Origin: Acidobacteriota bacterium
GTDB taxonomy: Bacteria; Acidobacteriota; Blastocatellia; RBC074
DNA length: 64,000 bases
Direction of reading: 5' to 3'
Assembly: GCA_016196035.1 (NCBI GenBank)
Contig: JACPYM010000010.1
Location: 62,001 to 126,000, forward strand
Shown: piece by piece, positions 1-64,000 of the stretch
How the letters are laid out: every line of letters begins with the position of its first letter
Numbering within the stretch: position 1 is the stretch's first letter
The notes under the pieces: model-generated
Told to the model about the DNA's origin: nothing
What the model saw: only the letters and a program-made list of their open reading frames with translations
Databases searched by the model: none
Translations under genes and position numbers: made by a program

Positions 1-17
1 CGTTTTTTATGAGTGGA

Positions 18-125
18 GCTTACGAAGGACGTTGCCACAGAGGCACAGAGACACCGAGAAAAGACTTTGAGACCAGCGCACTATTTTCCCCTCTGTGCCT
101 CTGTGCCTCTGTGGCAATGCCTTCC
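18..125. repeat. Palindromic element, CACAGAGGCAC family, copy 1
   Basis: A left arm reading TTGCCACAGAGGCACAGAG (from 32) is mirrored by CTCTGTGCCTCTGTGGCAA ending at 116. The arms are separated by about 40 bases. The outer flank (CTTACGAAGGAC) is a worn version of the ACTTACGCAA terminus seen in copies at 1963-2096 and 60642-60764. The whole stretch 1-362 holds no convincing gene, only this element and a short tandem duplication. Confidence 0.75.
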
Positions 126-266
126 AAAGCTTTTGCGCTTTAATGAAAAGTCTACGAGAGGCAAGTTGAGTGGATGGAAAAACGAAGCGGTTTGGCTTAT
201 GCTGACGCCGCTTTTTGAGCGCCCACAAGGCGTTTGGGTTTGCTGCCACTTGCGGATCCCCGCTTT

Positions 267-298
267 CCCAAGCTTCCCCTGACCCAAGCTTCCCCTGA
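267..298. repeat. Two tandem copies of a 16-bp unit
   Basis: The unit CCCAAGCTTCCCCTGA occurs twice head to tail, about 65 bases upstream of the first gene. No function is evident. Confidence 0.8.
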
Positions 299-362
299 AT
301 TGATGCGCCCGACCGAGCAAGTCAACCAAACATGATCCCGCATTTCCGGAGGAATTATTTCA

Positions 363-1955
363 GTGCAATCCACTGCCAAAGCGAAAGCCGCCAAATCGGC
401 TGAGTCCGTCAAGTTTGCCGCGTTAGATCAGCGCGAAATCAGCGCCGTCACGCCGAGTTGGCTGTTACGTTACGCCGTTGTGGTGTGCGGCGCGTCGGTG
501 ATGGTGGTGGAAATTTTAGGCTCGCGCATCTTGGCCCCCACCTTCGGCACGACGCTGCACGTCTGGAGCGCGTTGATCACGGTGACGCTGGCGGCGCTGG
601 CGCTGGGTTATTCCTTTGGCGGACGGCTGGCCGACGACAAACCTGGATTGCGCACCTTGATGATCGTGATCGGGATTTCGGCGGGGACGCTGTTGCTGTC
701 TGACCTGCTCACCGCGCCCGTCTTGCGTTTTGCCTATGGCGGCGGAATGGTTATCGGGACGTTTGTGGCCGCTGTCTTGCTCTTTCTGCCGACGCTGTTT
801 TTGCTAGGGATGGTTTCGCCGATGGCCGTGCGCGCGGCAGCCGATCAGAACCATTTGGGCCAGAGCGTGGGGAACCTGTATGCGCTCTCGACGGTCGGTT
901 CGGTCGCGGGCAGTTTGGCCGTGTCGTTATTGCTGATTCCGCGGCTCAACGTGCACACAGCGGTGATTTTGACGGCGGTGGCGCTGGGCAGCGTGCCGCT
1001 GTGGTATTTGCTGAGCGGCGCGAAAAAACAAATGGGCGTTTTGCTGTTGATGGGCCTGGCGCTGGGCGGTGTTGCCACCAAAGTCCTGGGCGAAGACGCC
1101 GACCGCACGATCTATTACAAGGGCCGCCCCTTTCCGGTCACGGCGCGCGAACCGTCGTCGTATGGCGATCTGGTCGTGAGCGATCATCAGGGTACCAAGT
1201 ATTTATTTCTGAATGGCGTGCAGCAGGGTTCGTTGCGTGGTGACAATTCGGGCGCGCGTTATGCCTATGGTTTGGAGCGGCTGGCGACGGTCAACGGGGT
1301 GCCCAAAAACATGCTGGTCTGGGGCCTGGGCGCGGGCGTCTATGCGCGCAAGATGGCCGAGGCAGGCACGCAGGTCACGGTGCTCGAGATTGACCCGGCT
1401 TCGGAAAAAATCGCGCGCGAACATTTTGGCTTGCCAGCATCAGTCAAAGTCATCATCGGCGACGCGCGGACAGAGACGTTGCGGCTGAATGAAAAATACG
1501 AAGTCATCGTGCTGGACGCCTTCAGCGGCGACACGCCGCCCTTTCACCTGTTGACCAAAGAAGCGTTTGAAAGTTTGCGCACACGCCTCGCGCCCAACGG
1601 CTTGATCCTCGCCAACATCGTCGGCGCGGCACAGGGCGAAGGCTCGCGCGTCGTGGCCTCGGTGGTCAAAACGCTGGCGGCGACGTTTGGGAACGTGAGC
1701 GTCTTTGCGCCCAATCGCAAACTGGATGCGCGCGACGATCCCAACTATGTTTCGACCATGTTCCTGGTCACAGGCGCATTGCCCGCCCAGGCGGCGGCGT
1801 TCCCGTTACCGGTGCCGAAGGAAATGCAAAGTTATTTAGACAGCGTGCTCACGGCGCGCATCAACGATGTGACGCAAGAGGGCGCGGTGCTGTTGACCGA
1901 TGCTTACGCGCCGTTAGAGGCGTGGTCAGACGCGGCGGTCAGAGCGATGCGTTAA
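363..1955 (+). CDS. Fused membrane transporter-like / spermidine synthase-like protein
   Basis: A protein of 530 residues. The first ~235 residues contain multiple hydrophobic helices (for example the stretch around residues 35-60 and the GGGMVIGTFVAAVLLFLP region), resembling the membrane half of fused MFS/spermidine synthases. Residues ~250-500 carry a Rossmann methyltransferase-like fold: a glycine-rich turn (VWGLGAGVYARKMA), an acidic end of strand 2 (VTVLEIDP) and a GDAR motif followed by VIVLDAFSGDTPP, as in spermidine synthase-like domains. Such fusions are widespread, but their substrate is mostly unknown, so polyamine synthesis should not be assumed. The start is GTG, chosen because GGAGG lies about 10 bases upstream. 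Expected in the inner membrane. A palindromic element follows directly. Confidence 0.85.
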   Translation: MQSTAKAKAAKSAESVKFAALDQREISAVTPSWLLRYAVVVCGASVMVVEILGSRILAPTFGTTLHVWSALITVTLAALALGYSFGGRLADDKPGLRTLMIVIGISAGTLLLSDLLTAPVLRFAYGGGMVIGTFVAAVLLFLPTLFLLGMVSPMAVRAAADQNHLGQSVGNLYALSTVGSVAGSLAVSLLLIPRLNVHTAVILTAVALGSVPLWYLLSGAKKQMGVLLLMGLALGGVATKVLGEDADRTIYYKGRPFPVTAREPSSYGDLVVSDHQGTKYLFLNGVQQGSLRGDNSGARYAYGLERLATVNGVPKNMLVWGLGAGVYARKMAEAGTQVTVLEIDPASEKIAREHFGLPASVKVIIGDARTETLRLNEKYEVIVLDAFSGDTPPFHLLTKEAFESLRTRLAPNGLILANIVGAAQGEGSRVVASVVKTLAATFGNVSVFAPNRKLDARDDPNYVSTMFLVTGALPAQAAAFPLPVPKEMQSYLDSVLTARINDVTQEGAVLLTDAYAPLEAWSDAAVRAMR

Positions 1956-1962
1956 AGCAGGC

Positions 1963-2096
1963 AGAACTTACGCAAGGATTTGCCACAGAGGCACGGAGAC
2001 ACAGAGGAAGACCGCGATCTGCGGCAGAACTGTAACAAAGCTCTGTGGCTCTGTGGCTCTGTGGCTCTGTGGCTCTGTGGCTCTGTGGCTCTGTGG
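1963..2096. repeat. Palindromic element, CACAGAGGCAC family, copy 2, with expanded right arm
   Basis: The left end AGAACTTACGCAAGGATTTG runs into GCCACAGAGGCACGGAGACA as in the other copies. The right arm is not a simple mirror: from 2041 to 2096 it is seven perfect copies of the octamer CTCTGTGG, the core of the normal right arm. It sits between the stop codon of the preceding gene (1955) and the start of the subtilase (2192). Confidence 0.8.
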
Positions 2097-2191
2097 CTGA
2101 TTTGGTTGTGTTCAAGGTGCCCCGAAATAAAACGATTGCTTGCGGCCCAATCGCCCTCGCGCGGTTGGGTGCGAACTGGAAGGGTTGGCGA

Positions 2192-4249
2192 ATGAAAAGA
2201 ACACGTTTTTCATCTTTGTTATTGCTGGTGACTTGTTTGGTGCTGGTGGGTGGCTTCCTGGGCGACATGCGTTCGACCGCGCATTCCAGCGCGTCTTATA
2301 GCGCCGTGCCTGCCGCCGCGTTGAACAAGCTGGCGCCCTGGGTGCTGGCGCATTCGACGCAGGGCGCTGAGATCGAATTTCTGGTCGTGCTCAAAGACCA
2401 AGCCGATTTGAGCGGCGCGGCGCAGCAGACGACCAAACTGGAAAAAGGCCGCTTTGTGCGTGAGACGCTGTGGGCCAAGGCGCAGACGGCACAGGCGCCG
2501 TTGGTTGGCTGGTTGAAAGAGCGCAACCTGTCTTACCGGTCGTTTTACATCATCAATGCGCTGTGGGTGAAAGGCACGCGGGCCGTGGCGGTTGAAATCG
2601 CCGCTCGCCCCGAAGTCGCCCGCGTCGAAGGCAATCCCTTGTTAAGCGGCCTCAGTCCCATCGAACGCGAAGCCCAACCTGATGACAATCAGCGGCTAAT
2701 GGCTGAGTTGAGTGTCGAACCTGGTGTCAGCGCGATTCGCGCGACCGAGTTGTGGGCTTTGGGGTTCAACGGGCAAGGCATCGTCGTTGGCGGACAGGAC
2801 ACCGGCGTGGAATGGACGCATCCGACCTTGCGGCTGCGCTATCGCGGCTCGGCCAGTCCGGTGGTCAGTCACGATTACAACTGGCACGATTCGGTGCACA
2901 CGGGCGGTGGCGCTTGCGGCCCTGATTCACCCATGCCTTGCGACGATCACAATCACGGCACGCACACCTTGGGAACCACCGTCGGTACGGATGGCGACGC
3001 CAATCAAATCGGCGTCGCACCGGGCGCGCAATTCGTGGCCTGCCGCAATATGGATCGCGGCAACGGCACGCCCGCGACCTATCTGGAATGCTTTGAATTC
3101 ATGCTCGCGCCCTATCCGGTCAATGGCACTCCTGCGCAAGGCGATCCGAGCAAGGCGCCTGATTTGACGGTGAATTCGTGGACGTGCCCGGCGTCGGAAG
3201 GCTGCGCGCCCGATACGTTGCGGCTAGCCGTCGAGGCGCAACGCGCGGCGGGCATTTTCACCGTCGTTTCCGCCGGGAATAGCGGCCCCAGTTGCGCGAC
3301 GATCAGCGAACCGCCGGGCCATTACGCGGCGGTTTATTCGGTGGGCGCGTTTGATGCGCGGACGGGCATCATCGCCAATTTCAGCAGCCGTGGCCCGATC
3401 CTGGTGGATAACAGCGGGCGCGGCAAACCGGACATCGCCGCGCCCGGCGTGGCGGTGCGTTCGGCGATTCGGGGCGGCCTTTACGCCAGCTTCAATGGGA
3501 CTTCGATGGCTGGGCCGCACGTGGCGGGCGCGATTGCCGTGTTATGGTCGGCGCGGCCTGAGTTGAAAAATCAATTGGCCTTGACCGAGGGTTTGCTGAA
3601 CGAATCCGCCGTGCGCGTGGACGCGAACACTTGCGGCGGCAACGGCGCGCAAAACAATGTGTATGGTAATGGGCGGTTGGATGTGAAAGCCGCCTATGAT
3701 CTGGCGCTGGCCGATGTCTCGCCTTTGTCCGACACGATCAGCTTTCGCGGTGGCAACGGGAAAATCCAAGTCAAAGCCCTACCCGATCTGAAATGGCGCG
3801 CCGTCAGTAACACGCCGTGGATCACGTTCACCGGCAGCAGCGCAAATTTCACGGGCAGTGACAACGCGCAATTCACGGTGGCCGAAAACAACAGCCCTGA
3901 GCCGCGCAGCGGGATGATTTTGGTCGCGGGCCGCCCGATCACGATTACGCAATCGGGCACGGCGCCTTTCGCCGTGGCCGGGCGCGTCGTGGCGCAAGAC
4001 GGCACGCCCGTGGCGCGCGCGACGATCTTGTTCACCCACGTCAAAGATGGCGCACCGGGGCCGGCTTCCGTCCTTACCGACGACGAGGGGCGTTGGAGCC
4101 GGGCCGGTTTTGAACCGGGCGTGACGTACCGCGTGCGTCCGTCCAAGGGCCGCCAGTCGTTCGAGCCGAATGCGCTTGATTTTGCCGCGCCGGTGACGAA
4201 CCTCAATTTCACCGCCATCAATCGCCGCATCATCTTCGGCGCGCAGTAG
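2192..4249 (+). CDS. Secreted subtilisin-like (S8) serine protease with C-terminal BACON-like and carboxypeptidase-regulatory-like domains
   Basis: A 685-residue protease. The start at 2192 opens a Sec signal peptide (basic MKRTR, then a long hydrophobic core) and has AAGGG upstream. The open frame extends upstream through the octamer repeat but that part has no plausible start. Residues ~60-150 look like an I9-type propeptide. The catalytic triad is visible: D203 in GGQDTGV, H255 in HNHGTHT and S438 in NGTSMAGPHVAG, with the oxyanion N363 in SAGNSGP. Residues ~530-600 resemble a BACON-type beta domain (WITFTGSS...NNSPEPRSG). The last ~90 residues are a carboxypeptidase-regulatory-like beta sandwich starting near FAVAGRVVAQDG. 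Likely exported and extracellular or surface bound. TsaC follows 18 bases later on the same strand. Confidence 0.92.
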   Translation: MKRTRFSSLLLLVTCLVLVGGFLGDMRSTAHSSASYSAVPAAALNKLAPWVLAHSTQGAEIEFLVVLKDQADLSGAAQQTTKLEKGRFVRETLWAKAQTAQAPLVGWLKERNLSYRSFYIINALWVKGTRAVAVEIAARPEVARVEGNPLLSGLSPIEREAQPDDNQRLMAELSVEPGVSAIRATELWALGFNGQGIVVGGQDTGVEWTHPTLRLRYRGSASPVVSHDYNWHDSVHTGGGACGPDSPMPCDDHNHGTHTLGTTVGTDGDANQIGVAPGAQFVACRNMDRGNGTPATYLECFEFMLAPYPVNGTPAQGDPSKAPDLTVNSWTCPASEGCAPDTLRLAVEAQRAAGIFTVVSAGNSGPSCATISEPPGHYAAVYSVGAFDARTGIIANFSSRGPILVDNSGRGKPDIAAPGVAVRSAIRGGLYASFNGTSMAGPHVAGAIAVLWSARPELKNQLALTEGLLNESAVRVDANTCGGNGAQNNVYGNGRLDVKAAYDLALADVSPLSDTISFRGGNGKIQVKALPDLKWRAVSNTPWITFTGSSANFTGSDNAQFTVAENNSPEPRSGMILVAGRPITITQSGTAPFAVAGRVVAQDGTPVARATILFTHVKDGAPGPASVLTDDEGRWSRAGFEPGVTYRVRPSKGRQSFEPNALDFAAPVTNLNFTAINRRIIFGAQ

Positions 4250-4267
4250 CCGTGATGATTTGCTGAA

Positions 4268-5227
4268 ATGGAAACCGTGCTGACGACTTCGCCGCCACTG
4301 GCCGCCCAATTCATACGGCGCGGCGAAGTCGTCGCCTTTCCGACCGAGACTGTCTATGGTCTCGGCGCCAATGTTTTTGACGAAGCGGCCATCCGCAAAA
4401 TTTTCCAGGCCAAAGGCCGCCCGACCGACAACCCGCTCATCGCCCACGTCGCCAATCTGGCACAGCTTCAAACGCTAACCACGCACTTGCCCGCAAACGC
4501 CGCGCAACTCATCGCCGCCTTTTTCCCCGGCCCGCTGACACTGGTGTTGCCCAAACATCCGGATGTATCGTTGCTGGCGACAGCCGGTTTGCCAACCATC
4601 GGCGTGCGCATGCCGCGTCACGCGCTGGCACTCGAATTCATCACCGCCTGCGGGGTGCCGCTGGTCGCGCCCTCGGCCAATCTTTCTGGCCGGCCCAGCC
4701 CTACGACCTGGCAAGCCGTGCAAGCCGATTTGGACGGGCGTATCGCCTGCATCCTGCAAGGTGAGCAGGCCGAAGTGGGGCTGGAATCCACGGTCGTAGA
4801 TTGCACGGGCAATGCGCCGGTTGTTTTGCGCGCCGGGGCCTTGACGTTGGAACAATTGCAAACCGTGCTTCCCGCCAGCCGTTTGGCGAGTCAGCACGAC
4901 GTTGCCGTGCCGAAAAGCCCCGGACTGAAATATCGGCATTATTCGCCGCAGGCGCGCGTCGTGCTGATTGATAACGTGGCCGGGCTGAGCGCCAGCTTGG
5001 CCGCAGCGTTTATTGGCTTAAACGCGCCGCCCCGCAGGGACGAATTTCGCTGCCTTAAGCTTTGCGCCAACGTGGCCGAATATGCGCACGAGGTATTCAG
5101 CTTTTTTCGGGTTTGCGATGCAGCGGGCGTGCGGGAAATTTATTGTGAGGTCGTCGAAGAGCGCGGCTTGGGGCTGGCCTTAATGGATCGCCTCAAACGC
5201 GCGGCCCAGAATGTGGCGCCAGCTTAG
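4268..5227 (+). CDS. tsaC: Threonylcarbamoyl-AMP synthase (TsaC/Sua5 family, long form)
   Basis: Makes threonylcarbamoyl-AMP from threonine, bicarbonate and ATP, the first step of t6A37 modification of ANN-decoding tRNAs, in the cytoplasm. The N-terminal YrdC domain shows FPTETVYGLGAN, KGRPTDNPLIAHV and PSANLSGRPSPTT, all signature blocks. At 319 residues it is the long Sua5 type: after a linker (SPGLKYRHYSP), the last ~120 residues form the Sua5 C-terminal domain. It starts 18 bases after the subtilase stop and may be co-transcribed with it. Confidence 0.93.
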   Translation: METVLTTSPPLAAQFIRRGEVVAFPTETVYGLGANVFDEAAIRKIFQAKGRPTDNPLIAHVANLAQLQTLTTHLPANAAQLIAAFFPGPLTLVLPKHPDVSLLATAGLPTIGVRMPRHALALEFITACGVPLVAPSANLSGRPSPTTWQAVQADLDGRIACILQGEQAEVGLESTVVDCTGNAPVVLRAGALTLEQLQTVLPASRLASQHDVAVPKSPGLKYRHYSPQARVVLIDNVAGLSASLAAAFIGLNAPPRRDEFRCLKLCANVAEYAHEVFSFFRVCDAAGVREIYCEVVEERGLGLALMDRLKRAAQNVAPA

Positions 5228-5235
5228 GCCAAAAA

Positions 5236-5265
5236 AATAACCCTTGGCCTGGCGCAAGGGTTATC
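5236..5265 (-). terminator. Intrinsic terminator of the heme O synthase gene
   Basis: A perfect 10-bp stem (ATAACCCTTG / CAAGGGTTAT) with an 8-base loop. Read on the minus strand it is followed by a run of T, so it fits the gene ending at 5294. On the plus strand only a weak T-rich tail follows, so termination of tsaC here is less certain. Confidence 0.8.
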
Positions 5266-5293
5266 TCAATTTCAGTTTTATGGCGGCTCTGCC

Positions 5294-6244
5294 TTACCAC
5301 TGCAAGACCATCAAGATCCATAACAGCGGCAAGTAAATGACCGAAGCTTTCAGCAACCGCAAGGCATTCTCGCGGGTCAATTCCTGAGCCGCTGCAAAAC
5401 TTGCGCGCAGCAAGTAAACGCCCAGCAGCAAGGCGCCCGCCAAATAAACAGGCCCGGAAAGACGCAACAACGTCGGCAACAAGCTGATCGGCAGCAACGC
5501 CAGCGAATAACCCACAATCTCGCGCGCCACGGCTTTGCCATCCGGGCTGACCACGGGCAGCATGCGAATACCCGCCTGCGCATAATCATCGCGATATAAC
5601 GTGGCAATGGCGTGAAAATGCGGAAATTGCCAGAGGAAAAGAATGCCGAACAGCACCAGCGTTTCGACGCCAACCGCATTGCGCGCCGCCGTCCAGCCCA
5701 ACACCGGCGGCAAGGCACCGGGGAAGGCTCCGATGAACGTGCACCACGTCGTGCGCGTCTTGAGCGGCGTGTAAAGGAAAAGGTAGCTCGCAAATGCCGC
5801 CAAGCCCCAATACGCCGTGAGCGGGTTAATGAAATAGGCCAGATAGATTTCGGCCAGCAGGGAGATAGCCAGTCCAAACCAGAGCGCTTTGACCGGCGCG
5901 ATCAGGCCCGCCGGTAAAGGCCGTCCTTGCGTGCGCGGCATCCGCGCGTCCAACGCGCGTTCCCAGTATTGATTCAGCGTGGAGGTGCCGCTGACCAACA
6001 GGCCGACACCCAAAGCGACGTGCAGCAGACCGGTCACGTTGACCGCGCTGACCGAACCGAGTGTATAACCAGCCAGGGCGGAGAGCGTGACCAAAAACGT
6101 AATGCGCGGCTTGGTCAGCGCGCAATATGCAGAGAGCTTGCCACTCCAACGCGGCGCGGGCGCTTGACGCAGCTTCGCCGGAACCGCAGCCGGTTCGACC
6201 CCGAACTCCACACCAGCAGGCGTGGCGGGCGTTAATACTTCCAT
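5294..6244 (-). CDS. ctaB: Protoheme IX farnesyltransferase (heme O synthase)
   Basis: Transfers a farnesyl group from farnesyl diphosphate to heme B, giving heme O for terminal oxidases; an integral inner-membrane UbiA-family enzyme. It has 316 residues with about nine hydrophobic helices. The Asp-rich prenyl-diphosphate motif is seen as NQYWERALDARMPRT followed by GRPLP, and the second signature as FLWQFPHFHAIA..YRDDY. The start at 6244 (MEVLTPAT) has GAAAGG upstream; a longer reading from 6286 adds residues atypical of the family. No other cytochrome oxidase assembly gene is next to it, which is unusual. Confidence 0.93.
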   Translation of the reverse strand: MEVLTPATPAGVEFGVEPAAVPAKLRQAPAPRWSGKLSAYCALTKPRITFLVTLSALAGYTLGSVSAVNVTGLLHVALGVGLLVSGTSTLNQYWERALDARMPRTQGRPLPAGLIAPVKALWFGLAISLLAEIYLAYFINPLTAYWGLAAFASYLFLYTPLKTRTTWCTFIGAFPGALPPVLGWTAARNAVGVETLVLFGILFLWQFPHFHAIATLYRDDYAQAGIRMLPVVSPDGKAVAREIVGYSLALLPISLLPTLLRLSGPVYLAGALLLGVYLLRASFAAAQELTRENALRLLKASVIYLPLLWILMVLQW

Positions 6245-6405
6245 TACACAACCTTTCAAGATGATGAAAAATGAAGGTGACAGCACTTAAGTCGCGGCCA
6301 AGATAGCAAAGCGGTTGTGCTTTTCCAAACGGCGTGTTCAGGCCACGGGCGCTGGCTTGGCCTGAAGTAGGGCAGGCGGCAACTTGAAGCGTGCGGATTG
6401 TTGAC

Positions 6406-6435
6406 TTGACAGTCTTTGCGGCGGCTCCCTATACT
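6406..6435 (+). promoter_or_regulatory. Sigma-70-type promoter of rpsT
   Basis: TTGACA at 6406-6411 and TATACT at 6430-6435, separated by 18 bases, about 85 bases upstream of rpsT. A near copy of this architecture (TTGACA, 18 bases, TAGACT) precedes icd. Confidence 0.75.
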
Positions 6436-6520
6436 CCGCGACTTGCAAACGCCCGGTCAGTCTCGTCTGTGGCGCACATCATTAAGTTCTGAAGAGAGTT
6501 TTCAAGGAGAGTTTCGAGTT

Positions 6521-6790
6521 ATGCCGAATCATAAGTCTGCTGAAAAGCGCGACCGCCAGAATGCGCGCCGCAATGTCATCAATACCGCCAGCCGCACGCG
6601 CTTGCGTTCCAATATCAAAAAGATTCGCACGGCCCTGGCCGCCGGCAAGAAAGACGAAGCCCAGGCCTTGCTGCCCGCCATCGTTTCTGTGATTGACAAG
6701 TCAGTGCAAAAAGGCGTCCTGCACAAGAACGCCGCCGCCCGGCACAAAGCGCGCCTGACCGGCCACGTCAACGCATTGCTGGCCAAGTAA
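6521..6790 (+). CDS. rpsT: 30S ribosomal protein S20
   Basis: An 89-residue, strongly basic, helical protein opening MPNHKSAEKRDRQ, the S20 signature, and ending with the conserved HKNAAARHKARLT block. It binds 16S rRNA early in 30S assembly. The start at 6521 has AAGGAGA about 10 bases upstream; upstream in-frame codons would add a non-homologous leader and overlap the promoter region. It is transcribed alone from the promoter at 6406-6435. Confidence 0.96.
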   Translation: MPNHKSAEKRDRQNARRNVINTASRTRLRSNIKKIRTALAAGKKDEAQALLPAIVSVIDKSVQKGVLHKNAAARHKARLTGHVNALLAK

Positions 6791-6833
6791 GAGCCGCAGC
6801 GCACAAGACATTCAGACCACAGTGAAGTTCGCC

Positions 6834-6874
6834 AACAGCCTGATTCGCAGCGGCGGGTCAGGCTGTTGCTTTGT
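6834..6874 (+). terminator. Probable terminator after rpsT
   Basis: The arms AACAGCCTGA and TCAGGCTGTT form a perfect 10-bp stem about 45 bases after the rpsT stop, followed by GCTTTGT, a short and imperfect T tract. Confidence 0.55.
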
Positions 6875-6875
6875 A

Positions 6876-6964
6876 CAGTACCGCGCGCGTGAGCAAGCGG
6901 AGCGTGTTGGTTGTCTCAACCGGTTTAGAGCTGAAGCTTCCGCTTGCGCGCGCGCGCGGTACCG
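6876..6964. repeat. Palindromic intergenic element (GTACCGCGCGCG type)
   Basis: A left arm reading GTACCGCGCGCGTGAGCAAG and onward to CGGA is mirrored near-perfectly by TCCGCTTGCGCGCGCGCGGT ending in ACC. A loop of about 35 bases lies between. It sits between the convergent ends of rpsT and the SirB1-like gene. The mirror-image arms are of the same style as the other short non-coding elements in this window. Confidence 0.65.
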
Positions 6965-6967
6965 CAT

Positions 6968-7804
6968 TCAATTCAGTTGCGCCCGGCGTTGTTTCAAACC
7001 GGCGATTTTCTCTTTGATTTTTGCCGCGTCTTTGGCGTCCGGCGCGCGTCGCAGGTAGGTTTCCAGGTCGGCCAGCGCGGGGGTCAAGCGTTCCAGCGCG
7101 GCATAAATCAAGCCGCGATCCCGCACTTCATTGAGCGCGTCGGGTGTGATGAGCAGGGCGCGTTCGATCACGCCGAGCGTTTTGTGGTGATCGGCGGCGC
7201 GGGCGTAAATGCCTTTCAGGTTTTGCAGCATGCGCGTGAGGATTTGTTTTTTGCTGACGGCGGTTAGGAACGAGCGTTCAAAGACGACGCTGCCCTGGTA
7301 CATCTGCAAGACCATCTGGAAGCAATCCGCTTCTGACAAGAGCCGCCCGCCGTGAAAGGGGTCAAGCAAGATTTCATCGTCTTCAGCCTGATACTTGACC
7401 AGGAAATGGCCGGGCATGCCGACGCCCAACACGCGCAGTCCCAGGCGGCGCGCCACTTCCATGTAAACCACTGAAAGCGTGATCGGAATGCCGCTGCGCC
7501 GTTCGAGCACATCACTGAGAAAGCTGTTGCGCGCGTCGAAATAATTTTCGGTATTGCCGCGAAAGCCCAATTCGTCAAAAAGCACATCGTTTAGCCGCAA
7601 GAGCCGGGTGATGGGCGAGGCATGGGTGTCATCATTGCTGCGCGCCCGGGCCGCGAAATCGTCGAGTTGGGCCAGGTAAGGTTCAAGTTCCAGTTGCGGA
7701 TATTCTTCCGCCGCGAGCAGCAACGCGGCGCGGTCAAGTTCCAGTTCGTCTTCGTTGCGCGCCACTTGCAGGGCGAATTGCGCGCGGGCTTCTGTGGTTT
7801 TCAT
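6968..7804 (-). CDS. SirB1-type transglutaminase-like protein with TPR-like tail
   Basis: A 278-residue cytoplasmic protein. The central block YFDARNSFLSDVLERRSGIP followed by ITLSVVYMEVARRLGL and GVGMPGHFLVKY is the hallmark of the SirB1/DUF transglutaminase-like family. The C-terminal ~90 residues are helical and TPR-like (IERALLITPDALNEVRDRG, then LADLETYLRRAPD). The biochemical role of the family is not settled; some members sit near prfA/prmC or signalling genes, which is not the case here. Start ATG at 7804. Confidence 0.8.
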   Translation of the reverse strand: MKTTEARAQFALQVARNEDELELDRAALLLAAEEYPQLELEPYLAQLDDFAARARSNDDTHASPITRLLRLNDVLFDELGFRGNTENYFDARNSFLSDVLERRSGIPITLSVVYMEVARRLGLRVLGVGMPGHFLVKYQAEDDEILLDPFHGGRLLSEADCFQMVLQMYQGSVVFERSFLTAVSKKQILTRMLQNLKGIYARAADHHKTLGVIERALLITPDALNEVRDRGLIYAALERLTPALADLETYLRRAPDAKDAAKIKEKIAGLKQRRAQLN

Positions 7805-7898
7805 GGCGGGCGAAGTTTAACACAACGCCCTGGCTGTGCAGTCGCCACAGGTTTGCTCTTCACTTTCAATGGTGCTCAGCACAAAATGCCGAATCGTT

Positions 7899-8741
7899 AT
7901 GACAGGACTCACTACACAGCAATTACAGGCGTATGACCGCGACGGCTTTCTGGTGCTGGAAGGTTTTGCCAGCCGCGCCGCGTGCGAACGGTTGCGCGCC
8001 CGCGCCCGGCAACTGGTGGCGGATTTTGATCCAGCCGGCGTCATTTCGATCTTTTCGACGCGCGAACAGACGCGTACCAGCGACGAATACTTTTTGACCT
8101 CCGGCGATCAAGTGCGCTTTTTCTTTGAGGAAGAAGCCTTTGACGCCGCGGGCCAGTTGCGTCAAAGCAAAGAGCATTCAATCAACAAAATCGGCCACGC
8201 GCTGCACGACCTCGATCCCGTGTTTGCTGAATTTTCGCGGCAACCTGGGTTGGCTGCGGTTGCGCGCGACTTGGGTTACCAACAGCCGTTGTTGCTCCAA
8301 TCAATGTATATCTTCAAACAGCCCAACATCGGCGGCGAAGTCGTTTGTCATCAGGATGCGACGTTCCTCTATACCGAACCGCTCAGCGTGACCGGTTTCT
8401 GGTTCGCGCTCGAAGACGCGACGCAAGCGAACGGCTGTCTGTGGGCGCTGCCGGGCGGGCACAAACTGGGATTGAAAAAACGCTTCGGACGCGACGGCCA
8501 GAGTGGAACCAAGTTTGAAGCTTTGGATGACACCCCCTTCCCGCCAGACGGCTTGGCGCCGTTGGAAGCGCCTCAGGGTACGCTGATTATCTTGCACGGC
8601 TTATTGCCGCATCTGAGCTATACGAACCGTTCGCCGCATTCGCGCCACGCCTACACGCTGCATTTGGTGGACGGCGCGTGTGCTTATCCGGCGGACAACT
8701 GGTTGCAACGCGCGCCTGCTTTCCCGGCGCGCGGGTTTTGA
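7899..8741 (+). CDS. Phytanoyl-CoA dioxygenase (PhyH) family protein
   Basis: A 280-residue Fe(II)/2-oxoglutarate-dependent oxygenase by fold. The facial triad is visible as H151 and D153 (CHQDATF) with a distal His at 233 or 238 in ILHGLLPHLSYTN; R249 in the SRHAYTLHLVD block is the likely 2-oxoglutarate ligand. The overall pattern resembles the PHYHD1-like branch rather than antibiotic-pathway halogenases. I chose ATG at 7899 because homology begins at TTQQLQAYDRDGFLVLEGF; the in-frame start at 7836 adds an unlikely leader. The substrate is unknown. The next gene starts 8 bases after its stop, so the two are probably an operon. Confidence 0.85.
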   Translation: MTGLTTQQLQAYDRDGFLVLEGFASRAACERLRARARQLVADFDPAGVISIFSTREQTRTSDEYFLTSGDQVRFFFEEEAFDAAGQLRQSKEHSINKIGHALHDLDPVFAEFSRQPGLAAVARDLGYQQPLLLQSMYIFKQPNIGGEVVCHQDATFLYTEPLSVTGFWFALEDATQANGCLWALPGGHKLGLKKRFGRDGQSGTKFEALDDTPFPPDGLAPLEAPQGTLIILHGLLPHLSYTNRSPHSRHAYTLHLVDGACAYPADNWLQRAPAFPARGF

Positions 8742-8749
8742 ATAAGACG

Positions 8750-9265
8750 ATGGAGATCAAGCTGAAACATTGCACCCTGCGGCCCTGGCAGCGGGGTGAT
8801 GAAACCGCGCTGGCGCTGCACGCCAACAATTACCAAATCTGGCGCAACGTGCGCGACCGCTTCCCGCACCCCTATTCGCTCGAAGACGCCGAACGCTGGA
8901 TCGAACACGCCCGCAACGAAGAACCCCTCACCAATTTCGCCATCGTGGTGGAGGGCGCGGCGGTTGGCGGCGTCGGTCTGGTCTTTCACGATGACATTTA
9001 TCACCGCTCCGCCGAACTGGGTTACTGGCTGGGCGAAGCCTATTGGGGGCGCGGCTTGATGACCGAAGCCGTGGTGGGTGTGGTGGATTGGGCTTTTGCC
9101 AATTTCGACATCGCGCGTATTTACGCCGGCGTGTTGGAATGGAACCCGGCTTCGGCGCGCGTGCTCGAAAAAGCTGGCTTTCAATTTGAAGCCCGTTTGC
9201 GCAGGGCCGTCACCAAAGAGGGTTTGACGATGGATGAATTGATGTATGCCCTGGTGCGCCAGTGA
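8750..9265 (+). CDS. GNAT-family N-acetyltransferase (RimJ/RimL-like)
   Basis: A 171-residue protein. The opening (KLKHCTLRPWQRGDE), the acetyl-CoA-binding region (ELGYWLGEAYWGRGLMTEAV) and the end (NPASARVLEKAGFQFEARLR) match the RimJ/RimL/PaiA branch of GNAT enzymes, which acetylate protein N-termini or small amines. Substrate not predictable. The start at 8750 is chosen because it leaves 8 bases after the PhyH gene and removes an overlapping leader. Confidence 0.85.
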   Translation: MEIKLKHCTLRPWQRGDETALALHANNYQIWRNVRDRFPHPYSLEDAERWIEHARNEEPLTNFAIVVEGAAVGGVGLVFHDDIYHRSAELGYWLGEAYWGRGLMTEAVVGVVDWAFANFDIARIYAGVLEWNPASARVLEKAGFQFEARLRRAVTKEGLTMDELMYALVRQ

Positions 9266-9584
9266 TGAAAGCCGTTCGCCGAACAGTCGCTGTGTGTTGA
9301 CGCGCTGTGCCACTGCGCGTTTTCCTGACCTCGCCAATTTCAAACTGGTGTGACTTTCCAAAGCCTGCCCTCGCCTGCCAAAACAAATCTTGTCCAACCG
9401 AACAGGCGCAAGGAAAATTCTTTTTTCCGCCGCCGGTAATATCGCGCGCTTTCCAGAAACATTCTCTGGCGTCAGGCAACGCTGCCAGGCAGCAGCGGGA
9501 GAAGGTGGGGTGCGGAGGAGGAGCGTCGGTGACGGCGCTTGCTCGCGCCGGCAAAAGCGAGTTGATTACGAAAGGAGCAAAACC
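9266..9584. other. Intergenic stretch without a recognised gene
   Basis: About 320 bases between the acetyltransferase and the zinc-ribbon gene. Open frames here are short and lack recognisable sequence or good ribosome sites. A small GC-rich hairpin (around 9534-9565) precedes the next gene; no riboswitch consensus was recognised. Confidence 0.5.
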
Positions 9585-9899
9585 ATGAACTGTTCGAAAT
9601 GTCAGGCCCAACTGCCGTTGCCACGGAAACCCGTTTCGCTGGGCCAATTGTTGTTGGGCGGCTGGACGTGCCCGCATTGCCACCGCGTGTTGGATCATCA
9701 GGGCCGCGAGATCGTCGGCGAATACCAAACGGGTAAGGCCGCGTTGCTGCTCGTCCTCTTATTCGGTGGGATTGGATTGAGCAATTACCTGGCGTTTTGG
9801 GCGGGTCGCAGCGGCTTCGCATTCCTGACGCTCATCGTCACACTGGCGGTGAGTGGGTTAGGCAGCGCGGCCATCCAACCGAAAACACGTCTTCAATAA
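9585..9899 (+). CDS. Small zinc-ribbon membrane protein
   Basis: 104 residues. The N-terminus holds two Cys pairs (CSKC at residues 3-6 and CPHC near 29-32), a classic zinc-ribbon spacing. Two hydrophobic segments follow, roughly residues 52-70 and 74-95, so it should be an inner-membrane protein with a cytoplasmic ribbon. The start at 9585 is fixed by AAAGGAG just upstream. Function unknown. It is followed closely by two small secreted Cys-containing proteins on the same strand. Confidence 0.75.
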   Translation: MNCSKCQAQLPLPRKPVSLGQLLLGGWTCPHCHRVLDHQGREIVGEYQTGKAALLLVLLFGGIGLSNYLAFWAGRSGFAFLTLIVTLAVSGLGSAAIQPKTRLQ

Positions 9900-9944
9900 A
9901 TGGAATAAATGGCAAAAACCAAGAGCTTTACTGGGAGAACTTTT

Positions 9945-10331
9945 ATGCAACTGAATTACCGCAGAATACTTTTCACCTTCGTCAATGCCGCGTTGTTGTA
10001 TGCGGCCACTTTGATGGTCACGCCGCTGCCGCCGAGCGTCACGGCTTTTGAACGTGTGCAGGGGCAGGACAAAGCGGGCAAAAATTGCGAACGCATTGAT
10101 TCGCCGGGCAGCAGCACCTTCGGCAAATGCGAGAACGTTTGCAAAGACAAAGAAGTCACCCGCGATGCGCCGAACAACCGCTGGGTTTGCAAAGCGGCGA
10201 AAACCGTCGGTGCGCAAACCGGCGCCAATCATGTCCCGCTCAATGGTCAGGTGCTCGACGCGGGCAGCAAAGCACCCGCCAAAGCGCCGCGCACTGAAGG
10301 CGTCAAAGCGGGCAAAACCAAAAAGAACTGA
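9945..10331 (+). CDS. Small secreted protein with four cysteines, unknown
   Basis: 128 residues. An N-terminal signal-like hydrophobic segment (RRILFTFVNAALLYAATLMV) is followed by a short domain with four Cys (KNCERI, GKCENVCKD, WVCKAAK) and a basic, Ala/Lys-rich tail. The start at 9945 has GGGAGA upstream; a start at 9909 would put a Lys-rich stretch before the signal. Homology not recognised. Probably exported and disulfide-bonded. Confidence 0.65.
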   Translation: MQLNYRRILFTFVNAALLYAATLMVTPLPPSVTAFERVQGQDKAGKNCERIDSPGSSTFGKCENVCKDKEVTRDAPNNRWVCKAAKTVGAQTGANHVPLNGQVLDAGSKAPAKAPRTEGVKAGKTKKN

Positions 10332-10359
10332 GCGTGAACCCAAATCAAAGAGGTGAATT

Positions 10360-10716
10360 ATGAAAACGCAAGTTATTCGTTACGCATTCTTACTGCTACT
10401 TTGTGCCTTGCTCGGCGTCATCGGCGCGCAGGCGCAAAAAGGCAAACCCAAGATCAACGCGGACGCCACTGTGGCAACGGCCAACAGCGCCAACGCCACG
10501 GGCCAATGCAAAACGCCGAAGCCTCCCAATCGCGGCTGCAAAATCACTTGTAAGCCTTGTCAGGTGCCGGTGTGTGAAAACGGGAAGTGGCAATACGAAA
10601 ACATTGAAATTGATAAAGAGCAATGCCGTCCGCATCCCAACGACGATGGCGGCGTGTGCACGATTGGCACGAACGAGTATTGTCCGCCTTCGTGTAAGAA
10701 ATGTATTCGGCAGTAG
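10360..10716 (+). CDS. Small secreted cysteine-rich protein, unknown
   Basis: 118 residues. A clear Sec signal (MKTQVIRYAFLLLLCALLG, cleavage likely after AQA) is followed by a mature region with ten cysteines in paired spacing (CKITCKPC, PVCENGKW, CPPSCKKC). The ENGKW motif recalls small extracellular disulfide-rich domains, but I cannot name a family. AGAGGTG lies upstream of the ATG. Its TAG stop is the right part of a GTAG target duplication of the 101-bp element that follows immediately. Confidence 0.7.
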   Translation: MKTQVIRYAFLLLLCALLGVIGAQAQKGKPKINADATVATANSANATGQCKTPKPPNRGCKITCKPCQVPVCENGKWQYENIEIDKEQCRPHPNDDGGVCTIGTNEYCPPSCKKCIRQ

Positions 10717-10817
10717 TACTCCATCAAGCTGTAAGTGATGGATGCTGAGAGCGCATCCGGGATGTAGGGCGGGATTAAATCCCGCCCTACATCCCTCATT
10801 TTCAGCTTGATGGAGTA
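10717..10817. mobile_element. 101-bp palindromic MITE-like element, copy 1 (4-bp duplication GTAG)
   Basis: The ends are perfect 15-bp inverted repeats (TACTCCATCAAGCTG / CAGCTTGATGGAGTA). The middle holds an 18-bp perfect stem, GGGATGTAGGGCGGGATT and its complement. GTAG occurs on both sides (10713-10716 and 10818-10821), as expected of a target-site duplication. A second copy at 40097-40197 is identical over all 101 positions. There is no coding capacity, so mobility would depend on an enzyme encoded elsewhere. Confidence 0.88.
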
Positions 10818-10857
10818 GTAGGCCCCTTCTCCCTTGTTAGCGCTTGGCAGTGGCGCC

Positions 10858-10908
10858 AACGCCAGCGGCGCAAACCCAAGACCTGGGTTTGCGCCGCTGG
10901 CGTTTTTT
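10858..10908 (+). terminator. Strong intrinsic terminator
   Basis: A 21-bp perfect stem (arms at 10858-10878 and 10884-10904, loop of 5) followed by TTTT. It ends the cluster of small genes at 9585-10716. Confidence 0.85.
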
Positions 10909-11026
10909 GCGTATTGCGCAGGCCGCCTTGCCGGTGTGAGCGTTCGCCTTGACCATGCGACCTGCTTAATCGTAGTTTCTCTGCCTGCCTGCCAGCCTTT
11001 GGGCCGGTAGGTGCAAGCAAGCCGCG

Positions 11027-11671
11027 ATGCGAAATCACAAGACAAAAAAACTGGCTGACGGCGCGCCCGAATCCGAGCGCCTGGCCGAAATCTACCACGT
11101 CGCCGCCCAGATTATCTGCGACAAGGGCTTCGATGCGATGACGATGAACGACATCGCCGCCGCCGTCGGCATGACCAAGGCAGGCGTCTATCACTACATT
11201 CAGGGCAAGCGGGAATTGCTGTTCGGCATTATGGATTACGGCATGACGCAACTCGAACAGCGCGTCATTGCCCCAGCCCAGACCCAGGCTGACCCGGAAG
11301 AACGGTTGCACTCCATCATCGCCGCCCACGCCCACATGATCGCCAACGGCGAACACGCCATCACCATCGTTGTGGACGAAGTCGCCGGCCTGGACGCGCG
11401 CGCGCGCAAAGCGATCAATGAGCGCAAGCGCGTGTACTTTGAATTCCTGCGCGCCACGCTCGACGAACTGAAAGCCCAGGGCCGCATGCAGGACGTAGAC
11501 ACGACGGTCGCGGCCTTCAGCCTATTTGGCATGATCCTCTGGCTGCCGCATTGGTTCCGCACGAATGGGCGGTTGGACACGGAACAGGTCGTGAGCGAAT
11601 TGATCAAAATGGCGAGTGCCGGACTGGTGCGCGCCGCCACGAAAGCTGTTCGCAAGACAGCGCGCACGTGA
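11027..11671 (+). CDS. TetR-family transcriptional regulator
   Basis: 214 residues. The N-terminal helix-turn-helix is typical: AAQIICDKGFDAMTMNDIAA followed by AVGMTKAGVYHYIQGKRELL. The C-terminal ligand-binding half is helical and resembles the regulators of fatty-acid degradation operons. It sits directly upstream of a fused beta-oxidation enzyme on the same strand, so an acyl-CoA-responsive repressor of that gene is plausible but inferred. No strong ribosome site was seen before the ATG. Confidence 0.88.
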   Translation: MRNHKTKKLADGAPESERLAEIYHVAAQIICDKGFDAMTMNDIAAAVGMTKAGVYHYIQGKRELLFGIMDYGMTQLEQRVIAPAQTQADPEERLHSIIAAHAHMIANGEHAITIVVDEVAGLDARARKAINERKRVYFEFLRATLDELKAQGRMQDVDTTVAAFSLFGMILWLPHWFRTNGRLDTEQVVSELIKMASAGLVRAATKAVRKTART

Positions 11672-11674
11672 TTT

Positions 11675-11756
11675 TGTACGGCAGGCTGCCAGCCTGTCGT
11701 TGTTTCCGCAATGTGTTTGATTTGAATTCCGCAACAGGCTGGCAGCCTGTTGTACA
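11675..11756. repeat. Palindromic element with GGCTGCCAGCC core
   Basis: The arms TGTACGGCAGGCTGCCAGCC (continuing TGTC) and AACAGGCTGGCAGCCTGTTG (continuing TACA) pair over 24 positions with three mismatches around a loop of about 33 bases. It fills the gap between the TetR and beta-oxidation genes. The core resembles the GACAAGCTGCCAGCTTGTC arms at 31929-32011. Confidence 0.7.
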
Positions 11757-11779
11757 TCTTTCTCAGGAGCATTTATCCA

Positions 11780-13912
11780 ATGAGCGAACTTGTCACCCTA
11801 AGTAAAGACGGCGACATCGGCGTTATCATCGTCAACAATCCACCCGTCAACGCCCTCAGCCCCGGTGTGCCCGAAGGCATCGCGGCGGCCATCCAGCAAG
11901 TCAGCGCCGACGACGAAATCAAAGGCGCCGTGCTGATTGGCGGCGGGCAGACCTTTATCGCTGGCGCGGACATCAAGGAATTCGGCAAAGTGACTTCCGG
12001 CCAAAAGAAAGAAGGCATCAACTTTCTGGATTTGTTGCGCACGATTGAAGATTGCCCGAAACCCACCGTCGCGGCAATTCACGGCACAGCCTTTGGCGGC
12101 GGTCTGGAAACGGCAATGGCCTTTCATTACCGCGTCGCCGTGCCCACGGCTCAGGTCGGTCAACCCGAAGTCAAACTCGGCATCATCCCCGGTGCGGGCG
12201 GCACACAACGCTTGCCTCGTCTGGCGGGCGTCGCCAAAGCCGTGCAAATGTGCGCTGATGGCAATCCGGTCAAGGCCAAAGACGCCGAGGCCGCAGGCAT
12301 CATTGACCGCGTCGTCGAAAGCGATTTGTTGCAAAGCGCGCTGGCTTTCTTGCGCGAAAAGATTGCGAGCGGCGAACAACCCGTCAAAACGCGCGAACGC
12401 AATGACAAGCTCGGTGATGCGGCGACCAATACGCCGATCTTTGAAGCCGCCCGCGCCCAAGCCAAAAAGCTGATGCGTGGCCAGCTCGAATCCATCATGG
12501 CCCCGCTCGCCGCGATTGACGCGGTTGAAGCTGCCACCACGTTGCCTTACGACGAAGGCGAAGCGCGCGAACGCGAACTATTTCAGCAATGCCTCTTTTC
12601 CAACCAGTCCAAGGCCTTCATCCACGTCTTTTTCGGCGAGCGCGAAGTCGCCAAGATTCCCGATGTGCCGAAGACCACGCCCTTGATCGAGATCAAACGC
12701 GCCGCCGTCATCGGCGCGGGCACGATGGGCGGCGGCATCGCGATGAATTACGCCAACGCGGGCATCCCCGTCATCATCAAGGAAACGGCGCAAGACGCGC
12801 TGGAGCGCGGCATGGCGACGATTGCGCGCAACTATTCAAACTCGGTCAAGAAAGGCCGCTTCCCACAGGCCGTGATGGATCAGCGGATGGCGCTCATCAC
12901 GCCGCAACTCACCTGGGACGGTTTCGACCAGGCCGACATCATCACCGAGGCTGTCTTTGAAGGAATGGCGCTCAAGAAAGAAATCTTTGGCGAACTCGAC
13001 AAGATCGCCAAACCCGGCGCGCTTTTGGCCTCGAACACTTCAACGCTGAACATTGATGAGATTGCTTCGGCGACCACGCGCCCCGAATGGGTCATCGGCC
13101 ATCACTATTTCAGTCCGGCGAACGTGATGCGCCTGCTCGAAATCGTGCGCGGCAAAGCCACGAGCAAAGAAGTCATCGCAACCTCGATGGCGCTGTCTAA
13201 AAAGCTAAAAAAAGTCGGCGTGTTAGTCGGCAATTGCTACGGTTTCGTCGGCAACCGCATGCTGCATCAATACGGACGCGAGGCGCAGTTCCTGGTCGAA
13301 GAGGGCGCGGCCCCGCAGGACGTGGACAGCGCGCTGACCCGCTTCGGCATGGCGATGGGACCGCTGGCCGTGGGCGATCTGGCCGGCCTCGATGTCGGCT
13401 GGCGCATTCGCAAAGAGCACGCGCATCTACGCAAAGAGGGCGAACGCTATCCGCTGGTCGCCGACGAATTGTGCGAACGCGGGCGTTACGGGCAAAAGAC
13501 CGGCGCAGGTTGGTATAAATACGACGAGAACCGCAAAGCCATTCCTGATCCAGCAGTTGAAGCGTTGATCGAAAAGCTCGCCGCCGAAGCGGGCATCCCG
13601 CGTCGCGCGATTAGCGAAGAAGAAATCATCGAACGCACGCAATACGCCCTGATCAACGAAGGCGCCAAAATCCTGGCCGAAGGCATTGCCCTGCGCGCCG
13701 TGGATATAGACATCATTTATCTCAACGGTTACGGTTACCCGGCCTGGCGCGGCGGGCCGATGTGGTATGCCGATACGGTTGGTTTGAAGAAGGTGTATGA
13801 CCGCGTGTGCGAATTCCAAGCGCAGCACGGAGCGTTGTGGGAACCGGCGGCGTTGTTGAAGGAGTTGGCGGAAGCGGGGAAGACGTTTGCGGAATTTGAT
13901 AAGGCGAAGTGA
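11780..13912 (+). CDS. Fused enoyl-CoA hydratase / 3-hydroxyacyl-CoA dehydrogenase (FadB/FadJ type)
   Basis: 710 residues, cytoplasmic, catalysing two successive steps of fatty-acid beta-oxidation. The crotonase domain (about 1-190) keeps both catalytic glutamates: E110 in AFGGGLE and E130 in [15 protein letters not shown]. The NAD-binding half starts at IGAGTMGGG (312-319) and contains [20 protein letters not shown] and [12 protein letters not shown]. The C-terminal repeat ends with [13 protein letters not shown]. Start ATG at 11780 with CAGGAG upstream. It works with the thiolase at 18413 (partner inferred, 4.5 kb away and separated by an accessory patch). Confidence 0.93.
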
Positions 13913-13921
13913 AGGCTGGGT

Positions 13922-14077
13922 TCATTGCGAAAGAGTGTTTTCCTGTGCGGCTTCTTCTCGGTCGCATGCGAGAAAACACTCTTCGGCGCAAAGCAGCGAT
14001 TCTTCGTCGGTGAGTGGCCCTGCGTCTTCGTAATCATAAACCGGCTCGCTTGGCGATGCAGTGGTGATGGCGCTCAT
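13922..14077 (-). CDS. Orphan 51-residue acidic protein, antitoxin-like
   Basis: A short minus-strand frame with GGAGG seven bases upstream of its ATG at 14077. The protein opens MSAITTASPSEPVYDYEDAG and continues PLTDEESLLCAEECFLACDR before a Glu-rich end. It is acidic and mostly helical after the TDEE segment; small proteins of this YDYEDAGPLTDEE pattern occur as antitoxin-like partners of PIN-type genes (recalled, not checked). Here no PIN gene adjoins it: downstream is the convergent beta-oxidation gene and upstream the divergent DUF5678 gene. An inverted repeat (AGAGTGTTTTC / GAAAACACTCT) lies in its 3' half. Confidence 0.6.
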   Translation of the reverse strand: MSAITTASPSEPVYDYEDAGPLTDEESLLCAEECFLACDREEAAQENTLSQ

Positions 14078-14187
14078 TGGTTTGCCTCCGGCGCGATTAT
14101 GTCATGCGCGCAACAAGCGGCGAAAGCGCGGGAAAGATGCGCTATGATGCGCGCGATAGCCAACTTGCTTGAGTAGGAGAACACGCT

Positions 14188-14580
14188 ATGACGACTGAAA
14201 CTTTGCAACTCACCGTCACCGGGCTGCCGGTGGGAACGCGGGCGGCGTTGGAGCGCATCGGCAACCAAAATGGCCGAAGCCTGGAAGATTACCTGCGCGA
14301 ACTGATCGAAATCGAGGTGCAGTCGCAGCAGCCATCTGACGTAGCAACGAGCAACGGGACGGCGAAAAGCTTTGACCCATTGCGCCGTCGAGAATACGAA
14401 TGGATCAATCAGCACCGGGACGAATATGCCGGGCGCTACGTGGCGCTCGTGGGCGACCGACTCGTGGCGCACGCGGCGACGCTCAAGGAGTTGCACAGCC
14501 TGGCGCGCGAAACTGGCGCGCACCGTCCTTTCTTTGCACGAATCGAAGCGAAGGATGAACTGCCGTTTGGAGGCTGGTGA
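14188..14580 (+). CDS. DUF5678-domain protein with antitoxin-like N-terminus
   Basis: 130 residues. The first ~50 residues (LQLTVTGLPVGTRAALERIG, then GRSLEDYLRELIEIEV) look like a ribbon-helix-helix-type segment. The C-terminal ~60 residues (YEWINQHRDEYAGRYVALVG followed by DRLVAHAATLKELHSLARE) fit DUF5678. AGGAGA lies upstream of the ATG. The next gene, a retropepsin-like protein, starts two bases after its stop (14583) or overlaps it (GTG 14577). Such pairs recur in Cyanobacteria and related environmental genomes; the function is not established. Confidence 0.75.
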   Translation: MTTETLQLTVTGLPVGTRAALERIGNQNGRSLEDYLRELIEIEVQSQQPSDVATSNGTAKSFDPLRRREYEWINQHRDEYAGRYVALVGDRLVAHAATLKELHSLARETGAHRPFFARIEAKDELPFGGW

Positions 14581-14582
14581 TT

Positions 14583-15005
14583 ATGGCGCATCAGTTGGAG
14601 GTTGAACGGGTGTTGCAATACGAGACGCGTCAGGCGGGCATCAACGTCCCGATCACGCTCCGGGCGGGCGATCTTTACGCAGACATCGCCGCCAAACTCG
14701 ACACTGGCTGCACCGATTGCATTTTTGAGCGGGCGCACGGCGAAGCATTGGGCCTGGACGTCGAGAGCGGCAGTTTGAAACGTTTTCGCACCGCTACCGG
14801 CAATTTCCCGGCCTACGGGCACATGGTTACGTTGGCAGTGGAGGAGTTCGAGTTTGAAGCGCTGGTCTATTTTGCCGCCGATTATTTCTTTGACCGCAAC
14901 GTCGTTGGGCAGCACGGCTTTCTGAATCATCTGTTGGTTGGGTTGGATGATTACGCTGGCCAGTTGTATCTCAACGACAATGCCACTTCCGCTGTCAGCG
15001 CCTGA
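14583..15005 (+). CDS. Retropepsin-like aspartyl protease domain protein
   Basis: 140 residues. The catalytic signature is AKLDTGCTDCIFE, a D-T-G motif with the hydrophobic residues expected after it. The downstream FLNHLLVGLDDYAGQLYL end matches the flap/second-strand region of single-domain predicted aspartyl proteases that would act as dimers. ATG at 14583 and GTG at 14577 are both possible starts; the latter overlaps the DUF5678 stop. Tight coupling with the DUF5678 gene suggests the two act together, perhaps as protease and substrate or adaptor (inference). Confidence 0.75.
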   Translation: MAHQLEVERVLQYETRQAGINVPITLRAGDLYADIAAKLDTGCTDCIFERAHGEALGLDVESGSLKRFRTATGNFPAYGHMVTLAVEEFEFEALVYFAADYFFDRNVVGQHGFLNHLLVGLDDYAGQLYLNDNATSAVSA

Positions 15006-15061
15006 GGCCACCCGCTCTTCCGCCCGGCTTTTGCCGCACCCAGCCAGACGGAGAAACGCCC

Positions 15062-15595
15062 ATGCATAATCCCTTCACCATCGGCAGCATGATTCAAAAC
15101 CCGGCGGAGTTTGTCGGGTGCGCGGCGGAGTTGCAGTTCCTGCTGACGCGGCTGCGGTCGCTGCAAAGCTGTTCGGTCGTCGGCGAGCGGCGCATCGGCA
15201 AGTCTTCGTTGCTCTATCACCTGCACCAGACGGGCGCGGCCCGGTTGGGCGAAGCGGGCTTCCGGTTTGTTTATGCCGAACTGGCTGATGCCGCCGCGCA
15301 AACCGTCGTGGATTTTTTGCGCACCGTACTCGACGCGGTGCAATGCCCTACTGACACGATCAAGGACGACAACAAGCCGAGCCGCAACCTGACGGCCTTC
15401 GATCAGGCGATCAAGGCGCGGGCCGAAGCGGGCGAGCGCCTCGTGCTGTGTCTGGATGAATTCGAAGCCCTGTTTGAGAATCCGGCGGAATTCAACAATG
15501 CGTTTTTCAATCACCTGCGCACGATGGTCAAGCATCTTCGGCTGGGGCGGCTGGCGCTGGTGACGGCTTTCGCAAACGCCGCTTTGCCGTTCTAA
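15062..15595 (+). pseudogene. 5' fragment of a STAND/AAA-type ATPase gene
   Basis: 177 residues. The Walker A motif is intact (VVGERRIGKSSLLYH, residues 39-53) and Walker B is LVLCLDEFEAL (127-137). The sequence then stops at LALVTAFANAALPF, where related ATPases continue with the sensor and a helical lid of 150 or more residues. The break coincides with the left edge of the lower-GC restriction-modification block at about 15600. No remainder of the ATPase is visible after 17690. It is therefore probably a remnant, although a short functional product cannot be excluded. Confidence 0.65.
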
Positions 15596-15621
15596 GATTG
15601 GTCTATGGAGCCTGATTGTAG

Positions 15622-16437
15622 ATGCTAAATGAAGCTAAATATCTCGAACTGATTCTGAACCCTCTTCGCGTTTGTGCTCGGTATAAGCCCAAATTCGGTC
15701 AAGGGGCAAAAGGGACTGGGCTGACATTGCCGCAATTCCAGCAACTTTATCAAGGTGATCCATTTTATAGCTGGTTTGGTCTTGATAATCCGCTGATGTA
15801 CGCTGCTCACAAAGCGGCAGGTGGGATGACCAGCGTTTATCGGCAAATTGGTATCGGTTGTGAAAAGCTATTTCGCGTTGTGTTACAAGACGCGCTTGGC
15901 CTAGATGATGCCGATACTATTTGGTCTTATGAAGTGCCACTTATCAGTGGCAAGACTCGCACGCTTGCTCTGGACGGAAGAGTTTTACTTGAAAAAATTG
16001 CAGACGAAACAAAGCGGAAACGCTTTCAGGCCTGGATGAAGCAATCTTCGGCCCTCCTTGGTATTGATCCGAAAGTGTTCTCGACCTTGACCGGTACGGT
16101 GTTTGAGGTGCGGCAAGGCTATAAAAGCAAGGACTCAAAGCGGCAGAACGCCGATATTGCCAACGCAGCGACGGCTTATACGAAAGCCTACTTGCCTTGT
16201 GCTGCCATTCTCTCCGCACAAATTGATGGCGACATTCTGCTGCGGTATCGCGCTGAGAAATGGGTCGTACTCACTGGGATCGAAGGCGTCAATGACCCTT
16301 TGACTTCGACTTACGATTTTATGCGTGATGTCGTGGGCTACGATCTCGTGGCCTTCTTCCAACGTAATCAGCAGACGCTGCGTGCTGAAATTGATACCGT
16401 ACTCAAAGCATTGCTTACGCCGGAGGCTGCCGTATGA
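15622..16437 (+). CDS. Type II restriction endonuclease (probable PD-(D/E)xK fold)
   Basis: 271 residues, named mainly from its place: it overlaps the following methyltransferase gene by four bases (ATGA at 16434-16437). A likely active-site region is D118 in LALDGR, followed by the charged strand VFEVRQGYKSKDSKRQNAD (160-178), typical of type II enzymes in its E-x-R/K pattern. The recognition site cannot be read from the sequence. Base composition is visibly more AT-rich than its neighbours, which suggests lateral transfer. Confidence 0.72.
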   Translation: MLNEAKYLELILNPLRVCARYKPKFGQGAKGTGLTLPQFQQLYQGDPFYSWFGLDNPLMYAAHKAAGGMTSVYRQIGIGCEKLFRVVLQDALGLDDADTIWSYEVPLISGKTRTLALDGRVLLEKIADETKRKRFQAWMKQSSALLGIDPKVFSTLTGTVFEVRQGYKSKDSKRQNADIANAATAYTKAYLPCAAILSAQIDGDILLRYRAEKWVVLTGIEGVNDPLTSTYDFMRDVVGYDLVAFFQRNQQTLRAEIDTVLKALLTPEAAV

Positions 16438-17687
16438 GACCTGCCTTCGAACGCGAACGACTCCTTCAACGAGCGGATTACACGTATAAGTTCAACACCC
16501 AAACCGGCAGACATGGTTGGTTGCGTCTCACGCCCGCCTATTCATTGAAGATCGTAGAAGAACTCGTGGCCGGACATGAACAATCACAGCGCATCTTCGA
16601 TCCATTCTGTGGAACCGGAACCACAGCCCTGAGCGCCGCCTATCACGGACACGAAGGCGTCACCACCGACATCAATCCTTTTTTGGTGTGGTTTGCTCAA
16701 ACGAAGACGGCGCATTACACGCCCAAAGAAATATCGGCGGCACAAAACGCTTGTGCCAGTGCGCTTGATCTGGTGCGGCGCAAAGCCACTGAACCGGTCG
16801 CTGCGCCACCGCTGCACAACATTGAGCGTTGGTGGACGACAAAGGCGCTCGACTTTTTGTGTTTGCTGCGCGCCGCGATTTCGGCGGTGAGCCAAGAGCG
16901 AACCGCCGTGCGCAATTTGCTGTCAGTGGCTTTTTGCCGCTCGCTGATTGCGCTCTCGAATGTCGCATTCAACCATCAATCCATGTCGTTCAAAGATGAC
17001 GCCCAACTCGCCTTGGATTTCGATCTGGACATGGCAGGAATGTTTACTAAAGACGTGCGCTTTGTTTTGCAAGGCGCGGCTGAAAACCCGGTGGGCAAAG
17101 CCGTTGTCGCACTCGGTGACTCGCGCCGTCCCGCGAGTGTGGTGCAAGGGGCGTATGATTTAGTCATCACCTCGCCGCCTTATGCTAATCGCATGTCTTA
17201 CATTCGTGAGTTGCGTCCCTATATGTATTGGCTCGGCTTCTTGCAAGACGGGCGCAACGCGGGGGAACTGGATTGGACAGTGATTGGCGGAACCTGGGGT
17301 ATTGCCACCAGCCGTTTGATTGAATGGCGACGCGCTGACGAACATTTCAAGAGCGAACGACTTAGCGCCGTACTCGATCAGATCGCGCACGCCGACAACA
17401 AGAGCGGCGTCGTGCTGGCAAATTACGTCGCCAAGTATTTCGATGATATGTGGGCGCACTTTCAAGGCTTGCCGCCTGTCCTTGCGCATGACGCGGAAGT
17501 TCATTACATCGTCGGCAATTCGACCTTTTACGGTGTAGTAGTCGCCACCGAATTGCTTTACGCCGAAATGCTGGCAGCGCTCGGTTTTCGTAACATCGAG
17601 TGCAAAGCGATTCGCAAGCGCAACTCCAAAAAAGAGCTTGTCGAATTCGATGTGGTCGGGCGATGGCAAAATGGTGAGCGGCGATAA
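16434..17687 (+). CDS. Type II DNA methyltransferase (TSPPY motif, probably N4-cytosine)
   Basis: 417 residues. The AdoMet-binding motif DPFCGTGTT starts at residue 56 and the catalytic TSPPY at 246-250. The ~190 residues between them probably hold the target-recognition region. TSPPY is usual for N4-cytosine enzymes, though N6-adenine enzymes occasionally have it. It protects host DNA from the endonuclease encoded just before it, with which it overlaps by four bases. The pair looks imported next to a broken ATPase gene. Confidence 0.85.
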   Translation: MRPAFERERLLQRADYTYKFNTQTGRHGWLRLTPAYSLKIVEELVAGHEQSQRIFDPFCGTGTTALSAAYHGHEGVTTDINPFLVWFAQTKTAHYTPKEISAAQNACASALDLVRRKATEPVAAPPLHNIERWWTTKALDFLCLLRAAISAVSQERTAVRNLLSVAFCRSLIALSNVAFNHQSMSFKDDAQLALDFDLDMAGMFTKDVRFVLQGAAENPVGKAVVALGDSRRPASVVQGAYDLVITSPPYANRMSYIRELRPYMYWLGFLQDGRNAGELDWTVIGGTWGIATSRLIEWRRADEHFKSERLSAVLDQIAHADNKSGVVLANYVAKYFDDMWAHFQGLPPVLAHDAEVHYIVGNSTFYGVVVATELLYAEMLAALGFRNIECKAIRKRNSKKELVEFDVVGRWQNGERR

Positions 17688-17738
17688 GCCTTATCGTTAT
17701 CCCGTAAATCCTGTCCAAGACCCGCGTAGGAGGAGTGA

Positions 17739-18380
17739 ATGGAAATTGCAATCTTGTTATTCGACCGGCTGACCGCGCTCGACGCCATCGGGCCATATGA
17801 AGTGCTCAGCCGCATTCCCAGCGCGACCATCAAAATGGTCGCTAAACAAGCCGGGCCGCTACGCAACGATACGGGCAGTTTGGCGTTAGTGGCCGATTAC
17901 ACGCTTAAGCAAGTTCCAGCGCCCGACATCTTCGTTGTGCCAGGGGGGCCAGGGCAGATGGCGTTGATGGATGATGAAGAGGTCTTGAACTGGGTGCGCC
18001 GTGCGCACGCAACGTCGAAATGGACGGCTTCAGTCTGTACAGGTTCGCTGGTGTTGGGTGCGGCGGGATTGCTGAAAGACTTGAAAGCGACTTCGCACTG
18101 GCTGGCCTATGATGCATTGCGGGCATTGGGTGCTGAGCCGACCGAACAGCGCGTCGTGATCGCAGGCAAGATCATCACAGCGGCAGGTGTCTCGGCAGGC
18201 ATTGATATGGCGTTGACGCTGGCGGCGCGCGTTTGTGGTGAGGCCGTCGCGCAAGCCATACAGCTTGGCATCGAATACGACCCACAACCGCCATTTGACG
18301 CCGGGTCGCCGGGCAAAGCGCCGCCCGCGATTGTCGAACGGTTGCGCGCGCGCAGCCGCTTCATTCTGCAAGGGCAGTAA
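17739..18380 (+). CDS. DJ-1/PfpI-family protein (isonitrile hydratase-like)
   Basis: 213 residues. The nucleophile elbow is SVCTGSLVLGAAGLL with C100, and the supporting Glu is E21 in DAIGPYEVL, both typical of the ThiJ/PfpI superfamily. The block TAAGVSAGIDMALTLAARV matches the isonitrile hydratase and AraC-associated branch, but no HTH domain follows. The actual substrate is uncertain. AGGAGGAG lies just before the ATG. The thiolase gene starts 32 bases downstream on the same strand. Confidence 0.82.
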   Translation: MEIAILLFDRLTALDAIGPYEVLSRIPSATIKMVAKQAGPLRNDTGSLALVADYTLKQVPAPDIFVVPGGPGQMALMDDEEVLNWVRRAHATSKWTASVCTGSLVLGAAGLLKDLKATSHWLAYDALRALGAEPTEQRVVIAGKIITAAGVSAGIDMALTLAARVCGEAVAQAIQLGIEYDPQPPFDAGSPGKAPPAIVERLRARSRFILQGQ

Positions 18381-18412
18381 TTTCAAATTTGCAATTCTGA
18401 ATAGGAGAAACC

Positions 18413-19594
18413 ATGAGAGAAGTCGTAATCGTTGACAGCGTGCGCACGCCGTTAGCGAAATCGTTTCGCGGTTCATTCAACATGACCAAGCCCGCCGATT
18501 TGCTGGCGCATGCGATCAAGAGTTTGCTGGAACGTGCACCGCAAACTGCCGCCGAGATTGATGATGTGATTGCCGGCTGCGCACAACCCAGCGGCCAGCA
18601 AGGGCAAAACGTCGCGCGCATCAGCGCGTTGATGGCGGGCTTGCCGCCTTCGGTCGCCGCGACCACCGTCAATCGGTTTTGTTCATCCGGCTTGCAAGCG
18701 ATTGCGATGGCGGCGGCGCAGATTCGCGAGGGCGCGGACGTCGCGATTGGCTGCGGCGTCGAAAGCATCTCGTTTATGAAGCGCGATTTTGAGCCGCAGC
18801 CGTGGATTCAGGAACATTACCCCGGTATTTACATGGTCATGGGCGATACCGCCGAAGTCGTCGCCAAACGCTATGGCATTAGTCGCCAAGTACAGGATGA
18901 ATACTCGCTGATGAGCCAACAACGCACGGCGCGCGCGCAGGCCGAAGGTTTTTTCAACGACGAGATCGTGCCGATGCAAGTCACGCGCGGTATCCTCGAT
19001 AAAGCGACCGGCCAGATCGCCAGCACCGAGGAACACCTCTGCGACCGTGACGAATGCAATCGTGCCGACACGACGTTGGAAGGTTTGCTGGCCCTAAAAC
19101 CGCACTTTGACAAAGAGAGCGGGCAGGGCAGTGTGACGGCGGGCAATTCGTCGCAACTGTCGGATGGCGCTTCGGCCACGCTCGTGATGTCGCGCGAACG
19201 TGCCGACGCCTTGGGCCTTAAACCCAAGCTGATCTTTCGTGGCTTTGCCGTCGCCGGTTGCGAACCGGACGAGATGGGCATCGGGCCGATTTATGCTGTG
19301 CCCAAACTGCTCAAGCGCCACGGCCTGACGGTCAATGACATTGATCTGTGGGAGTTGAACGAAGCCTTTGCCGTGCAGGTCGTCTATTGCCGCGACTTCC
19401 TCGGCATTTCGCAAGACAAGCTCAACGTCAATGGAGGTTCAGTTTCGATTGGGCATCCGTTTGGCATGACCGGTTCGCGCATGGTCGGCACGCTGGCGAA
19501 TCAGATGCGGCGTAGCAGCGCACGGCTCGGCGTGGTGACGATGTGCATTGGTGGTGGGCAGGGCGCGGCGGGCTTGTTCGAAACCTGCAATTGA
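18413..19594 (+). CDS. Acetyl-CoA acyltransferase (thiolase)
   Basis: 393 residues, standard thiolase length. Active-site residues are all present: C90 in VNRFCSSGLQA, H348 in SIGHPFGMTG and C378 in MCIGGGQGA. It catalyses the last, thiolytic step of beta-oxidation (or the reverse condensation). It is the likely FadA-type partner of the fused enzyme at 11780-13912. GGAGAAACC precedes the ATG. Confidence 0.93.
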   Translation: MREVVIVDSVRTPLAKSFRGSFNMTKPADLLAHAIKSLLERAPQTAAEIDDVIAGCAQPSGQQGQNVARISALMAGLPPSVAATTVNRFCSSGLQAIAMAAAQIREGADVAIGCGVESISFMKRDFEPQPWIQEHYPGIYMVMGDTAEVVAKRYGISRQVQDEYSLMSQQRTARAQAEGFFNDEIVPMQVTRGILDKATGQIASTEEHLCDRDECNRADTTLEGLLALKPHFDKESGQGSVTAGNSSQLSDGASATLVMSRERADALGLKPKLIFRGFAVAGCEPDEMGIGPIYAVPKLLKRHGLTVNDIDLWELNEAFAVQVVYCRDFLGISQDKLNVNGGSVSIGHPFGMTGSRMVGTLANQMRRSSARLGVVTMCIGGGQGAAGLFETCN

Positions 19595-19675
19595 AACTGA
19601 AACTGCGGTCATGGCTGGCGCGAGATCCCAGGCGTGACGCAAACGCATGCCTCAATTCACGCGGCAACGCTCAAA

Positions 19676-20060
19676 TCAGCGAGGCACCGCATTGTCGGCG
19701 GGCTTGGATGTAGCTGTATCAGCACCGCTGGTAGAGGGTAAGGTGCATTTCAAGATGAAGGTCACGCCGCTTGTGCCGAGCAAGCGGACCGTGCCTTTCG
19801 CGCTGACTTCAGCGGTGAAGAAAATCGTATCAAGCGAGAACTCGCCGAAGTTTCCCGGCGTCTTTTGCACCACGCTTTGCATACTTCAAGAAATTGGCGG
19901 AGGCATTGTTCCAGTTTTGCCGCGGTTATTTCCCCATCCCCATAGCGTATTTCGCTTAGCTGATCGAAAAGATCTCCACGCGAAGCCGTCCCCCGTCATA
20001 GTCTTCACGGCCAAAGATATTGAGGGCGGATGATTGTGGCAATCTCTGTTGTTTTTTCAT
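19676..20060 (-). pseudogene. Small Pepco-like effector-associated protein, two frameshifts
   Basis: Its ATG (20058-20060) overlaps the TGA of the CHAT protease gene as ATGA, the hallmark of a coupled downstream gene. The first frame gives MKKQQRLPQSSALNIFGRED and more, and stops at 19956-19958 after 34 residues. Shifting frame near 19965 continues DQLSEIRYGDGEITAAKLEQ, CLRQFLEV. Shifting again near 19885 gives VVQKTPGNFGEFSLDTIFFT, AEVSAKGTVRLLGTSGVTFI and so on to 19676. Joined, this matches the pattern of small Pepco-type domains (a helix, then EvsAkG..LLGt strands) encoded with CHAT effectors. Either a decayed gene or two sequencing errors; the assignment is from recalled pattern only. 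Confidence 0.55.
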
Positions 20061-21328
20061 GAGAAGTGTTCCTTTAACCGAATGTCGGGATCAGCATAAA
20101 GCGTGTAAAGAATGCCAAGCGGATTATTATACTTCCGCAGCAGTTCGTAACGCGCGTGATGAAACGCCATCGCGAGTGACGCATTGTCCAAAAGTTTGCG
20201 GTAAAACTCGATGGAAAAGAAGGAAGCTACTTCATCAGGAATCGGAGCTTCCGTACCGATGAAGCCGCGATTTTCGTTGTCCTCCAAAAAGAATTTCAGG
20301 AACGACGTGAGATTGTGTGGATGACTGAGCGCGCTGCCACAAGAGTTGAAAAATATCAGCGGAAAAGCCTGGCAGTCAGGTGGCGACCCTAGTAAGGCGT
20401 ATACGCGTTTGATTTCTCTGACCGTGACATGGCGCAAATACTCTGGCGCGTGTGCCAAAGTTAGCGAATGGTCTTCCGCATTGTCATTTGTAGTGTCGCT
20501 ATGGCAAGCGAAGTGTTGAATTTGATCGGAGCGCAAATCACGCGGTGCCGTAAACCTTAAAAACGGATCATGGATGTGTTTGACAAAATGTTGAGTAACA
20601 TCCTCGTCCAGCAACTCATCTTTTGGCCAAGGGCCAATCAACTCAACCTTACGATGCTTCTCCAGAAACTTGATCTCTTTTTTCACCCCTGCAAATCCGG
20701 CATGCTGAAAAAATTTAAGGGGTAACTGAGGGTTACTTTCGAGAAACGGCGCGATGCCACGTTGCGCCTTGGGTGGAATTCGTTCAACCACCAAAACAAA
20801 ACCCAGAAAGCGACGTATGAAAGCCATCAGTCGGTCGCGATTGTCAAAGGCAGAAGGAAATTCAAGTTGTTGGTCTACCGGGTCAAAAACCGGCAAATAT
20901 TCCAGCGGGATGAGATCACCCACGGGCGCTTTCACATGAAGCGTAACCAGCAGGGGAACAGATTGCCGGTGCGGCGCGCTTCCATAGGTATCATGAAAAA
21001 TGGCTTTTACTCCCGACCACTTTTTCCCGAAAAGTGCCAGACTCACTTCCCGTGTGTATCCGTGAAGTTCCAAAAGCGCCTCATCGACTTCGGCGGAAGG
21101 CAGCGGCCATTTGAGTTGTTGCGCAAGCGTTCGCTGAAATTTCTCAAGGCACTTCTGCAATCCTGCGCGCAACTCGGATAGACGAGCTTGATTGAAGGGT
21201 CGTTTGATCTTAATAGGCGCGGAATTAGGGCGTGAGAACTCCCACTTACTCCCTTTGGCATTGATCTTGATCTTGATCGTTAGAGGACGGCCCTGTGCCG
21301 CAGTGTCGAGGGGGATGGGTTGCGTCAT
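20057..21328 (-). CDS. CHAT-domain caspase-like protease (effector)
   Basis: 423 residues, cytoplasmic. The C-terminal half is a CHAT peptidase: the catalytic dyad is H276 in IQHFACHSDTTND and C330 in PLIFFNSCGSAL, followed by the conserved GFIGTEAPIPDEVASFFSIE region and a final FHHARYEL..NPLGILYTLYADP block. Residues 1-265 form the usual N-terminal alpha/beta part. CHAT proteases act as proteolytic effectors in bacterial conflict and programmed-death systems. Here it lies 16 bases behind a response-regulator gene and overlaps a small partner gene by four bases. Its AGGAGG ribosome site lies at the regulator stop codon and can pair with CTCCT next to it. Confidence 0.88.
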   Translation of the reverse strand: MTQPIPLDTAAQGRPLTIKIKINAKGSKWEFSRPNSAPIKIKRPFNQARLSELRAGLQKCLEKFQRTLAQQLKWPLPSAEVDEALLELHGYTREVSLALFGKKWSGVKAIFHDTYGSAPHRQSVPLLVTLHVKAPVGDLIPLEYLPVFDPVDQQLEFPSAFDNRDRLMAFIRRFLGFVLVVERIPPKAQRGIAPFLESNPQLPLKFFQHAGFAGVKKEIKFLEKHRKVELIGPWPKDELLDEDVTQHFVKHIHDPFLRFTAPRDLRSDQIQHFACHSDTTNDNAEDHSLTLAHAPEYLRHVTVREIKRVYALLGSPPDCQAFPLIFFNSCGSALSHPHNLTSFLKFFLEDNENRGFIGTEAPIPDEVASFFSIEFYRKLLDNASLAMAFHHARYELLRKYNNPLGILYTLYADPDIRLKEHFS

Positions 21329-21350
21329 GACCGAGGAGCGCCTCCTATGC
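21326..21350 (-). promoter_or_regulatory. Ribosome site of the CHAT gene within a small hairpin
   Basis: Read on the minus strand, TAGGAGG contains both the stop of the response regulator and the Shine-Dalgarno of the protease. AGGAG can pair with CTCCT across a GCG loop, 7-8 bases before the ATG. Ribosomes finishing the regulator would open it, so translation of the protease may depend on translation of the regulator (inference). Confidence 0.5.
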
Positions 21351-22319
21351 GATTTGAATGGTAAACGACAAGTACTGAATCAGGCGATTTTTTTGATAAA
21401 CCCCAACGGAAGCGTCATGTTCGCCAGTTTCAACAGGAGCAGTAAAAGGAAGCTCTATTATTTCTGAAGGCTTGTCGGCTGGCGCTTTGACAGACTTCCG
21501 AATGGCATCAGGGAAAGATGACTCGATTTCTATTTCCAGATCGAACGTCGGTTCGTCTACCGTTTGCCCGCCCCTGATCAAAACGGCTTCCGCCATGCCT
21601 GTGGCAGGTCTTTCCGAAAGCAATTGCACCTGAAGCTCACACGCCGCACCAGCTTCCAGTGCCAATATCCGTTCTTTGCCTTGCGGTGACAGTTCCTTGC
21701 CCTGCGAGTGAAGACTGGCGACAATGAAACCTTCGTAATTGTCCAGTGGCTCACTACGAAGCGTACCTTTGAGTTCATCCGCGATGGCACCGCGCACTTC
21801 AGTTATGAGTTCCTTGCTGAACAAGGCACGTACCTTTTGGTCAGCTTGCTCCTGCTGCTGCTGCTCAGTTTGAGCCGTCTCATCCAACGCACTGCGGATT
21901 TCGTCAATCAGCCCCTTCCCATTGACTGAATGTCCGTCCAGGTTAGGGGAGATTTTTTGCTTGTCCAAAAAACGTACCGTTGCCGGATAACTCTTTTGTG
22001 CAATCTCAGTGAGACGGCGCGTGATTTCAAAGTACGTATCAGGGTCATCAGAAAAACTGCTCATGATAACTTTAGGCAGTTTCTGACAGGTCGTTTCAGC
22101 TAAAAGCAAACCAGAGAAGTCGTGGGATTGCCGATCATCGTTCAACCGAACGTCGAAAACCGCCAGCGCCAGTTCATGCTGCCGTTGCTGGGCAATCTCA
22201 CGAGCTTGCCCTGGCGATGTGGCTTGGGCGACTTCGTAACCATGCTCTTCAAGCAGTGCAACAACTTGCTCACGGAATTCGTCATTATTTTCAGCTAGCA
22301 GGATCAGTTGCTTTGGCAT
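21345..22319 (-). CDS. Response regulator with unassigned beta-rich output domain
   Basis: 324 residues. The receiver domain (1-125) starts LILLAENNDEF, has the phospho-acceptor D56 in LAVFDVRLNDD and a Lys in FLDKQK (120/122); one of the usual acidic pair is replaced by Asn. It includes an unusual insertion around NDDRQSHDFSG. A Gln/Glu-rich linker (150-162) leads to residues ~196-324, a strand-rich domain (FDLEIEIESSF, IELPFTAPVETGEHDASVGV) with no DNA-binding motif. GAAGGAG precedes the ATG. Its position between a histidine kinase and a CHAT protease suggests that phosphorylation is passed to the protease by protein contact rather than by transcription. Confidence 0.8.
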   Translation of the reverse strand: MPKQLILLAENNDEFREQVVALLEEHGYEVAQATSPGQAREIAQQRQHELALAVFDVRLNDDRQSHDFSGLLLAETTCQKLPKVIMSSFSDDPDTYFEITRRLTEIAQKSYPATVRFLDKQKISPNLDGHSVNGKGLIDEIRSALDETAQTEQQQQEQADQKVRALFSKELITEVRGAIADELKGTLRSEPLDNYEGFIVASLHSQGKELSPQGKERILALEAGAACELQVQLLSERPATGMAEAVLIRGGQTVDEPTFDLEIEIESSFPDAIRKSVKAPADKPSEIIELPFTAPVETGEHDASVGVYQKNRLIQYLSFTIQIA

Positions 22320-22434
22320 TTCGAATGCTCCTTCATTTATCCTTTTTTGTGCCTGATGAAAGCTCGCGGCAAGCGTTGGTTCTCAGCGAAAGCCGCGCGA
22401 CTATAAAGCTGCCGCAATGCAGGGGCAAGCAGTC

Positions 22435-25400
22435 TCAGCATAGTGGTAGCGAAATCATCATCGTCGTACCGTCATCACCAGTATGGGTACAACGCAATTG
22501 GCCGTCGTAGGTATCGACAATCAACCGTGCGATGAGCAATCCCATGCCGCGACCGCGTGACTTTCTGATTGGTTCACGAAGAATCAGGATGCGGATTTCT
22601 GGCGGGATTCCGAACCCGTTGTCGGTAACAAAAATTTCTGCCAGCCCACTCACATTCCGGCTGCCAATAGACACCTTGCGTTTAGGCCGCCCTTCCGTAG
22701 CCGCCATCGCGTTATCCACCAGCGTACTGAGTGCTTGTTCCAACCATTCTGGGCTGACAGTAATGGTTGCATCTACGTATGCTTGCAGATCAAGTTGGAG
22801 TGACACATCAGGATAGTAACCATAAGCCCTCCATTTCTCAGCTTGCTTTGCTAGAAAATCGTTCAACTTGATGCGCTGTCTGCCTTCTGCGGTAGTGAGT
22901 GATGGCAAGGCGGGCATTTGCTTAAGTTGGTCAGCGTGACGACGGAGCTTCGCGGTGCGCGCAATGATTTCATCACCCAATTGCTGACGCTCCAATTCTT
23001 GTTGGAGTGATGCGGCCTCCATACTCAAGCTGATGGCGCGATTGGCAATGGTGTGGCGTTGCGTTGCACTGCCGATGCCCATCCAAGCTAGGCTCTGAGC
23101 GCGTTTCAATGCCTGATACCGGCGAGCGTTCCGAACTGCGATAGCGGCTTGCGCCGCCAGACTCTCAACATTTCTTTCATCCTCTTCGCTGAACGCCGCA
23201 AGGTCGGGATGCTCGATAGTAAGGACTCCAACGACCAGCCGCTCTTGCTGCTCATTCTCAAGAATAAGCGGGACAGAAAGTTGTGAATTGATTTCTGACT
23301 TGAGCACATAGTAGTCAGGGTCCTTGTTTACATCGAAAACGTTTTGCGTTTTTCTGGTCTTCACCGCGCGTTGCGGTATTCCGCGAGGCCGCCCAGTTGG
23401 TGATTCATCAAAGGAAGGGAGTACCGATTCGGGTTTAAGCTGCCGCCTAATCTCTTCTGAGCTGGCTGCAACGAAATTAAGTAAGCCAGTTTCTTCGATA
23501 ACGCCGATATGGCTGAAGCACCCCTTATCCGCGCAAGCGCCGACAATCTGTAAGGCCTGTTCCGAAATTACTCGTAAAGTTTTCTCCACATCATCCACAT
23601 CCCGCATCACCTCCTTCGTGGCGTTGAACAGCCCGGTTAGCACGTCAGCACGTTTTTGCGCCTTTGCCAGCAGTTGCCAGTTACGCACGGCAATCGCGAC
23701 CTGGCTGGCAAAATGCTTGATACGAGTGGTTTCGTTTTCGGTGAAGCGGTGCGGGTAACGATAGTTGAAAAACATCACTCCGACATTGCCTGCGGTAGTG
23801 AGGAGCGGTGCAACGGCAAGCGATTGAATCCCTTCCTCAGCCGCGAAACGCGAGTGGTGAAAGAGTTCGTCCTGACTGACGTCTTCGATTACATATAATT
23901 CCCGCTTCTCCAGCATTCCATGCACAATAGGGCTTTTCGGGCCAGCCATGTGTATGCCGAAGCGTGCTTTTTCCGGTTCACGAACCCCAATGTTGAATGG
24001 CTCAGGATTCAGCCGTTTCGTGTCGGGGTCGTAGGAGTAAAGCACAATGACGTCGCAATTGATTCTCTCTCTGGTGGCCTCAACAACTTGAGAAAGGAAA
24101 TCAGATTTAGCGAGCGCCGTCAGCTCAGTCACCTTGCGGGCGGTTTCCTGTTCGTCGCTAATTTGCTGTAACAATCCTGTTTTTCGTAGCGAGAGTGCGG
24201 CAAAGGCGGCAAAGCTTTCCAGCAAATGCTGGTCATATTGCTCGAACCGGCGCGGTTCACGATAGTGCAGGTAAAGCACGCCCACTGCCTCGTCCCCGAC
24301 CTTGAGCGCCACGCCCTGAAAACTTTTGATGCCATAACCCATAAAGCGAGCGCGTGTTTCTACTGACATAGATGACTCAGCGGATTCGAGGTCTGGTTCG
24401 GCCATCCATCCCCGCTCTAACAACGTGTAAGATGTGCGCCTCGGTTGAGGTGGGTCAGCTTTCAGTTTGGTCAGCAAATCAGGCGAACCGCCAGCAACGA
24501 TAGGGTTATCTGATATGAACTGGTTCTGTCCTTGATCAAAAACCCAGAGAACGGCGAAATCAGCGCTGACCAGTTTCCGTGCCTCTTCGACAATGGCCTG
24601 ATGGGTTTCCGACAATTTCAACTTATTGTCCAGCACCTGTGTGGCATGGTGAAGCAAATCCAAACGTGCCTTATGCTCGTTGACCAAGGCGTGTGCGCGA
24701 GCATTTTGAAGGGCAAGCGCAGCTTGAGCAGCTAGCGCTTCCGCATGTTTCTCGTCTTCCTCATCAAATGCTTCGCGGTCAGGGTGTTCGATGGTGAGTA
24801 CGCCCATAACACGCTCACCAATGAAAAGCGGAACTGACAATTGCGAATTGATGTAAAGACGCGGACGAAACACATCGGGGTCGCTTTGCACATCACCGAC
24901 ATTTTTCACCTGGCCGGTTTTAGCTACCAGCCCGTTGATGCCGATACGCTCTTCTGGTCGGGGCAGATTCACCAGCGCCATCTCCGCGCGTAATTTATGA
25001 AGTTCCTCTGCCGGGCTGGCAGCAACAAAAGAAAGAGTGTCATCTTTAAGTTCGACAATGTGCGTGAAGCACTGATGGTATTGGTCGGCTCCGCGAAACA
25101 TTTGCAAAGCCTGATCGGAAATGGCCCGCAAGGTTTCTGGTAGTTGCAGGCTGCGGGTTATAGCTTTCCCGGCCTCCAACAATCCTTCCAGCACTTTGGC
25201 TTGTCGGACAGTAGGGAGATAAAACTGAGCATTAAAAATTACGGTGCTTGTCTGATCGGCGAACAACTGAATGTTGGCGACTTCCTCATCGGTAAACACA
25301 TGGCGAGAGCGATAGTTCGCAAACATTACCCCAATCGTCTGCCCGGCGGCTTTCAGCGGAAACACTGCCAGCGACTTGATGCCTTCTCGATGAGCGAACG

Positions 25401-27657
25401 GGGTGTCTTTGAATTTTGCATTGGCCGTCACATCCTCAATCAGTTCAGGAGCCGCACGCCATAGCGAATCGCGGACGAGTTGGCTGGGGTGTTGACCGGT
25501 GGTGGCTTCTTTCGGGTAAGACAGTCCATCAGTTGTAGGCGGGTATTCAAGTCGTTGGATAAGCGGGTTGTAGACATACAACGTCACCGCATCGCACCGG
25601 ATGATATTTCTGGTTTTCTGCGCAATGGCGGTCAAGACCTCAGTGCGCTTGCCGTGTGCCGTTGCCTGGGCGATGGTGGTAGCGATCTCGGTGGATTGCT
25701 TGATTTGCGCAAACAGCACGGCTTTTTTGAGCGACAGCGCGGCAGCCGTTGAAAAACTTTCAACCAGTTGTTTATGTGCCTCACCGAAAACGCGTGTGGT
25801 GCGATAGCCTGCCAACAAAAAACCAACTGGTTCCTCGCGGACTTTCAAGGCTATTACTTCCAGACTGACCATCTCCATCTCCTCAAACCATTTTCGATGC
25901 TCAGCCTGAAACATTTCCGGTGCGACTTGCTTTAGATCAGGGATAAGGAGGTAGCCCAGTTTGATGGCCTCTTTGGTCAATTTGGTTGGGCGCGGTGGGT
26001 CGGCAGCGAATTGTTCCCAAATCGCTGGTGGTACCCCTACGTTCATCATCTCCTGGGGAACAAAACGATCGTGAGCATATTCATAGCGCAAAAAGAGTGT
26101 GGCATCAGCGCGCAAAATATCCTTAGCTAGCTTGACCAGATTTTGCTCAAGCTGCGGTAAATCGAGTTCTTCCGCCATCTCCAGCGTGGCCTGATGCAAA
26201 CGGATCAACTCTTCCTTGCGGCGATTGATGAGCAGTGGTGCCGTAATCTGTGTGGCAACGCGGGTGACTAAGTCGCGATCCCCGGCCGTGAATTGGTGGG
26301 GCGCAGCGGATCGGTGTTCGCCAATTTCGAGGAACCCGACCAACTGCTCGTCTAAGTGCAACGGTACGATCAGCAACGCCTGAAGCGGATGGCGTATATT
26401 GAGCGCCGCTGAAATCTTTTTCAGTATTTGCTGCTGACGTATTTCAGCACTTCGCAACAACAGCGGTTGCGTGCGGTTGAGCACGTCTATCAACCCGGGC
26501 CAGTCATTAAATTTCACGCTTTGCCATGCGCCTTCCTGCCATTGCAGCCCGCCATTGATATTCGCATTGAGGCAGGCGGCAACTACCCGCAGCATTTGGT
26601 TATGCTCGTCCAACAACAAAATGCGGCAGAACGTGTGTGGCAAAGCGCGCAGCATTTTTTCAGCCAACATAGGTAATCCGTCTTCCCGCTCGACCAGGGT
26701 CGGGGCTTCCAGCAAGAGCGCATGCCGGTCGGCCAGGTGACGCAAGGTGTGATCAAAATAACCGACGCTGCCACAACGCTGCCCGCGGGCGTTGTAAAGC
26801 CAGAAAGCCGTCAACCGAATTGGTACGCTCTCTCCATCGCGGTGTCGCATGAAGGTATCGTATTCTGTAAGCCTGCCTGCTTCGCTCTGGTGCAGCTTCG
26901 CGCCAATCCGCCGTGGTTCCTCTGGCTCGACATACAGCATTGTTACTTCAGCACCCAGCACGTCAGCGGCGCGATAGCCAATGATTTTTTCAGCCTGCCG
27001 GTTAAGAACGACTATCCGTCCTGACTGATCTACGGCAATCACGCCGGTCGGGCCATTATCAATCACATTGGCTAAGTCATCTTTGAGTCGGGCGAGATCG
27101 CTGATTCTGGCCTGTCCTTTTTCCAAGACTTCAGCTTGTTTTCTGGCTTGTTCCAGCGCCTGTGCTATCTCCAACGCCGTCGCAGCCTGTTCTGCCAGGC
27201 TGCGGCATAACTCAACCTCAACCGCCGTGAATTCGCGTGTTCGCCCAACACTATCCAGGCCGAGCGAACCGAGCAGCCGCCCTTGATAGATGACTGGAAC
27301 AAGCAAGGTCGAGCGAATGTCCTGATTAAGCAATATCTCGCGCCCCGCACCAAGCGGTTGATCCGCCGTTACGTCGCCGATCACAAGCGGTTCGCGCAAC
27401 GTGACGAAGCGCTCCGCCGCTGCCGCCCCGCGCACGGGAATCACGCGCCCGACTTCGCCCAAGTCTGGGAATTCGGCATAGACGCGTCCAGTTTCCAACC
27501 GCTCATCAAAGAGTACAAAGCCGCAGTGCCCCACCTCAAAAAATTGGACAGCCGCCTGACAAGTAGCCTGCAACACCTGTTGCGGGCTTTGGCTGGCCAG
27601 GATGGCCGTGCTGAGTTTGATCAGTTGTGCGAGGCGAGGCATGTGCTGCTCGTTCAT
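22435..27657 (-). CDS. Giant multi-GAF/PAS sensor histidine kinase
   Basis: 1740 residues and no membrane segment, so probably cytoplasmic. Approximate order: GAF1 10-165, PAS 190-305, GAF2 315-475, GAF3 485-650, GAF4 655-810, GAF5 820-990, GAF6 1000-1165, GAF7 1172-1325, GAF8 1335-1515, a helical dimerisation region 1520-1575 and a HATPase domain 1600-1740 with N box LVDNAMAAT, G1 VTDNGFGIP and G2 GRGMGLLIARLI. The candidate phospho-His is H1535 (ATQRHTIANRA), in a poorly canonical HisKA box. GAF3-5 and GAF6-8 are clearly duplicates of one three-domain block. It heads the operon with the response regulator (115-base gap) and CHAT protease. The ligands are unknown. The start has only a weak ribosome site. 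Confidence 0.9.
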   Translation of the reverse strand: MNEQHMPRLAQLIKLSTAILASQSPQQVLQATCQAAVQFFEVGHCGFVLFDERLETGRVYAEFPDLGEVGRVIPVRGAAAAERFVTLREPLVIGDVTADQPLGAGREILLNQDIRSTLLVPVIYQGRLLGSLGLDSVGRTREFTAVEVELCRSLAEQAATALEIAQALEQARKQAEVLEKGQARISDLARLKDDLANVIDNGPTGVIAVDQSGRIVVLNRQAEKIIGYRAADVLGAEVTMLYVEPEEPRRIGAKLHQSEAGRLTEYDTFMRHRDGESVPIRLTAFWLYNARGQRCGSVGYFDHTLRHLADRHALLLEAPTLVEREDGLPMLAEKMLRALPHTFCRILLLDEHNQMLRVVAACLNANINGGLQWQEGAWQSVKFNDWPGLIDVLNRTQPLLLRSAEIRQQQILKKISAALNIRHPLQALLIVPLHLDEQLVGFLEIGEHRSAAPHQFTAGDRDLVTRVATQITAPLLINRRKEELIRLHQATLEMAEELDLPQLEQNLVKLAKDILRADATLFLRYEYAHDRFVPQEMMNVGVPPAIWEQFAADPPRPTKLTKEAIKLGYLLIPDLKQVAPEMFQAEHRKWFEEMEMVSLEVIALKVREEPVGFLLAGYRTTRVFGEAHKQLVESFSTAAALSLKKAVLFAQIKQSTEIATTIAQATAHGKRTEVLTAIAQKTRNIIRCDAVTLYVYNPLIQRLEYPPTTDGLSYPKEATTGQHPSQLVRDSLWRAAPELIEDVTANAKFKDTPFAHREGIKSLAVFPLKAAGQTIGVMFANYRSRHVFTDEEVANIQLFADQTSTVIFNAQFYLPTVRQAKVLEGLLEAGKAITRSLQLPETLRAISDQALQMFRGADQYHQCFTHIVELKDDTLSFVAASPAEELHKLRAEMALVNLPRPEERIGINGLVAKTGQVKNVGDVQSDPDVFRPRLYINSQLSVPLFIGERVMGVLTIEHPDREAFDEEDEKHAEALAAQAALALQNARAHALVNEHKARLDLLHHATQVLDNKLKLSETHQAIVEEARKLVSADFAVLWVFDQGQNQFISDNPIVAGGSPDLLTKLKADPPQPRRTSYTLLERGWMAEPDLESAESSMSVETRARFMGYGIKSFQGVALKVGDEAVGVLYLHYREPRRFEQYDQHLLESFAAFAALSLRKTGLLQQISDEQETARKVTELTALAKSDFLSQVVEATRERINCDVIVLYSYDPDTKRLNPEPFNIGVREPEKARFGIHMAGPKSPIVHGMLEKRELYVIEDVSQDELFHHSRFAAEEGIQSLAVAPLLTTAGNVGVMFFNYRYPHRFTENETTRIKHFASQVAIAVRNWQLLAKAQKRADVLTGLFNATKEVMRDVDDVEKTLRVISEQALQIVGACADKGCFSHIGVIEETGLLNFVAASSEEIRRQLKPESVLPSFDESPTGRPRGIPQRAVKTRKTQNVFDVNKDPDYYVLKSEINSQLSVPLILENEQQERLVVGVLTIEHPDLAAFSEEDERNVESLAAQAAIAVRNARRYQALKRAQSLAWMGIGSATQRHTIANRAISLSMEAASLQQELERQQLGDEIIARTAKLRRHADQLKQMPALPSLTTAEGRQRIKLNDFLAKQAEKWRAYGYYPDVSLQLDLQAYVDATITVSPEWLEQALSTLVDNAMAATEGRPKRKVSIGSRNVSGLAEIFVTDNGFGIPPEIRILILREPIRKSRGRGMGLLIARLIVDTYDGQLRCTHTGDDGTTMMISLPLC

Positions 27658-27918
27658 AGGATTTCTGGCATAGGGTTTCTGGGGACTGCTATGAATTCGT
27701 GAAACTGCTGGTGAGGGGATGCCTCTTTCGTGGGCGGGGCGGATAATGCCTCATTATGAAGCTGCGGGGCAAGGTAAAAAAACCTGCTTTTCAGGGTAGA
27801 AAACCTGAGTGTCAGGCTACGGCTACTGTGTCGTTGCCGAACCTGACTGGTCAAAGCCAGCAAAGCAAGCTACATTTTCGCCGCAACAAACCAACCCAAA
27901 ATCAGGAGCAAAAAACGG

Positions 27919-28713
27919 ATGCAAATGCCGGATGGTACACAAAGACATGTCTTGGATTTATTCCGCCTCGACGGCCGCCGTGCGCTGGTCACGGGCGGCT
28001 CAAAAGGCCTGGGCCGTGTGATGGCCCAAGCGTTGGCCGAGGCGGGCGCGGATGTGGCGATTGCTGCACGCACGCTCAGCGATTGTCGGCAGGCGGCGGA
28101 TGAAATTGCTGCCGCGACGGGCCGCCGTATTGCTGCCTTCGCCGTTGACGTGACGCAAGAAACCGATTTGCAGCGGCTCGCAACGGAAATCGAAGCCGCG
28201 CTTGGCCCCGTGGATATTTTGATCAACAACGCGGGCATCAACATTCGCGGCCCAATTGCCGAGATTGCCGAAGCCGATTTCAGCACCGTGATGCAAACGA
28301 ACGTGACCGCTTCGTTTCTATGCACCAAGGTCTTTGGCGTGCCGATGGCAGCGCGTGGCTGGGGGCGCGTGATCAACCTGGGTTCGATCATGTCGGTCAT
28401 TTCGTTGCCGCAACGCACTTCGTATGCGACCTCGAAAGCGGCCATCCTGGGGCTGACCAAGACGCTGGCGCTGGAATGGGCGGCGCAAGGCGTAACGGTC
28501 AACGCCATTTGTCCCGGACCGTTTGCCACCGACATGAACAAACAATTGCTGAATGATCCGGCCAAATACAAAGATTTCATCGCGCGCATTCCGGCGGGCC
28601 GCTGGGGCGAGTTGCACGAGATTGCCGGGCTGGCGTTGTTTCTGGCTTCGGATGCATCGGCTTATGTGACGGGCAGTGCGCTGTTTGTGGATGGCGGGTG
28701 GACGGCGCAGTAG
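27919..28713 (+). CDS. Short-chain dehydrogenase/reductase (gluconate 5-dehydrogenase-like)
   Basis: 264 residues. The classical SDR landmarks are present: TGGSKGLG for NAD(P) binding, NNAGIN, and the catalytic S..YATSK ([20 protein letters not shown]). The C-terminal end [13 protein letters not shown] is typical. The opening [19 protein letters not shown] and [14 protein letters not shown] resemble gluconate 5-dehydrogenases or 3-oxoacyl reductases; substrate not certain. Divergent from the giant kinase across about 260 bases. Confidence 0.88.
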
Positions 28714-28757
28714 GCTGAGATGTAAGAGCCGTGATTACCGAAGGCTGAATCGGCTAG

Positions 28758-28796
28758 AAAAAGAAGGGGCGATGATTCATCGCCCCTTTGTTTTCA
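28758..28796. terminator. Bidirectional intrinsic terminator
   Basis: A perfect stem AAGGGGCGAT / ATCGCCCCTT with a 5-base loop, flanked by A-rich sequence on the left and T-rich on the right. It serves the convergent genes ending at 28713 and 28852. Confidence 0.85.
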
Positions 28797-28851
28797 CTAC
28801 CGGAAAACCAGCTATTGAGAGAACACAACAAAGAAACTTCGGGCGCGCCGC

Positions 28852-30060
28852 TTAATCGTAGCCACCCGTGACACTGCCGACGTTTTGCGCCACGCTGCCG
28901 CCGCTATTCATCACTTTGACCAGCGCCGTTTTGAATTTGGCCATCTCTTCTTTGGTGCCGATCGTGATGCGCGAGTGCGTCGGCCAGACTGCCCAGGCGC
29001 GTCCGACATAAATCTTCTCTTTCTGCATCGCTTTCATAAACCGCTTGGCGGGCATTTTCACATCCAGCATGAAGCAGTTGCTGACCGAGGGCAGGTAGGC
29101 AAAGCCGTTCTTGTCGAGAAAGCTGAAGACGTCTTCGCGGACGTCTTTGATCAGTTTGCGACGTTCGGCCACCAGCGTCTTGGCTTTCAGGCTGGCTGTG
29201 GCGGCAACCATGCCGGTGACGGGCAAGGCGCCCGCGCCATAATTTTTCAGCTTGGCCAACAGGTCGGGACGCGCAATCGCGGCACCGGCACGCAAACCAG
29301 CCATGCCATAAATCTTCGAGAACGTGCGCAGGATGATGACGTCCTTGTCCATCGAGACGAAATCGCTGGCGAAGGCTTCGTCGCTCAGGTGAATGTAGGC
29401 TTCGTCGAGCAGGATGACGCAGCCTTCGGGTTTGTTGGCGATGGCCCAGGCGATGTCGGCGCGCGGCGTGATCGTGCCGGTGGGGTTGTTCGGGTTGCAG
29501 ATGTAAATCACGCCGGCCTTGTTTTCGTGCGCGGCTTTCACCATCGCTTTGACATCGTGATAGGCGGTTTTTTCGGTAAGGGGCACTTTTATGACTTTCG
29601 CGCCGATGAATTGCGCGGCGCGGGTTGGCGCTTCGTAGCCGGGATCACCCATCACCAGTGGTTTTTCTTTTGAGGTATAGGCCAGCGTGACGCGATGCAA
29701 CGGGTCGCTCGACCCAGGAAAAGGCAGCACATAATCGGCGTCGAGGTCTTCCTGATCGGCTAGCGTCTTGGCGAATTCATCCGTCAGTTCGTAAGAGTAT
29801 CGCCCGCCGCCTTTGAGCGCCTTGGTCATCGCTTCGATGGCTTCGGGGCAAGGGCCGAGCGGGTTTTCGTTGGCGTTGATCTTGACCGCATCGGCGGGAA
29901 TCGGGCCGGTTTTGGAAAGTTGGGCGTAAGCCAGATTGGCCTCGCTGTACCAGGGCAGGGCCGCGCCTGCGGTGAGCAAAGCAGCGGCGCGTCCAAATGA
30001 ACGGCGCGAAAGTATGGTTGGTTGCGGGTTACTTCGAGTAGCGTTTTGAGCAGGGTTCAT
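28852..30060 (-). CDS. Tat-exported PLP-dependent aminotransferase (histidinol-phosphate aminotransferase-like)
   Basis: 402 residues. The N-terminus carries a twin-arginine signal (SRRSFGRAAALLTAGAALPW, then a cleavage region AYAQ). The mature part is a class I/II fold aminotransferase close to HisC: NANENPLGP, ICNPNNPTGT, DEAYIHLSD, and the PLP lysine in TFSKIYGMAGLRAG. Export of a HisC-like enzyme in folded, cofactor-loaded form is unusual for histidine synthesis, so a periplasmic amino-donor reaction is more likely; substrate unknown. SulP lies directly upstream on the same strand. Confidence 0.88.
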   Translation of the reverse strand: MNPAQNATRSNPQPTILSRRSFGRAAALLTAGAALPWYSEANLAYAQLSKTGPIPADAVKINANENPLGPCPEAIEAMTKALKGGGRYSYELTDEFAKTLADQEDLDADYVLPFPGSSDPLHRVTLAYTSKEKPLVMGDPGYEAPTRAAQFIGAKVIKVPLTEKTAYHDVKAMVKAAHENKAGVIYICNPNNPTGTITPRADIAWAIANKPEGCVILLDEAYIHLSDEAFASDFVSMDKDVIILRTFSKIYGMAGLRAGAAIARPDLLAKLKNYGAGALPVTGMVAATASLKAKTLVAERRKLIKDVREDVFSFLDKNGFAYLPSVSNCFMLDVKMPAKRFMKAMQKEKIYVGRAWAVWPTHSRITIGTKEEMAKFKTALVKVMNSGGSVAQNVGSVTGGYD

Positions 30061-30092
30061 AGTCGCAAGTCCTCCTGAGATTGACTACCGGT

Positions 30093-31871
30093 TTAAGCAG
30101 AAGCTGACGCGCGGGGCGCAGCCGTGGGAAGTGCCATTGGAGTTGAAACGAGTGTGGAAAGTGGAGCCGCGTCGGGACGGGCATCGCTATAAACGATGGT
30201 GCCGACGGCGGCCAGTAAATCGGGTTGGTCAAAGGCGGCGCGCAGCGTTTGATCCAGGCCGATCAAATGCAATTCGCCGCCGCGTTCGCGCTGCCGTTGG
30301 GCGAGTTGTTTCAAACAGGCCGCTGCTTCCGAATCAATCGGGCGCGCTTCGGTCAGGTCGAGGACGAGCGTTTGCGCGGTCACTTCGCGCAACAAGCGTT
30401 TGAGCACCTTTTCGCTGGACGCAAAGAAGAGCGGCCCGGTCAGCCGGTACATTTGCATCTCGGATTGCAGGCAGGCGGTGAGCGCGCCCGTGTCGCCCGT
30501 GCTCACCGCAGGTGGTTCGCTCTGCGGCATGACTGCTTGTAATTGGGTGGATTGCGCAGCGCGTTCGACAAAGAACAGCATTGCCAGAATTGAACCGACG
30601 CCGACGCCGACGATCAAATCGCTGATAATCACCAAGCCGAAAGTCAGCAGAAAGAGCACCGCATCCAGCCGATCTGTTTTCCGCAAAGCGCGGAAGCGTT
30701 CCCAGCCGACCAGTTGCAGCCCGACCGCGACCGTCACGGCGGCCAACACGACCAGCGGAATCTGGCTGATCAAATTGCGTAGCGGCAACAGAAAGAGCAG
30801 CAACACACCGCTATGTGCCAGCACCGACCAGCGCGTGACCGCGCCCGCGCGATGACTGGCCACGGTGCGCGCCAGCATCGCCACACCGGGCGGCGCGCCA
30901 AAGAAGGGAGAAACGACATTGGCTAAACCTTGGGCGACCAGTTCACGATTGAAGCGGACTTCGCCGCTAGCTTCTTGCAAGCGGTCAGTGACGACGACGG
31001 TGAGCAGTTGATTGATCGTGATGAGTCCCGCGAGCGCAAAGGCCGGATGCAGCAACGCCGAGAAGGCGGAAAAATCCAGCGCGTTCAAGCTGGGATGCGG
31101 AAAGCTGTCGGGCAACGCGCCGACCAATGGCAAGGCCCAGCCGGAAAGCTTCGCGGCCAGCGAAGCGCCGACCACTGCGACCAACGAAGCAGGGAAATTC
31201 GGTTTCCAAAGCGGCAGCAGGAACATCGCGCCGATCACGAGCGCCGTGATACTCAGCGCGTGCGGGTCACTGTGCGTTGCCACACGCAAGACGGCCCAGC
31301 AATCATCAATGATGCCGAGATCGAAACTTACGGGCTGTGGTTTGACGCCAAAAACGACTTTGAGTTGTGAGGAAACGATGACAAGCCCGAGACCGCTGGT
31401 AAAACCCGCGACCACCGATTGCGGCAAGTAGCGAAAGAACCGGCCTAGCCGCAGCACACCGATCAGCACCATCAGCACGCCGCTCAACGCGCCCGCCGCC
31501 AGCGCCGCGCCGATGCCGTGCGTTTTGACCAGACTCGCCAGCACCGGCACCACCGTCGCCGAAAGCCCGCCCACGACGATGGGCGCATCCGAAAGCATCC
31601 CCGAAATGAAACCGCCGATGATCGAAGTGTAAAGACCAGCTTCGGGCGGCAAGCCGATGGCGATGGCGAGCGCCATGCCGTAAGGAACCGCGATCAACGC
31701 GGCAATCGTGCCGCCGAAAAAATCACCGCGCCAACTGGTGGTCAGCGCGCTCACGGCGCTGTTGAAGCGTCGTTGGAAGTATTGGCGTATTTGGGGCGCA
31801 CGCTGGGTGGCCGACACGATTATCGGCTCTTCCAACGCGCGCCCCGTACAGTTTGCAGCTTGCTTGGTCAT
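30093..31871 (-). CDS. SulP-family anion transporter with STAS domain
   Basis: 592 residues. The membrane part has the SulP signature LIAVPYGMALAIAIGLPPEA followed by GLYTSIIGG, then about 10-12 helices. The C-terminal STAS domain (about 470-580) contains LVLDLTEARPIDSEAAACL. It probably carries sulfate, bicarbonate or another small anion; the choice cannot be made from sequence. I start it at 31871 (MTKQAANC). The open frame continues to 31982 but those codons lie inside a palindromic element, whose edge is 19 bases from the ATG. Confidence 0.9.
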   Translation of the reverse strand: MTKQAANCTGRALEEPIIVSATQRAPQIRQYFQRRFNSAVSALTTSWRGDFFGGTIAALIAVPYGMALAIAIGLPPEAGLYTSIIGGFISGMLSDAPIVVGGLSATVVPVLASLVKTHGIGAALAAGALSGVLMVLIGVLRLGRFFRYLPQSVVAGFTSGLGLVIVSSQLKVVFGVKPQPVSFDLGIIDDCWAVLRVATHSDPHALSITALVIGAMFLLPLWKPNFPASLVAVVGASLAAKLSGWALPLVGALPDSFPHPSLNALDFSAFSALLHPAFALAGLITINQLLTVVVTDRLQEASGEVRFNRELVAQGLANVVSPFFGAPPGVAMLARTVASHRAGAVTRWSVLAHSGVLLLFLLPLRNLISQIPLVVLAAVTVAVGLQLVGWERFRALRKTDRLDAVLFLLTFGLVIISDLIVGVGVGSILAMLFFVERAAQSTQLQAVMPQSEPPAVSTGDTGALTACLQSEMQMYRLTGPLFFASSEKVLKRLLREVTAQTLVLDLTEARPIDSEAAACLKQLAQRQRERGGELHLIGLDQTLRAAFDQPDLLAAVGTIVYSDARPDAAPLSTLVSTPMALPTAAPRASASA

Positions 31872-31890
31872 ACTCTTGCTGAATTTGTTT

Positions 31891-32062
31891 GTAGTCCCAC
31901 CTTTAGGCCAATGAGGTTGAATTAGCGTTGTCCGACAAGCTGCCAGCTTGTCGCCGGGCTCGGCCCCTACTGCATTCGCCAATACTCGACAAGCTGGCAG
32001 CTTGTCGGACAGCCCAGCGCGAATTGCTTAATTCAACCTCATTGGCCTAAAGGCGGAACTAC
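31891..32062. mobile_element. Nested palindromic element with 34-bp terminal inverted repeats
   Basis: The outer arms at 31891-31924 and 32029-32062 match over 34 positions with two mismatches (core CTTTAGGCCAATGAGGTTGA). Inside, 31929-31953 and 31987-32011 form a second, perfect 25-bp inverted repeat (core GACAAGCTGCCAGCTTGTCG). The double symmetry suggests one element inserted into another. It separates the starts and ends of two minus-strand genes and carries no gene. Confidence 0.8.
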
Positions 32063-32086
32063 GAACGACCGTGAGCTCATCTCTGG

Positions 32087-35000
32087 TTACCACATCAGCC
32101 GTAAGCTGATTTGCACAACGCGCGCGAAGTTGGCTTGCGAGGTGATGCGTCCGAAGTTCGGATTACCCACCTGCGTGTTTGGCGCGCGGAACACCGGCGT
32201 ATTGAAAGCGTTGACCGCTTCCAGCCGGAACTGCGCATTGAAGCCCTCGACGATGCGCGTGTTCTTGAGCACCGACAGGTCCCAATTCCGCGTCATCGGC
32301 GAACGCACGCCAATCGTGCGCGGCGCATTGCCGAAGGTGTTGGCCGACGCCGCGCTGAAGGCCGCCGCATTCAGATAGCCGTCAATGCGCTGGCTGACTG
32401 AGCCGGACGTTGCCGGATCAACCCCCAGCACGATGTTTGGGCGTTGGCCTAAACTGAAGGCGTTCGTGTTGTTGACTTGTTGTGTGAGCGAAAGCGGAAA
32501 GCCGCTTTGATAGGTGACGATGCTGTTCAACTGCCAGCCGCCGACCAGACGATCCACCACACCGTTGGCACCCGCCAGTAATGACTTGTTCTTGCCGAAC
32601 GGCAGTTCGTATGTGCCACTGACGGTGAAACGGTGCGGCGTGTCCACCGACGACAGCCCGTAATCGCGCGCGCGGTTGTAGGTGTCAATCACGCTCGACG
32701 TGTTGTCGGGCGCGAAGAAGTTGCCATTGCCCGTGATGTTGTCGAGCAGTTTGCTGAAGGTATATGCCGTCAGAAACGAGAAGCCTTTTGAGAAACGTTT
32801 CTGCGCTTTGATGGTCGCTGCGTTGTAAAACGAATTGCCGCCGCTCGCGCCCAGCATGAGCACGTCGCCGAATTGCGGGAACGGACGCAGCAGTTGGGCT
32901 TGCGCGACGGTCGCCGAACTCAGGATGCCGACGCCCGCCGGGGTGCCGAAAAACGGATTGGTCACGCGCGTCTGCAAATCGGCGCGCGACATGAATTGCG
33001 GCGCGAGTTGGTTGATGTTGAGCGCGCCGTTGTTGATGCCGCCGATTTGCAGGTTGGTGCCGCGCGAGCCGACATAGCCGACCGTCAACGCGATGTTGCC
33101 GGGCAATTCGCGCTGAATGTCGAGCGAGTATTGCTGCACGTAGGCAGCTTGGCGGTTTTGATCCACAAACGAGACGTTCTGGCCGACCTGCGTCAACAAC
33201 CCCAGTGAACTGCCGGTTGGTTTGAGCAAACCGCTCGGGAATGGGTTCGACAGGTAATTGGCTGGCGTCAGCCCGCCATCGTTCGAGGTGACCATATTCG
33301 TGATGGCCGAAAAGCCCAGCGCGCCGTAGCCATCCACCGTCGGGCCTAGGCTGAAGATCGCGGGCGCCCACAAGATGCCGTAGCCGCCGCGAAACGTGGT
33401 CTTGTTATTTAGCGTGTAGGCGAACCCGATGCGCGGGCCGAATTTGTTCTTTTGCGGGCGCACTTGCTGCGTCGGCGCGCCATTCACGCCCGCGAAGAGC
33501 AAGCCGCCTTTGACGCCCAACCCGGCAGGCTGCACCGGAAATGCTGCCGAAGGATCGAAGCCGACCGTGATGTGATCCGCGCGTTCCTGCAAGCCCTTTT
33601 CGTATTCGTAGCGCATGCCAAAGTTGAGCGTCAGTTTTTGCGACAGGCGGAAATCGTCCTGCACATAGCCGCCGAAATAGTTGACGTAAACCGACAACGG
33701 CGTGACCAGTTGCGTGCTGCCAGCCGAAGCTGTGCCGAGCAGCATGCTAGCCAATTCATTGCCGCCCGCCGTTGTGGCGGCGTTCGGATTCGGCCCTTGC
33801 GTGAAGCCGCGCGTGAAGGTGAAGGAGCCGCTCGCCTGCCCGATGTTGTAAAACTCCAGCGAGAGTTTGCGGTAATCGAAGCCCGCTTTCAGGCTGTGCC
33901 GCCCCAGCAGCTTTGACACGCCGGTCAGGAAGTTGTGCGAATACCAGCGGCGCTGATTCGGCGCGGCGGAACCGAGCGAACCTTGCGAGGGCGAACCATA
34001 AGCGCCGCCCGTGCCGATGGCGGGAAACTTCTTGAACGCGATTTGATTGACGTAACTCGACACAAACCCCAATTGCGCCGGATCGAAGCCCGCGCTGACC
34101 GTGTTTACGTTGTCATCGAAAGTGTTGTAGCCGTAACGCACGCTCAAGATAGTCGTGTCATTCAGCGTGAAGATATTGTTGACAGCCAGCGCGTCCACAT
34201 TGCGGAAGAGCAGGCTGCCGCCCGGGTTGGCGATGTTCTGGTAATAATCGGCCACCGGCTCGCGGCTGCCATAACGCAGGTACGCCGCCGAAGCTTTGTA
34301 CCAACTGGCGAAGTTGTGATCGAGCTTGAATGTCTGCTGGTCGGCGCGGTCGTTCAGCGTGCTGGTTGCTGCGTAATTGTTGCGCCCCGACGCATCGCCT
34401 GGACGATTGGCTTTCGGGAAGAATTGCAGCAGGGCGCGTCCGACCGGGTCTTGCCGGTTGGTCGGAATGATGTTGCCAGCGAAGGCATCGCGCACCAATT
34501 GCCCGTTGACCGTGCGCGTGGTCAGCGGGTCATAGACCACGACAGGCAGCCCGCCGTTCTTGGTCTGCGAGAAATTGCCCTGGCGTTCCAAATCGGTCGG
34601 GACGGTGAAGGTCTCGCTCAAGAAACTCTGCATGCGATAGCCTTCCATCGCGATCCAGAAAAATGTCTTGTCCTTGCCGTTATAAATTTTCGGAATGTAA
34701 ACCGGGCCGCCGATGGAGCCGCCATACAGCCCGTAATCGGCAGCGGGCCGTTTGATGCCGTTGCGATTGTTGAAGAAGTTATTTGCTTGCAGCGGATTTG
34801 GGCGCAGGAAGCCGAATAGGCTGCCGTGCAATTGATTCGAGCCGGAACGCGCCGCCACGTTGAAGACACCGCCGCCCGTGCGCCCTGCTTCGGCGTCGTA
34901 ATTGTTGACCTGCATCTTCAACTCTTGAATCGCCTCGAAGGTGGGAATGATGACCGCGCGGTTGCCGATGTCGGCAATGGGCACGCCGTCCAGCAAATAG

Positions 35001-35662
35001 TTGTTGCCGCGCACCGGGCCGCCCGCGAGCGAAATTTGCGACGAACCGCTTTGATCCTGTTGGCGATTGAAGGTTGGGTTGCCCGCCGGAATGTAGTTCG
35101 GCGAGATGGCGGCGAGCGAAAACGGATTGCGCCCCGAATTGGGCAGATCACTCAAGAACTGTTTGCTGATGACCTGTCCGACAGAGGCGTTGGCCGATTC
35201 GATCAAGGGCACTTCATCGGTGACGACGACGGTCTCGGCTACGTCGCCGATTTCCAGCGCCAGATCAAGCGTGATTTGTTGTTGCGTCTCAACCAGGATG
35301 CCGGTGCGGTCAACCTTCTTGAAGCCCGCCCGCGTCACCGTGATCTTGTATTTGCCAGGGTCAACGCGCTCGAAAACATAGCCGCCCGCTTCGTTGGCGA
35401 CGGTCGTGCGCGCAATCTGTGTCGCTTCGTTGAGCAACGTGAGCGTCGCACCGGGGAGCGCGCTGCCTGAATTGTCATGCACCGCGCCGCGCAGGCTGCC
35501 CTGAAAGGATTGTCCCAGGCCCACGGTCGCGCCGCCGCAAAGCAGCGCGCAGCCCAAACACAAACGGGTCAGGGTTTGTAAGTAGGGATTGAAAAAAATG
35601 TGCCGAAGAATCGTGGTAACACGGGTCAATGTTTTGCCCGCGCAAACAGGTTTTGCTAGCAT
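32087..35662 (-). CDS. TonB-dependent receptor, Oar-like, with N-terminal carboxypeptidase-regulatory domain
   Basis: 1191 residues, outer membrane. A Sec signal (about 30-50, ending VGLGQ) is followed by a carboxypeptidase-regulatory-like domain (FQGSLRGAVHDNSGSALPGA), then a plug domain (VVVTDEVPLIESANASVGQV, then GRNPFSLAAISPNY) and a long beta barrel ending ...FARVVQISLRLMW with the terminal aromatic residue needed for BAM insertion. This architecture is strongly expanded in Acidobacteriota and takes up large substrates, often glycans or peptides; the substrate here is unknown. AAGGAG precedes the ATG at 35662. Confidence 0.93.
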   Translation of the reverse strand: MLAKPVCAGKTLTRVTTILRHIFFNPYLQTLTRLCLGCALLCGGATVGLGQSFQGSLRGAVHDNSGSALPGATLTLLNEATQIARTTVANEAGGYVFERVDPGKYKITVTRAGFKKVDRTGILVETQQQITLDLALEIGDVAETVVVTDEVPLIESANASVGQVISKQFLSDLPNSGRNPFSLAAISPNYIPAGNPTFNRQQDQSGSSQISLAGGPVRGNNYLLDGVPIADIGNRAVIIPTFEAIQELKMQVNNYDAEAGRTGGGVFNVAARSGSNQLHGSLFGFLRPNPLQANNFFNNRNGIKRPAADYGLYGGSIGGPVYIPKIYNGKDKTFFWIAMEGYRMQSFLSETFTVPTDLERQGNFSQTKNGGLPVVVYDPLTTRTVNGQLVRDAFAGNIIPTNRQDPVGRALLQFFPKANRPGDASGRNNYAATSTLNDRADQQTFKLDHNFASWYKASAAYLRYGSREPVADYYQNIANPGGSLLFRNVDALAVNNIFTLNDTTILSVRYGYNTFDDNVNTVSAGFDPAQLGFVSSYVNQIAFKKFPAIGTGGAYGSPSQGSLGSAAPNQRRWYSHNFLTGVSKLLGRHSLKAGFDYRKLSLEFYNIGQASGSFTFTRGFTQGPNPNAATTAGGNELASMLLGTASAGSTQLVTPLSVYVNYFGGYVQDDFRLSQKLTLNFGMRYEYEKGLQERADHITVGFDPSAAFPVQPAGLGVKGGLLFAGVNGAPTQQVRPQKNKFGPRIGFAYTLNNKTTFRGGYGILWAPAIFSLGPTVDGYGALGFSAITNMVTSNDGGLTPANYLSNPFPSGLLKPTGSSLGLLTQVGQNVSFVDQNRQAAYVQQYSLDIQRELPGNIALTVGYVGSRGTNLQIGGINNGALNINQLAPQFMSRADLQTRVTNPFFGTPAGVGILSSATVAQAQLLRPFPQFGDVLMLGASGGNSFYNAATIKAQKRFSKGFSFLTAYTFSKLLDNITGNGNFFAPDNTSSVIDTYNRARDYGLSSVDTPHRFTVSGTYELPFGKNKSLLAGANGVVDRLVGGWQLNSIVTYQSGFPLSLTQQVNNTNAFSLGQRPNIVLGVDPATSGSVSQRIDGYLNAAAFSAASANTFGNAPRTIGVRSPMTRNWDLSVLKNTRIVEGFNAQFRLEAVNAFNTPVFRAPNTQVGNPNFGRITSQANFARVVQISLRLMW

Positions 35663-35706
35663 TCGCGCACTCCTTCCTGATCGTAACGAGACGGAAGTTG
35701 AAGAAG

Positions 35707-35750
35707 ACCCCGCGACAGGCCGCCAAGCTCACGCGGGGTTTTCGTTTGTT
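35707..35750 (+). terminator. Orphan plus-strand hairpin with T-rich tail
   Basis: ACCCCGCG and CGCGGGGT pair around a 17-base loop, followed by TTTCGTTTGTTTTTATT. It points away from the TonB receptor gene and no plus-strand gene precedes it, so it may end an antisense or small RNA, or be a leader hairpin read on the other strand. Confidence 0.45.
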
Positions 35751-35800
35751 TTTATTCGGATGAATCTCAGTAAACAACGCAGCCGCTGACGGCAACCTTT

Positions 35801-35963
35801 AAGTAAGTGGACAAAAGTTCTTGCACAAAATCTTTTCACCACGAAGAAACGAAGGACACGAAGAGCAGCGAAGAAACGTCAATGTTGAGCAGCAACTTCC
35901 TGCTTCCGCTCTTCGTGCTCTTCGTTTCTTCGTGGTTGTGAAAGAACTTTTGTCTGCCTACTT
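35801..35963. mobile_element. Palindromic element, CCACGAAGAAACGAAG type
   Basis: Terminal arms AAGTAAGTGGACAAAAGTTC and GAACTTTTGTCTGCCTACTT mirror each other with a few mismatches. Inside, CACCACGAAGAAACGAAG is mirrored by CTTCGTTTCTTCGTGG. The interior, built from repeated ACGAAG-like steps, resembles the CACAGAGGCAC family in style but not in sequence. It lies in a gene-free stretch (35663-36403). Confidence 0.75.
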
Positions 35964-36212
35964 AGCTGCCAGCCAGCCGGCAAAGACACCTCACGATTTG
36001 CATTCGGTATGCCAAACCCGGCGCGCCGCCGTGCCAACGCAGTCAAAGTGCTTCGCTTACTTCAGGATGAACCTGCTGGCAGGGCTGGCGGTAAGCGGAA
36101 AAAGCGGCAGGCAAAGGCGCACAAAATTGTTTGGTTGTGGCTGGAATCTGAAAAAACTGTAGGTTATGTGAATGAGGACAACCGTCTGTAACAACGCGAA
36201 TAGCATGTGCCA

Positions 36213-36320
36213 CCTGGGTACGCACCGCTTCCAGCGTGCAGTCTCGGTGGCAGATCACTTCCTTCCGGCAGGAAAACCTCTGTTGCCAAGCCTGCACGCT
36301 GGAAGCGGTGCGTACCCAGG
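36213..36320. mobile_element. Palindromic element, GGGTACGCACCGC family, copy 1
   Basis: Perfect 28-bp inverted arms (36213-36240 and 36293-36320) with core GGGTACGCACCGCTTCCAGC. The same arms occur at 38508-38628 on the other side of the PQQ dehydrogenase gene. Nothing else is recognised in 35964-36403. Confidence 0.85.
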
Positions 36321-36403
36321 TTTCTTGCCGCTGCGACTGCAATAGACAAATATGTCGCGGGCCGAAAGACGCGGCACGGAATTGTCGCTTGATGGGCAGT
36401 GAA

Positions 36404-38467
36404 TTATTTCTGGCGTTGCGCCAGCGCATTGCGCTGACTCACGACATAGGCGCGAATGGCCTCGACCTGTTCGACGGTCAACGCCTGTTTGAACGCGGGC
36501 ATGCCGGCTTCGGCACGCGCGCCGTCCCGCACGATCTGCTGATACTTGCCAAAAGTGCTCGGCGCTGAGAGTTTCAAGTCCGGCAACACGCCGCCGCCTC
36601 CCACCGCTGTTAATCCGTGACAAACGGAACAGTGTTGCGCAAACAAACCTGCTCCTTGGGCGAGTGTTTCTTTCGACGCTGTGAGTTCGAGCGACGTGAT
36701 CTTTGGCATCACAGGCGGCGCGCTCTGGGCCAATATGCCTTTGCCATTCAACGCAAAGGTTAGCAAGCGTCCGGGCACGACCGGCGCGGGTGAATAGCCG
36801 CCCGTCAGCGCAAACGCGCCGCCCCAGCCGGCCATGATCGAAACGTATTGCACGCCGCCCAACTCGTATGTCATCGGTGTTGCGATCACGCCCGTGCCGA
36901 CATTGACCTCCCACAGCTTCGCGCCTTTGTCCGCGCTGTAGGCGATGAAGCGGCCATCCGACGTGCCCTGAAACACCAGATTGCCCGCCGTGGTCAGCGT
37001 GCCGCCGTTCCACATCAGTTGGTAAGGCGCGCGCCAGCGTTCTTTTTGCGCGACCGGGTCCCACGCCAACAGATGGCCCGTCGGGATAGTGGGCGGCAAT
37101 TCAACAAAAGGCGTCCAGTCCAAGCCGACATTCCACAAGCCGGGCCGGTACTGAAAACGCTGGTCGCGGATGTAGACAAAACCGTTCTCTTGCGCCGGGA
37201 TATAAACCAAACCCGTTTGCGGATTGAAGGACATTGGCATCCAGTTGTGCGCGCCCAATGGCCCAGGCATCTGTTGCGAGGGCGCGTCGGGATAACGCAC
37301 ACCGGGGTTTTCGATAGGCCGCCCAGTTTGTTTGTCTACGCCTTTGGCCCAAGTCACCGTGGCGTAGGCTTCCGCCGAAAGCAACTCGCCGGTCGCGCGA
37401 TCCAGCACGTAAAAGAAGCCATTCTTTGGCGCTTGCATCAATACCTTGCGCGCGCGCCCGTTGATTGTGAGGTCGGTCAAGATCATGTGCTGCGTTGCGG
37501 TGTAATCCCACTGATCGCCAGGTGTCGTTTGATAATGCCAAACCAATGCGCCCGTCGCCGGACGCAGCGCGAGGATTGAAGACAGATACAAATTGTCGCC
37601 GCCGCCGGGGCTGCGCACGTGCTGATTCCACGGTGAGCCGTTGCCTGTGCCGACGTAAAGCAAATCGAGTTGCGGGTCATACGCCACGGAATCCCACGGG
37701 GTGCCGCCGCCGCCAACCTTCCACCATTCGCCTTTCCAGGTGGCCGCAGCTTTTTTCAACGCTTCGTTCTCGAATGGTTTCGCCGGATCGCCCGGCACGG
37801 TGTAAAAGCGCCACGCCTGTTTGCCGGTCGCCGCGTTGAAAGCCGACACATAACCGCGCACGCCGTATTCGCCGCCGCCATTGCCGATGATGACGTTGCC
37901 TTTGACCACGCGCGGCGCGGCGGTGATCGTGTATGACTGCGTTTGATCCACCGTCACGACTGACCAGACAAGCTTGCCCGTCGCGGCATCGAGCGCGATC
38001 AAACGGCCATCGAGCGTGCCGACGTAAACCTTGCCTTGATACAGCGCGACACCGCGATTGACGACATCGCAGCAGGCCTTGGAACCGAAACGATGCGGCA
38101 CTTGCGGATCGTATTTCCAAAGCAGCTTGCCAGTCTTGGCGTCCAGCGCATAGACGATGCTCCACGAACCGGTCGTATACATCACGCCGCCCGCGACCAG
38201 TGGTGTGGCTTCGAGGCCGCGATCTGTTTGCGTGTCGAATGACCATACCAGGCCGAGTTGCTTGACGGTATCGGCGTTGAGTTGTTTGAGCGGCGAGAAG
38301 CGCGTCTCGGCATAATCGCGCCCGTGCGTCAGCCATTCGCTGGCGCGCGTTTCGACGTTGCGGAGCGCGGCGTCATCAATCGTCTTTTTCTGTGCTGGTG
38401 TCGAGAGCGAACAAAGCGTGAGCCAGCCGCAAATGGCTATCAGTAAGAATGCGCGTTTGGTTTGCAT
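36404..38467 (-). CDS. PQQ-dependent alcohol dehydrogenase with C-terminal cytochrome c domain
   Basis: 687 residues, periplasmic: a signal peptide ([19 protein letters not shown]...AQ) precedes an eight-bladed propeller. Landmarks of quinoprotein alcohol dehydrogenases are the vicinal cysteines in [14 protein letters not shown], the [24 protein letters not shown] blade pattern and WDYTATQHM. The last ~90 residues are a cytochrome c domain with CSVCH and a candidate axial Met in AGMPAFKQ. It would oxidise a primary alcohol or similar and pass electrons to its own heme. CGGAGG precedes the ATG at 38467. The gene is bracketed by two copies of one palindromic element. Confidence 0.92.
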
Positions 38468-38507
38468 AGTCGAAAGCCTCCGTGGCAACGCTGATAGTTG
38501 AATGAAT

Positions 38508-38628
38508 CTGGGTACGCACCGCTTCCAGCGTGCGGCTTCGATGTCAGACCGAATCAGGCCGGAAGGTTTCCTTTCAGCCGCAATCCGTCTGCTGCCGAGT
38601 CCGCACGCTGGAAGCGGTGCGTACCCAG
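38508..38628. mobile_element. Palindromic element, GGGTACGCACCGC family, copy 2
   Basis: The arms at 38508-38535 and 38601-38628 are perfectly complementary over 28 bp and share the 25 outermost bases with copy 1 at 36213. The interior differs from copy 1 apart from a related GGAAGG..TTTCCT segment. Confidence 0.85.
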
Positions 38629-38638
38629 GTGTGGGCTG

Positions 38639-40423
38639 TTACTTCACTTTGCCCGGCCCATACAAGGCGCGCCCCACTTTTGCGCCCGTGTGTTCGCCGT
38701 CTTTCAGCACTTGCTGGCCGTTGACGAAAACGTGTTGCACGCCGACCGAGTATTGATGCGGTTGCTCAAACGTCGCCTTATCGGCAATCGTGTTTGGATC
38801 GAACACGACGACATCGGCGAAATAGCCGGGTTTCAACAACCCGCGCCGGTCGAGTTCCAGCGTCGCGGCGGGCAGGCCCGACAACCGGCGCACGGCTTCT
38901 TCGAGCGAAATGACTTTTTCCTCGCGCACGTATTTGCCCAGCAGCCGCGCAAAACAACCATAAGCGCGCGGATGCGTGGACGACTTCAGGAACGCGCCTT
39001 CCGCCGCCATTGACGCGGCGTCAGAACCGAACGAGACCCAAGGCTGGGCGATCTGCTTTTTGATGTTCGCTTCCGACATCATGAAATAAACCGTGCCGAC
39101 GCGCGAGCGGTCTTCCAGGATCAAATCCATCACGGTGTCGGCCGGGTCTGTGCCGCGCAGCTTGGCGACTTCGGCGAGCGTTTTGCCCGCCAGCGGTTTG
39201 AGTTTTTCCGAGCGAAACCCGGCCAGCAGGATGCGGTCGAGCGAGCCGGGCAGCAGGAACATGTTTTCCCAGTCGTTGGTCGGCGTGCGCATTTCGGCGG
39301 CGATTTTCTGGCGCGTGGCTGGGTCTTGCAGCCGTTTGTACAGCGCTTCGTAACCGCCATCCAACACCCAGGGAGGCATCGTCGAAGTCAACCCCGTCGC
39401 GCCCGCCGTGTAGGTGTACATATCGGCGGTGATCTTCAAGCCCTGCCGGCGCGCCTCGTTGATGCGTTTGATGACGGCGTCCAGCTTCGGCCAGTTCTGT
39501 TCGCCCGAAGCTTTGAGGTGATAAATCTCGGCGGGCAGCTTGGCTTCGCGCGCGATGCGGATGGTCTCTTCGACGGCCTCCATAAACTGGTTCGCCTCGC
39601 TGCGGATGTGCGCGATGTATTTGCCGCGATATTGCGACGCCACTTTGCACAGCGCGATCAACTCGTCGGTCTTGGCGAAAAAGTTGGGCGGATAGATCAG
39701 CGCCGTCGTGACGCCCAGCGCACCCGCTTCCATCTCGCGGCGCACCAGGTCTTTCATCTGTTCAAGCTGGGCGGGGGTGGGCGCTTTGTCTTCCAGCCCG
39801 ATGACGTGCGTGCGCACCGTGCCCGCGCCGATGAACGAGGCGACGTTTTGCGAGATGCCGCGCTGTTCGAGATAGCGCAAATACTCGGCCAGCGTCGTCC
39901 AGGGCATGTCGTATTTGTAATCGCCCTGCGCGGCCAGCGCCGTGCGTTTCATCTCGTCGCTCAGTGGCCCCATCGAAGACTCGCCGAAAATCTGCGTCGT
40001 CACGCCCTGCCGCAATTCGCTGAGCGAGCGGTAATCCACGATCAGCGAGGTCTCGGAATGCGAGAGCATGTTGATGAAACCGGGCGCGACGGCTAGTACT
40101 CCATCAAGCTGTAAGTGATGGATGCTGAGAGCGCATCCGGGATGTAGGGCGGGATTAAATCCCGCCCTACATCCCTCATTTTCAGCTTGATGGAGTACTA
40201 GGCCCTTGGCCTCCACTACGGTCGTGGATTTGGCTTTGGACAGATCGCCCAGCGCCACGATGCGGTCGCCTTTGATGCCGACATCGGCGCGGCGCGGTTT
40301 GGCGCCGGTGCCGTCATAAAGCGTGCCGTTGCGGATGATGAGGTCATAGGTGCGCGCGGTCTGGGCGCACACGAGTGAAAAGGAAAGGAAAACGAGCAAC
40401 AAGCTAACGAGTGGTTTTTTCAT
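38639..40423 (-). CDS. D-aminoacylase-type amidohydrolase carrying an in-frame 35-codon palindromic insertion
   Basis: 594 residues, with a Sec signal (MKKPLVSLLLVFLSFSLVCA), so periplasmic. It belongs to the N-acyl-D-amino-acid deacylase branch of amidohydrolases: YDLIIRNGTLYDGTG, APGFINMLSHSE, FGSDAASM and the C-terminal HPRAYGCFARLLGKY. Residues 76-110 are the translation of the 101-bp element plus one 4-bp target duplication; without them the protein would read EAKGLAVAPGFINML, which matches the family. The insertion falls at the junction of the N-terminal beta domain and the barrel, so activity may survive. ATG at 40423 with GGAG upstream. Confidence 0.88.
   Translation of the reverse strand: MKKPLVSLLLVFLSFSLVCAQTARTYDLIIRNGTLYDGTGAKPRRADVGIKGDRIVALGDLSKAKSTTVVEAKGLVLHQAENEGCRAGFNPALHPGCALSIHHLQLDGVLAVAPGFINMLSHSETSLIVDYRSLSELRQGVTTQIFGESSMGPLSDEMKRTALAAQGDYKYDMPWTTLAEYLRYLEQRGISQNVASFIGAGTVRTHVIGLEDKAPTPAQLEQMKDLVRREMEAGALGVTTALIYPPNFFAKTDELIALCKVASQYRGKYIAHIRSEANQFMEAVEETIRIAREAKLPAEIYHLKASGEQNWPKLDAVIKRINEARRQGLKITADMYTYTAGATGLTSTMPPWVLDGGYEALYKRLQDPATRQKIAAEMRTPTNDWENMFLLPGSLDRILLAGFRSEKLKPLAGKTLAEVAKLRGTDPADTVMDLILEDRSRVGTVYFMMSEANIKKQIAQPWVSFGSDAASMAAEGAFLKSSTHPRAYGCFARLLGKYVREEKVISLEEAVRRLSGLPAATLELDRRGLLKPGYFADVVVFDPNTIADKATFEQPHQYSVGVQHVFVNGQQVLKDGEHTGAKVGRALYGPGKVK
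40097..40197. mobile_element. 101-bp palindromic MITE-like element, copy 2, inside a gene (duplication CTAG)
   Basis: Identical to 10717-10817 at every position. CTAG flanks it at 40093-40096 and 40198-40201. Element plus duplication is 105 bp, keeping the frame of the amidohydrolase. In the orientation in which it is read, two of its three frames lack stop codons; all three frames of the other orientation contain stops. Confidence 0.9.
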
Positions 40424-40509
40424 CTTGTGGTTCTCCAACTGAAGAGAGTGCTGCCACGACTTCTATTGCGGCATTTCACGGCATTTGGACTTGTGCTACC
40501 TTACGCCGC

Positions 40510-40749
40510 ATGGAAGAAACGCTTTTACAACGCATCACACTCAACCCCGAAGTTTGCTTTGGCAAACCGACCATTCGGAACATGCGCTACCCAGTCGAAA
40601 TGATTCTGGATTTGCTCGGCGCAGGCATGACGTTTGAAGACATATTGACCGACTATCCCGACCTGGAAAAAGAAGATTTGCAAGCCTGCCTTTCGTTCGC
40701 CGGCAAACTGGTCAAAGTGAACTCCATCCATAAAGTAATCTCGGCCTGA
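40510..40749 (+). CDS. DUF433 antitoxin (VapB-like)
   Basis: 79 residues. DUF433 signatures are seen as ITLNPEVCFGKPTIRNMRYP and LGAGMTFEDILTDYPDLEKE followed by DLQACLSFAG. Members form a winged helix that represses the operon and neutralises the adjacent PIN-like toxin. Start ATG at 40510, chosen because homology begins at LLQRITLNPEVCFGKP. Its stop TGA overlaps the ATG of the toxin (TGATG at 40747-40751). Confidence 0.85.
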   Translation: MEETLLQRITLNPEVCFGKPTIRNMRYPVEMILDLLGAGMTFEDILTDYPDLEKEDLQACLSFAGKLVKVNSIHKVISA

Positions 40750-41108
40750 TGAAATTCCTGGTTGATGCACAATTGCCTTATCGCCTAAAACTCTGGCTCG
40801 TCGCAAAAGGTTTCGACGCCATTCATACAGACGACTTGCCAGCGCAAAGCCTCTCGACGGATCTGGAAATTGTGCGGATTGCGGATGCCGCAGGCCGCGC
40901 GGTCATTAGCAAAGATAGCGACTTCCTCAAACTGCACATCTTGCAGCACAAGCCTGCGCAATTACTGATGCTCACCACTGGCAACATCATCAACCAACGA
41001 TTGCTTGCGTTGGTTGAGCAAAATTTCGAGACAGCTAGCCAGTTGTTCGAGTCCTATCAGGTCGTCGAAATCAGCAACTCCTTCGTCATCGGCCACAGCT
41101 TCGAATAG
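40749..41108 (+). CDS. DUF5615 PIN-like toxin
   Basis: 119 residues. DUF5615 nucleases open with MKFLVDAQLPYRLKLWL (first acidic residue D6) and contain VISKDSDFLKL (acidic pair near residues 56-58), as here. It is predicted to be an RNase toxin held inactive by the DUF433 protein encoded just before it. Its stop codon abuts the stop of the convergent M20 peptidase gene with no base in between. Confidence 0.85.
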   Translation: MKFLVDAQLPYRLKLWLVAKGFDAIHTDDLPAQSLSTDLEIVRIADAAGRAVISKDSDFLKLHILQHKPAQLLMLTTGNIINQRLLALVEQNFETASQLFESYQVVEISNSFVIGHSFE

Positions 41109-42530
41109 CTACTTCGCCTTTGCCAAATTGACCACGATGTCCCAATGAAAGCGCACAAACTTGTGAATGGCTTCTTCCAGCACGCGTTCCTGATCGCTGT
41201 GCGCGCCGTAACCTTTCGGTCCGTCTTCACTGTCGGTCATTGGCCCGACGCCGTAACACTCCACGCCCTTCGCACGCAGATAGGCCATATCGGTCGCGCC
41301 CGTGCTCATCGTCGGCAAGGTCACCGTGTTGTAATGCTGTTTGACGGCGGTTTCCAAAACATGAAACGCCTCAGAGTCAATGCGCGAAGGGCGCGCGAGG
41401 GGGCGCGTATTGCGGTCGTTTTTGGCGACGGTGACCGCCGGGTCGTTGATGACCTTGCGGATTTCGGCAATCAGATTGTCGAGGTTCTCGTCCGGCAAGG
41501 CGCGCACGTCCAGCGTGGCTTCCGCTTCCGACGGAATCACGTTGACCTGATAACCGCCCTTGATGATGTTGGGCGAAATCGAAGTGCGCAGCATCGAATG
41601 ATGGCGCGGTTCGTTGACGGCGAAGTATTCCTGAATCGTGGCGGACATTTCAGGGTTGGCGACGTTGCGGTAACGGTTCGCTTCGACGGGCATGCTGATG
41701 CTGGCGAGGCGTTCAAAGTACGCCTTGGTCGTCTCGTTCAAGCGCATCGGCGTTGACCACGCGGAGAGTTTAGTGATGGCCTGCGACAGATGGACGATGG
41801 CGTTCGTGCGCAGCGGCACCGAACCGTGCCCCGCCGGGCCGCGCGCCGTGAGCGTGATGCCGTTCGGAATCTTTTCGGACGTTTGCACGGTGGCGAAACG
41901 AATCTGGCCGCCCGTGCGCGTGACGCCGCCGCCTTCGGCAAAGCAGAACTCGGCGTCAATTTCGGGCCAGTATTTTTCAACCATGAACGCGATGCCGAAT
42001 TGCGTGCTGGCTTCTTCGCCCGCTTCGGCCAGGAAGATCACATCGCGGTCGAGCGGCACGTTCAGTCGTTTGAGCATGACCATCACCATCAGACAGGCGA
42101 CGGCATTGTCTTTGTCATCCACCGTGCCGCGCCCGTATACATAGCCGCCTTCGCGCGTCGCCGAAAAGGGCGGGTGCGTCCATTTGGCCGGATCAACCTT
42201 GACCACATCGGTGTGGCCCATAATCAACACAGGGCGCTTCTTGCCAGTGCCGCGCAAGCGTGCGACCAGATTCGGACGATTGGGATCGTTGGCGAAGGTT
42301 TTGTTCTCGATGCCTTCCTTGTCCAACACGGATTTCAGGTAGTCCACGACCAGCTTTTCATTGCCCGGCGGATTGCTGGTGTCCATGCGCAAGATTGCCT
42401 GAAAGTGGCGCATGGTCTCTGCTTCGATTTTGGCCCAGTCAGGTTGTTGCGGTTGTGTGGTGGCAGTACTGGCAAAAAGCATGGGTAGCAGTAGCAGCGC
42501 AACCGCCGCTTGAATCATTCGCTTGGTCAT
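41109..42530 (-). CDS. Secreted M20-family metallopeptidase
   Basis: 473 residues with a Sec signal (MTKRMIQAAVALLLLPMLFA). The di-zinc site of M20 enzymes is visible: H in IMGHTDVVKVDP, D in GRGTVDDKDNAV, the EE pair in LAEAGEEAST, and downstream E in CFAEGGG and H in YGAHSDQE. The dimerisation/lid domain lies in the middle (GPAGHGSVPL). Family members cleave dipeptides or deacylate N-acyl amino acids; the exact substrate is open. I start it at 42530, with AAAGGA upstream, because the extension to 42566 is not signal-like. Confidence 0.9.
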   Translation of the reverse strand: MTKRMIQAAVALLLLPMLFASTATTQPQQPDWAKIEAETMRHFQAILRMDTSNPPGNEKLVVDYLKSVLDKEGIENKTFANDPNRPNLVARLRGTGKKRPVLIMGHTDVVKVDPAKWTHPPFSATREGGYVYGRGTVDDKDNAVACLMVMVMLKRLNVPLDRDVIFLAEAGEEASTQFGIAFMVEKYWPEIDAEFCFAEGGGVTRTGGQIRFATVQTSEKIPNGITLTARGPAGHGSVPLRTNAIVHLSQAITKLSAWSTPMRLNETTKAYFERLASISMPVEANRYRNVANPEMSATIQEYFAVNEPRHHSMLRTSISPNIIKGGYQVNVIPSEAEATLDVRALPDENLDNLIAEIRKVINDPAVTVAKNDRNTRPLARPSRIDSEAFHVLETAVKQHYNTVTLPTMSTGATDMAYLRAKGVECYGVGPMTDSEDGPKGYGAHSDQERVLEEAIHKFVRFHWDIVVNLAKAK

Positions 42531-42563
42531 GAGTTTTCCTTTCGGTTTTTGTGTCTTGAGGAT

Positions 42564-42720
42564 CACGGTAGCGTAACCCGCCGAGGTTGCGCGGTTCGAG
42601 CAGCAAACCCCTTCAAGGGAACAACGCGCACTCGGCAGTCACGCAAATTGCACGGCGTAAACTGGCGCGCCAGCCATCCATCATCACGCCGCGCAACCTC
42701 GGCGGGTTGCGCTACCGTGA
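42564..42720. mobile_element. Palindromic element with 31-bp inverted arms
   Basis: The arms at 42564-42594 and 42689-42719 (core CACGGTAGCGTAACCCGCCG) are complementary over 31 positions with one mismatch. It lies in the gap between two minus-strand genes, just upstream of the M20 peptidase, and has no coding content. Confidence 0.8.
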
Positions 42721-42730
42721 CCACCGGTTT

Positions 42731-44098
42731 TTACTTCACCGCTAACAAACTCGCCGACGTGCGGAAATACAGCACACCTTCAGAAATCGCGGGCGTCGCC
42801 AGGCACGGTTCGCCCATGTCGTTTTTCGCCAGTACTTCAAACTTGGGACCGGCCTTGATGACGTTGACGATGCCTTGTTCGGTCGGGCAATAAATCTTGC
42901 CATCCGCCGCGACCAGCGAGGCTGAGCAGGCCGAATCCGCGCCCAGCCGTTCTTCATACATCTTTTCGCCGGTCTTGAAATCGAAGCAGCGCAGCACGCC
43001 GTTGTGATTGGCGAGGTAGATATAGCCGTTGTAGACGACCGGCGTGGAAAGATAGGCACCGCCATTGGGCGCGCTCCAGACGACGGACTCGTTGCTGGTG
43101 GCGCCTTCGGCCAGCGAGATGTCGCCGTGGGCATTGGGGCGCACGGCAAAGAGCGGCGTCTTGCCGCCGTGGGCATTGGTGAGCACGAGCAGGCCATCGG
43201 CGACAAACGGCGTCGGCACAGGGATGTCGCCGCCGCCGCGCAAGCGCCAGAGTTCTTTGCCCGTTTCAAAATCATAAGACGCGATGTACGGGTAGCCGTT
43301 CGTGATGACCTGCGTGCGCATTTCGTCGGCATGAATGAAGGGTGTGCCCCAACTGTTCTCACACGCGCCTTTGCGCGAAGTGCGCCAGTGTTCTTTGCCA
43401 TCCGCCAAACTGAACGCCGCGACGAACGGGTCTTTGGGATCGTCGCACAGCAGCACGATGCGATCTTTGTGCAGCGCGGGCGAACTGGCATAGCCCCAGG
43501 CGATGCTGCGCCAGGTGACATTGATCGGGCCGAGGTCTTTTTGCCAGAGCAGCTTGCCCTTGAGATCGAGGCAATACAGGCCATCCGCGCCGAAAAAGCC
43601 GATCAGGTATTTGCCGTCGGTGACCAGCGTCGTGTTCGCGTGCGAAGCTTTTTCGTGGCGCACCGTCGCGGGCTTGGCTGTGCGGATGGTTTGCTCCCAT
43701 TTTTTCTGGCCGGACTTTTTGTCCAGACAGAGGATCAGCCAACGTTGTTCGTCATTGTCTTTGGCGGGGCCGACATCGCCGTAATAGCCAATGCGCAACG
43801 AAGGCTTGCCGGTCTTGGGCACCGCTGTCGCCAGATAAATCTCATCCTTCCAGATGATCGGGCTGGAATGGCCCAGGCCGGGAATCTCACTGCGCCACAA
43901 GACGCCGCCGGATTTGCTTGCTGCCGGGTCTGCGTTCCATTCGGTGCGCGTTGGGAACCCTTCGGCAATACCGAGCGCGCCGGGGCCGCGAAACTGCGGC
44001 CAGTTTTGTTCGGGCTTAACAGTTGGTGTGGTTGCGAAACGCGCGGCGGGCAAGGCCGCCACCGTGGCCAATAGGAATGAACGGCGTGAAAGTGACAT
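42731..44098 (-). CDS. PQQ-like beta-propeller repeat protein, Tat signal
   Basis: 455 residues. The N-terminus is twin-arginine-like (MSLSRRSFLLATVAALPAAR). The body is a propeller of repeated blades with LYCLDLKGKLLWQKDL and DFETGKELWRLRGG as clear units. The typical PQQ-ligand residues and vicinal Cys pair of dehydrogenases are not seen, so a scaffold or assembly function of the kind common in planctomycete and acidobacterial proteins is as likely as catalysis. Function unknown. Confidence 0.82.
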   Translation of the reverse strand: MSLSRRSFLLATVAALPAARFATTPTVKPEQNWPQFRGPGALGIAEGFPTRTEWNADPAASKSGGVLWRSEIPGLGHSSPIIWKDEIYLATAVPKTGKPSLRIGYYGDVGPAKDNDEQRWLILCLDKKSGQKKWEQTIRTAKPATVRHEKASHANTTLVTDGKYLIGFFGADGLYCLDLKGKLLWQKDLGPINVTWRSIAWGYASSPALHKDRIVLLCDDPKDPFVAAFSLADGKEHWRTSRKGACENSWGTPFIHADEMRTQVITNGYPYIASYDFETGKELWRLRGGGDIPVPTPFVADGLLVLTNAHGGKTPLFAVRPNAHGDISLAEGATSNESVVWSAPNGGAYLSTPVVYNGYIYLANHNGVLRCFDFKTGEKMYEERLGADSACSASLVAADGKIYCPTEQGIVNVIKAGPKFEVLAKNDMGEPCLATPAISEGVLYFRTSASLLAVK

Positions 44099-44207
44099 TT
44101 GCGAATCTCTCCTCGTTTTGGTTCAAGCCAGCGTCCGACAGCGCTGATTATGACGTGCTGGCGAACAGTTGGCGTTTGAATTGTCTCCGGTAAACATAGC
44201 GTAGGCT

Positions 44208-44265
44208 GACTGGCCCGTGCTTGTCTACGAGATCGCGGGGATTCGCAGTCAAACGCGGGCCAGTC
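44208..44265. repeat. Inverted repeat between two minus-strand genes
   Basis: Perfect arms GACTGGCCCG and CGGGCCAGTC, 38 bases apart, within the 224-base gap after the NTF2-like gene. Might be an old palindromic element or a weak terminator. Confidence 0.4.
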
Positions 44266-44322
44266 AACCGACTTTTCGGCTGAGGCTGAAACGAGGGAGG
44301 TGCGCTGTCGGCGTGGCGAGAG

Positions 44323-44805
44323 CTATTGCGCGGGCGGTGCAGCCGGCGGTTTGATGTCGGTGAAATGCGCCGCCGCCAGCCGCCACACGCCATGCTGTTT
44401 GACCAGCGTGCCGGTGCAGCGCCAATCGGCCGTATAACTTTTGCCCGCGTTGTTATGGCCTTTGACCTTGAAGCGCGCGTTGTAAATCGCGGTCGTGCCG
44501 TAAATGACGACCTTGACTTCATCGGCTTCCCATTCGTCATAACCGGCATTGTTGGCTTTGAACCCGGCCAGCCAGCGGGCTTTCGTGCTGGTGTTGCCGC
44601 CGGTCAGCGTGAGGATGTACTCGTCAGTCCAATAACGTTCGAGCACGGCAATATCTTTTTTGAGCAAGGCGACGCGGCCTGCTTCGACGGCTTTAAGCAC
44701 TTCCTGCTCGGCTTTGTTGTTGTGCGCTGTTTGACCGAACGCCAACGCGGACAGCGTGTAGACGAAGCAAGTGAAAAGCGTAATGCTGTAGATGCGGGTT
44801 TTCAT
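44323..44805 (-). CDS. Secreted NTF2-like (DUF4440/SnoaL-type) protein
   Basis: 160 residues. A Sec signal (MKTRIYSITLFTCFVYTLSA) is followed by an NTF2-like cone: EQEVLKAVEAGRVALLKKDI, LERYWTDEYILTLTGG, TAIYNARFKVKG and VWRLAAAHFTDIKPP. These folds bind small ligands or act as steroid-isomerase-like enzymes; no catalytic residue can be assigned. It is the last gene of a cluster of secreted proteins on the minus strand. Confidence 0.8.
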   Translation of the reverse strand: MKTRIYSITLFTCFVYTLSALAFGQTAHNNKAEQEVLKAVEAGRVALLKKDIAVLERYWTDEYILTLTGGNTSTKARWLAGFKANNAGYDEWEADEVKVVIYGTTAIYNARFKVKGHNNAGKSYTADWRCTGTLVKQHGVWRLAAAHFTDIKPPAAPPAQ

Positions 44806-44845
44806 GATGAATTCTCCGTGTGGTTAAGGTTGTGGATGGTCGGTG

Positions 44846-45640
44846 CTATTTCGGCAGAATGCTCAGGTCGGGGCGGAAGAGCAGCGTGTGGCGCTCAAGC
44901 TTGGTAATCGCGCCCGGCGGCATTTTGGCCATGACTTTGCGCACTCCTTCTTCGCCAAGCACTCTGGTCAGCGGATTGAGTTGATCCAACTCGGCGAACT
45001 TTTCATGTGGTGTGATGACTAGATGCCCCGTTGTCTCGCCATAGCTCAAGGCCGCGCGAATCACACCATAGCTGTCGGATTTTTTCAGCGGCGGCAGCAT
45101 TTCTGCTTTCATCCAATCCACCACTTCACGCTCTCTGCCATAAGCGATTTCGGTCATCGTGAACGAAGCCAGCTTCGGCGTTGGCGCATTCGCTTTGATG
45201 TAACTCAAGTCCGGCCGCACCCGAATCACGAATTGCCGCACGCTGTTGTTCAGGCTGCGCGCCTTGTTCCAGAAAGCGGTGACGGCTTCGCGGCTGCCCA
45301 GGCCATTCAGCAGCACGTCATCTGCTTTGTCTAGCGCGGCGAAATTTTCGAGCGGCAGGATGAACCACGATTCATAGCTCTGGCCGTAAACCGAAGTCCA
45401 AACTTCCATGTGCTTGCGCCCGCCTTTGACGTTGGCCGGCACGACTTCGTTTTTGATGAACTGGAGCGCCTCGCTCCAAAGTTCGGGCTTGGCGCTGTAA
45501 ACCGTGACTTGGTACAGCCGCTCTTCGTTGGCGGATTGCACGAACGATTTGCCGGTGGGCGCGGCGGTTTGTGCGAGAGCATTTCCGGCACACAGCAACA
45601 ACAACACAAACGCCAGCAGGCAAGGGGTGTTTCGTTTCAT
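44846..45640 (-). CDS. Secreted protein, probable dimeric alpha/beta-barrel pair
   Basis: 264 residues after a signal (MKRNTPCLLAFVLLLLCAGN...AQ). Two similar halves are suggested by RLYQVTVYSAKPELWSEALQ and LASFTMTEIAYGREREVVDW, each opening with a strand and a long helix as in ABM-type ferredoxin-like barrels. No metal or catalytic motif is visible. The neighbour at 45677 has one such half. Function unknown. Confidence 0.6.
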   Translation of the reverse strand: MKRNTPCLLAFVLLLLCAGNALAQTAAPTGKSFVQSANEERLYQVTVYSAKPELWSEALQFIKNEVVPANVKGGRKHMEVWTSVYGQSYESWFILPLENFAALDKADDVLLNGLGSREAVTAFWNKARSLNNSVRQFVIRVRPDLSYIKANAPTPKLASFTMTEIAYGREREVVDWMKAEMLPPLKKSDSYGVIRAALSYGETTGHLVITPHEKFAELDQLNPLTRVLGEEGVRKVMAKMPPGAITKLERHTLLFRPDLSILPK

Positions 45641-45676
45641 AGCGGTTTCTCCTTTTTGATGATGGGTGAATGTGGG

Positions 45677-46138
45677 TTACGGCAGCGGATTCATCGTCAC
45701 TTCGCGCATCAGCTTGCTGGCGAACTGTTCACCGATCTGAGTGCGCCGGGCGTTGGCCTCCTGTTCCTTTTCGGCTGACCCGTAATGTTTCAACCGGATA
45801 GCCGCGACTTTGGGGGTAAGGCCGTCGAGCGCCGCCCAGTTTCTGTAGCCGATTGCGTATGCATAGTCCCAATCGCCAGGGCTGTCGTTGGTGCTATTCG
45901 CGTAGAACTTGTAATCCACGATCAGCCCCTGCTTTTTGTATTCGTCGAGGATCGGGCGTGTGTTCCGCCGCATATCCAACAGCACGTCATCGGCTTTACC
46001 CGGTAAGGCCCTGACGTAAATGACGCGCCACACCATGCCGGGTGTCGTATGACTTGATGTCTGCGCGAAAGCGCTGGCGGTCAGCCAGCACAGCAAGGTG
46101 ACGAGCGGAAACAGTTTGTGTGAGATTCTCGGTTGCAT
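45677..46138 (-). CDS. Secreted protein, single alpha/beta-barrel-like domain
   Basis: 153 residues with a Sec signal (MQPRISHKLFPLVTLLCWLT). The mature part opens GMVWRVIYVRALPGKADDVL, echoing the strand-helix start of the halves of the protein at 44846; both proteins share the KADDVLL phrase. Probably a paralogue-like neighbour produced by duplication (inference). Function unknown. Confidence 0.6.
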   Translation of the reverse strand: MQPRISHKLFPLVTLLCWLTASAFAQTSSHTTPGMVWRVIYVRALPGKADDVLLDMRRNTRPILDEYKKQGLIVDYKFYANSTNDSPGDWDYAYAIGYRNWAALDGLTPKVAAIRLKHYGSAEKEQEANARRTQIGEQFASKLMREVTMNPLP

Positions 46139-46178
46139 ACGTTTTTCTCCTTTTTGAATTGAAGTGAATGGTTGGTGG

Positions 46179-47132
46179 TTATTGGTTGGCCAAAGGCGGC
46201 GGTTCTTCCAGCTTGAGTTGTAACTTGGCGCCTGCCATCGTCGCCTCAGTCTCGGCAGCTTGCAGCTTCAGGCTGCGTTCGTAATCTTCGCGCGCTTCGT
46301 CGCCCCGGCCCAGCAGCCGTTTCACCCAACTGCGATTGAAGTAAGCGACCGCGAAATCGGGTTTGATCTCAATGGCGCGGTCATAATCGTTGAGCGCGCC
46401 TTTCAAGTCGCCCAACGCCTTGCGCGTCAAACCGCGATTGCACCAGGCGGCGGCCCATTCAGGATTGATTTCAATGGCGCGGTTGTAATCGTCCAGCGCG
46501 CTCCGGTAATCGCCCAAATCGTGTTTGACGCTGGCGAGGTTGTTAAACACCAGCGCATTGGCGGGCGCCAACTGCGCCGCGCGTTCGTAATCGGCGCGCG
46601 CCCCGGCGTAATCCTTGAGTTGCTGTTTGATCAGCCCGCGATTGTTGATGGCCAGCAGCGATTTCGGTTCGAGACGCAAGGCCGCGTTGTAATCGGCCAG
46701 TGCGTCTTCCAACTCACCCTGCGCCGCATGGGCATTGCCGCGCTTAATCCAGGCCAAGGTGTATTTGGGATTGAGCCTGAGCGCGTGATTGAGATCGCCA
46801 ATGGCCTTCGGCAATTCGCCCAGGTCGTAAAGCGCGACGGCGCGGTTGTACCAGGCGCTATCCAATTGCGGGTCGCTGGCGACGGCGAGATTGAAATCGT
46901 CGAGCGCGCGCCTGAACTCGCCTTTGGCCATTGCCACATTGCCGCGTTCTAGGTAGGCGCGGGCCGAGTCGGTGCGCGTGTTTTGCGCTCGCACGAGATT
47001 GCCTGCCGCTGTCAGCCACAATGCAAGAGCGCAATAGGCAAAGGCTGTTGCTGTCTTGCCTGCGCGCGTGAGTCTTTGCGCTTTGACCGAGTTGCGCCAA
47101 GGCACACGTCCGTCATGAGGTTGCTGGAACAT
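46179..47132 (-). CDS. TPR-repeat protein with signal or anchor
   Basis: 317 residues. After a hydrophobic segment near residues 30-48, seven consecutive TPR units are readable (ALDDFNLAVASDPQLDSAWY, GDLNHALRLNPKYTLAWIKR, and so on), ending in a short acidic tail. TPR stacks bind partner proteins; it probably faces the periplasm. The start at 47132 is set by AAAGGAG; the open frame upstream is not protein-like. It heads the cluster of small secreted proteins transcribed leftward. Confidence 0.85.
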   Translation of the reverse strand: MFQQPHDGRVPWRNSVKAQRLTRAGKTATAFAYCALALWLTAAGNLVRAQNTRTDSARAYLERGNVAMAKGEFRRALDDFNLAVASDPQLDSAWYNRAVALYDLGELPKAIGDLNHALRLNPKYTLAWIKRGNAHAAQGELEDALADYNAALRLEPKSLLAINNRGLIKQQLKDYAGARADYERAAQLAPANALVFNNLASVKHDLGDYRSALDDYNRAIEINPEWAAAWCNRGLTRKALGDLKGALNDYDRAIEIKPDFAVAYFNRSWVKRLLGRGDEAREDYERSLKLQAAETEATMAGAKLQLKLEEPPPLANQ

Positions 47133-47396
47133 CGTTTCACTCCTTTGAAGTTCAGTTGTTGATTGCGTGTTGGCGCGCGCGTTACTTCTGCCCGCGCCAG
47201 GTTTTCTTTTGGCCTGCCTTGGACTGATTGGGACGGCTAATCTGCCAAGCTTGTGGCCCTCCCTATTGACAAAGGCGTAATTCAAGGGCAAAAGCGGCCA
47301 TGCGTTTGCAAAAAGGCTGAATAAATGTGGCCTTGATAATTTGGGCCAACCGCGCAGTTCAACTCATCACCAATAGTTATTTGGAAAGCCTTGCGT

Positions 47397-47966
47397 ATGC
47401 CTGCTTCATCTTCACAAGACGTGACACAGTTGCTAGCCGCTTGGAGTGCGGGCGATGAAGCGGCGCTCGCGCGTTTGGTGCCGCTGATCGAAGCGGAACT
47501 GGAACGGCTGGCGCGCGCTTACTTGAGCAAAGAGCATCCCGGCCATACGCTGCAAACGACGGCGCTGGTCAATGAAGCGTATGTGCGGCTGATCGGCTGG
47601 CAGAATCAGGCCTGGCAGAACCGCGCGCATTTCATCGGCGTGGCGGCCAGCCTGATGAAAAAGGTGTTGGTTGATCACGCGCGTCGCCGCCAGAACCGCA
47701 AACACGGCGGTGATCTGGTGCGCGTTTCCTTAACCCACGCGGCGCTCGAACCGAACCAAAGCGATCCCGATGTGCTGACGCTGAACGAGGCGCTGGAAGA
47801 ATTGGCCAAACTCGACGCGCGTCAGGCCCGCATCGTTGAGTTGAGCTTTTTCGGCGGTCTGACCAATGACGAGATCGCCCACGTGCTGGGCATTTCCGAA
47901 CGCACTGTCCGGCGCGAATGGAATATGGCGCGCGCCTGGCTGTACCGTGAATTGACAAAGCAGTAG
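47397..47966 (+). CDS. ECF-type RNA polymerase sigma factor (acidobacterial/planctomycete type)
   Basis: 189 residues. Region 2 contains [18 protein letters not shown] and [20 protein letters not shown], and region 4 contains [20 protein letters not shown] followed by [14 protein letters not shown]. This is the ECF group that is almost always followed by a Ser/Thr kinase gene, as it is here 23 bases later. No anti-sigma factor is visible, so activation is probably by phosphorylation or expression. ATG at 47397. Confidence 0.92.
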
Positions 47967-47989
47967 CCAATCTATGCGAGGCAAGTCCG

Positions 47990-50900
47990 ATGACGCTCGA
48001 ACGCTTGCCGCCCGAACGCTGGCAACAGATCAAAGCATTGTTCAACGCCGCCCAAGACCGCGCGCCGCAAGAACGCACGGCCTTTTTGCGCGCTCACTGC
48101 GTGGACGATGAAGAACTCTTGCGCGAAGTAAATTCGCTGCTCGCGGCGGATGCTGCGGCGGGCGATTATTTACTGAAGCCCGCCCTCGAACTCGAAGCCC
48201 ATGCACAAGCCACCGACCAGCAAACTGCCCTCATCGGTTGTCAGCTTGGCCGTTACGAAATCCGCGACCTGCTCGGCGTGGGTGGCATGGGCGAAGTCTG
48301 GCGCGCGTATGACGCCCCGCTCAACCGGTTTGTCGCGCTCAAGACCCTGCCTTTGCGTTACACGTGCGACGCTAGCCGCCTGCAACGCTTTATCCGCGAA
48401 GCCACGACAGCCTCCTCGCTCAATCACCCCAATATCATCACCATTCACGAGATCGGCCAGCTTACGACCGAGGCGGGCGAGCTGCATTTCATCGCCACCG
48501 AACTGATTGAAGGCATAACCTTGCGTCAGCGGCTCGATACCGGCGGACGCTTGCCGTGGCGTGAAGCGCTTGCAGTTGCCGTCCAAATCGCCACTGCGCT
48601 CGATGCCGCACACCGCGCGGGCATCGTGCACCGCGACATCAAACCCGAAAACGTCATGGTGCGGCCTGATGGTTTGGTCAAAGTGCTTGATTTCGGTTTG
48701 GCGAAATTGACAGCCCCTGCCACGGGCCCGCTGGTCGAAGCACAAACAGGCGCACCCGTCCCTGCCGGGCAAACGCAACCTGGTATGATTCTGGGCACCT
48801 TGCGCTATATGTCGCCCGAACAGGCGCGCGGTCACACCGTGGATGCGCACACGGATATTTTCAGCTTGGGCGCTGTGCTGTATGAATTGCTGACCGGGCA
48901 ACCGCTCTTTGCGGGTGAAACCAGCGCCGATGTGATTGCCGCCATCATTCACAATGAGCCACCGCCATTGGCTGAAGTTGCACCTGACGCTCCGGCTGAA
49001 CTGGAACGCATTATGTGTCAGGCACTCGCCAAAAAATCGGAGGATCGTTATCCCACCGTGCGCGTTTTGCAAGACGAGTTGCAAGTACTCAAGGGGAGCG
49101 GGGAACAGGCGAACCTGGCACCTCTTTCAACCCGCGCGAATAGTTCATCCGCCGTTATACGTTGGCGCGCGCCGCGCTTTGCGCTTTGGCAAATGGCGTT
49201 GTTACCACTGTTGGTGTTGTGCGTGGTCGGTGCGCTTTGGTGGTGGAAAAACAACCGAAGCGGACAGCTCGAAGCACCTCTGCCTAGTTCGCTCAAAATC
49301 ACGGAAGTGCATAACTGGGCGAGTACGCCGGGCGAAGTTTATAGCGAAGGAAAAATTTCGCCTGATGGCAACTGGGTGGCGTTTACTTCGACCGAAGGCG
49401 GGCGCAAGAACGTTTGGTACAAGCTGTCCACAGGCGCGGGGAAAGCGCGCCCTTGTACTGACGACGAATTCAATAACGATGAGCCAATCTGGTCGCCCGA
49501 CAGCAAAGAACTTGCCTTCATTTCCTGGCGCGGAGGGACTCCTGGCCTTTGGCGCATTTCGATGACAGGCGGGATGCCCGCATTACTCAAGAAGAGTTTT
49601 GACGATGGAGCAAACGCTCCGCGGTTAAAGTATTGGTCAAAAAATGGATTGATTTATTATGAGTCGAAGCAAAATCTTTTTGCCTTTGAAATTAGTTCCG
49701 GGCGCACGGAAAATCTGACTAAATTTGGCTCCGGCACAACAGACAAGGCGTATTTCAGCCCTTCACCGGATGGGCAGCGGATTGCTTATGTCGCATCCTT
49801 AGCAGAGGGACATTCAGTAATGGCTGTCGCAACCAACGGCGAGCAACCTAAACGGGTCGCCAGTCTGCCGGTCGAAATCAGAAACACAGTATGGCATCCG
49901 GATAACCAACGGATTTTTTTTAGCGCCAAGATCAACGGCGTGTTTCAAATTTTCGTAGGGGATCTGGCGGGTCATCAGCCTGTGCAACTTACTCTGGGAG
50001 AGACCGACAGCTTGGTCCTAGATGTCTCTACAGATCGTAAGAGCATCCTCTTTGGTACTTCCAAAGAAACCTCGGATTTGTGGGGAGTGAATAAAACGAA
50101 AGCACAAGAGTTCGTAGTAGCCTCAGACATCAATGTCAAGTTTTGGCCTACGGTTTCTCCTGATAGTCGAGTGATTGCTTATCAATCGGTCAGGGGGGTA
50201 ACCGAGGGGGGCAAAATTATTAATGGCAGTAACATCGTCACTCAGTCGCTGGGTTCGGCCCTTCCAAATATACGCATCAACAATGGTTTCTTACCGCAAT
50301 GGTCGCCGGATGGAAAGTCACTTGCCTTTATGCGCCGGTTAAATAATGCATATAACATCTGGGCAATTTCTGCGCAGGGGGGTGCTGAGCGGCAAATCAC
50401 TCAGGCAGGTTGTGCGGCGATTGGGAACACCATTATGCCTGCCCATTTGTTGCAAACCAGTTACTATGCGTGGTCGCCTGACAGTAACAAGTTGGCCTAT
50501 CTTGCCAGAAGGAATGGGCAGCGTAACCTTTGGTTGATCAATGCGGATGGCTCGAATGATACGCTAATTCCTACAGTAGATGACTCGAATTGGGTGATTG
50601 ATTGTCCGTTATGGTCAGCGGACGGCAAGCGTATCGCTTGGTCGGCCTGGGCACAAGATAAAAAGGTGGCTGGCAAAATATCATCTGGTTTATGGGTCAC
50701 GGAGTTGGAGACGAAAACAACAAAGCCGGTTTATCAAACGGATTATTCATTGCAGTTGATTGGCTGGTCGCAAGCTGAAGAGTTTTTGATTTTCTCCACG
50801 CATGAAAAGATCCTCAGTCTAACGAGACCCGCTCTGGTGACATTACACAATGTTTCAGTCGTCTCGAAAGCCGTTCACTCTATCACGACCTTGTTTTCTA

Positions 50901-51139
50901 CTTATTTCCTAAATCTTCATTTGTCACCTGATCGCCGCACTCTGGCTTATGTTGCCCGTCAGGACGATAAAGATAACCTTTGGCTGGTGTCTGTGCAGGG
51001 CGGTAAGTCGGTACGGCTTACTACTAATCCAGACCCGCATCTTTATTTTTCCAACCTGGCCTGGGCGCAGGATAGCCAAAGCATTTATTTTGGGAAACAA
51101 GCGCGGTATAGCCAGCTTTTCCTGCTGGATGGATTCTGA
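47990..51139 (+). CDS. Transmembrane Ser/Thr protein kinase with periplasmic TolB-like beta-propeller
   Basis: 1049 residues. Kinase domain about 90-365: glycine loop GVGGMGEV (96-103), K118 in VALK, HRDIKPEN (214-221), DFG (234-236) and the activation segment ending GTLRYMSPEQ. One membrane helix at about 398-419. The rest is a propeller of PD40/WD40-like blades (for example YFSPSPDGQRIAYVASL, QWSPDGKSLAFMRRL, YAWSPDSNKLAYLARR). The N-terminal ~80 residues form a helical domain common to this family (RWQQIKALFNAAQD). Encoded with an ECF sigma factor, it probably senses an envelope signal and phosphorylates cytoplasmic targets. From about 49600 on, the gene looks more AT-rich than its kinase half. 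Confidence 0.93.
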   Translation: MTLERLPPERWQQIKALFNAAQDRAPQERTAFLRAHCVDDEELLREVNSLLAADAAAGDYLLKPALELEAHAQATDQQTALIGCQLGRYEIRDLLGVGGMGEVWRAYDAPLNRFVALKTLPLRYTCDASRLQRFIREATTASSLNHPNIITIHEIGQLTTEAGELHFIATELIEGITLRQRLDTGGRLPWREALAVAVQIATALDAAHRAGIVHRDIKPENVMVRPDGLVKVLDFGLAKLTAPATGPLVEAQTGAPVPAGQTQPGMILGTLRYMSPEQARGHTVDAHTDIFSLGAVLYELLTGQPLFAGETSADVIAAIIHNEPPPLAEVAPDAPAELERIMCQALAKKSEDRYPTVRVLQDELQVLKGSGEQANLAPLSTRANSSSAVIRWRAPRFALWQMALLPLLVLCVVGALWWWKNNRSGQLEAPLPSSLKITEVHNWASTPGEVYSEGKISPDGNWVAFTSTEGGRKNVWYKLSTGAGKARPCTDDEFNNDEPIWSPDSKELAFISWRGGTPGLWRISMTGGMPALLKKSFDDGANAPRLKYWSKNGLIYYESKQNLFAFEISSGRTENLTKFGSGTTDKAYFSPSPDGQRIAYVASLAEGHSVMAVATNGEQPKRVASLPVEIRNTVWHPDNQRIFFSAKINGVFQIFVGDLAGHQPVQLTLGETDSLVLDVSTDRKSILFGTSKETSDLWGVNKTKAQEFVVASDINVKFWPTVSPDSRVIAYQSVRGVTEGGKIINGSNIVTQSLGSALPNIRINNGFLPQWSPDGKSLAFMRRLNNAYNIWAISAQGGAERQITQAGCAAIGNTIMPAHLLQTSYYAWSPDSNKLAYLARRNGQRNLWLINADGSNDTLIPTVDDSNWVIDCPLWSADGKRIAWSAWAQDKKVAGKISSGLWVTELETKTTKPVYQTDYSLQLIGWSQAEEFLIFSTHEKILSLTRPALVTLHNVSVVSKAVHSITTLFSTYFLNLHLSPDRRTLAYVARQDDKDNLWLVSVQGGKSVRLTTNPDPHLYFSNLAWAQDSQSIYFGKQARYSQLFLLDGF

Positions 51140-51319
51140 AATATATTTTTTGCTGCCGGCGTGTCCGTTTTTTTCTTTTTTTACGCTTTAACCACCTGTG
51201 ACGAATAAAAGTGCGTTCGGCACGGCAAAGGGTAACAGGTTCACTCTCGCGCGAGGTGTGAAGGTGGCGACCCGCCAAGCCGGAAGCGTTTCTTGAAAAC
51301 CAAGTAAAAGGAGCATCAA

Positions 51320-51715
51320 GTGGAAGAAAAAGACACACCTAAGTCAACAGCGGATTGCGCTGGTAAGACAGATGCCGACATCGTCAAAGCGGTCATGGAT
51401 GGACTGGCGGCAGCTTTTCCCGTGCACTCCATCCATAGCCCGGTCTTTAAGGATGATACGGGCAGGATCTTTCTATACATCACCTGCAAGGACGCTGCGG
51501 TCACATTGCGCGGCTTGGCCAAGTCGGCACCTGGCTTGCCAAGAGAGGCCGCAAAAACAAAGGTCACCGCGGTTGTTCAGGCGGTTAGTTGTGTAACGTC
51601 AGTAATTGCCAATGGCCTTGCAGAGATCAGAGGGCCGGGCTGCGGTGAGGGGCAAAAGAAATGCGGGGAAGCCTGCATTGGCGTTGACGAGCCTTGCCCG
51701 CCAATGGGGACGTAG
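51320..51715 (+). CDS. BON-like domain protein with Cys-rich C-terminus, unknown
   Basis: 131 residues. A segment KTDADIVKAVMDGLAAAF...GRIFLYITCKDAAVTLRGLA follows the helix-strand-helix order of BON domains. The last 25 residues hold five cysteines (GCGEGQKKCGEACIGVDEPC). No signal peptide is seen. The start is GTG at 51320 with AAAAGGAG six bases upstream. It lies between the kinase and the papain-like protease on the same strand. The name is tentative. Confidence 0.55.
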   Translation: MEEKDTPKSTADCAGKTDADIVKAVMDGLAAAFPVHSIHSPVFKDDTGRIFLYITCKDAAVTLRGLAKSAPGLPREAAKTKVTAVVQAVSCVTSVIANGLAEIRGPGCGEGQKKCGEACIGVDEPCPPMGT

Positions 51716-51718
51716 AAA

Positions 51719-51815
51719 GCTTTTCCCTTTGTGAAGCCGCATAAAGCAGACATACGGCGGTGAGTAAGGCTCAGTGCTCTCTTTGTGTGGCTTCGCGGGG
51801 AAAATTTCAGAGCGC
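51719..51815. repeat. Imperfect inverted repeat
   Basis: CTTTTCCCTTTGTGAAGCCG near 51721-51740 is matched by GTGGCTTCGCGGGGAAAATT near 51790-51810, with gaps. It could be a terminator for the BON-like gene or an old palindromic element. Confidence 0.4.
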
Positions 51816-51951
51816 CAGCCGGCTTCATGTGAAGTGTATGCGTTGAGACTGACGGTTGGCTTCGAGTCGAAGTCAGTTTCATTGAATACGAGCACCGTGT
51901 CAGTTGCCCGCTTGTGAAAATGGCAAAAGAACATACTGGCAGAGAGACATT

Positions 51952-53472
51952 ATGAACGGCGAAGAACAAAACGTGTCATCACCAACAGCAAATAAGTCAC
52001 GGGATTTATCAGAGGATGAGGCTGACAAGCCACCGCCACCGCGTGACGAGGCGAGAGAGGCGAGAGAGGCTCGTCGCAAAGAGAATATAAAACGACTCAA
52101 GGAATACTACGATGAGCAATACGATAAATTGGGTATCAAGCTCGACGTAGGCTCCGATGGAATAGAACTGAAAAAAGTTCATGAAAAGACGCCTGATTTT
52201 GTCAGGGCGCAAATTCAACATGATTTTCTCCGGTTAGCGGAAGCAGCAAAGGAGCAAGAGATGCTGGAGCTAGCTCAGCAGATCAAAAGGTTTGACTGGC
52301 GGAGCCTGGGTGTTACGCCGCTTGTGCGTGATCAAGGTGATCGCACGATGACGTGTTGGGCCCATGCCACGACAGCGGCGTTTGAGAGCAGCCTGATGAT
52401 TCAACGCGCCAGAGCTGAGCTAACGGCGAACGGCATTAACAAAAAAATTGCCGAGCAAGATAAAGTTTCTGGGGGCTTCAAAATCTCGTCTACCGGGGGG
52501 CAAAGCACTTTCACATTTGAACCTGCCCTGGCAGACCTCAGACGCTGGATTCAACACCGCCAAGCAGGCCAACACGAGAAAATTCAACTAGACGTAAGAC
52601 GTGTCGTTAAGTTTGTCAAAGCAGCCGTCAAGTCTTCCGAGGAAGCGGCAGAGTATCACGAGAATGCCTTTAAGTATTTTTATGATCAGGGTGCTCCGCT
52701 CGAAGCCTTGATGCTTTATTCCGAAGCCGGTGAGATCACGCTGCAGTTCGAGCAAATCCCCGAAATTGAGATGAAGGAAGGTTCCGCCTTCATCAAGGCA
52801 GTAGCTTGGGATTACGTCACAAAAAATCTAACCATAGACCCGAAAAACCACTTTCCCTCAGGCTCGACTGTTCCTCCGCCTGTAGAAGAAATCAAAGTCG
52901 CTTTGCTGGAATACGGGCCGCTCGTGGTTGGGATGGCTTTGGATAGTAACAGTGAGTTTTCGAAATATAAAAAGCTGCCTCTGGAAAAAACTACAGCGCC
53001 TTCTCTCGTTTTCCCGGAGAAGGATGAGGTAGTCGAACTGGATCTGCCTGATCACGTTTTGTTATTGATTGGTTGGGATGATACGAAAAACGCCTGGATT
53101 GTGCAGAACTCCTACGGCACCGATTGGGGATATTCGTGCGACGACCCGCGCGTCGGCGAAGACGGTTTTTCCCCGACTTGTGGATATGCATACATCAGGT
53201 ATGGGAGCTGCAATATCGGCAGTGTTGCTTCGTGGATAGTCGCTCCTTTGCTGACCGCAGCCCAGGAAGAGGCGATGCGCAGTTTAGCCGCTGATTCAAT
53301 TGCGGCAGCCACCAGATTGGTGAAGCAATCAGCAAATGTTGTTGACCGTGTGACACCCAAATCCACTCAAGCTGCCAGCAATGTGATCCTGAAAGTCATC
53401 AAGTCAATCATTGATGTAATGAAACAAATTGTTACTAGCCTTTTGTCACAGTTCTTAAAGCCTAGGAAGTAA
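51952..53472 (+). CDS. Papain-like (C1) cysteine protease domain protein
   Basis: 506 residues. A charged, helical N-terminus (DEAREAREARRKENIKRLKE) is followed by a C1 peptidase core: oxyanion Gln and catalytic Cys in VRDQGDRTMTCWAHATTAAF, catalytic His in DLPDHVLLLIGWDD and Asn in AWIVQNSYGTDWGYSC. A long insert of about 200 residues separates the Cys and His parts. No signal peptide is visible at the chosen ATG (51952, AGAGAGA upstream). The C-terminal ~60 residues are an amphipathic helix-rich tail (VIKSIIDVMKQIVTSLLSQF). Bacterial intracellular papain-like enzymes are known in effector and self-cleavage systems; its target is unknown. Confidence 0.82.
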   Translation: MNGEEQNVSSPTANKSRDLSEDEADKPPPPRDEAREAREARRKENIKRLKEYYDEQYDKLGIKLDVGSDGIELKKVHEKTPDFVRAQIQHDFLRLAEAAKEQEMLELAQQIKRFDWRSLGVTPLVRDQGDRTMTCWAHATTAAFESSLMIQRARAELTANGINKKIAEQDKVSGGFKISSTGGQSTFTFEPALADLRRWIQHRQAGQHEKIQLDVRRVVKFVKAAVKSSEEAAEYHENAFKYFYDQGAPLEALMLYSEAGEITLQFEQIPEIEMKEGSAFIKAVAWDYVTKNLTIDPKNHFPSGSTVPPPVEEIKVALLEYGPLVVGMALDSNSEFSKYKKLPLEKTTAPSLVFPEKDEVVELDLPDHVLLLIGWDDTKNAWIVQNSYGTDWGYSCDDPRVGEDGFSPTCGYAYIRYGSCNIGSVASWIVAPLLTAAQEEAMRSLAADSIAAATRLVKQSANVVDRVTPKSTQAASNVILKVIKSIIDVMKQIVTSLLSQFLKPRK

Positions 53473-53491
53473 CGTGTACTACTTGAAGATG

Positions 53492-53523
53492 CCTCTACTT
53501 TGTTCCTCTACTTTGTTCCTCTA
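53492..53523. repeat. 13-bp direct repeats
   Basis: CCTCTACTTTGTT occurs twice in tandem, followed by a partial third copy. It lies in the 350-base gap before icd, which otherwise holds an inverted repeat (GTCCCGT / ACGGGAC, 53566-53606) and the icd promoter. Confidence 0.7.
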
Positions 53524-53620
53524 CGAATGCCTCCTATAGCCCGCAGATTGCTCATACCAATGATTGTCCCGTCACGGTGAGAACGGCCAAAAGGCTTATA
53601 CGGGACAGCCTCGCTACTTC

Positions 53621-53650
53621 TTGACAGTCCGTCAAACCGGTTGCTAGACT
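53621..53650 (+). promoter_or_regulatory. Sigma-70-type promoter of icd
   Basis: TTGACA at 53621-53626, an 18-base spacer and TAGACT at 53645-53650, about 170 bases upstream of the icd ATG. Confidence 0.65.
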
Positions 53651-53823
53651 GCCTGTCTTTTCGTCACGGTTGATCGCCGGTACGTTTTTTCCGAGCAGCA
53701 ATTTGTCAGAGAGGAAAGCGGTGCGGACGCGCCTGAACCGGTGTGCGGCCTGCGCTTGTCTTAAGCATTGCCTGCCTGTATCGCCACTAAGTTTTTGAAC
53801 GTTCTGTAAGGAGTGTTGTTTTC

Positions 53824-55065
53824 ATGCCTGTTTTTAATGGAATCGAAACCCCCGCCGACGGCAAGCGGATCACCGTGCAAAACGGCCAGCTTGTCGTCCC
53901 CGATAACCCTATCATCCCCTTTATCGAAGGCGATGGCATCGGACGCGACATCTGGCGCGCCTCGGTGCGTGTGTTTGACGCCGCCGTTGAGAAAGCTTAT
54001 GGCGGGCAACGCCGTGTGGCTTGGTACGAAGTTTTTGCGGGTGAAAAAGCCTTTACCAAATTCAATGAATGGCTGCCTAAAGGCACGCTGGACGCCATTC
54101 AGCATTTCGTGGTAGCGATCAAGGGGCCGTTGACGACGCCGGTGGGTGGCGGCATTCGTTCGTTGAATGTGTCGTTGCGTCAGGTGCTTGATCTGTACGC
54201 CTGTGTGCGCCCGGTGCGCTATTTCAACGGCGTGGGTGCGCCGGTCAAACATCCTGAGAAACTGGACGTGGTGATCTTCCGCGAGAACACCGAAGATGTT
54301 TATGCGGGTATCGAGTTCCAGGAAGGCTCTGACCGGGCCAGGAAGCTGATTGAGTTTCTGCGCGATTACGGCTATCAAATCAATGAGGATTCGGGCATCG
54401 GCATCAAGCCGATTTCGATCACGGCGACGAAAAACCTGGTGCGCCGCGCGATCAAATACGCCATCGCCCGTAACAAGACCGTCGTCACACTCGTGCACAA
54501 GGGCAATATCATGAAGTACACGGAAGGCGCCTTCCGTGACTGGGGCTATCAACTCGCTAAAGAAGAGTTCCGCGCGCACATCGTGACCGAGGACGAGTTG
54601 TGGAAAGACCACAACGGCAAATTGCCTGAAGGCAAAGTGTTGATTAATGACCGCATCGCCGATGCAATGTTCCAGCAGGTGTTGCTGCGTCCTGACGAGT
54701 ATCAAGTGATTGCCACGCCCAATCTGAATGGCGATTACCTATCGGATGCTTGTGCGGCGCAGGTCGGCGGCTTGGGGCTCGCGCCCGGTGCGAACATCGG
54801 CGACAACGCGGCAGTGTTTGAGGCGACGCACGGCACCGCACCGAAATACGCCGATAAAGATGTGATCAATCCGGGTTCGGTGATGCTCTCAGGCGTGATG
54901 ATGTTCGAGCACATGGGTTGGGACGAAGCGGCCAAACTCATCATTGACGGTATTGTCAAAACGATTGACCAGAAACGTGTCACCTACGATCTAGAACGCC
55001 AGATGGAAGGCGCGACCAAGGTCAAGACGAGTGAATTCGGCGACGCGATTATTGAGAATATGTGA
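53824..55065 (+). CDS. icd: Isocitrate dehydrogenase, NADP-dependent
   Basis: 413 residues. Converts isocitrate to 2-oxoglutarate in the TCA cycle. The E. coli-type enzyme is recognised by [16 protein letters not shown], the substrate loop [20 protein letters not shown] (containing the Ser that is phosphorylated by IDH kinase in E. coli), [13 protein letters not shown] and the end [27 protein letters not shown] holds the Lys-Tyr pair that selects NADP. It is followed by mdh and preceded by a good promoter, so the two TCA genes may be co-transcribed through a palindromic spacer. Confidence 0.96.
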
Positions 55066-55074
55066 ATGAGGGAC

Positions 55075-56087
<1,013 letters not shown>

Positions 56088-56121
56088 GCAGTTTGAATTT
56101 TGCGTGAGCTGACTTAAGCGT

Positions 56122-56176
56122 GGCTGCCGCAACCTCGAACGCCCTTGAGGCAACGAGTTTGCGGCAGTCGCGTTTT
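56122..56176 (+). terminator. Terminator after mdh
   Basis: CTGCCGCAA-CTCG pairs with CGAG-TTGCGGCAG (one central mismatch) and is followed by TCGCGTTTTATTG, about 35 bases after the mdh stop and before greA. Confidence 0.6.
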
Positions 56177-56216
56177 ATTGTTGGGCTGTGCCAAAGCCCA
56201 GGGGAGGAAGTACCAA

Positions 56217-56702
56217 GTGAGTGAAGAAGTCAAAGAACTGAGCGGTAAAGAGAAAATTCTGGCCGAACTGAAAACGCTCGAATACGAATTCACGGTCGAA
56301 TTGCCACGCGCCTTGCGCACAGCAGCAGCGCTGGGCGACCTGTCGGAAAATTCCGAATACAAATATGCTCGCGAGCGGCAGGATTACGTGCGCGCGCGCA
56401 TCCGCAATTTGCAACAGCAAATGGCGAAGCTCTCGAGCATTGACCTCAGCCGCTTGCCCCATGACCGCGCTTCGTATGGTTCGACCCTGGTGCTCAAAGA
56501 TTTGAATCGCGGCGAAGAGGCCACCTACCGCCTGGTGACACCGGAAGAAGCCGATTACGAAAAAGGGCTGATCTCGACTGCTTCGCCGATTGGCAAAAGT
56601 CTGCTTAACAAAGAAGAGGGCGACGAGGTCAAAGTCCAAACGCCCAACGGCGTGCGCACTTTCGAGATTGTCACACTGCGCACCATTCACGATGAAGATT
56701 AG
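56217..56702 (+). CDS. greA: Transcript cleavage factor GreA/GreB family
   Basis: 161 residues. The N-terminal coiled coil carries the acidic tip [16 protein letters not shown], which enters the RNA polymerase secondary channel to stimulate cleavage of backtracked RNA. The C-terminal FKBP-like domain ends ...[18 protein letters not shown]. The start is GTG at 56217, next to GGGGAGGAAG; upstream codons in frame overlap the terminator and do not fit the family. Confidence 0.93.
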
Positions 56703-56750
56703 CCCTGCTGGTTTGAAAGCTGGCTTGAGATTGAAACGGAGGCCGTTTCT

Positions 56751-57119
56751 TTGTCCTTTCAAAAACAACATCTTTTCCAACGGTTACTGACGGTCGCCCT
56801 GTTGCTTGGGGTTTTTATGCTGAGCGCGGGGACGATTATGTTTTTGGCCTGGCGTGGCCGCACGGTTTATGTGCCGAACGTGATCGGCAAAACGGAAGCG
56901 GCGGCGGCGGAAGAATTGGAAGACGCGGGCTTGCGCTTGCAACGCAAAGGCCGTGCGCACAACGACCAGATTCCGCTGGATGCCGTTTGCGATCAATCGC
57001 CGACAGCGGGATCAGTGGTGAAAACGGGGCAGTTGGTGCGCGTCAGTCTGAGCTTGGGCGCACCGCCCGGTGAGACCAAACCGGAGAAGAAGACCGCCAG
57101 CAAAAGCGCCAGCCGTTAG
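56751..57119 (+). CDS. Single-PASTA-domain membrane protein
   Basis: 122 residues. One membrane helix (about 12-34, [20 protein letters not shown]) is followed by a PASTA domain: [30 protein letters not shown], and [20 protein letters not shown]. The tail is basic and disordered. PASTA domains bind peptidoglycan or partner proteins, usually in kinases or PBPs; a free one may serve cell-wall tasks (inference). The start is probably TTG at 56751 with GGAGG about 10 bases upstream. Confidence 0.8.
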
Positions 57120-57223
57120 CTGAGGGCTGGATTAATTCCGGGCAAGGCGGACTGCAAGAATCCGGTTTTGAGGCGTTCACTGCTTGCCGTCCACGAATTC
57201 CAACTACATCACAGACGTTTTGC

Positions 57224-57922
57224 ATGGCAACTTCCCACTTGATCGAACTCGCGCCCTCTATCCTTTCGGCGGACTTTACCCGCTTGGGCGAGCAACTCGC
57301 CACGGTGGAGCAGGCTGGCGCGGACATTGTTCACGTGGACGTGATGGACGGGCATTTCGTCCCGAATCTGACGCTCGGCCCCGTCATCGTCGAATGGGTG
57401 CGCCGGGCGACACGGTTGCCGATTGACACCCACTTGATGATCGAAGACCCCGACAAATACATCGGGGCCTTTGCTAAGGCGGGCGCGCATATGATTTCGG
57501 TGCATCCCGAAGCGACCTATCATTTGCACCGCACGCTCAATTACATCCGGCAGGCGGGTTGTCAGGCGGGCGTTGTGCTCAATCCGGCCACGCCGCTCAG
57601 CGCCATCGAAGAGGTGCTGGGCGAACTGGATTATGTGCTGGTGATGTCGGTCAATCCGGGCTTTGGCGGGCAAAAATTCATTCCGGCGGCATTGAATAAG
57701 TTGCGCCGCTTGCGCACGCTGCTGCAGGCACGCCGCTTGCCCGTGCGTCTTGAAATTGACGGCGGCGTGACAGTTCAGAATGCCGCTGAAGTGGTGGCGG
57801 CGGGGGCTGAAATACTGGTGGCCGGCTCCGCGATTTTCGGCCAGCCTGATCCGGCGGCGGCCGTGCGTCAGTTGCGCGCGGCTGCGGAAGCGGCGACAAT
57901 GCCGCCTCGCCAATTCGCTTGA
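57224..57922 (+). CDS. rpe: Ribulose-phosphate 3-epimerase
   Basis: 232 residues, a TIM barrel. Signatures: [36 protein letters not shown] (metal-site His and Asp), [23 protein letters not shown] and [12 protein letters not shown]. Interconverts ribulose 5-phosphate and xylulose 5-phosphate in the pentose phosphate pathway. ATG at 57224. Confidence 0.96.
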
Positions 57923-57990
57923 GTGCTGGCTTGAAACCACTGACTTGAAACCGGCAGACGACAAATCGCTTTTCATAGGAGTTTGCGTTT

Positions 57991-59172
57991 ATGACATCCA
58001 AACGACTTGTCCTCACAATTCTGGCGCTGACGTTTGCGCTGGCCGCTTGCGGCGGCAAAGGCAAGGTCAAGAACGAGAACGAATACAAACCGGGCCGCGA
58101 TAAAGAGCTATACGAAACGGCTGAGACGAAGCTCAAAAAAGGCCGGTTTGACGAAGCGCGCTTGCTCTATAACGTCGTGATCACGACGTACCCCGACAGC
58201 GAATACTTGCCGCTCTCCAAACTTTCCATCGCCGATTCGTTTTACCTGGAAGGCGGTTCCAGCAATCTGGAGCAGGCCATCGGCGGGTACAAGGATTTCG
58301 CCCAATACTTCCCGACGCATCCGCTGACCTGCGCGGTCAAACTCAAGATCGCCCATTCGCACATGCGCCAGATGAACGCGTTCAACCGCGACTGGACACC
58401 GGCCAAGAAAGCCGAGCTGCAATTGAAAGCCACCGAAATCAGTTGCCGGAATTCGCCGCTATTGACGCAGATTCAACAAAATCTGGATGAGGTGCGGCAG
58501 TTGCTCGGTTTGCACGAGCGCGAAATCGGCAACTTTTACATGGAGAATCGCAAAGCGTATAAAGCCGCCGAGGGCCGCTTCCGCGAAATCGTCAACAACT
58601 ATCCCAATTTCACCTACCGGGATGAAGCGCTTTACAAACTCGGCGTGGCCTTGATCGAACAGGAGCAGCCCGAAGAGGCGTCGCAGTATTTCACCGATTT
58701 GCTCAAAAAATTCCCGAAGAGCGAGCATGCCGCAGACGCCAGGAAATACCTGGAAAAACTCGGCAAGCCCATTCCTGAAGCTGATCCGGACGCCGTCACG
58801 CCGGAACGTCCGGGGCGCGTGGGCCGGATGAAACTGATCCTGGGCATGAACGATTTGGATATTTCCAAAGACGGCGTGCTGGTCAGCAAAGAAGGGGACA
58901 CCAAAGCCGACGAAGCCGAGAAGCTGCAAAAACCGATTGAAGCCGTCGGTGGCGTCGGTTCCGTGCGCGCTTCGACCAAAGGCCCCTCGAATACACCCGC
59001 TGCGCCTGGGACTGAAGCGGCCAGCGTTGCAGAGACGGCGAAGACCAACGGGAAAGCCGCTGCCGCAACCGAGAAAACGGTGACGCCGGAAAAGAAGGTC
59101 AACGACAAGGACAACAAGGCCAAAGACGACAAAAAGAAAAAGAAGAAAGGCGTCTTGGGGATTTTCAAATAA
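57991..59172 (+). CDS. bamD: Outer-membrane assembly lipoprotein BamD
   Basis: 393 residues. A lipobox ([12 protein letters not shown], lipidated C20) follows a short signal. Residues 35-250 hold TPR units typical of BamD ([40 protein letters not shown], and [20 protein letters not shown]). The last ~140 residues are a low-complexity, Ala/Lys/Glu-rich tail not found in the short proteobacterial form. Helps fold beta-barrel proteins such as the TonB receptor in this window. Confidence 0.88.
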
Positions 59173-59201
59173 GCCCTTTGCCCAAGTCATTTCGAACCCG
59201 T

Positions 59202-59245
59202 CAGCAAAGACACAAGGCGCAGGCTTTGTGTCTTTTGCTGTTTGT
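59202..59245 (+). terminator. Intrinsic terminator after bamD
   Basis: AGCAAAGACACAA pairs with TTGTGTCTTTTGCT around a short GC loop, followed by GTTTGTGG. The rest of the gap to 59481 shows nothing recognisable. Confidence 0.65.
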
Positions 59246-59481
59246 GGTAAAAAGCGCCAGCCGGTTTGCCGTCATCATGGGTTCCAGGCAGAGCAGACAG
59301 GTGCAAGATTCAGAAATACGGGCGACTCTTTCCGCACAAACGACACAGTTCCACTGGAAAAATATACCGCAGACGATTCGTCTGCGGATGGCTTGGGCAT
59401 TGCAGGCAGAGCGGGCGCATCGCTGATTTCCCGCCTGCGTGAAGCGAAAGTTTGGGCTTGATATGAACGACGGAGGCTAAC

Positions 59482-60555
59482 GTGGGATATAAAATTTTGC
59501 TGGCCGATGACAGCGTGACCGTGCAGAAGATCGTCACCTTGACGTTTAGCGACGAAGGCGTGGATGTCGTCCCGGTCAACAGCGGTGACGAAGCGATCAG
59601 CCGCTTGCATTACATGCATCCGGCCTTGGTGATGGCCGATGTCTCGCTGCCCGGCAAGAACGGCTATGAAATCTGTGAGTTCGTTAAGCATCATCCCGAA
59701 CTTAAAAATACGCCGGTCATTTTGCTCGTGCCCGCCTTCGAGCCGTTTGACGAAGAGCGCGCCGCCCGTGTCGGCGCCGATCATCATTTGACCAAGCCTT
59801 TCCAATCCATTCGCACCCTGATTGCCACGGTCAAGAATCTGATCGAACCGCCTGCGCCAGCGGCTCTGCCACCGCTTGCCTGGCCGACCACGCAAGCCCC
59901 GGCCACTGCCGCAACCAACGGCACGCATACAGAAGCCGAACTGCTGGCCGACGCGCCGGACACCGGCGATTTGCCGCCCGCGCCGACCACCACGCCAAGC
60001 GCACCGGCAACCGTTGCGCCGCCGGTCGTCACGGTTACCGCAACGGTCAGCGAGCCGGTCAACGAGTTGCCGAAAACCGAAACCGGTTCACCGGCATTTT
60101 TCGCCTCCGTCGGCGCCGCGCCTGTGGCGGCGGCCATAGACAATGCCTCTTACGCTAACCCGCTCGAACTGGATGATGTGCTGGAGCTGGATGATGTGTT
60201 GCCGCCCGCGCCGCTCATCGTCGCCTCGCCTAGATTTGTGACGCCGGTGGTCACACCCATTGGCACGATCACCCAGGCCGTCAAACTGACTTCGGTCGAA
60301 GCCGTGACGACGACCAGCATTCCGCAAAGCGTCATTGACGACATCGCCGCGCGCGTCACCGCGCAAGTCTCGCTGCAACTCTCGGCGCAGTTTTCGCAAT
60401 TCGCCACCCAGATGTTCGAGCATCTGACCACGCGGCTGGCCCAGGACATCGCACCGCGCCTCGCCAATGAAGTGCTGGCGTGTCTGAATCAGCCGTCTGT
60501 GCCAGCGCCCGTTGTGCCACGGACGGAAGTGACAGACGCGGTGCTGGATATTTAA
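59482..60555 (+). CDS. Response regulator with long Pro/Ala-rich linker and helical C-terminus
   Basis: 357 residues. Receiver domain 1-120: [14 protein letters not shown] acidic pair, phospho-acceptor D53 in VMADVSLPG and K105 in HHLTKPF. Residues ~125-230 are a low-complexity Pro/Ala/Thr linker that contains a tandem [13 protein letters not shown]. The C-terminal ~90 residues are helical ([20 protein letters not shown] then [13 protein letters not shown]). No DNA-binding motif is seen, so an output by protein contact is likely, as in FrzS-like or polarity regulators (inference). The start is GTG with CGGAGG upstream. Confidence 0.82.
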
Positions 60556-60641
60556 CGGTAATTCGCAGGGGGTTTTCGTTGGAAGAAACCGCCCCTGGCA
60601 GTCACGGCTTTAGTCGTTCGGCGTGGCGCCTGGACAAATAT

Positions 60642-60764
60642 AGGACTTACGCAAAACGCGAGCGAGATTGCCACAGAGGCACAGAGACACAGAGCTTTTT
60701 TACAGTGTTGGTGGAGTTCTCTGTTTTCCTCTGTGCCTCTGTGGCAAATCTTTGCGTAAGTCCT
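60642..60764. mobile_element. Palindromic element, CACAGAGGCAC family, copy 3 (best preserved)
   Basis: Perfect 14-bp terminal inverted repeats AGGACTTACGCAAA (60642-60655) and TTTGCGTAAGTCCT (60751-60764). The inner arms TTGCCACAGAGGCACAGAG and CCTCTGTGCCTCTGTGGCAA are again mirror images. Flanks AAATA on both sides may be a target duplication (uncertain). No gene is seen in 60556-60995. Confidence 0.82.
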
Positions 60765-60995
60765 GAAATAAATTCGTCACTACCAGGGGCGGCTTTCTTT
60801 CTGATCGGCCATTCTTCAGCGAAGGGGTGTCCGTCAAAGCTTTGCGCAGGGTTGCGCTACCCGCGCCCAGCGGTTTGTTGCTGCGCGTGCGCAAAAAGTT
60901 GACGCATACCTCAGCGAAGTCCTCGGTTGTCAGTTCACGCCCGATTAGCGATACTTACGCCCTTATTCGCATCGCTCGAAACCTCCCAGACGATT

Positions 60996-63767
60996 ATGGA
61001 AATTCCGAAAACCTACGAACCCAAAGACTGCGAAGGCCGCTGGTATCCCGAATGGGAACAGAATCGCTACTTCACGCCCGAAACCAACCTCGACCCCAAA
61101 GCGCCCGTGTTTACGATGGTCATTCCGCCGCCCAACGTGACGGGTTATCTGCACATGGGCCATGCCCTCAATCACACGCTGCAAGACGTGCTGGCGCGTT
61201 GGCGGCGTATGTCGGGCGACCGTGTCTTGTGGCTGCCCGGCACCGACCACGCGGGCATCGCCACGCAAATGGTGGTCGAACGCCAGTTGGAAAAAGAAGG
61301 CACTTCGCGCCGCGCGCTGGGTCGCGAAAAATTCGTCGAACGCGTCTGGCAATGGAAGGCGCATTCGGGCGGCACCATTCAAAAGCAGATGCGCATCGTC
61401 GGCGATTCGGTGGATTGGATGCGCGAACGCTTCACGATGGATGACGGCCTATCGAACGCGGTCAAGGAAGTCTTTGTGCGCCTCTCTGACGAAGGGTTGA
61501 TCTATCGCGGCGAATACATGGTCAACTGGTCGCCCGGTTTGCAGACAGCGATTTCCGATCTGGAAGTCGAGATGAAAGCGGTCAAAGGCCACCTCTGGCA
61601 CATCGCCTATCCCATCGGCAACGCCGTGACCGAACGCGTCGAAGGTTTGGCTGAAGCTTACGCAACGGTAAATGAAGGCGAACAGAAATCCGGTTTGCTC
61701 TCGACACCCGCAGGCGATTTCATCGTCGTGGCGACGACGCGGCCCGAAACGATGCTGGGCGATACCGCGATTGCTTTCAATCCGCACGATGAGCGTTATC
61801 AAGCGGTCATTGGCAAACAGACGAGGCTGCCGCTGGTCGGACGCGAGATTCCGTTTATCCAAGACGAGATTGTCGAAAAGGAGTTCGGCACCGGCTTCGT
61901 CAAAGTCACGCCCGCGCACGATCCGAACGATTTTGCGATGGGCAAACGCCATAAACTCGAATTCATCCAGGTCATCGGCAAGGATGCCAAGATCACCGAC
62001 GCCGCGCCCGCAAAGTATCGCGGCCTGACGCGCGAAGCCGCCCGCAAACAGGTCATCGCCGATCTGGAAGAACTCGGCCTGTTGCTCAAGACCGAAGACT
62101 ATTCACACAACGTCGGTCATTGCCAACGCAGCGGCACCGTCGTCGAACCGCTGCTCTCGACGCAATGGTTCATGCGCATGAAGGAACTCGCCGAACCCGC
62201 CATCGCCGCCGTCCGCGAGGGCCGCACGCGCATCATCCCCGAAAGCGTCAGCAAAATTTATTTCAACTGGCTGGAGAACATTCAAGACTGGTGCATCTCG
62301 CGCCAACTTTGGTGGGGCCATCGCATTCCGGCTTGGTACACGCCCGACGGCCAGATCATCGTCGCGCGTGACGAGGCCGAAGCGCGCGAACGGTTGCAGG
62401 CGCGCGGTCTCGATCCCACCATCGCGTTAACGGAAGACGAAGACGTGCTGGACACCTGGTTCTCGTCGCAACTCTGGCCGTTCTCGACACTGGGCTGGCC
62501 GGAAAGTGATGAAGACCTGCGGCAGTATTACCCGACCTCGGTGCTGGTCACGGCCAACGATATCATCTTTTTCTGGGTGGCGCGGATGATGATGATGGGC
62601 CTGAAATTCATGGGCGAAGTGCCGTTCCGCACGGTTTACATCAACGCCCTCGTGCTCGATCCGCACGGCCAGAAGATGTCGAAGACCAAGGGCAACGTGG
62701 TTGATCCGCTCGACGTGTTCGACAAATACGGCACCGACGCCGCGCGCTTTGCGCTGACCGCTGCTTCGACCGCTGGACTGACGCTGACCTTGCAGGAATC
62801 GAAGCTCGAATCGGCGCGCAACTTCGCCAACAAGATTTGGAACGCCACGCGGTTCGTGCTGATGAATTGCGACGAAATCTTTGAGAGCGGCGAACCGGTC
62901 GAATGGGAAGCTGAACTCGCGCCGCCCGAATTGGCCGACCTCTGGATTTTGAGTCGCTTTAACCATGTTGCGCTCGACGTACACGACGCGCTGGCCGAAT
63001 TTCGCTTCCACGAAGCGGCGGCGCTGCTTTATCACTTCTTCTGGGACAATTTCTGCGACTGGTACCTGGAACTGTCCAAACCGCTCGTCACGGCCAAAGA
63101 GCGCACGCCGCAAAGCACCGCAGCCAAACGCCGCATCATCTACATTCTCGAACGCAGCTTACGCCTGTTGCATCCACTCATGCCCTTCATCACCGAAGAG
63201 CTTTGGCAACGACTGCCGGGCATCAATAACCAGAAAGGCGAAACCATTTGCCTGGCCGACTTCCCGCAACACAACGCCGCGCAATTAGACGGGCGCGCCG
63301 AGCGTGAGATGGAACTGGTGATCGAACTCGTCACCAAACTGCGCAGCATCCGCGCTACGTTTCAAATTGTGCCTTCGGTACTGCTGAAAGCCCAAATCGC
63401 GCCTGCCGACGCTGCCGTTCAAGCGGTCATTGAAAAAATGACGCCCCACATCCAGCGCCTCGCACGCATCGAGGAATTGCAACTGGTCGAACAACTTGTC
63501 GCCGAAAAAGGCTGCGCACGCGCCGTCATTGCGGGTGCAGAAGTTTCGGTCCCGCTCGCCGGCTTGATTGATTTCGACAAAGAGAAAGCGCGCCTCGATA
63601 AAGAAGCAGGGAAGCTGGCGAACGAATTGGCTGGACTGGAAAAACGCTTGGGCAATGCTGATTTCATCAGCCGCGCTGCCGCTGATGTGGTTGAAACTTC
63701 GCGTGCCCGCGCCGCTGAGTTGCAAGAGCAGATCGCCAAGTTGCAGGCAATGATTGCTGCGTTGTAA
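60996..63767 (+). CDS. valS: Valyl-tRNA synthetase
   Basis: 923 residues. Class I motifs are [16 protein letters not shown] (HIGH, 53-56) and [13 protein letters not shown] (KMSKS, 560-564). The editing domain lies between them ([12 protein letters not shown], then [10 protein letters not shown]). The C-terminal ~65 residues form the coiled coil that binds tRNA-Val. The start at 60996 ([10 protein letters not shown]) is chosen because homology begins there; the open frame upstream is not family-like. Confidence 0.96.
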
Positions 63768-63782
63768 GGCGGGTAAAACCTG

Positions 63783-64000
63783 ATGATTACTTCCCTCGAC
63801 CCTGAATTCATTTTCAGCGCCGTCAACGCCGCGCTGGCCGAAGACCTAGGCCGCGGCGACCTGACCACGCGCGCGACCGTGCGCCCCGGCATCATGGCGC
63901 GCGGCAATTTTCTGGCAAAACAGGACATGGTGTTGGCTGGACTGGAAGTCGCCGCCGCCGTCTTTACCAGCTTCAACCCGCACTTTCAGATCGAATCCAC
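63783..64000 (+). CDS. nadC: Nicotinate-nucleotide pyrophosphorylase (carboxylating), 5' part
   Basis: The first 72 residues, cut off by the window edge. The opening VNAALAEDLGRGDLTTRATV, then FLAKQDMVLAGLEVA matches NadC, which joins quinolinate and PRPP to give nicotinate mononucleotide in NAD synthesis. ATG at 63783, 15 bases after the valS stop, so possibly co-transcribed with it. Confidence 0.88.
   Translation, partial: MITSLDPEFIFSAVNAALAEDLGRGDLTTRATVRPGIMARGNFLAKQDMVLAGLEVAAAVFTSFNPHFQIES

Follow-up and report, generated by a model that had tools for sequence, protein, structure and literature searches.

The 101-bp sequence found twice in the window, that is, in the whole 64-kb stretch of DNA analysed here, is in all probability (about 0.9) a non-autonomous MITE of the IS630-family type, which targets CTAG, has spread recently and is moved by a transposase supplied in trans. 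Direct observation covers the copies, their identity, their ends, the flanking duplication, the target preference and the fact that the ends are homologous to those of IS630-type elements. An insertion sequence of the IS630 family would have contributed its two ends, joined around a small REP-like palindrome, and a transposase acting in trans would excise the resulting MITE; both the trans-acting IS630 enzyme and the cut-and-paste chemistry are inferred. Insertion by a 4-bp staggered cut at the palindromic CTAG, or rarely at GTAG or CTAC, would then leave the target repeated on both sides. One of the two copies would thus have landed on a GTAG overlapping the TAG stop codon of a gene for a small secreted protein, with the protein unchanged.

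Structure and genomic copies of the element

Copy 1 occupies positions 10717..10817 and copy 2 positions 40097..40197, both on the forward strand, and they are identical at 101 of 101 positions. Copy 1 is flanked by GTAG (10713..10716 on the left, containing the TAG stop codon, and 10818..10821 on the right), and copy 2 by CTAG (40093..40096 and 40198..40201). The ends, TACTCCATCAAGCTG and CAGCTTGATGGAGTA, form an inverted repeat that is perfect over 15 bp and matches at 25 of 28 positions over 28 bp. In copy 1, the left terminal inverted repeat spans 10717..10744 on the forward strand, with its first 15 bp perfect, and the right one 10790..10817 on the reverse strand, with its last 15 bp perfect. 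A central perfect palindrome, GGGATGTAGGGCGGGATT-A-AATCCCGCCCTACATCCC, lies at 10759..10795 and has 18-bp arms that are 100% complementary. A single strand of the element is predicted to fold into one near-complete hairpin of -45.6 kcal/mol, compared with -11.0 kcal/mol for shuffled sequences (z = -13.6). Terminal inverted repeats of this kind and a length of 101 bp, with neither a transposase gene nor room for one, agree with the definition of a MITE. No Rfam family was matched in the 64-kb window. Another palindromic repeat, GTACGGCAGGCTGCCAGCCTGTCG...CAACAGGCTGGCAGCCTGTTGTAC, is located between two genes at 11677-11760 and is separate from the element.

The source genome is a 9.59-Mb draft in 139 contigs with a completeness of 96.9%. 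A BLAST search combined with an end-pattern search of this genome, followed by extraction of the flanks, has identified 53 complete copies, 41 of which are identical and 12 slightly different (1-4 differences where simple comparison gave counts). One copy (L052) has a small tandem duplication inside one end and is left out of the 52 unrearranged copies considered below. There are several additional copies that are truncated or located at contig ends. Three contigs (C86, C25 and C91) end inside copies (L060, L067 and L070), and so the repeat itself fragments the assembly. Because differences among the copies are nearly absent, the element has undergone a recent burst in its own genome, through which it has spread very recently. 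The initial annotation had reported the identity of the two window copies, their 15-bp perfect ends and the 4-bp duplications GTAG and CTAG, and had proposed recent movement; the sequence bears out the former, and the 53 complete copies with 41 identical ones support the latter.

A search of 195 genomes, the source genome included, with the element has shown that beyond its own genome only that of a member of the same genus (G001) gives matches, and these are to diverged versions. No match was obtained in plasmids, and the exact terminal inverted repeat was not found in viral contigs. When GTDB genomes were scanned for the pattern of the terminal inverted repeat, three Acidobacteria MAGs (again the G001, G004 and G009 loci) were detected, as was a MAG of Scytonema in which a TAC end is flanked by CTAG, together with apparent chance matches. 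G001 has its own MITEs flanked by CTAG repeats.

The source genome also carries three more MITE variants, flanked on either side by CTAG and with related ends of the TAC... type: L279 (1505-1604; C49:8249-8348) of about 100 bp with G001-type ends, L281 (1505-1575; C88) of about 71 bp, and L282 (1505-1682; C111) of about 178 bp with a different palindrome, GTAGGGGCAGACCTGCGTGTCTGCCCC. The central hairpin varies between variants (L078, L098, L126, L279 and 10759-10795 of the window) yet stays palindromic (GTAGGGCGGGATT, GTAGGGCGGATTA, GTAGCGCGGAGTA and GTATGGCAGGATT). Similar palindromes stand free in G001 (L103, L105, L108, L114 and L116). To judge from these sequences, it looks as if REP-like hairpins had been captured by MITEs.

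Target site and length of the duplication

All of the 52 unrearranged copies are flanked by a perfect 4-bp repeat, which is CTAG in 50 cases, GTAG in one (copy 1 of the window) and CTAC in one (L008); a search for copies lacking such a duplication, which would have spoken against transposition, has found none among the 52. In an 863-kb sample of the source genome, on which the insertion-site statistics are based, CTAG occurs 475 times, GTAG 1132 times and CTAC 1092 times, so that CTAG is preferred about 117-fold over GTAG/CTAC. The target is therefore CTAG and not NTAG in general, and GTAG is a rare off-target. Consistently, neither TTAG/CTAA nor ATAG/CTAT is found among the 52 copies, although these tetramers outnumber CTAG in the sample. 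Thus, the count of all copies and the tally of their flanks, which the initial annotation had suggested, have replaced the NTAG preference that it had drawn from two sites. The distribution fits the behaviour of IS630-type elements, which insert at TA preferably within CTAG.

IS630 and ISY100 duplicate TA, and IS630 prefers TA in 5'-CTAG-3' (PMC2170065, referring to Tenzen & Ohtsubo 1991). Canonical IS630 chemistry could therefore apply here as well, in which case the duplication would be the TA inside CTAG and the element would be 103 bp long, with G as its first and C as its last base. At CTAG sites, the sequence is the same whether 101 bp have inserted and duplicated 4 bp or a G...C element of 103 bp has duplicated TA, so that the two models are indistinguishable there and 50 of the 52 copies are compatible with either. 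Other IS630 elements of G004 (L150 and L157) read C-TA...TA-G, in line with a 2-bp TA duplication. However, the window copy (GTAG...GTAG) and L008 (CTAC...CTAC) break the tie: the base beside the terminal TA matches the target and not the element, and hence derives from the target. To keep the TA duplication, one would have to assume for each of these two copies both a target that departs from the consensus and a terminal base that has mutated to match it, which makes this alternative unlikely. The 2-bp model does not call for a CTAGTACTAG target: under either model the empty site is CTAG, and the GTAG and CTAC copies alone tell the models apart. The duplication is thus, as judged from these two copies, likely to be 4 bp long and not the canonical TA of IS630.

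The chances are about even that a CTAG-specific branch of IS630 cuts with a 4-bp stagger (NTAN) instead of at the canonical TA. Such a cut would go unnoticed at almost every site, since both models predict identical CTAG flanks, and only the few insertions into GTAG and CTAC would expose it. CTAG repeats have been reported for ISPsy32 (PMC8027508), and they may represent the same 4-bp phenomenon. The two off-target copies are a natural source of evidence for how long the duplication is in a CTAG-specific IS630 lineage.

Placement relative to genes

Copy 1 lies at the end of a forward-strand gene (10360..10716) encoding a small secreted-type Cys-rich protein of 118 amino acids, to which no Pfam family is assigned; as judged by eye, its N-terminus resembles a signal peptide and it contains many Cys residues. 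The open reading frame ends with TAG at 10714-10716 within the left repeat (GTAG, 10713-10716), and the stop codon, which the initial annotation had likewise described as restored, survives because the left repeat copies the target. When the 475 CTAG sites of the 863-kb sample are classified by a simple codon-usage gene caller, 228 are intergenic, 173 fall in genes as CTA-G, 46 as xCT-AGx, 27 coincide with a stop codon TAG and 1 lies at the edge of a gene. Eight of the 52 copies are on TAG stop codons, with the stop kept, 12 are inside genes and the remainder are intergenic; the window copy at the stop codon was missed by the gene caller and is counted among the eight from its translation, and three of the 12 in-gene copies (L011, L023 and L027) were assigned by reading of the open reading frames. 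Fewer copies lie inside genes than CTAG availability predicts (12/52, where 46% would be expected; p = 0.0005). An enrichment of stop codons among harmless sites is not clear, given CTAG availability in the sample (8/52 copies, p = 0.10). The landing at a stop codon is therefore unremarkable and is the behaviour of a CTAG-directed element under purifying selection.

The element and its duplication together add 105 bp (101 + 4), which corresponds to 35 codons, and one frame is open through the element plus both repeats. Six predicted genes read through it, and each gains the identical 35-residue peptide VLHQAENEGCRAGFNPALHPGCALSIHHLQLDGVL. One of them is the D-aminoacylase-type amidohydrolase gene of the window (38639..40423, reverse strand; Pfam Amidohydro_3), in which copy 2 forms the insert. 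Alignment of its product with the D-aminoacylase of PDB 1rjp shows that residues 70 and 71, which are contiguous in 1rjp, flank exactly 35 extra residues of the query. By Pfam family, the others include a Uma2 nuclease (L013), an alpha/beta hydrolase with the insert in the signal peptide (L023), a Ser/Thr kinase (L031, 1021-2142) and TsaE (L034, 1064-1627); the sixth is a protein without an assigned family (L027). In the kinase the insert directly precedes GTVDYMSTEQARG within the activation segment, and in tsaE, a gene that is usually essential, it lies in frame close to the C-terminus. Near the amidohydrolase, at 40511-40800 of the window, a DUF433-like gene is followed by a DUF5615/PIN-like gene (by eye), which is a probable toxin-antitoxin pair.

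An enrichment of in-frame insertions had been suspected from the first few copies, but it was gone after the reading frames of CTAG were counted: 6 of the 12 gene-interior copies are read through against an expected fraction of 0.395 (p = 0.32). The presence of the same 35-residue peptide in six different predicted proteins, five of which have a Pfam family, offers material for tolerance tests.

Origin and comparison with known systems

Ends homologous to those of the MITE flank IS630 transposases in relatives. In G001, CTAG followed by TACCTCATCACGGTAGAAATGAGGGG precedes the N-terminus of a transposase (L118), and at another contig end (L122) the same kind of terminus accompanies the matching C-terminus. 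A decayed full copy in G026 (L117) has CTAG followed by TACCCCATCAAG next to a decayed transposase. The end nearest to that of the MITE is in G004 (L120/L171), where 24 of 28 positions match and none of 20,000 shuffles is as good, and there the contig end cuts it off. A close relative of the transposase, L156 of G008, matches NCBIfam NF033545 (transpos_IS630), and complete IS630 elements in G008 (L156), G007 (L158 and L163) and the phylum (L182 and L186) are likewise flanked by CTAG. The ends of the MITE are thus related to those of autonomous elements, as seen in the IS630 ends of G001 and G026 and in the 24/28 end of G004.

In the source genome, which is 96.9% complete in 139 contigs, no intact transposase flanked by matching ends turned up. 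The nearest transposase match there is a decayed fragment (C2:91048-91440) that is 50% identical. No DDE_Tnp_1 (PF01609) or DDE_5 (PF13546) transposase locus of this genome, when checked, has matching ends, and in a survey of IS630 loci (DDE_3, PF13358) across 11 genomes of the family none of the source-genome loci has MITE ends. The initial annotation had proposed a search for an autonomous transposase with matching ends, naming IS630 among the possible types; an IS630-type partner was found in relatives but not in the source genome itself. Because only a decayed fragment and IS630 genes without MITE ends are left there, the mover has been lost, is unassembled or is another IS630 enzyme. An autonomous partner in the same genome is not required for an element to be a MITE.

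An argument against an IS630 origin is that the duplication is confined to TA in the well-studied members of IS630 (PMC2170065), whereas 4 bp are required by two of the present copies. MITEPsy1 of Pseudomonas, by comparison, equals the present element in size, 4-bp duplication and preferred target (PMC3189936), and the element could be a MITE of an IS5-group element instead. However, the IS5-type ends of MITEPsy1 (GGAAGG...) match those of the element at only 1 and 4 of 18 positions, YTAA targets are never found among the copies, and the homologous ends in relatives enclose IS630 transposase genes, so that an IS5 derivation, already disfavoured, is highly improbable. A domesticated protein-coding palindrome resembling the Rickettsia palindromic elements (RPE), retained because genes tolerate the in-frame addition of 35 codons or benefit from it, would explain the 105-bp unit with its open frame and the six read-through genes, including tsaE, the kinase and the window amidohydrolase. 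It is nevertheless quite improbable, since read-through is not enriched and the majority of copies are intergenic or at stop codons. The near-perfect identity of the copies could also reflect homogenisation, with gene conversion or inter-repeat recombination as the means of spread, but the copies occur at many places in unrelated flanks, an exact 4-bp repeat of its own borders every one of them, and several interrupt otherwise continuous genes; transposition as the source of the copies is challenged by this possibility to an almost negligible degree.

Several described systems resemble the element in part. IS630-family insertion sequences that target CTAG, such as IS630 and ISPsy32 (PMC2170065, PMC8027508), share the target, and homologous ends with a transposase are present in relatives; unlike them, the MITE has no transposase gene, and two of its copies indicate a duplication of 4 bp and not of TA. 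MITEPsy1 of P. syringae pv. phaseolicola, which is 100 nt long, generates a 4-nt duplication of CTAG or YTAA and is assigned to IS5/ISPsy2 (PMC3189936), is alike in size, duplication length and main target but has unrelated ends. RPEs are palindromic repeats that can be inserted within genes without shifting the frame, so that one and the same peptide is added (PMC10969869); the MITE shares the in-frame palindromic insert, but it shows no in-frame enrichment and has clear ends and target duplications. Compared with the GTAG-tagged REP sequences associated with RAYT, the central palindrome likewise contains GTAG, at its stem, and G001 has related palindromes outside any MITE, but the GTAG of the MITE is inside the stem and there is no unpaired tag. 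A limited paper search has found no MITE reports for Acidobacteria, and the present case records how MITEs have very recently burst in this group, linking the event to a CTAG-specific IS630 lineage. In P. syringae pv. actinidiae, MITEPsy3 is 102 bp long and present in 78 copies, and ISPsy25, an IS630 member, has been proposed as its mover (PMC6053426); although it belongs to another phylum and is likened here by description, it shares the length of about 100 bp, the tens of copies and the proposed IS630-type mover. MITEs of the IS630 type, among them the 102-bp MITEPsy3, are the closest known kind, and the 101-bp element adds one more example to a well-known element type.
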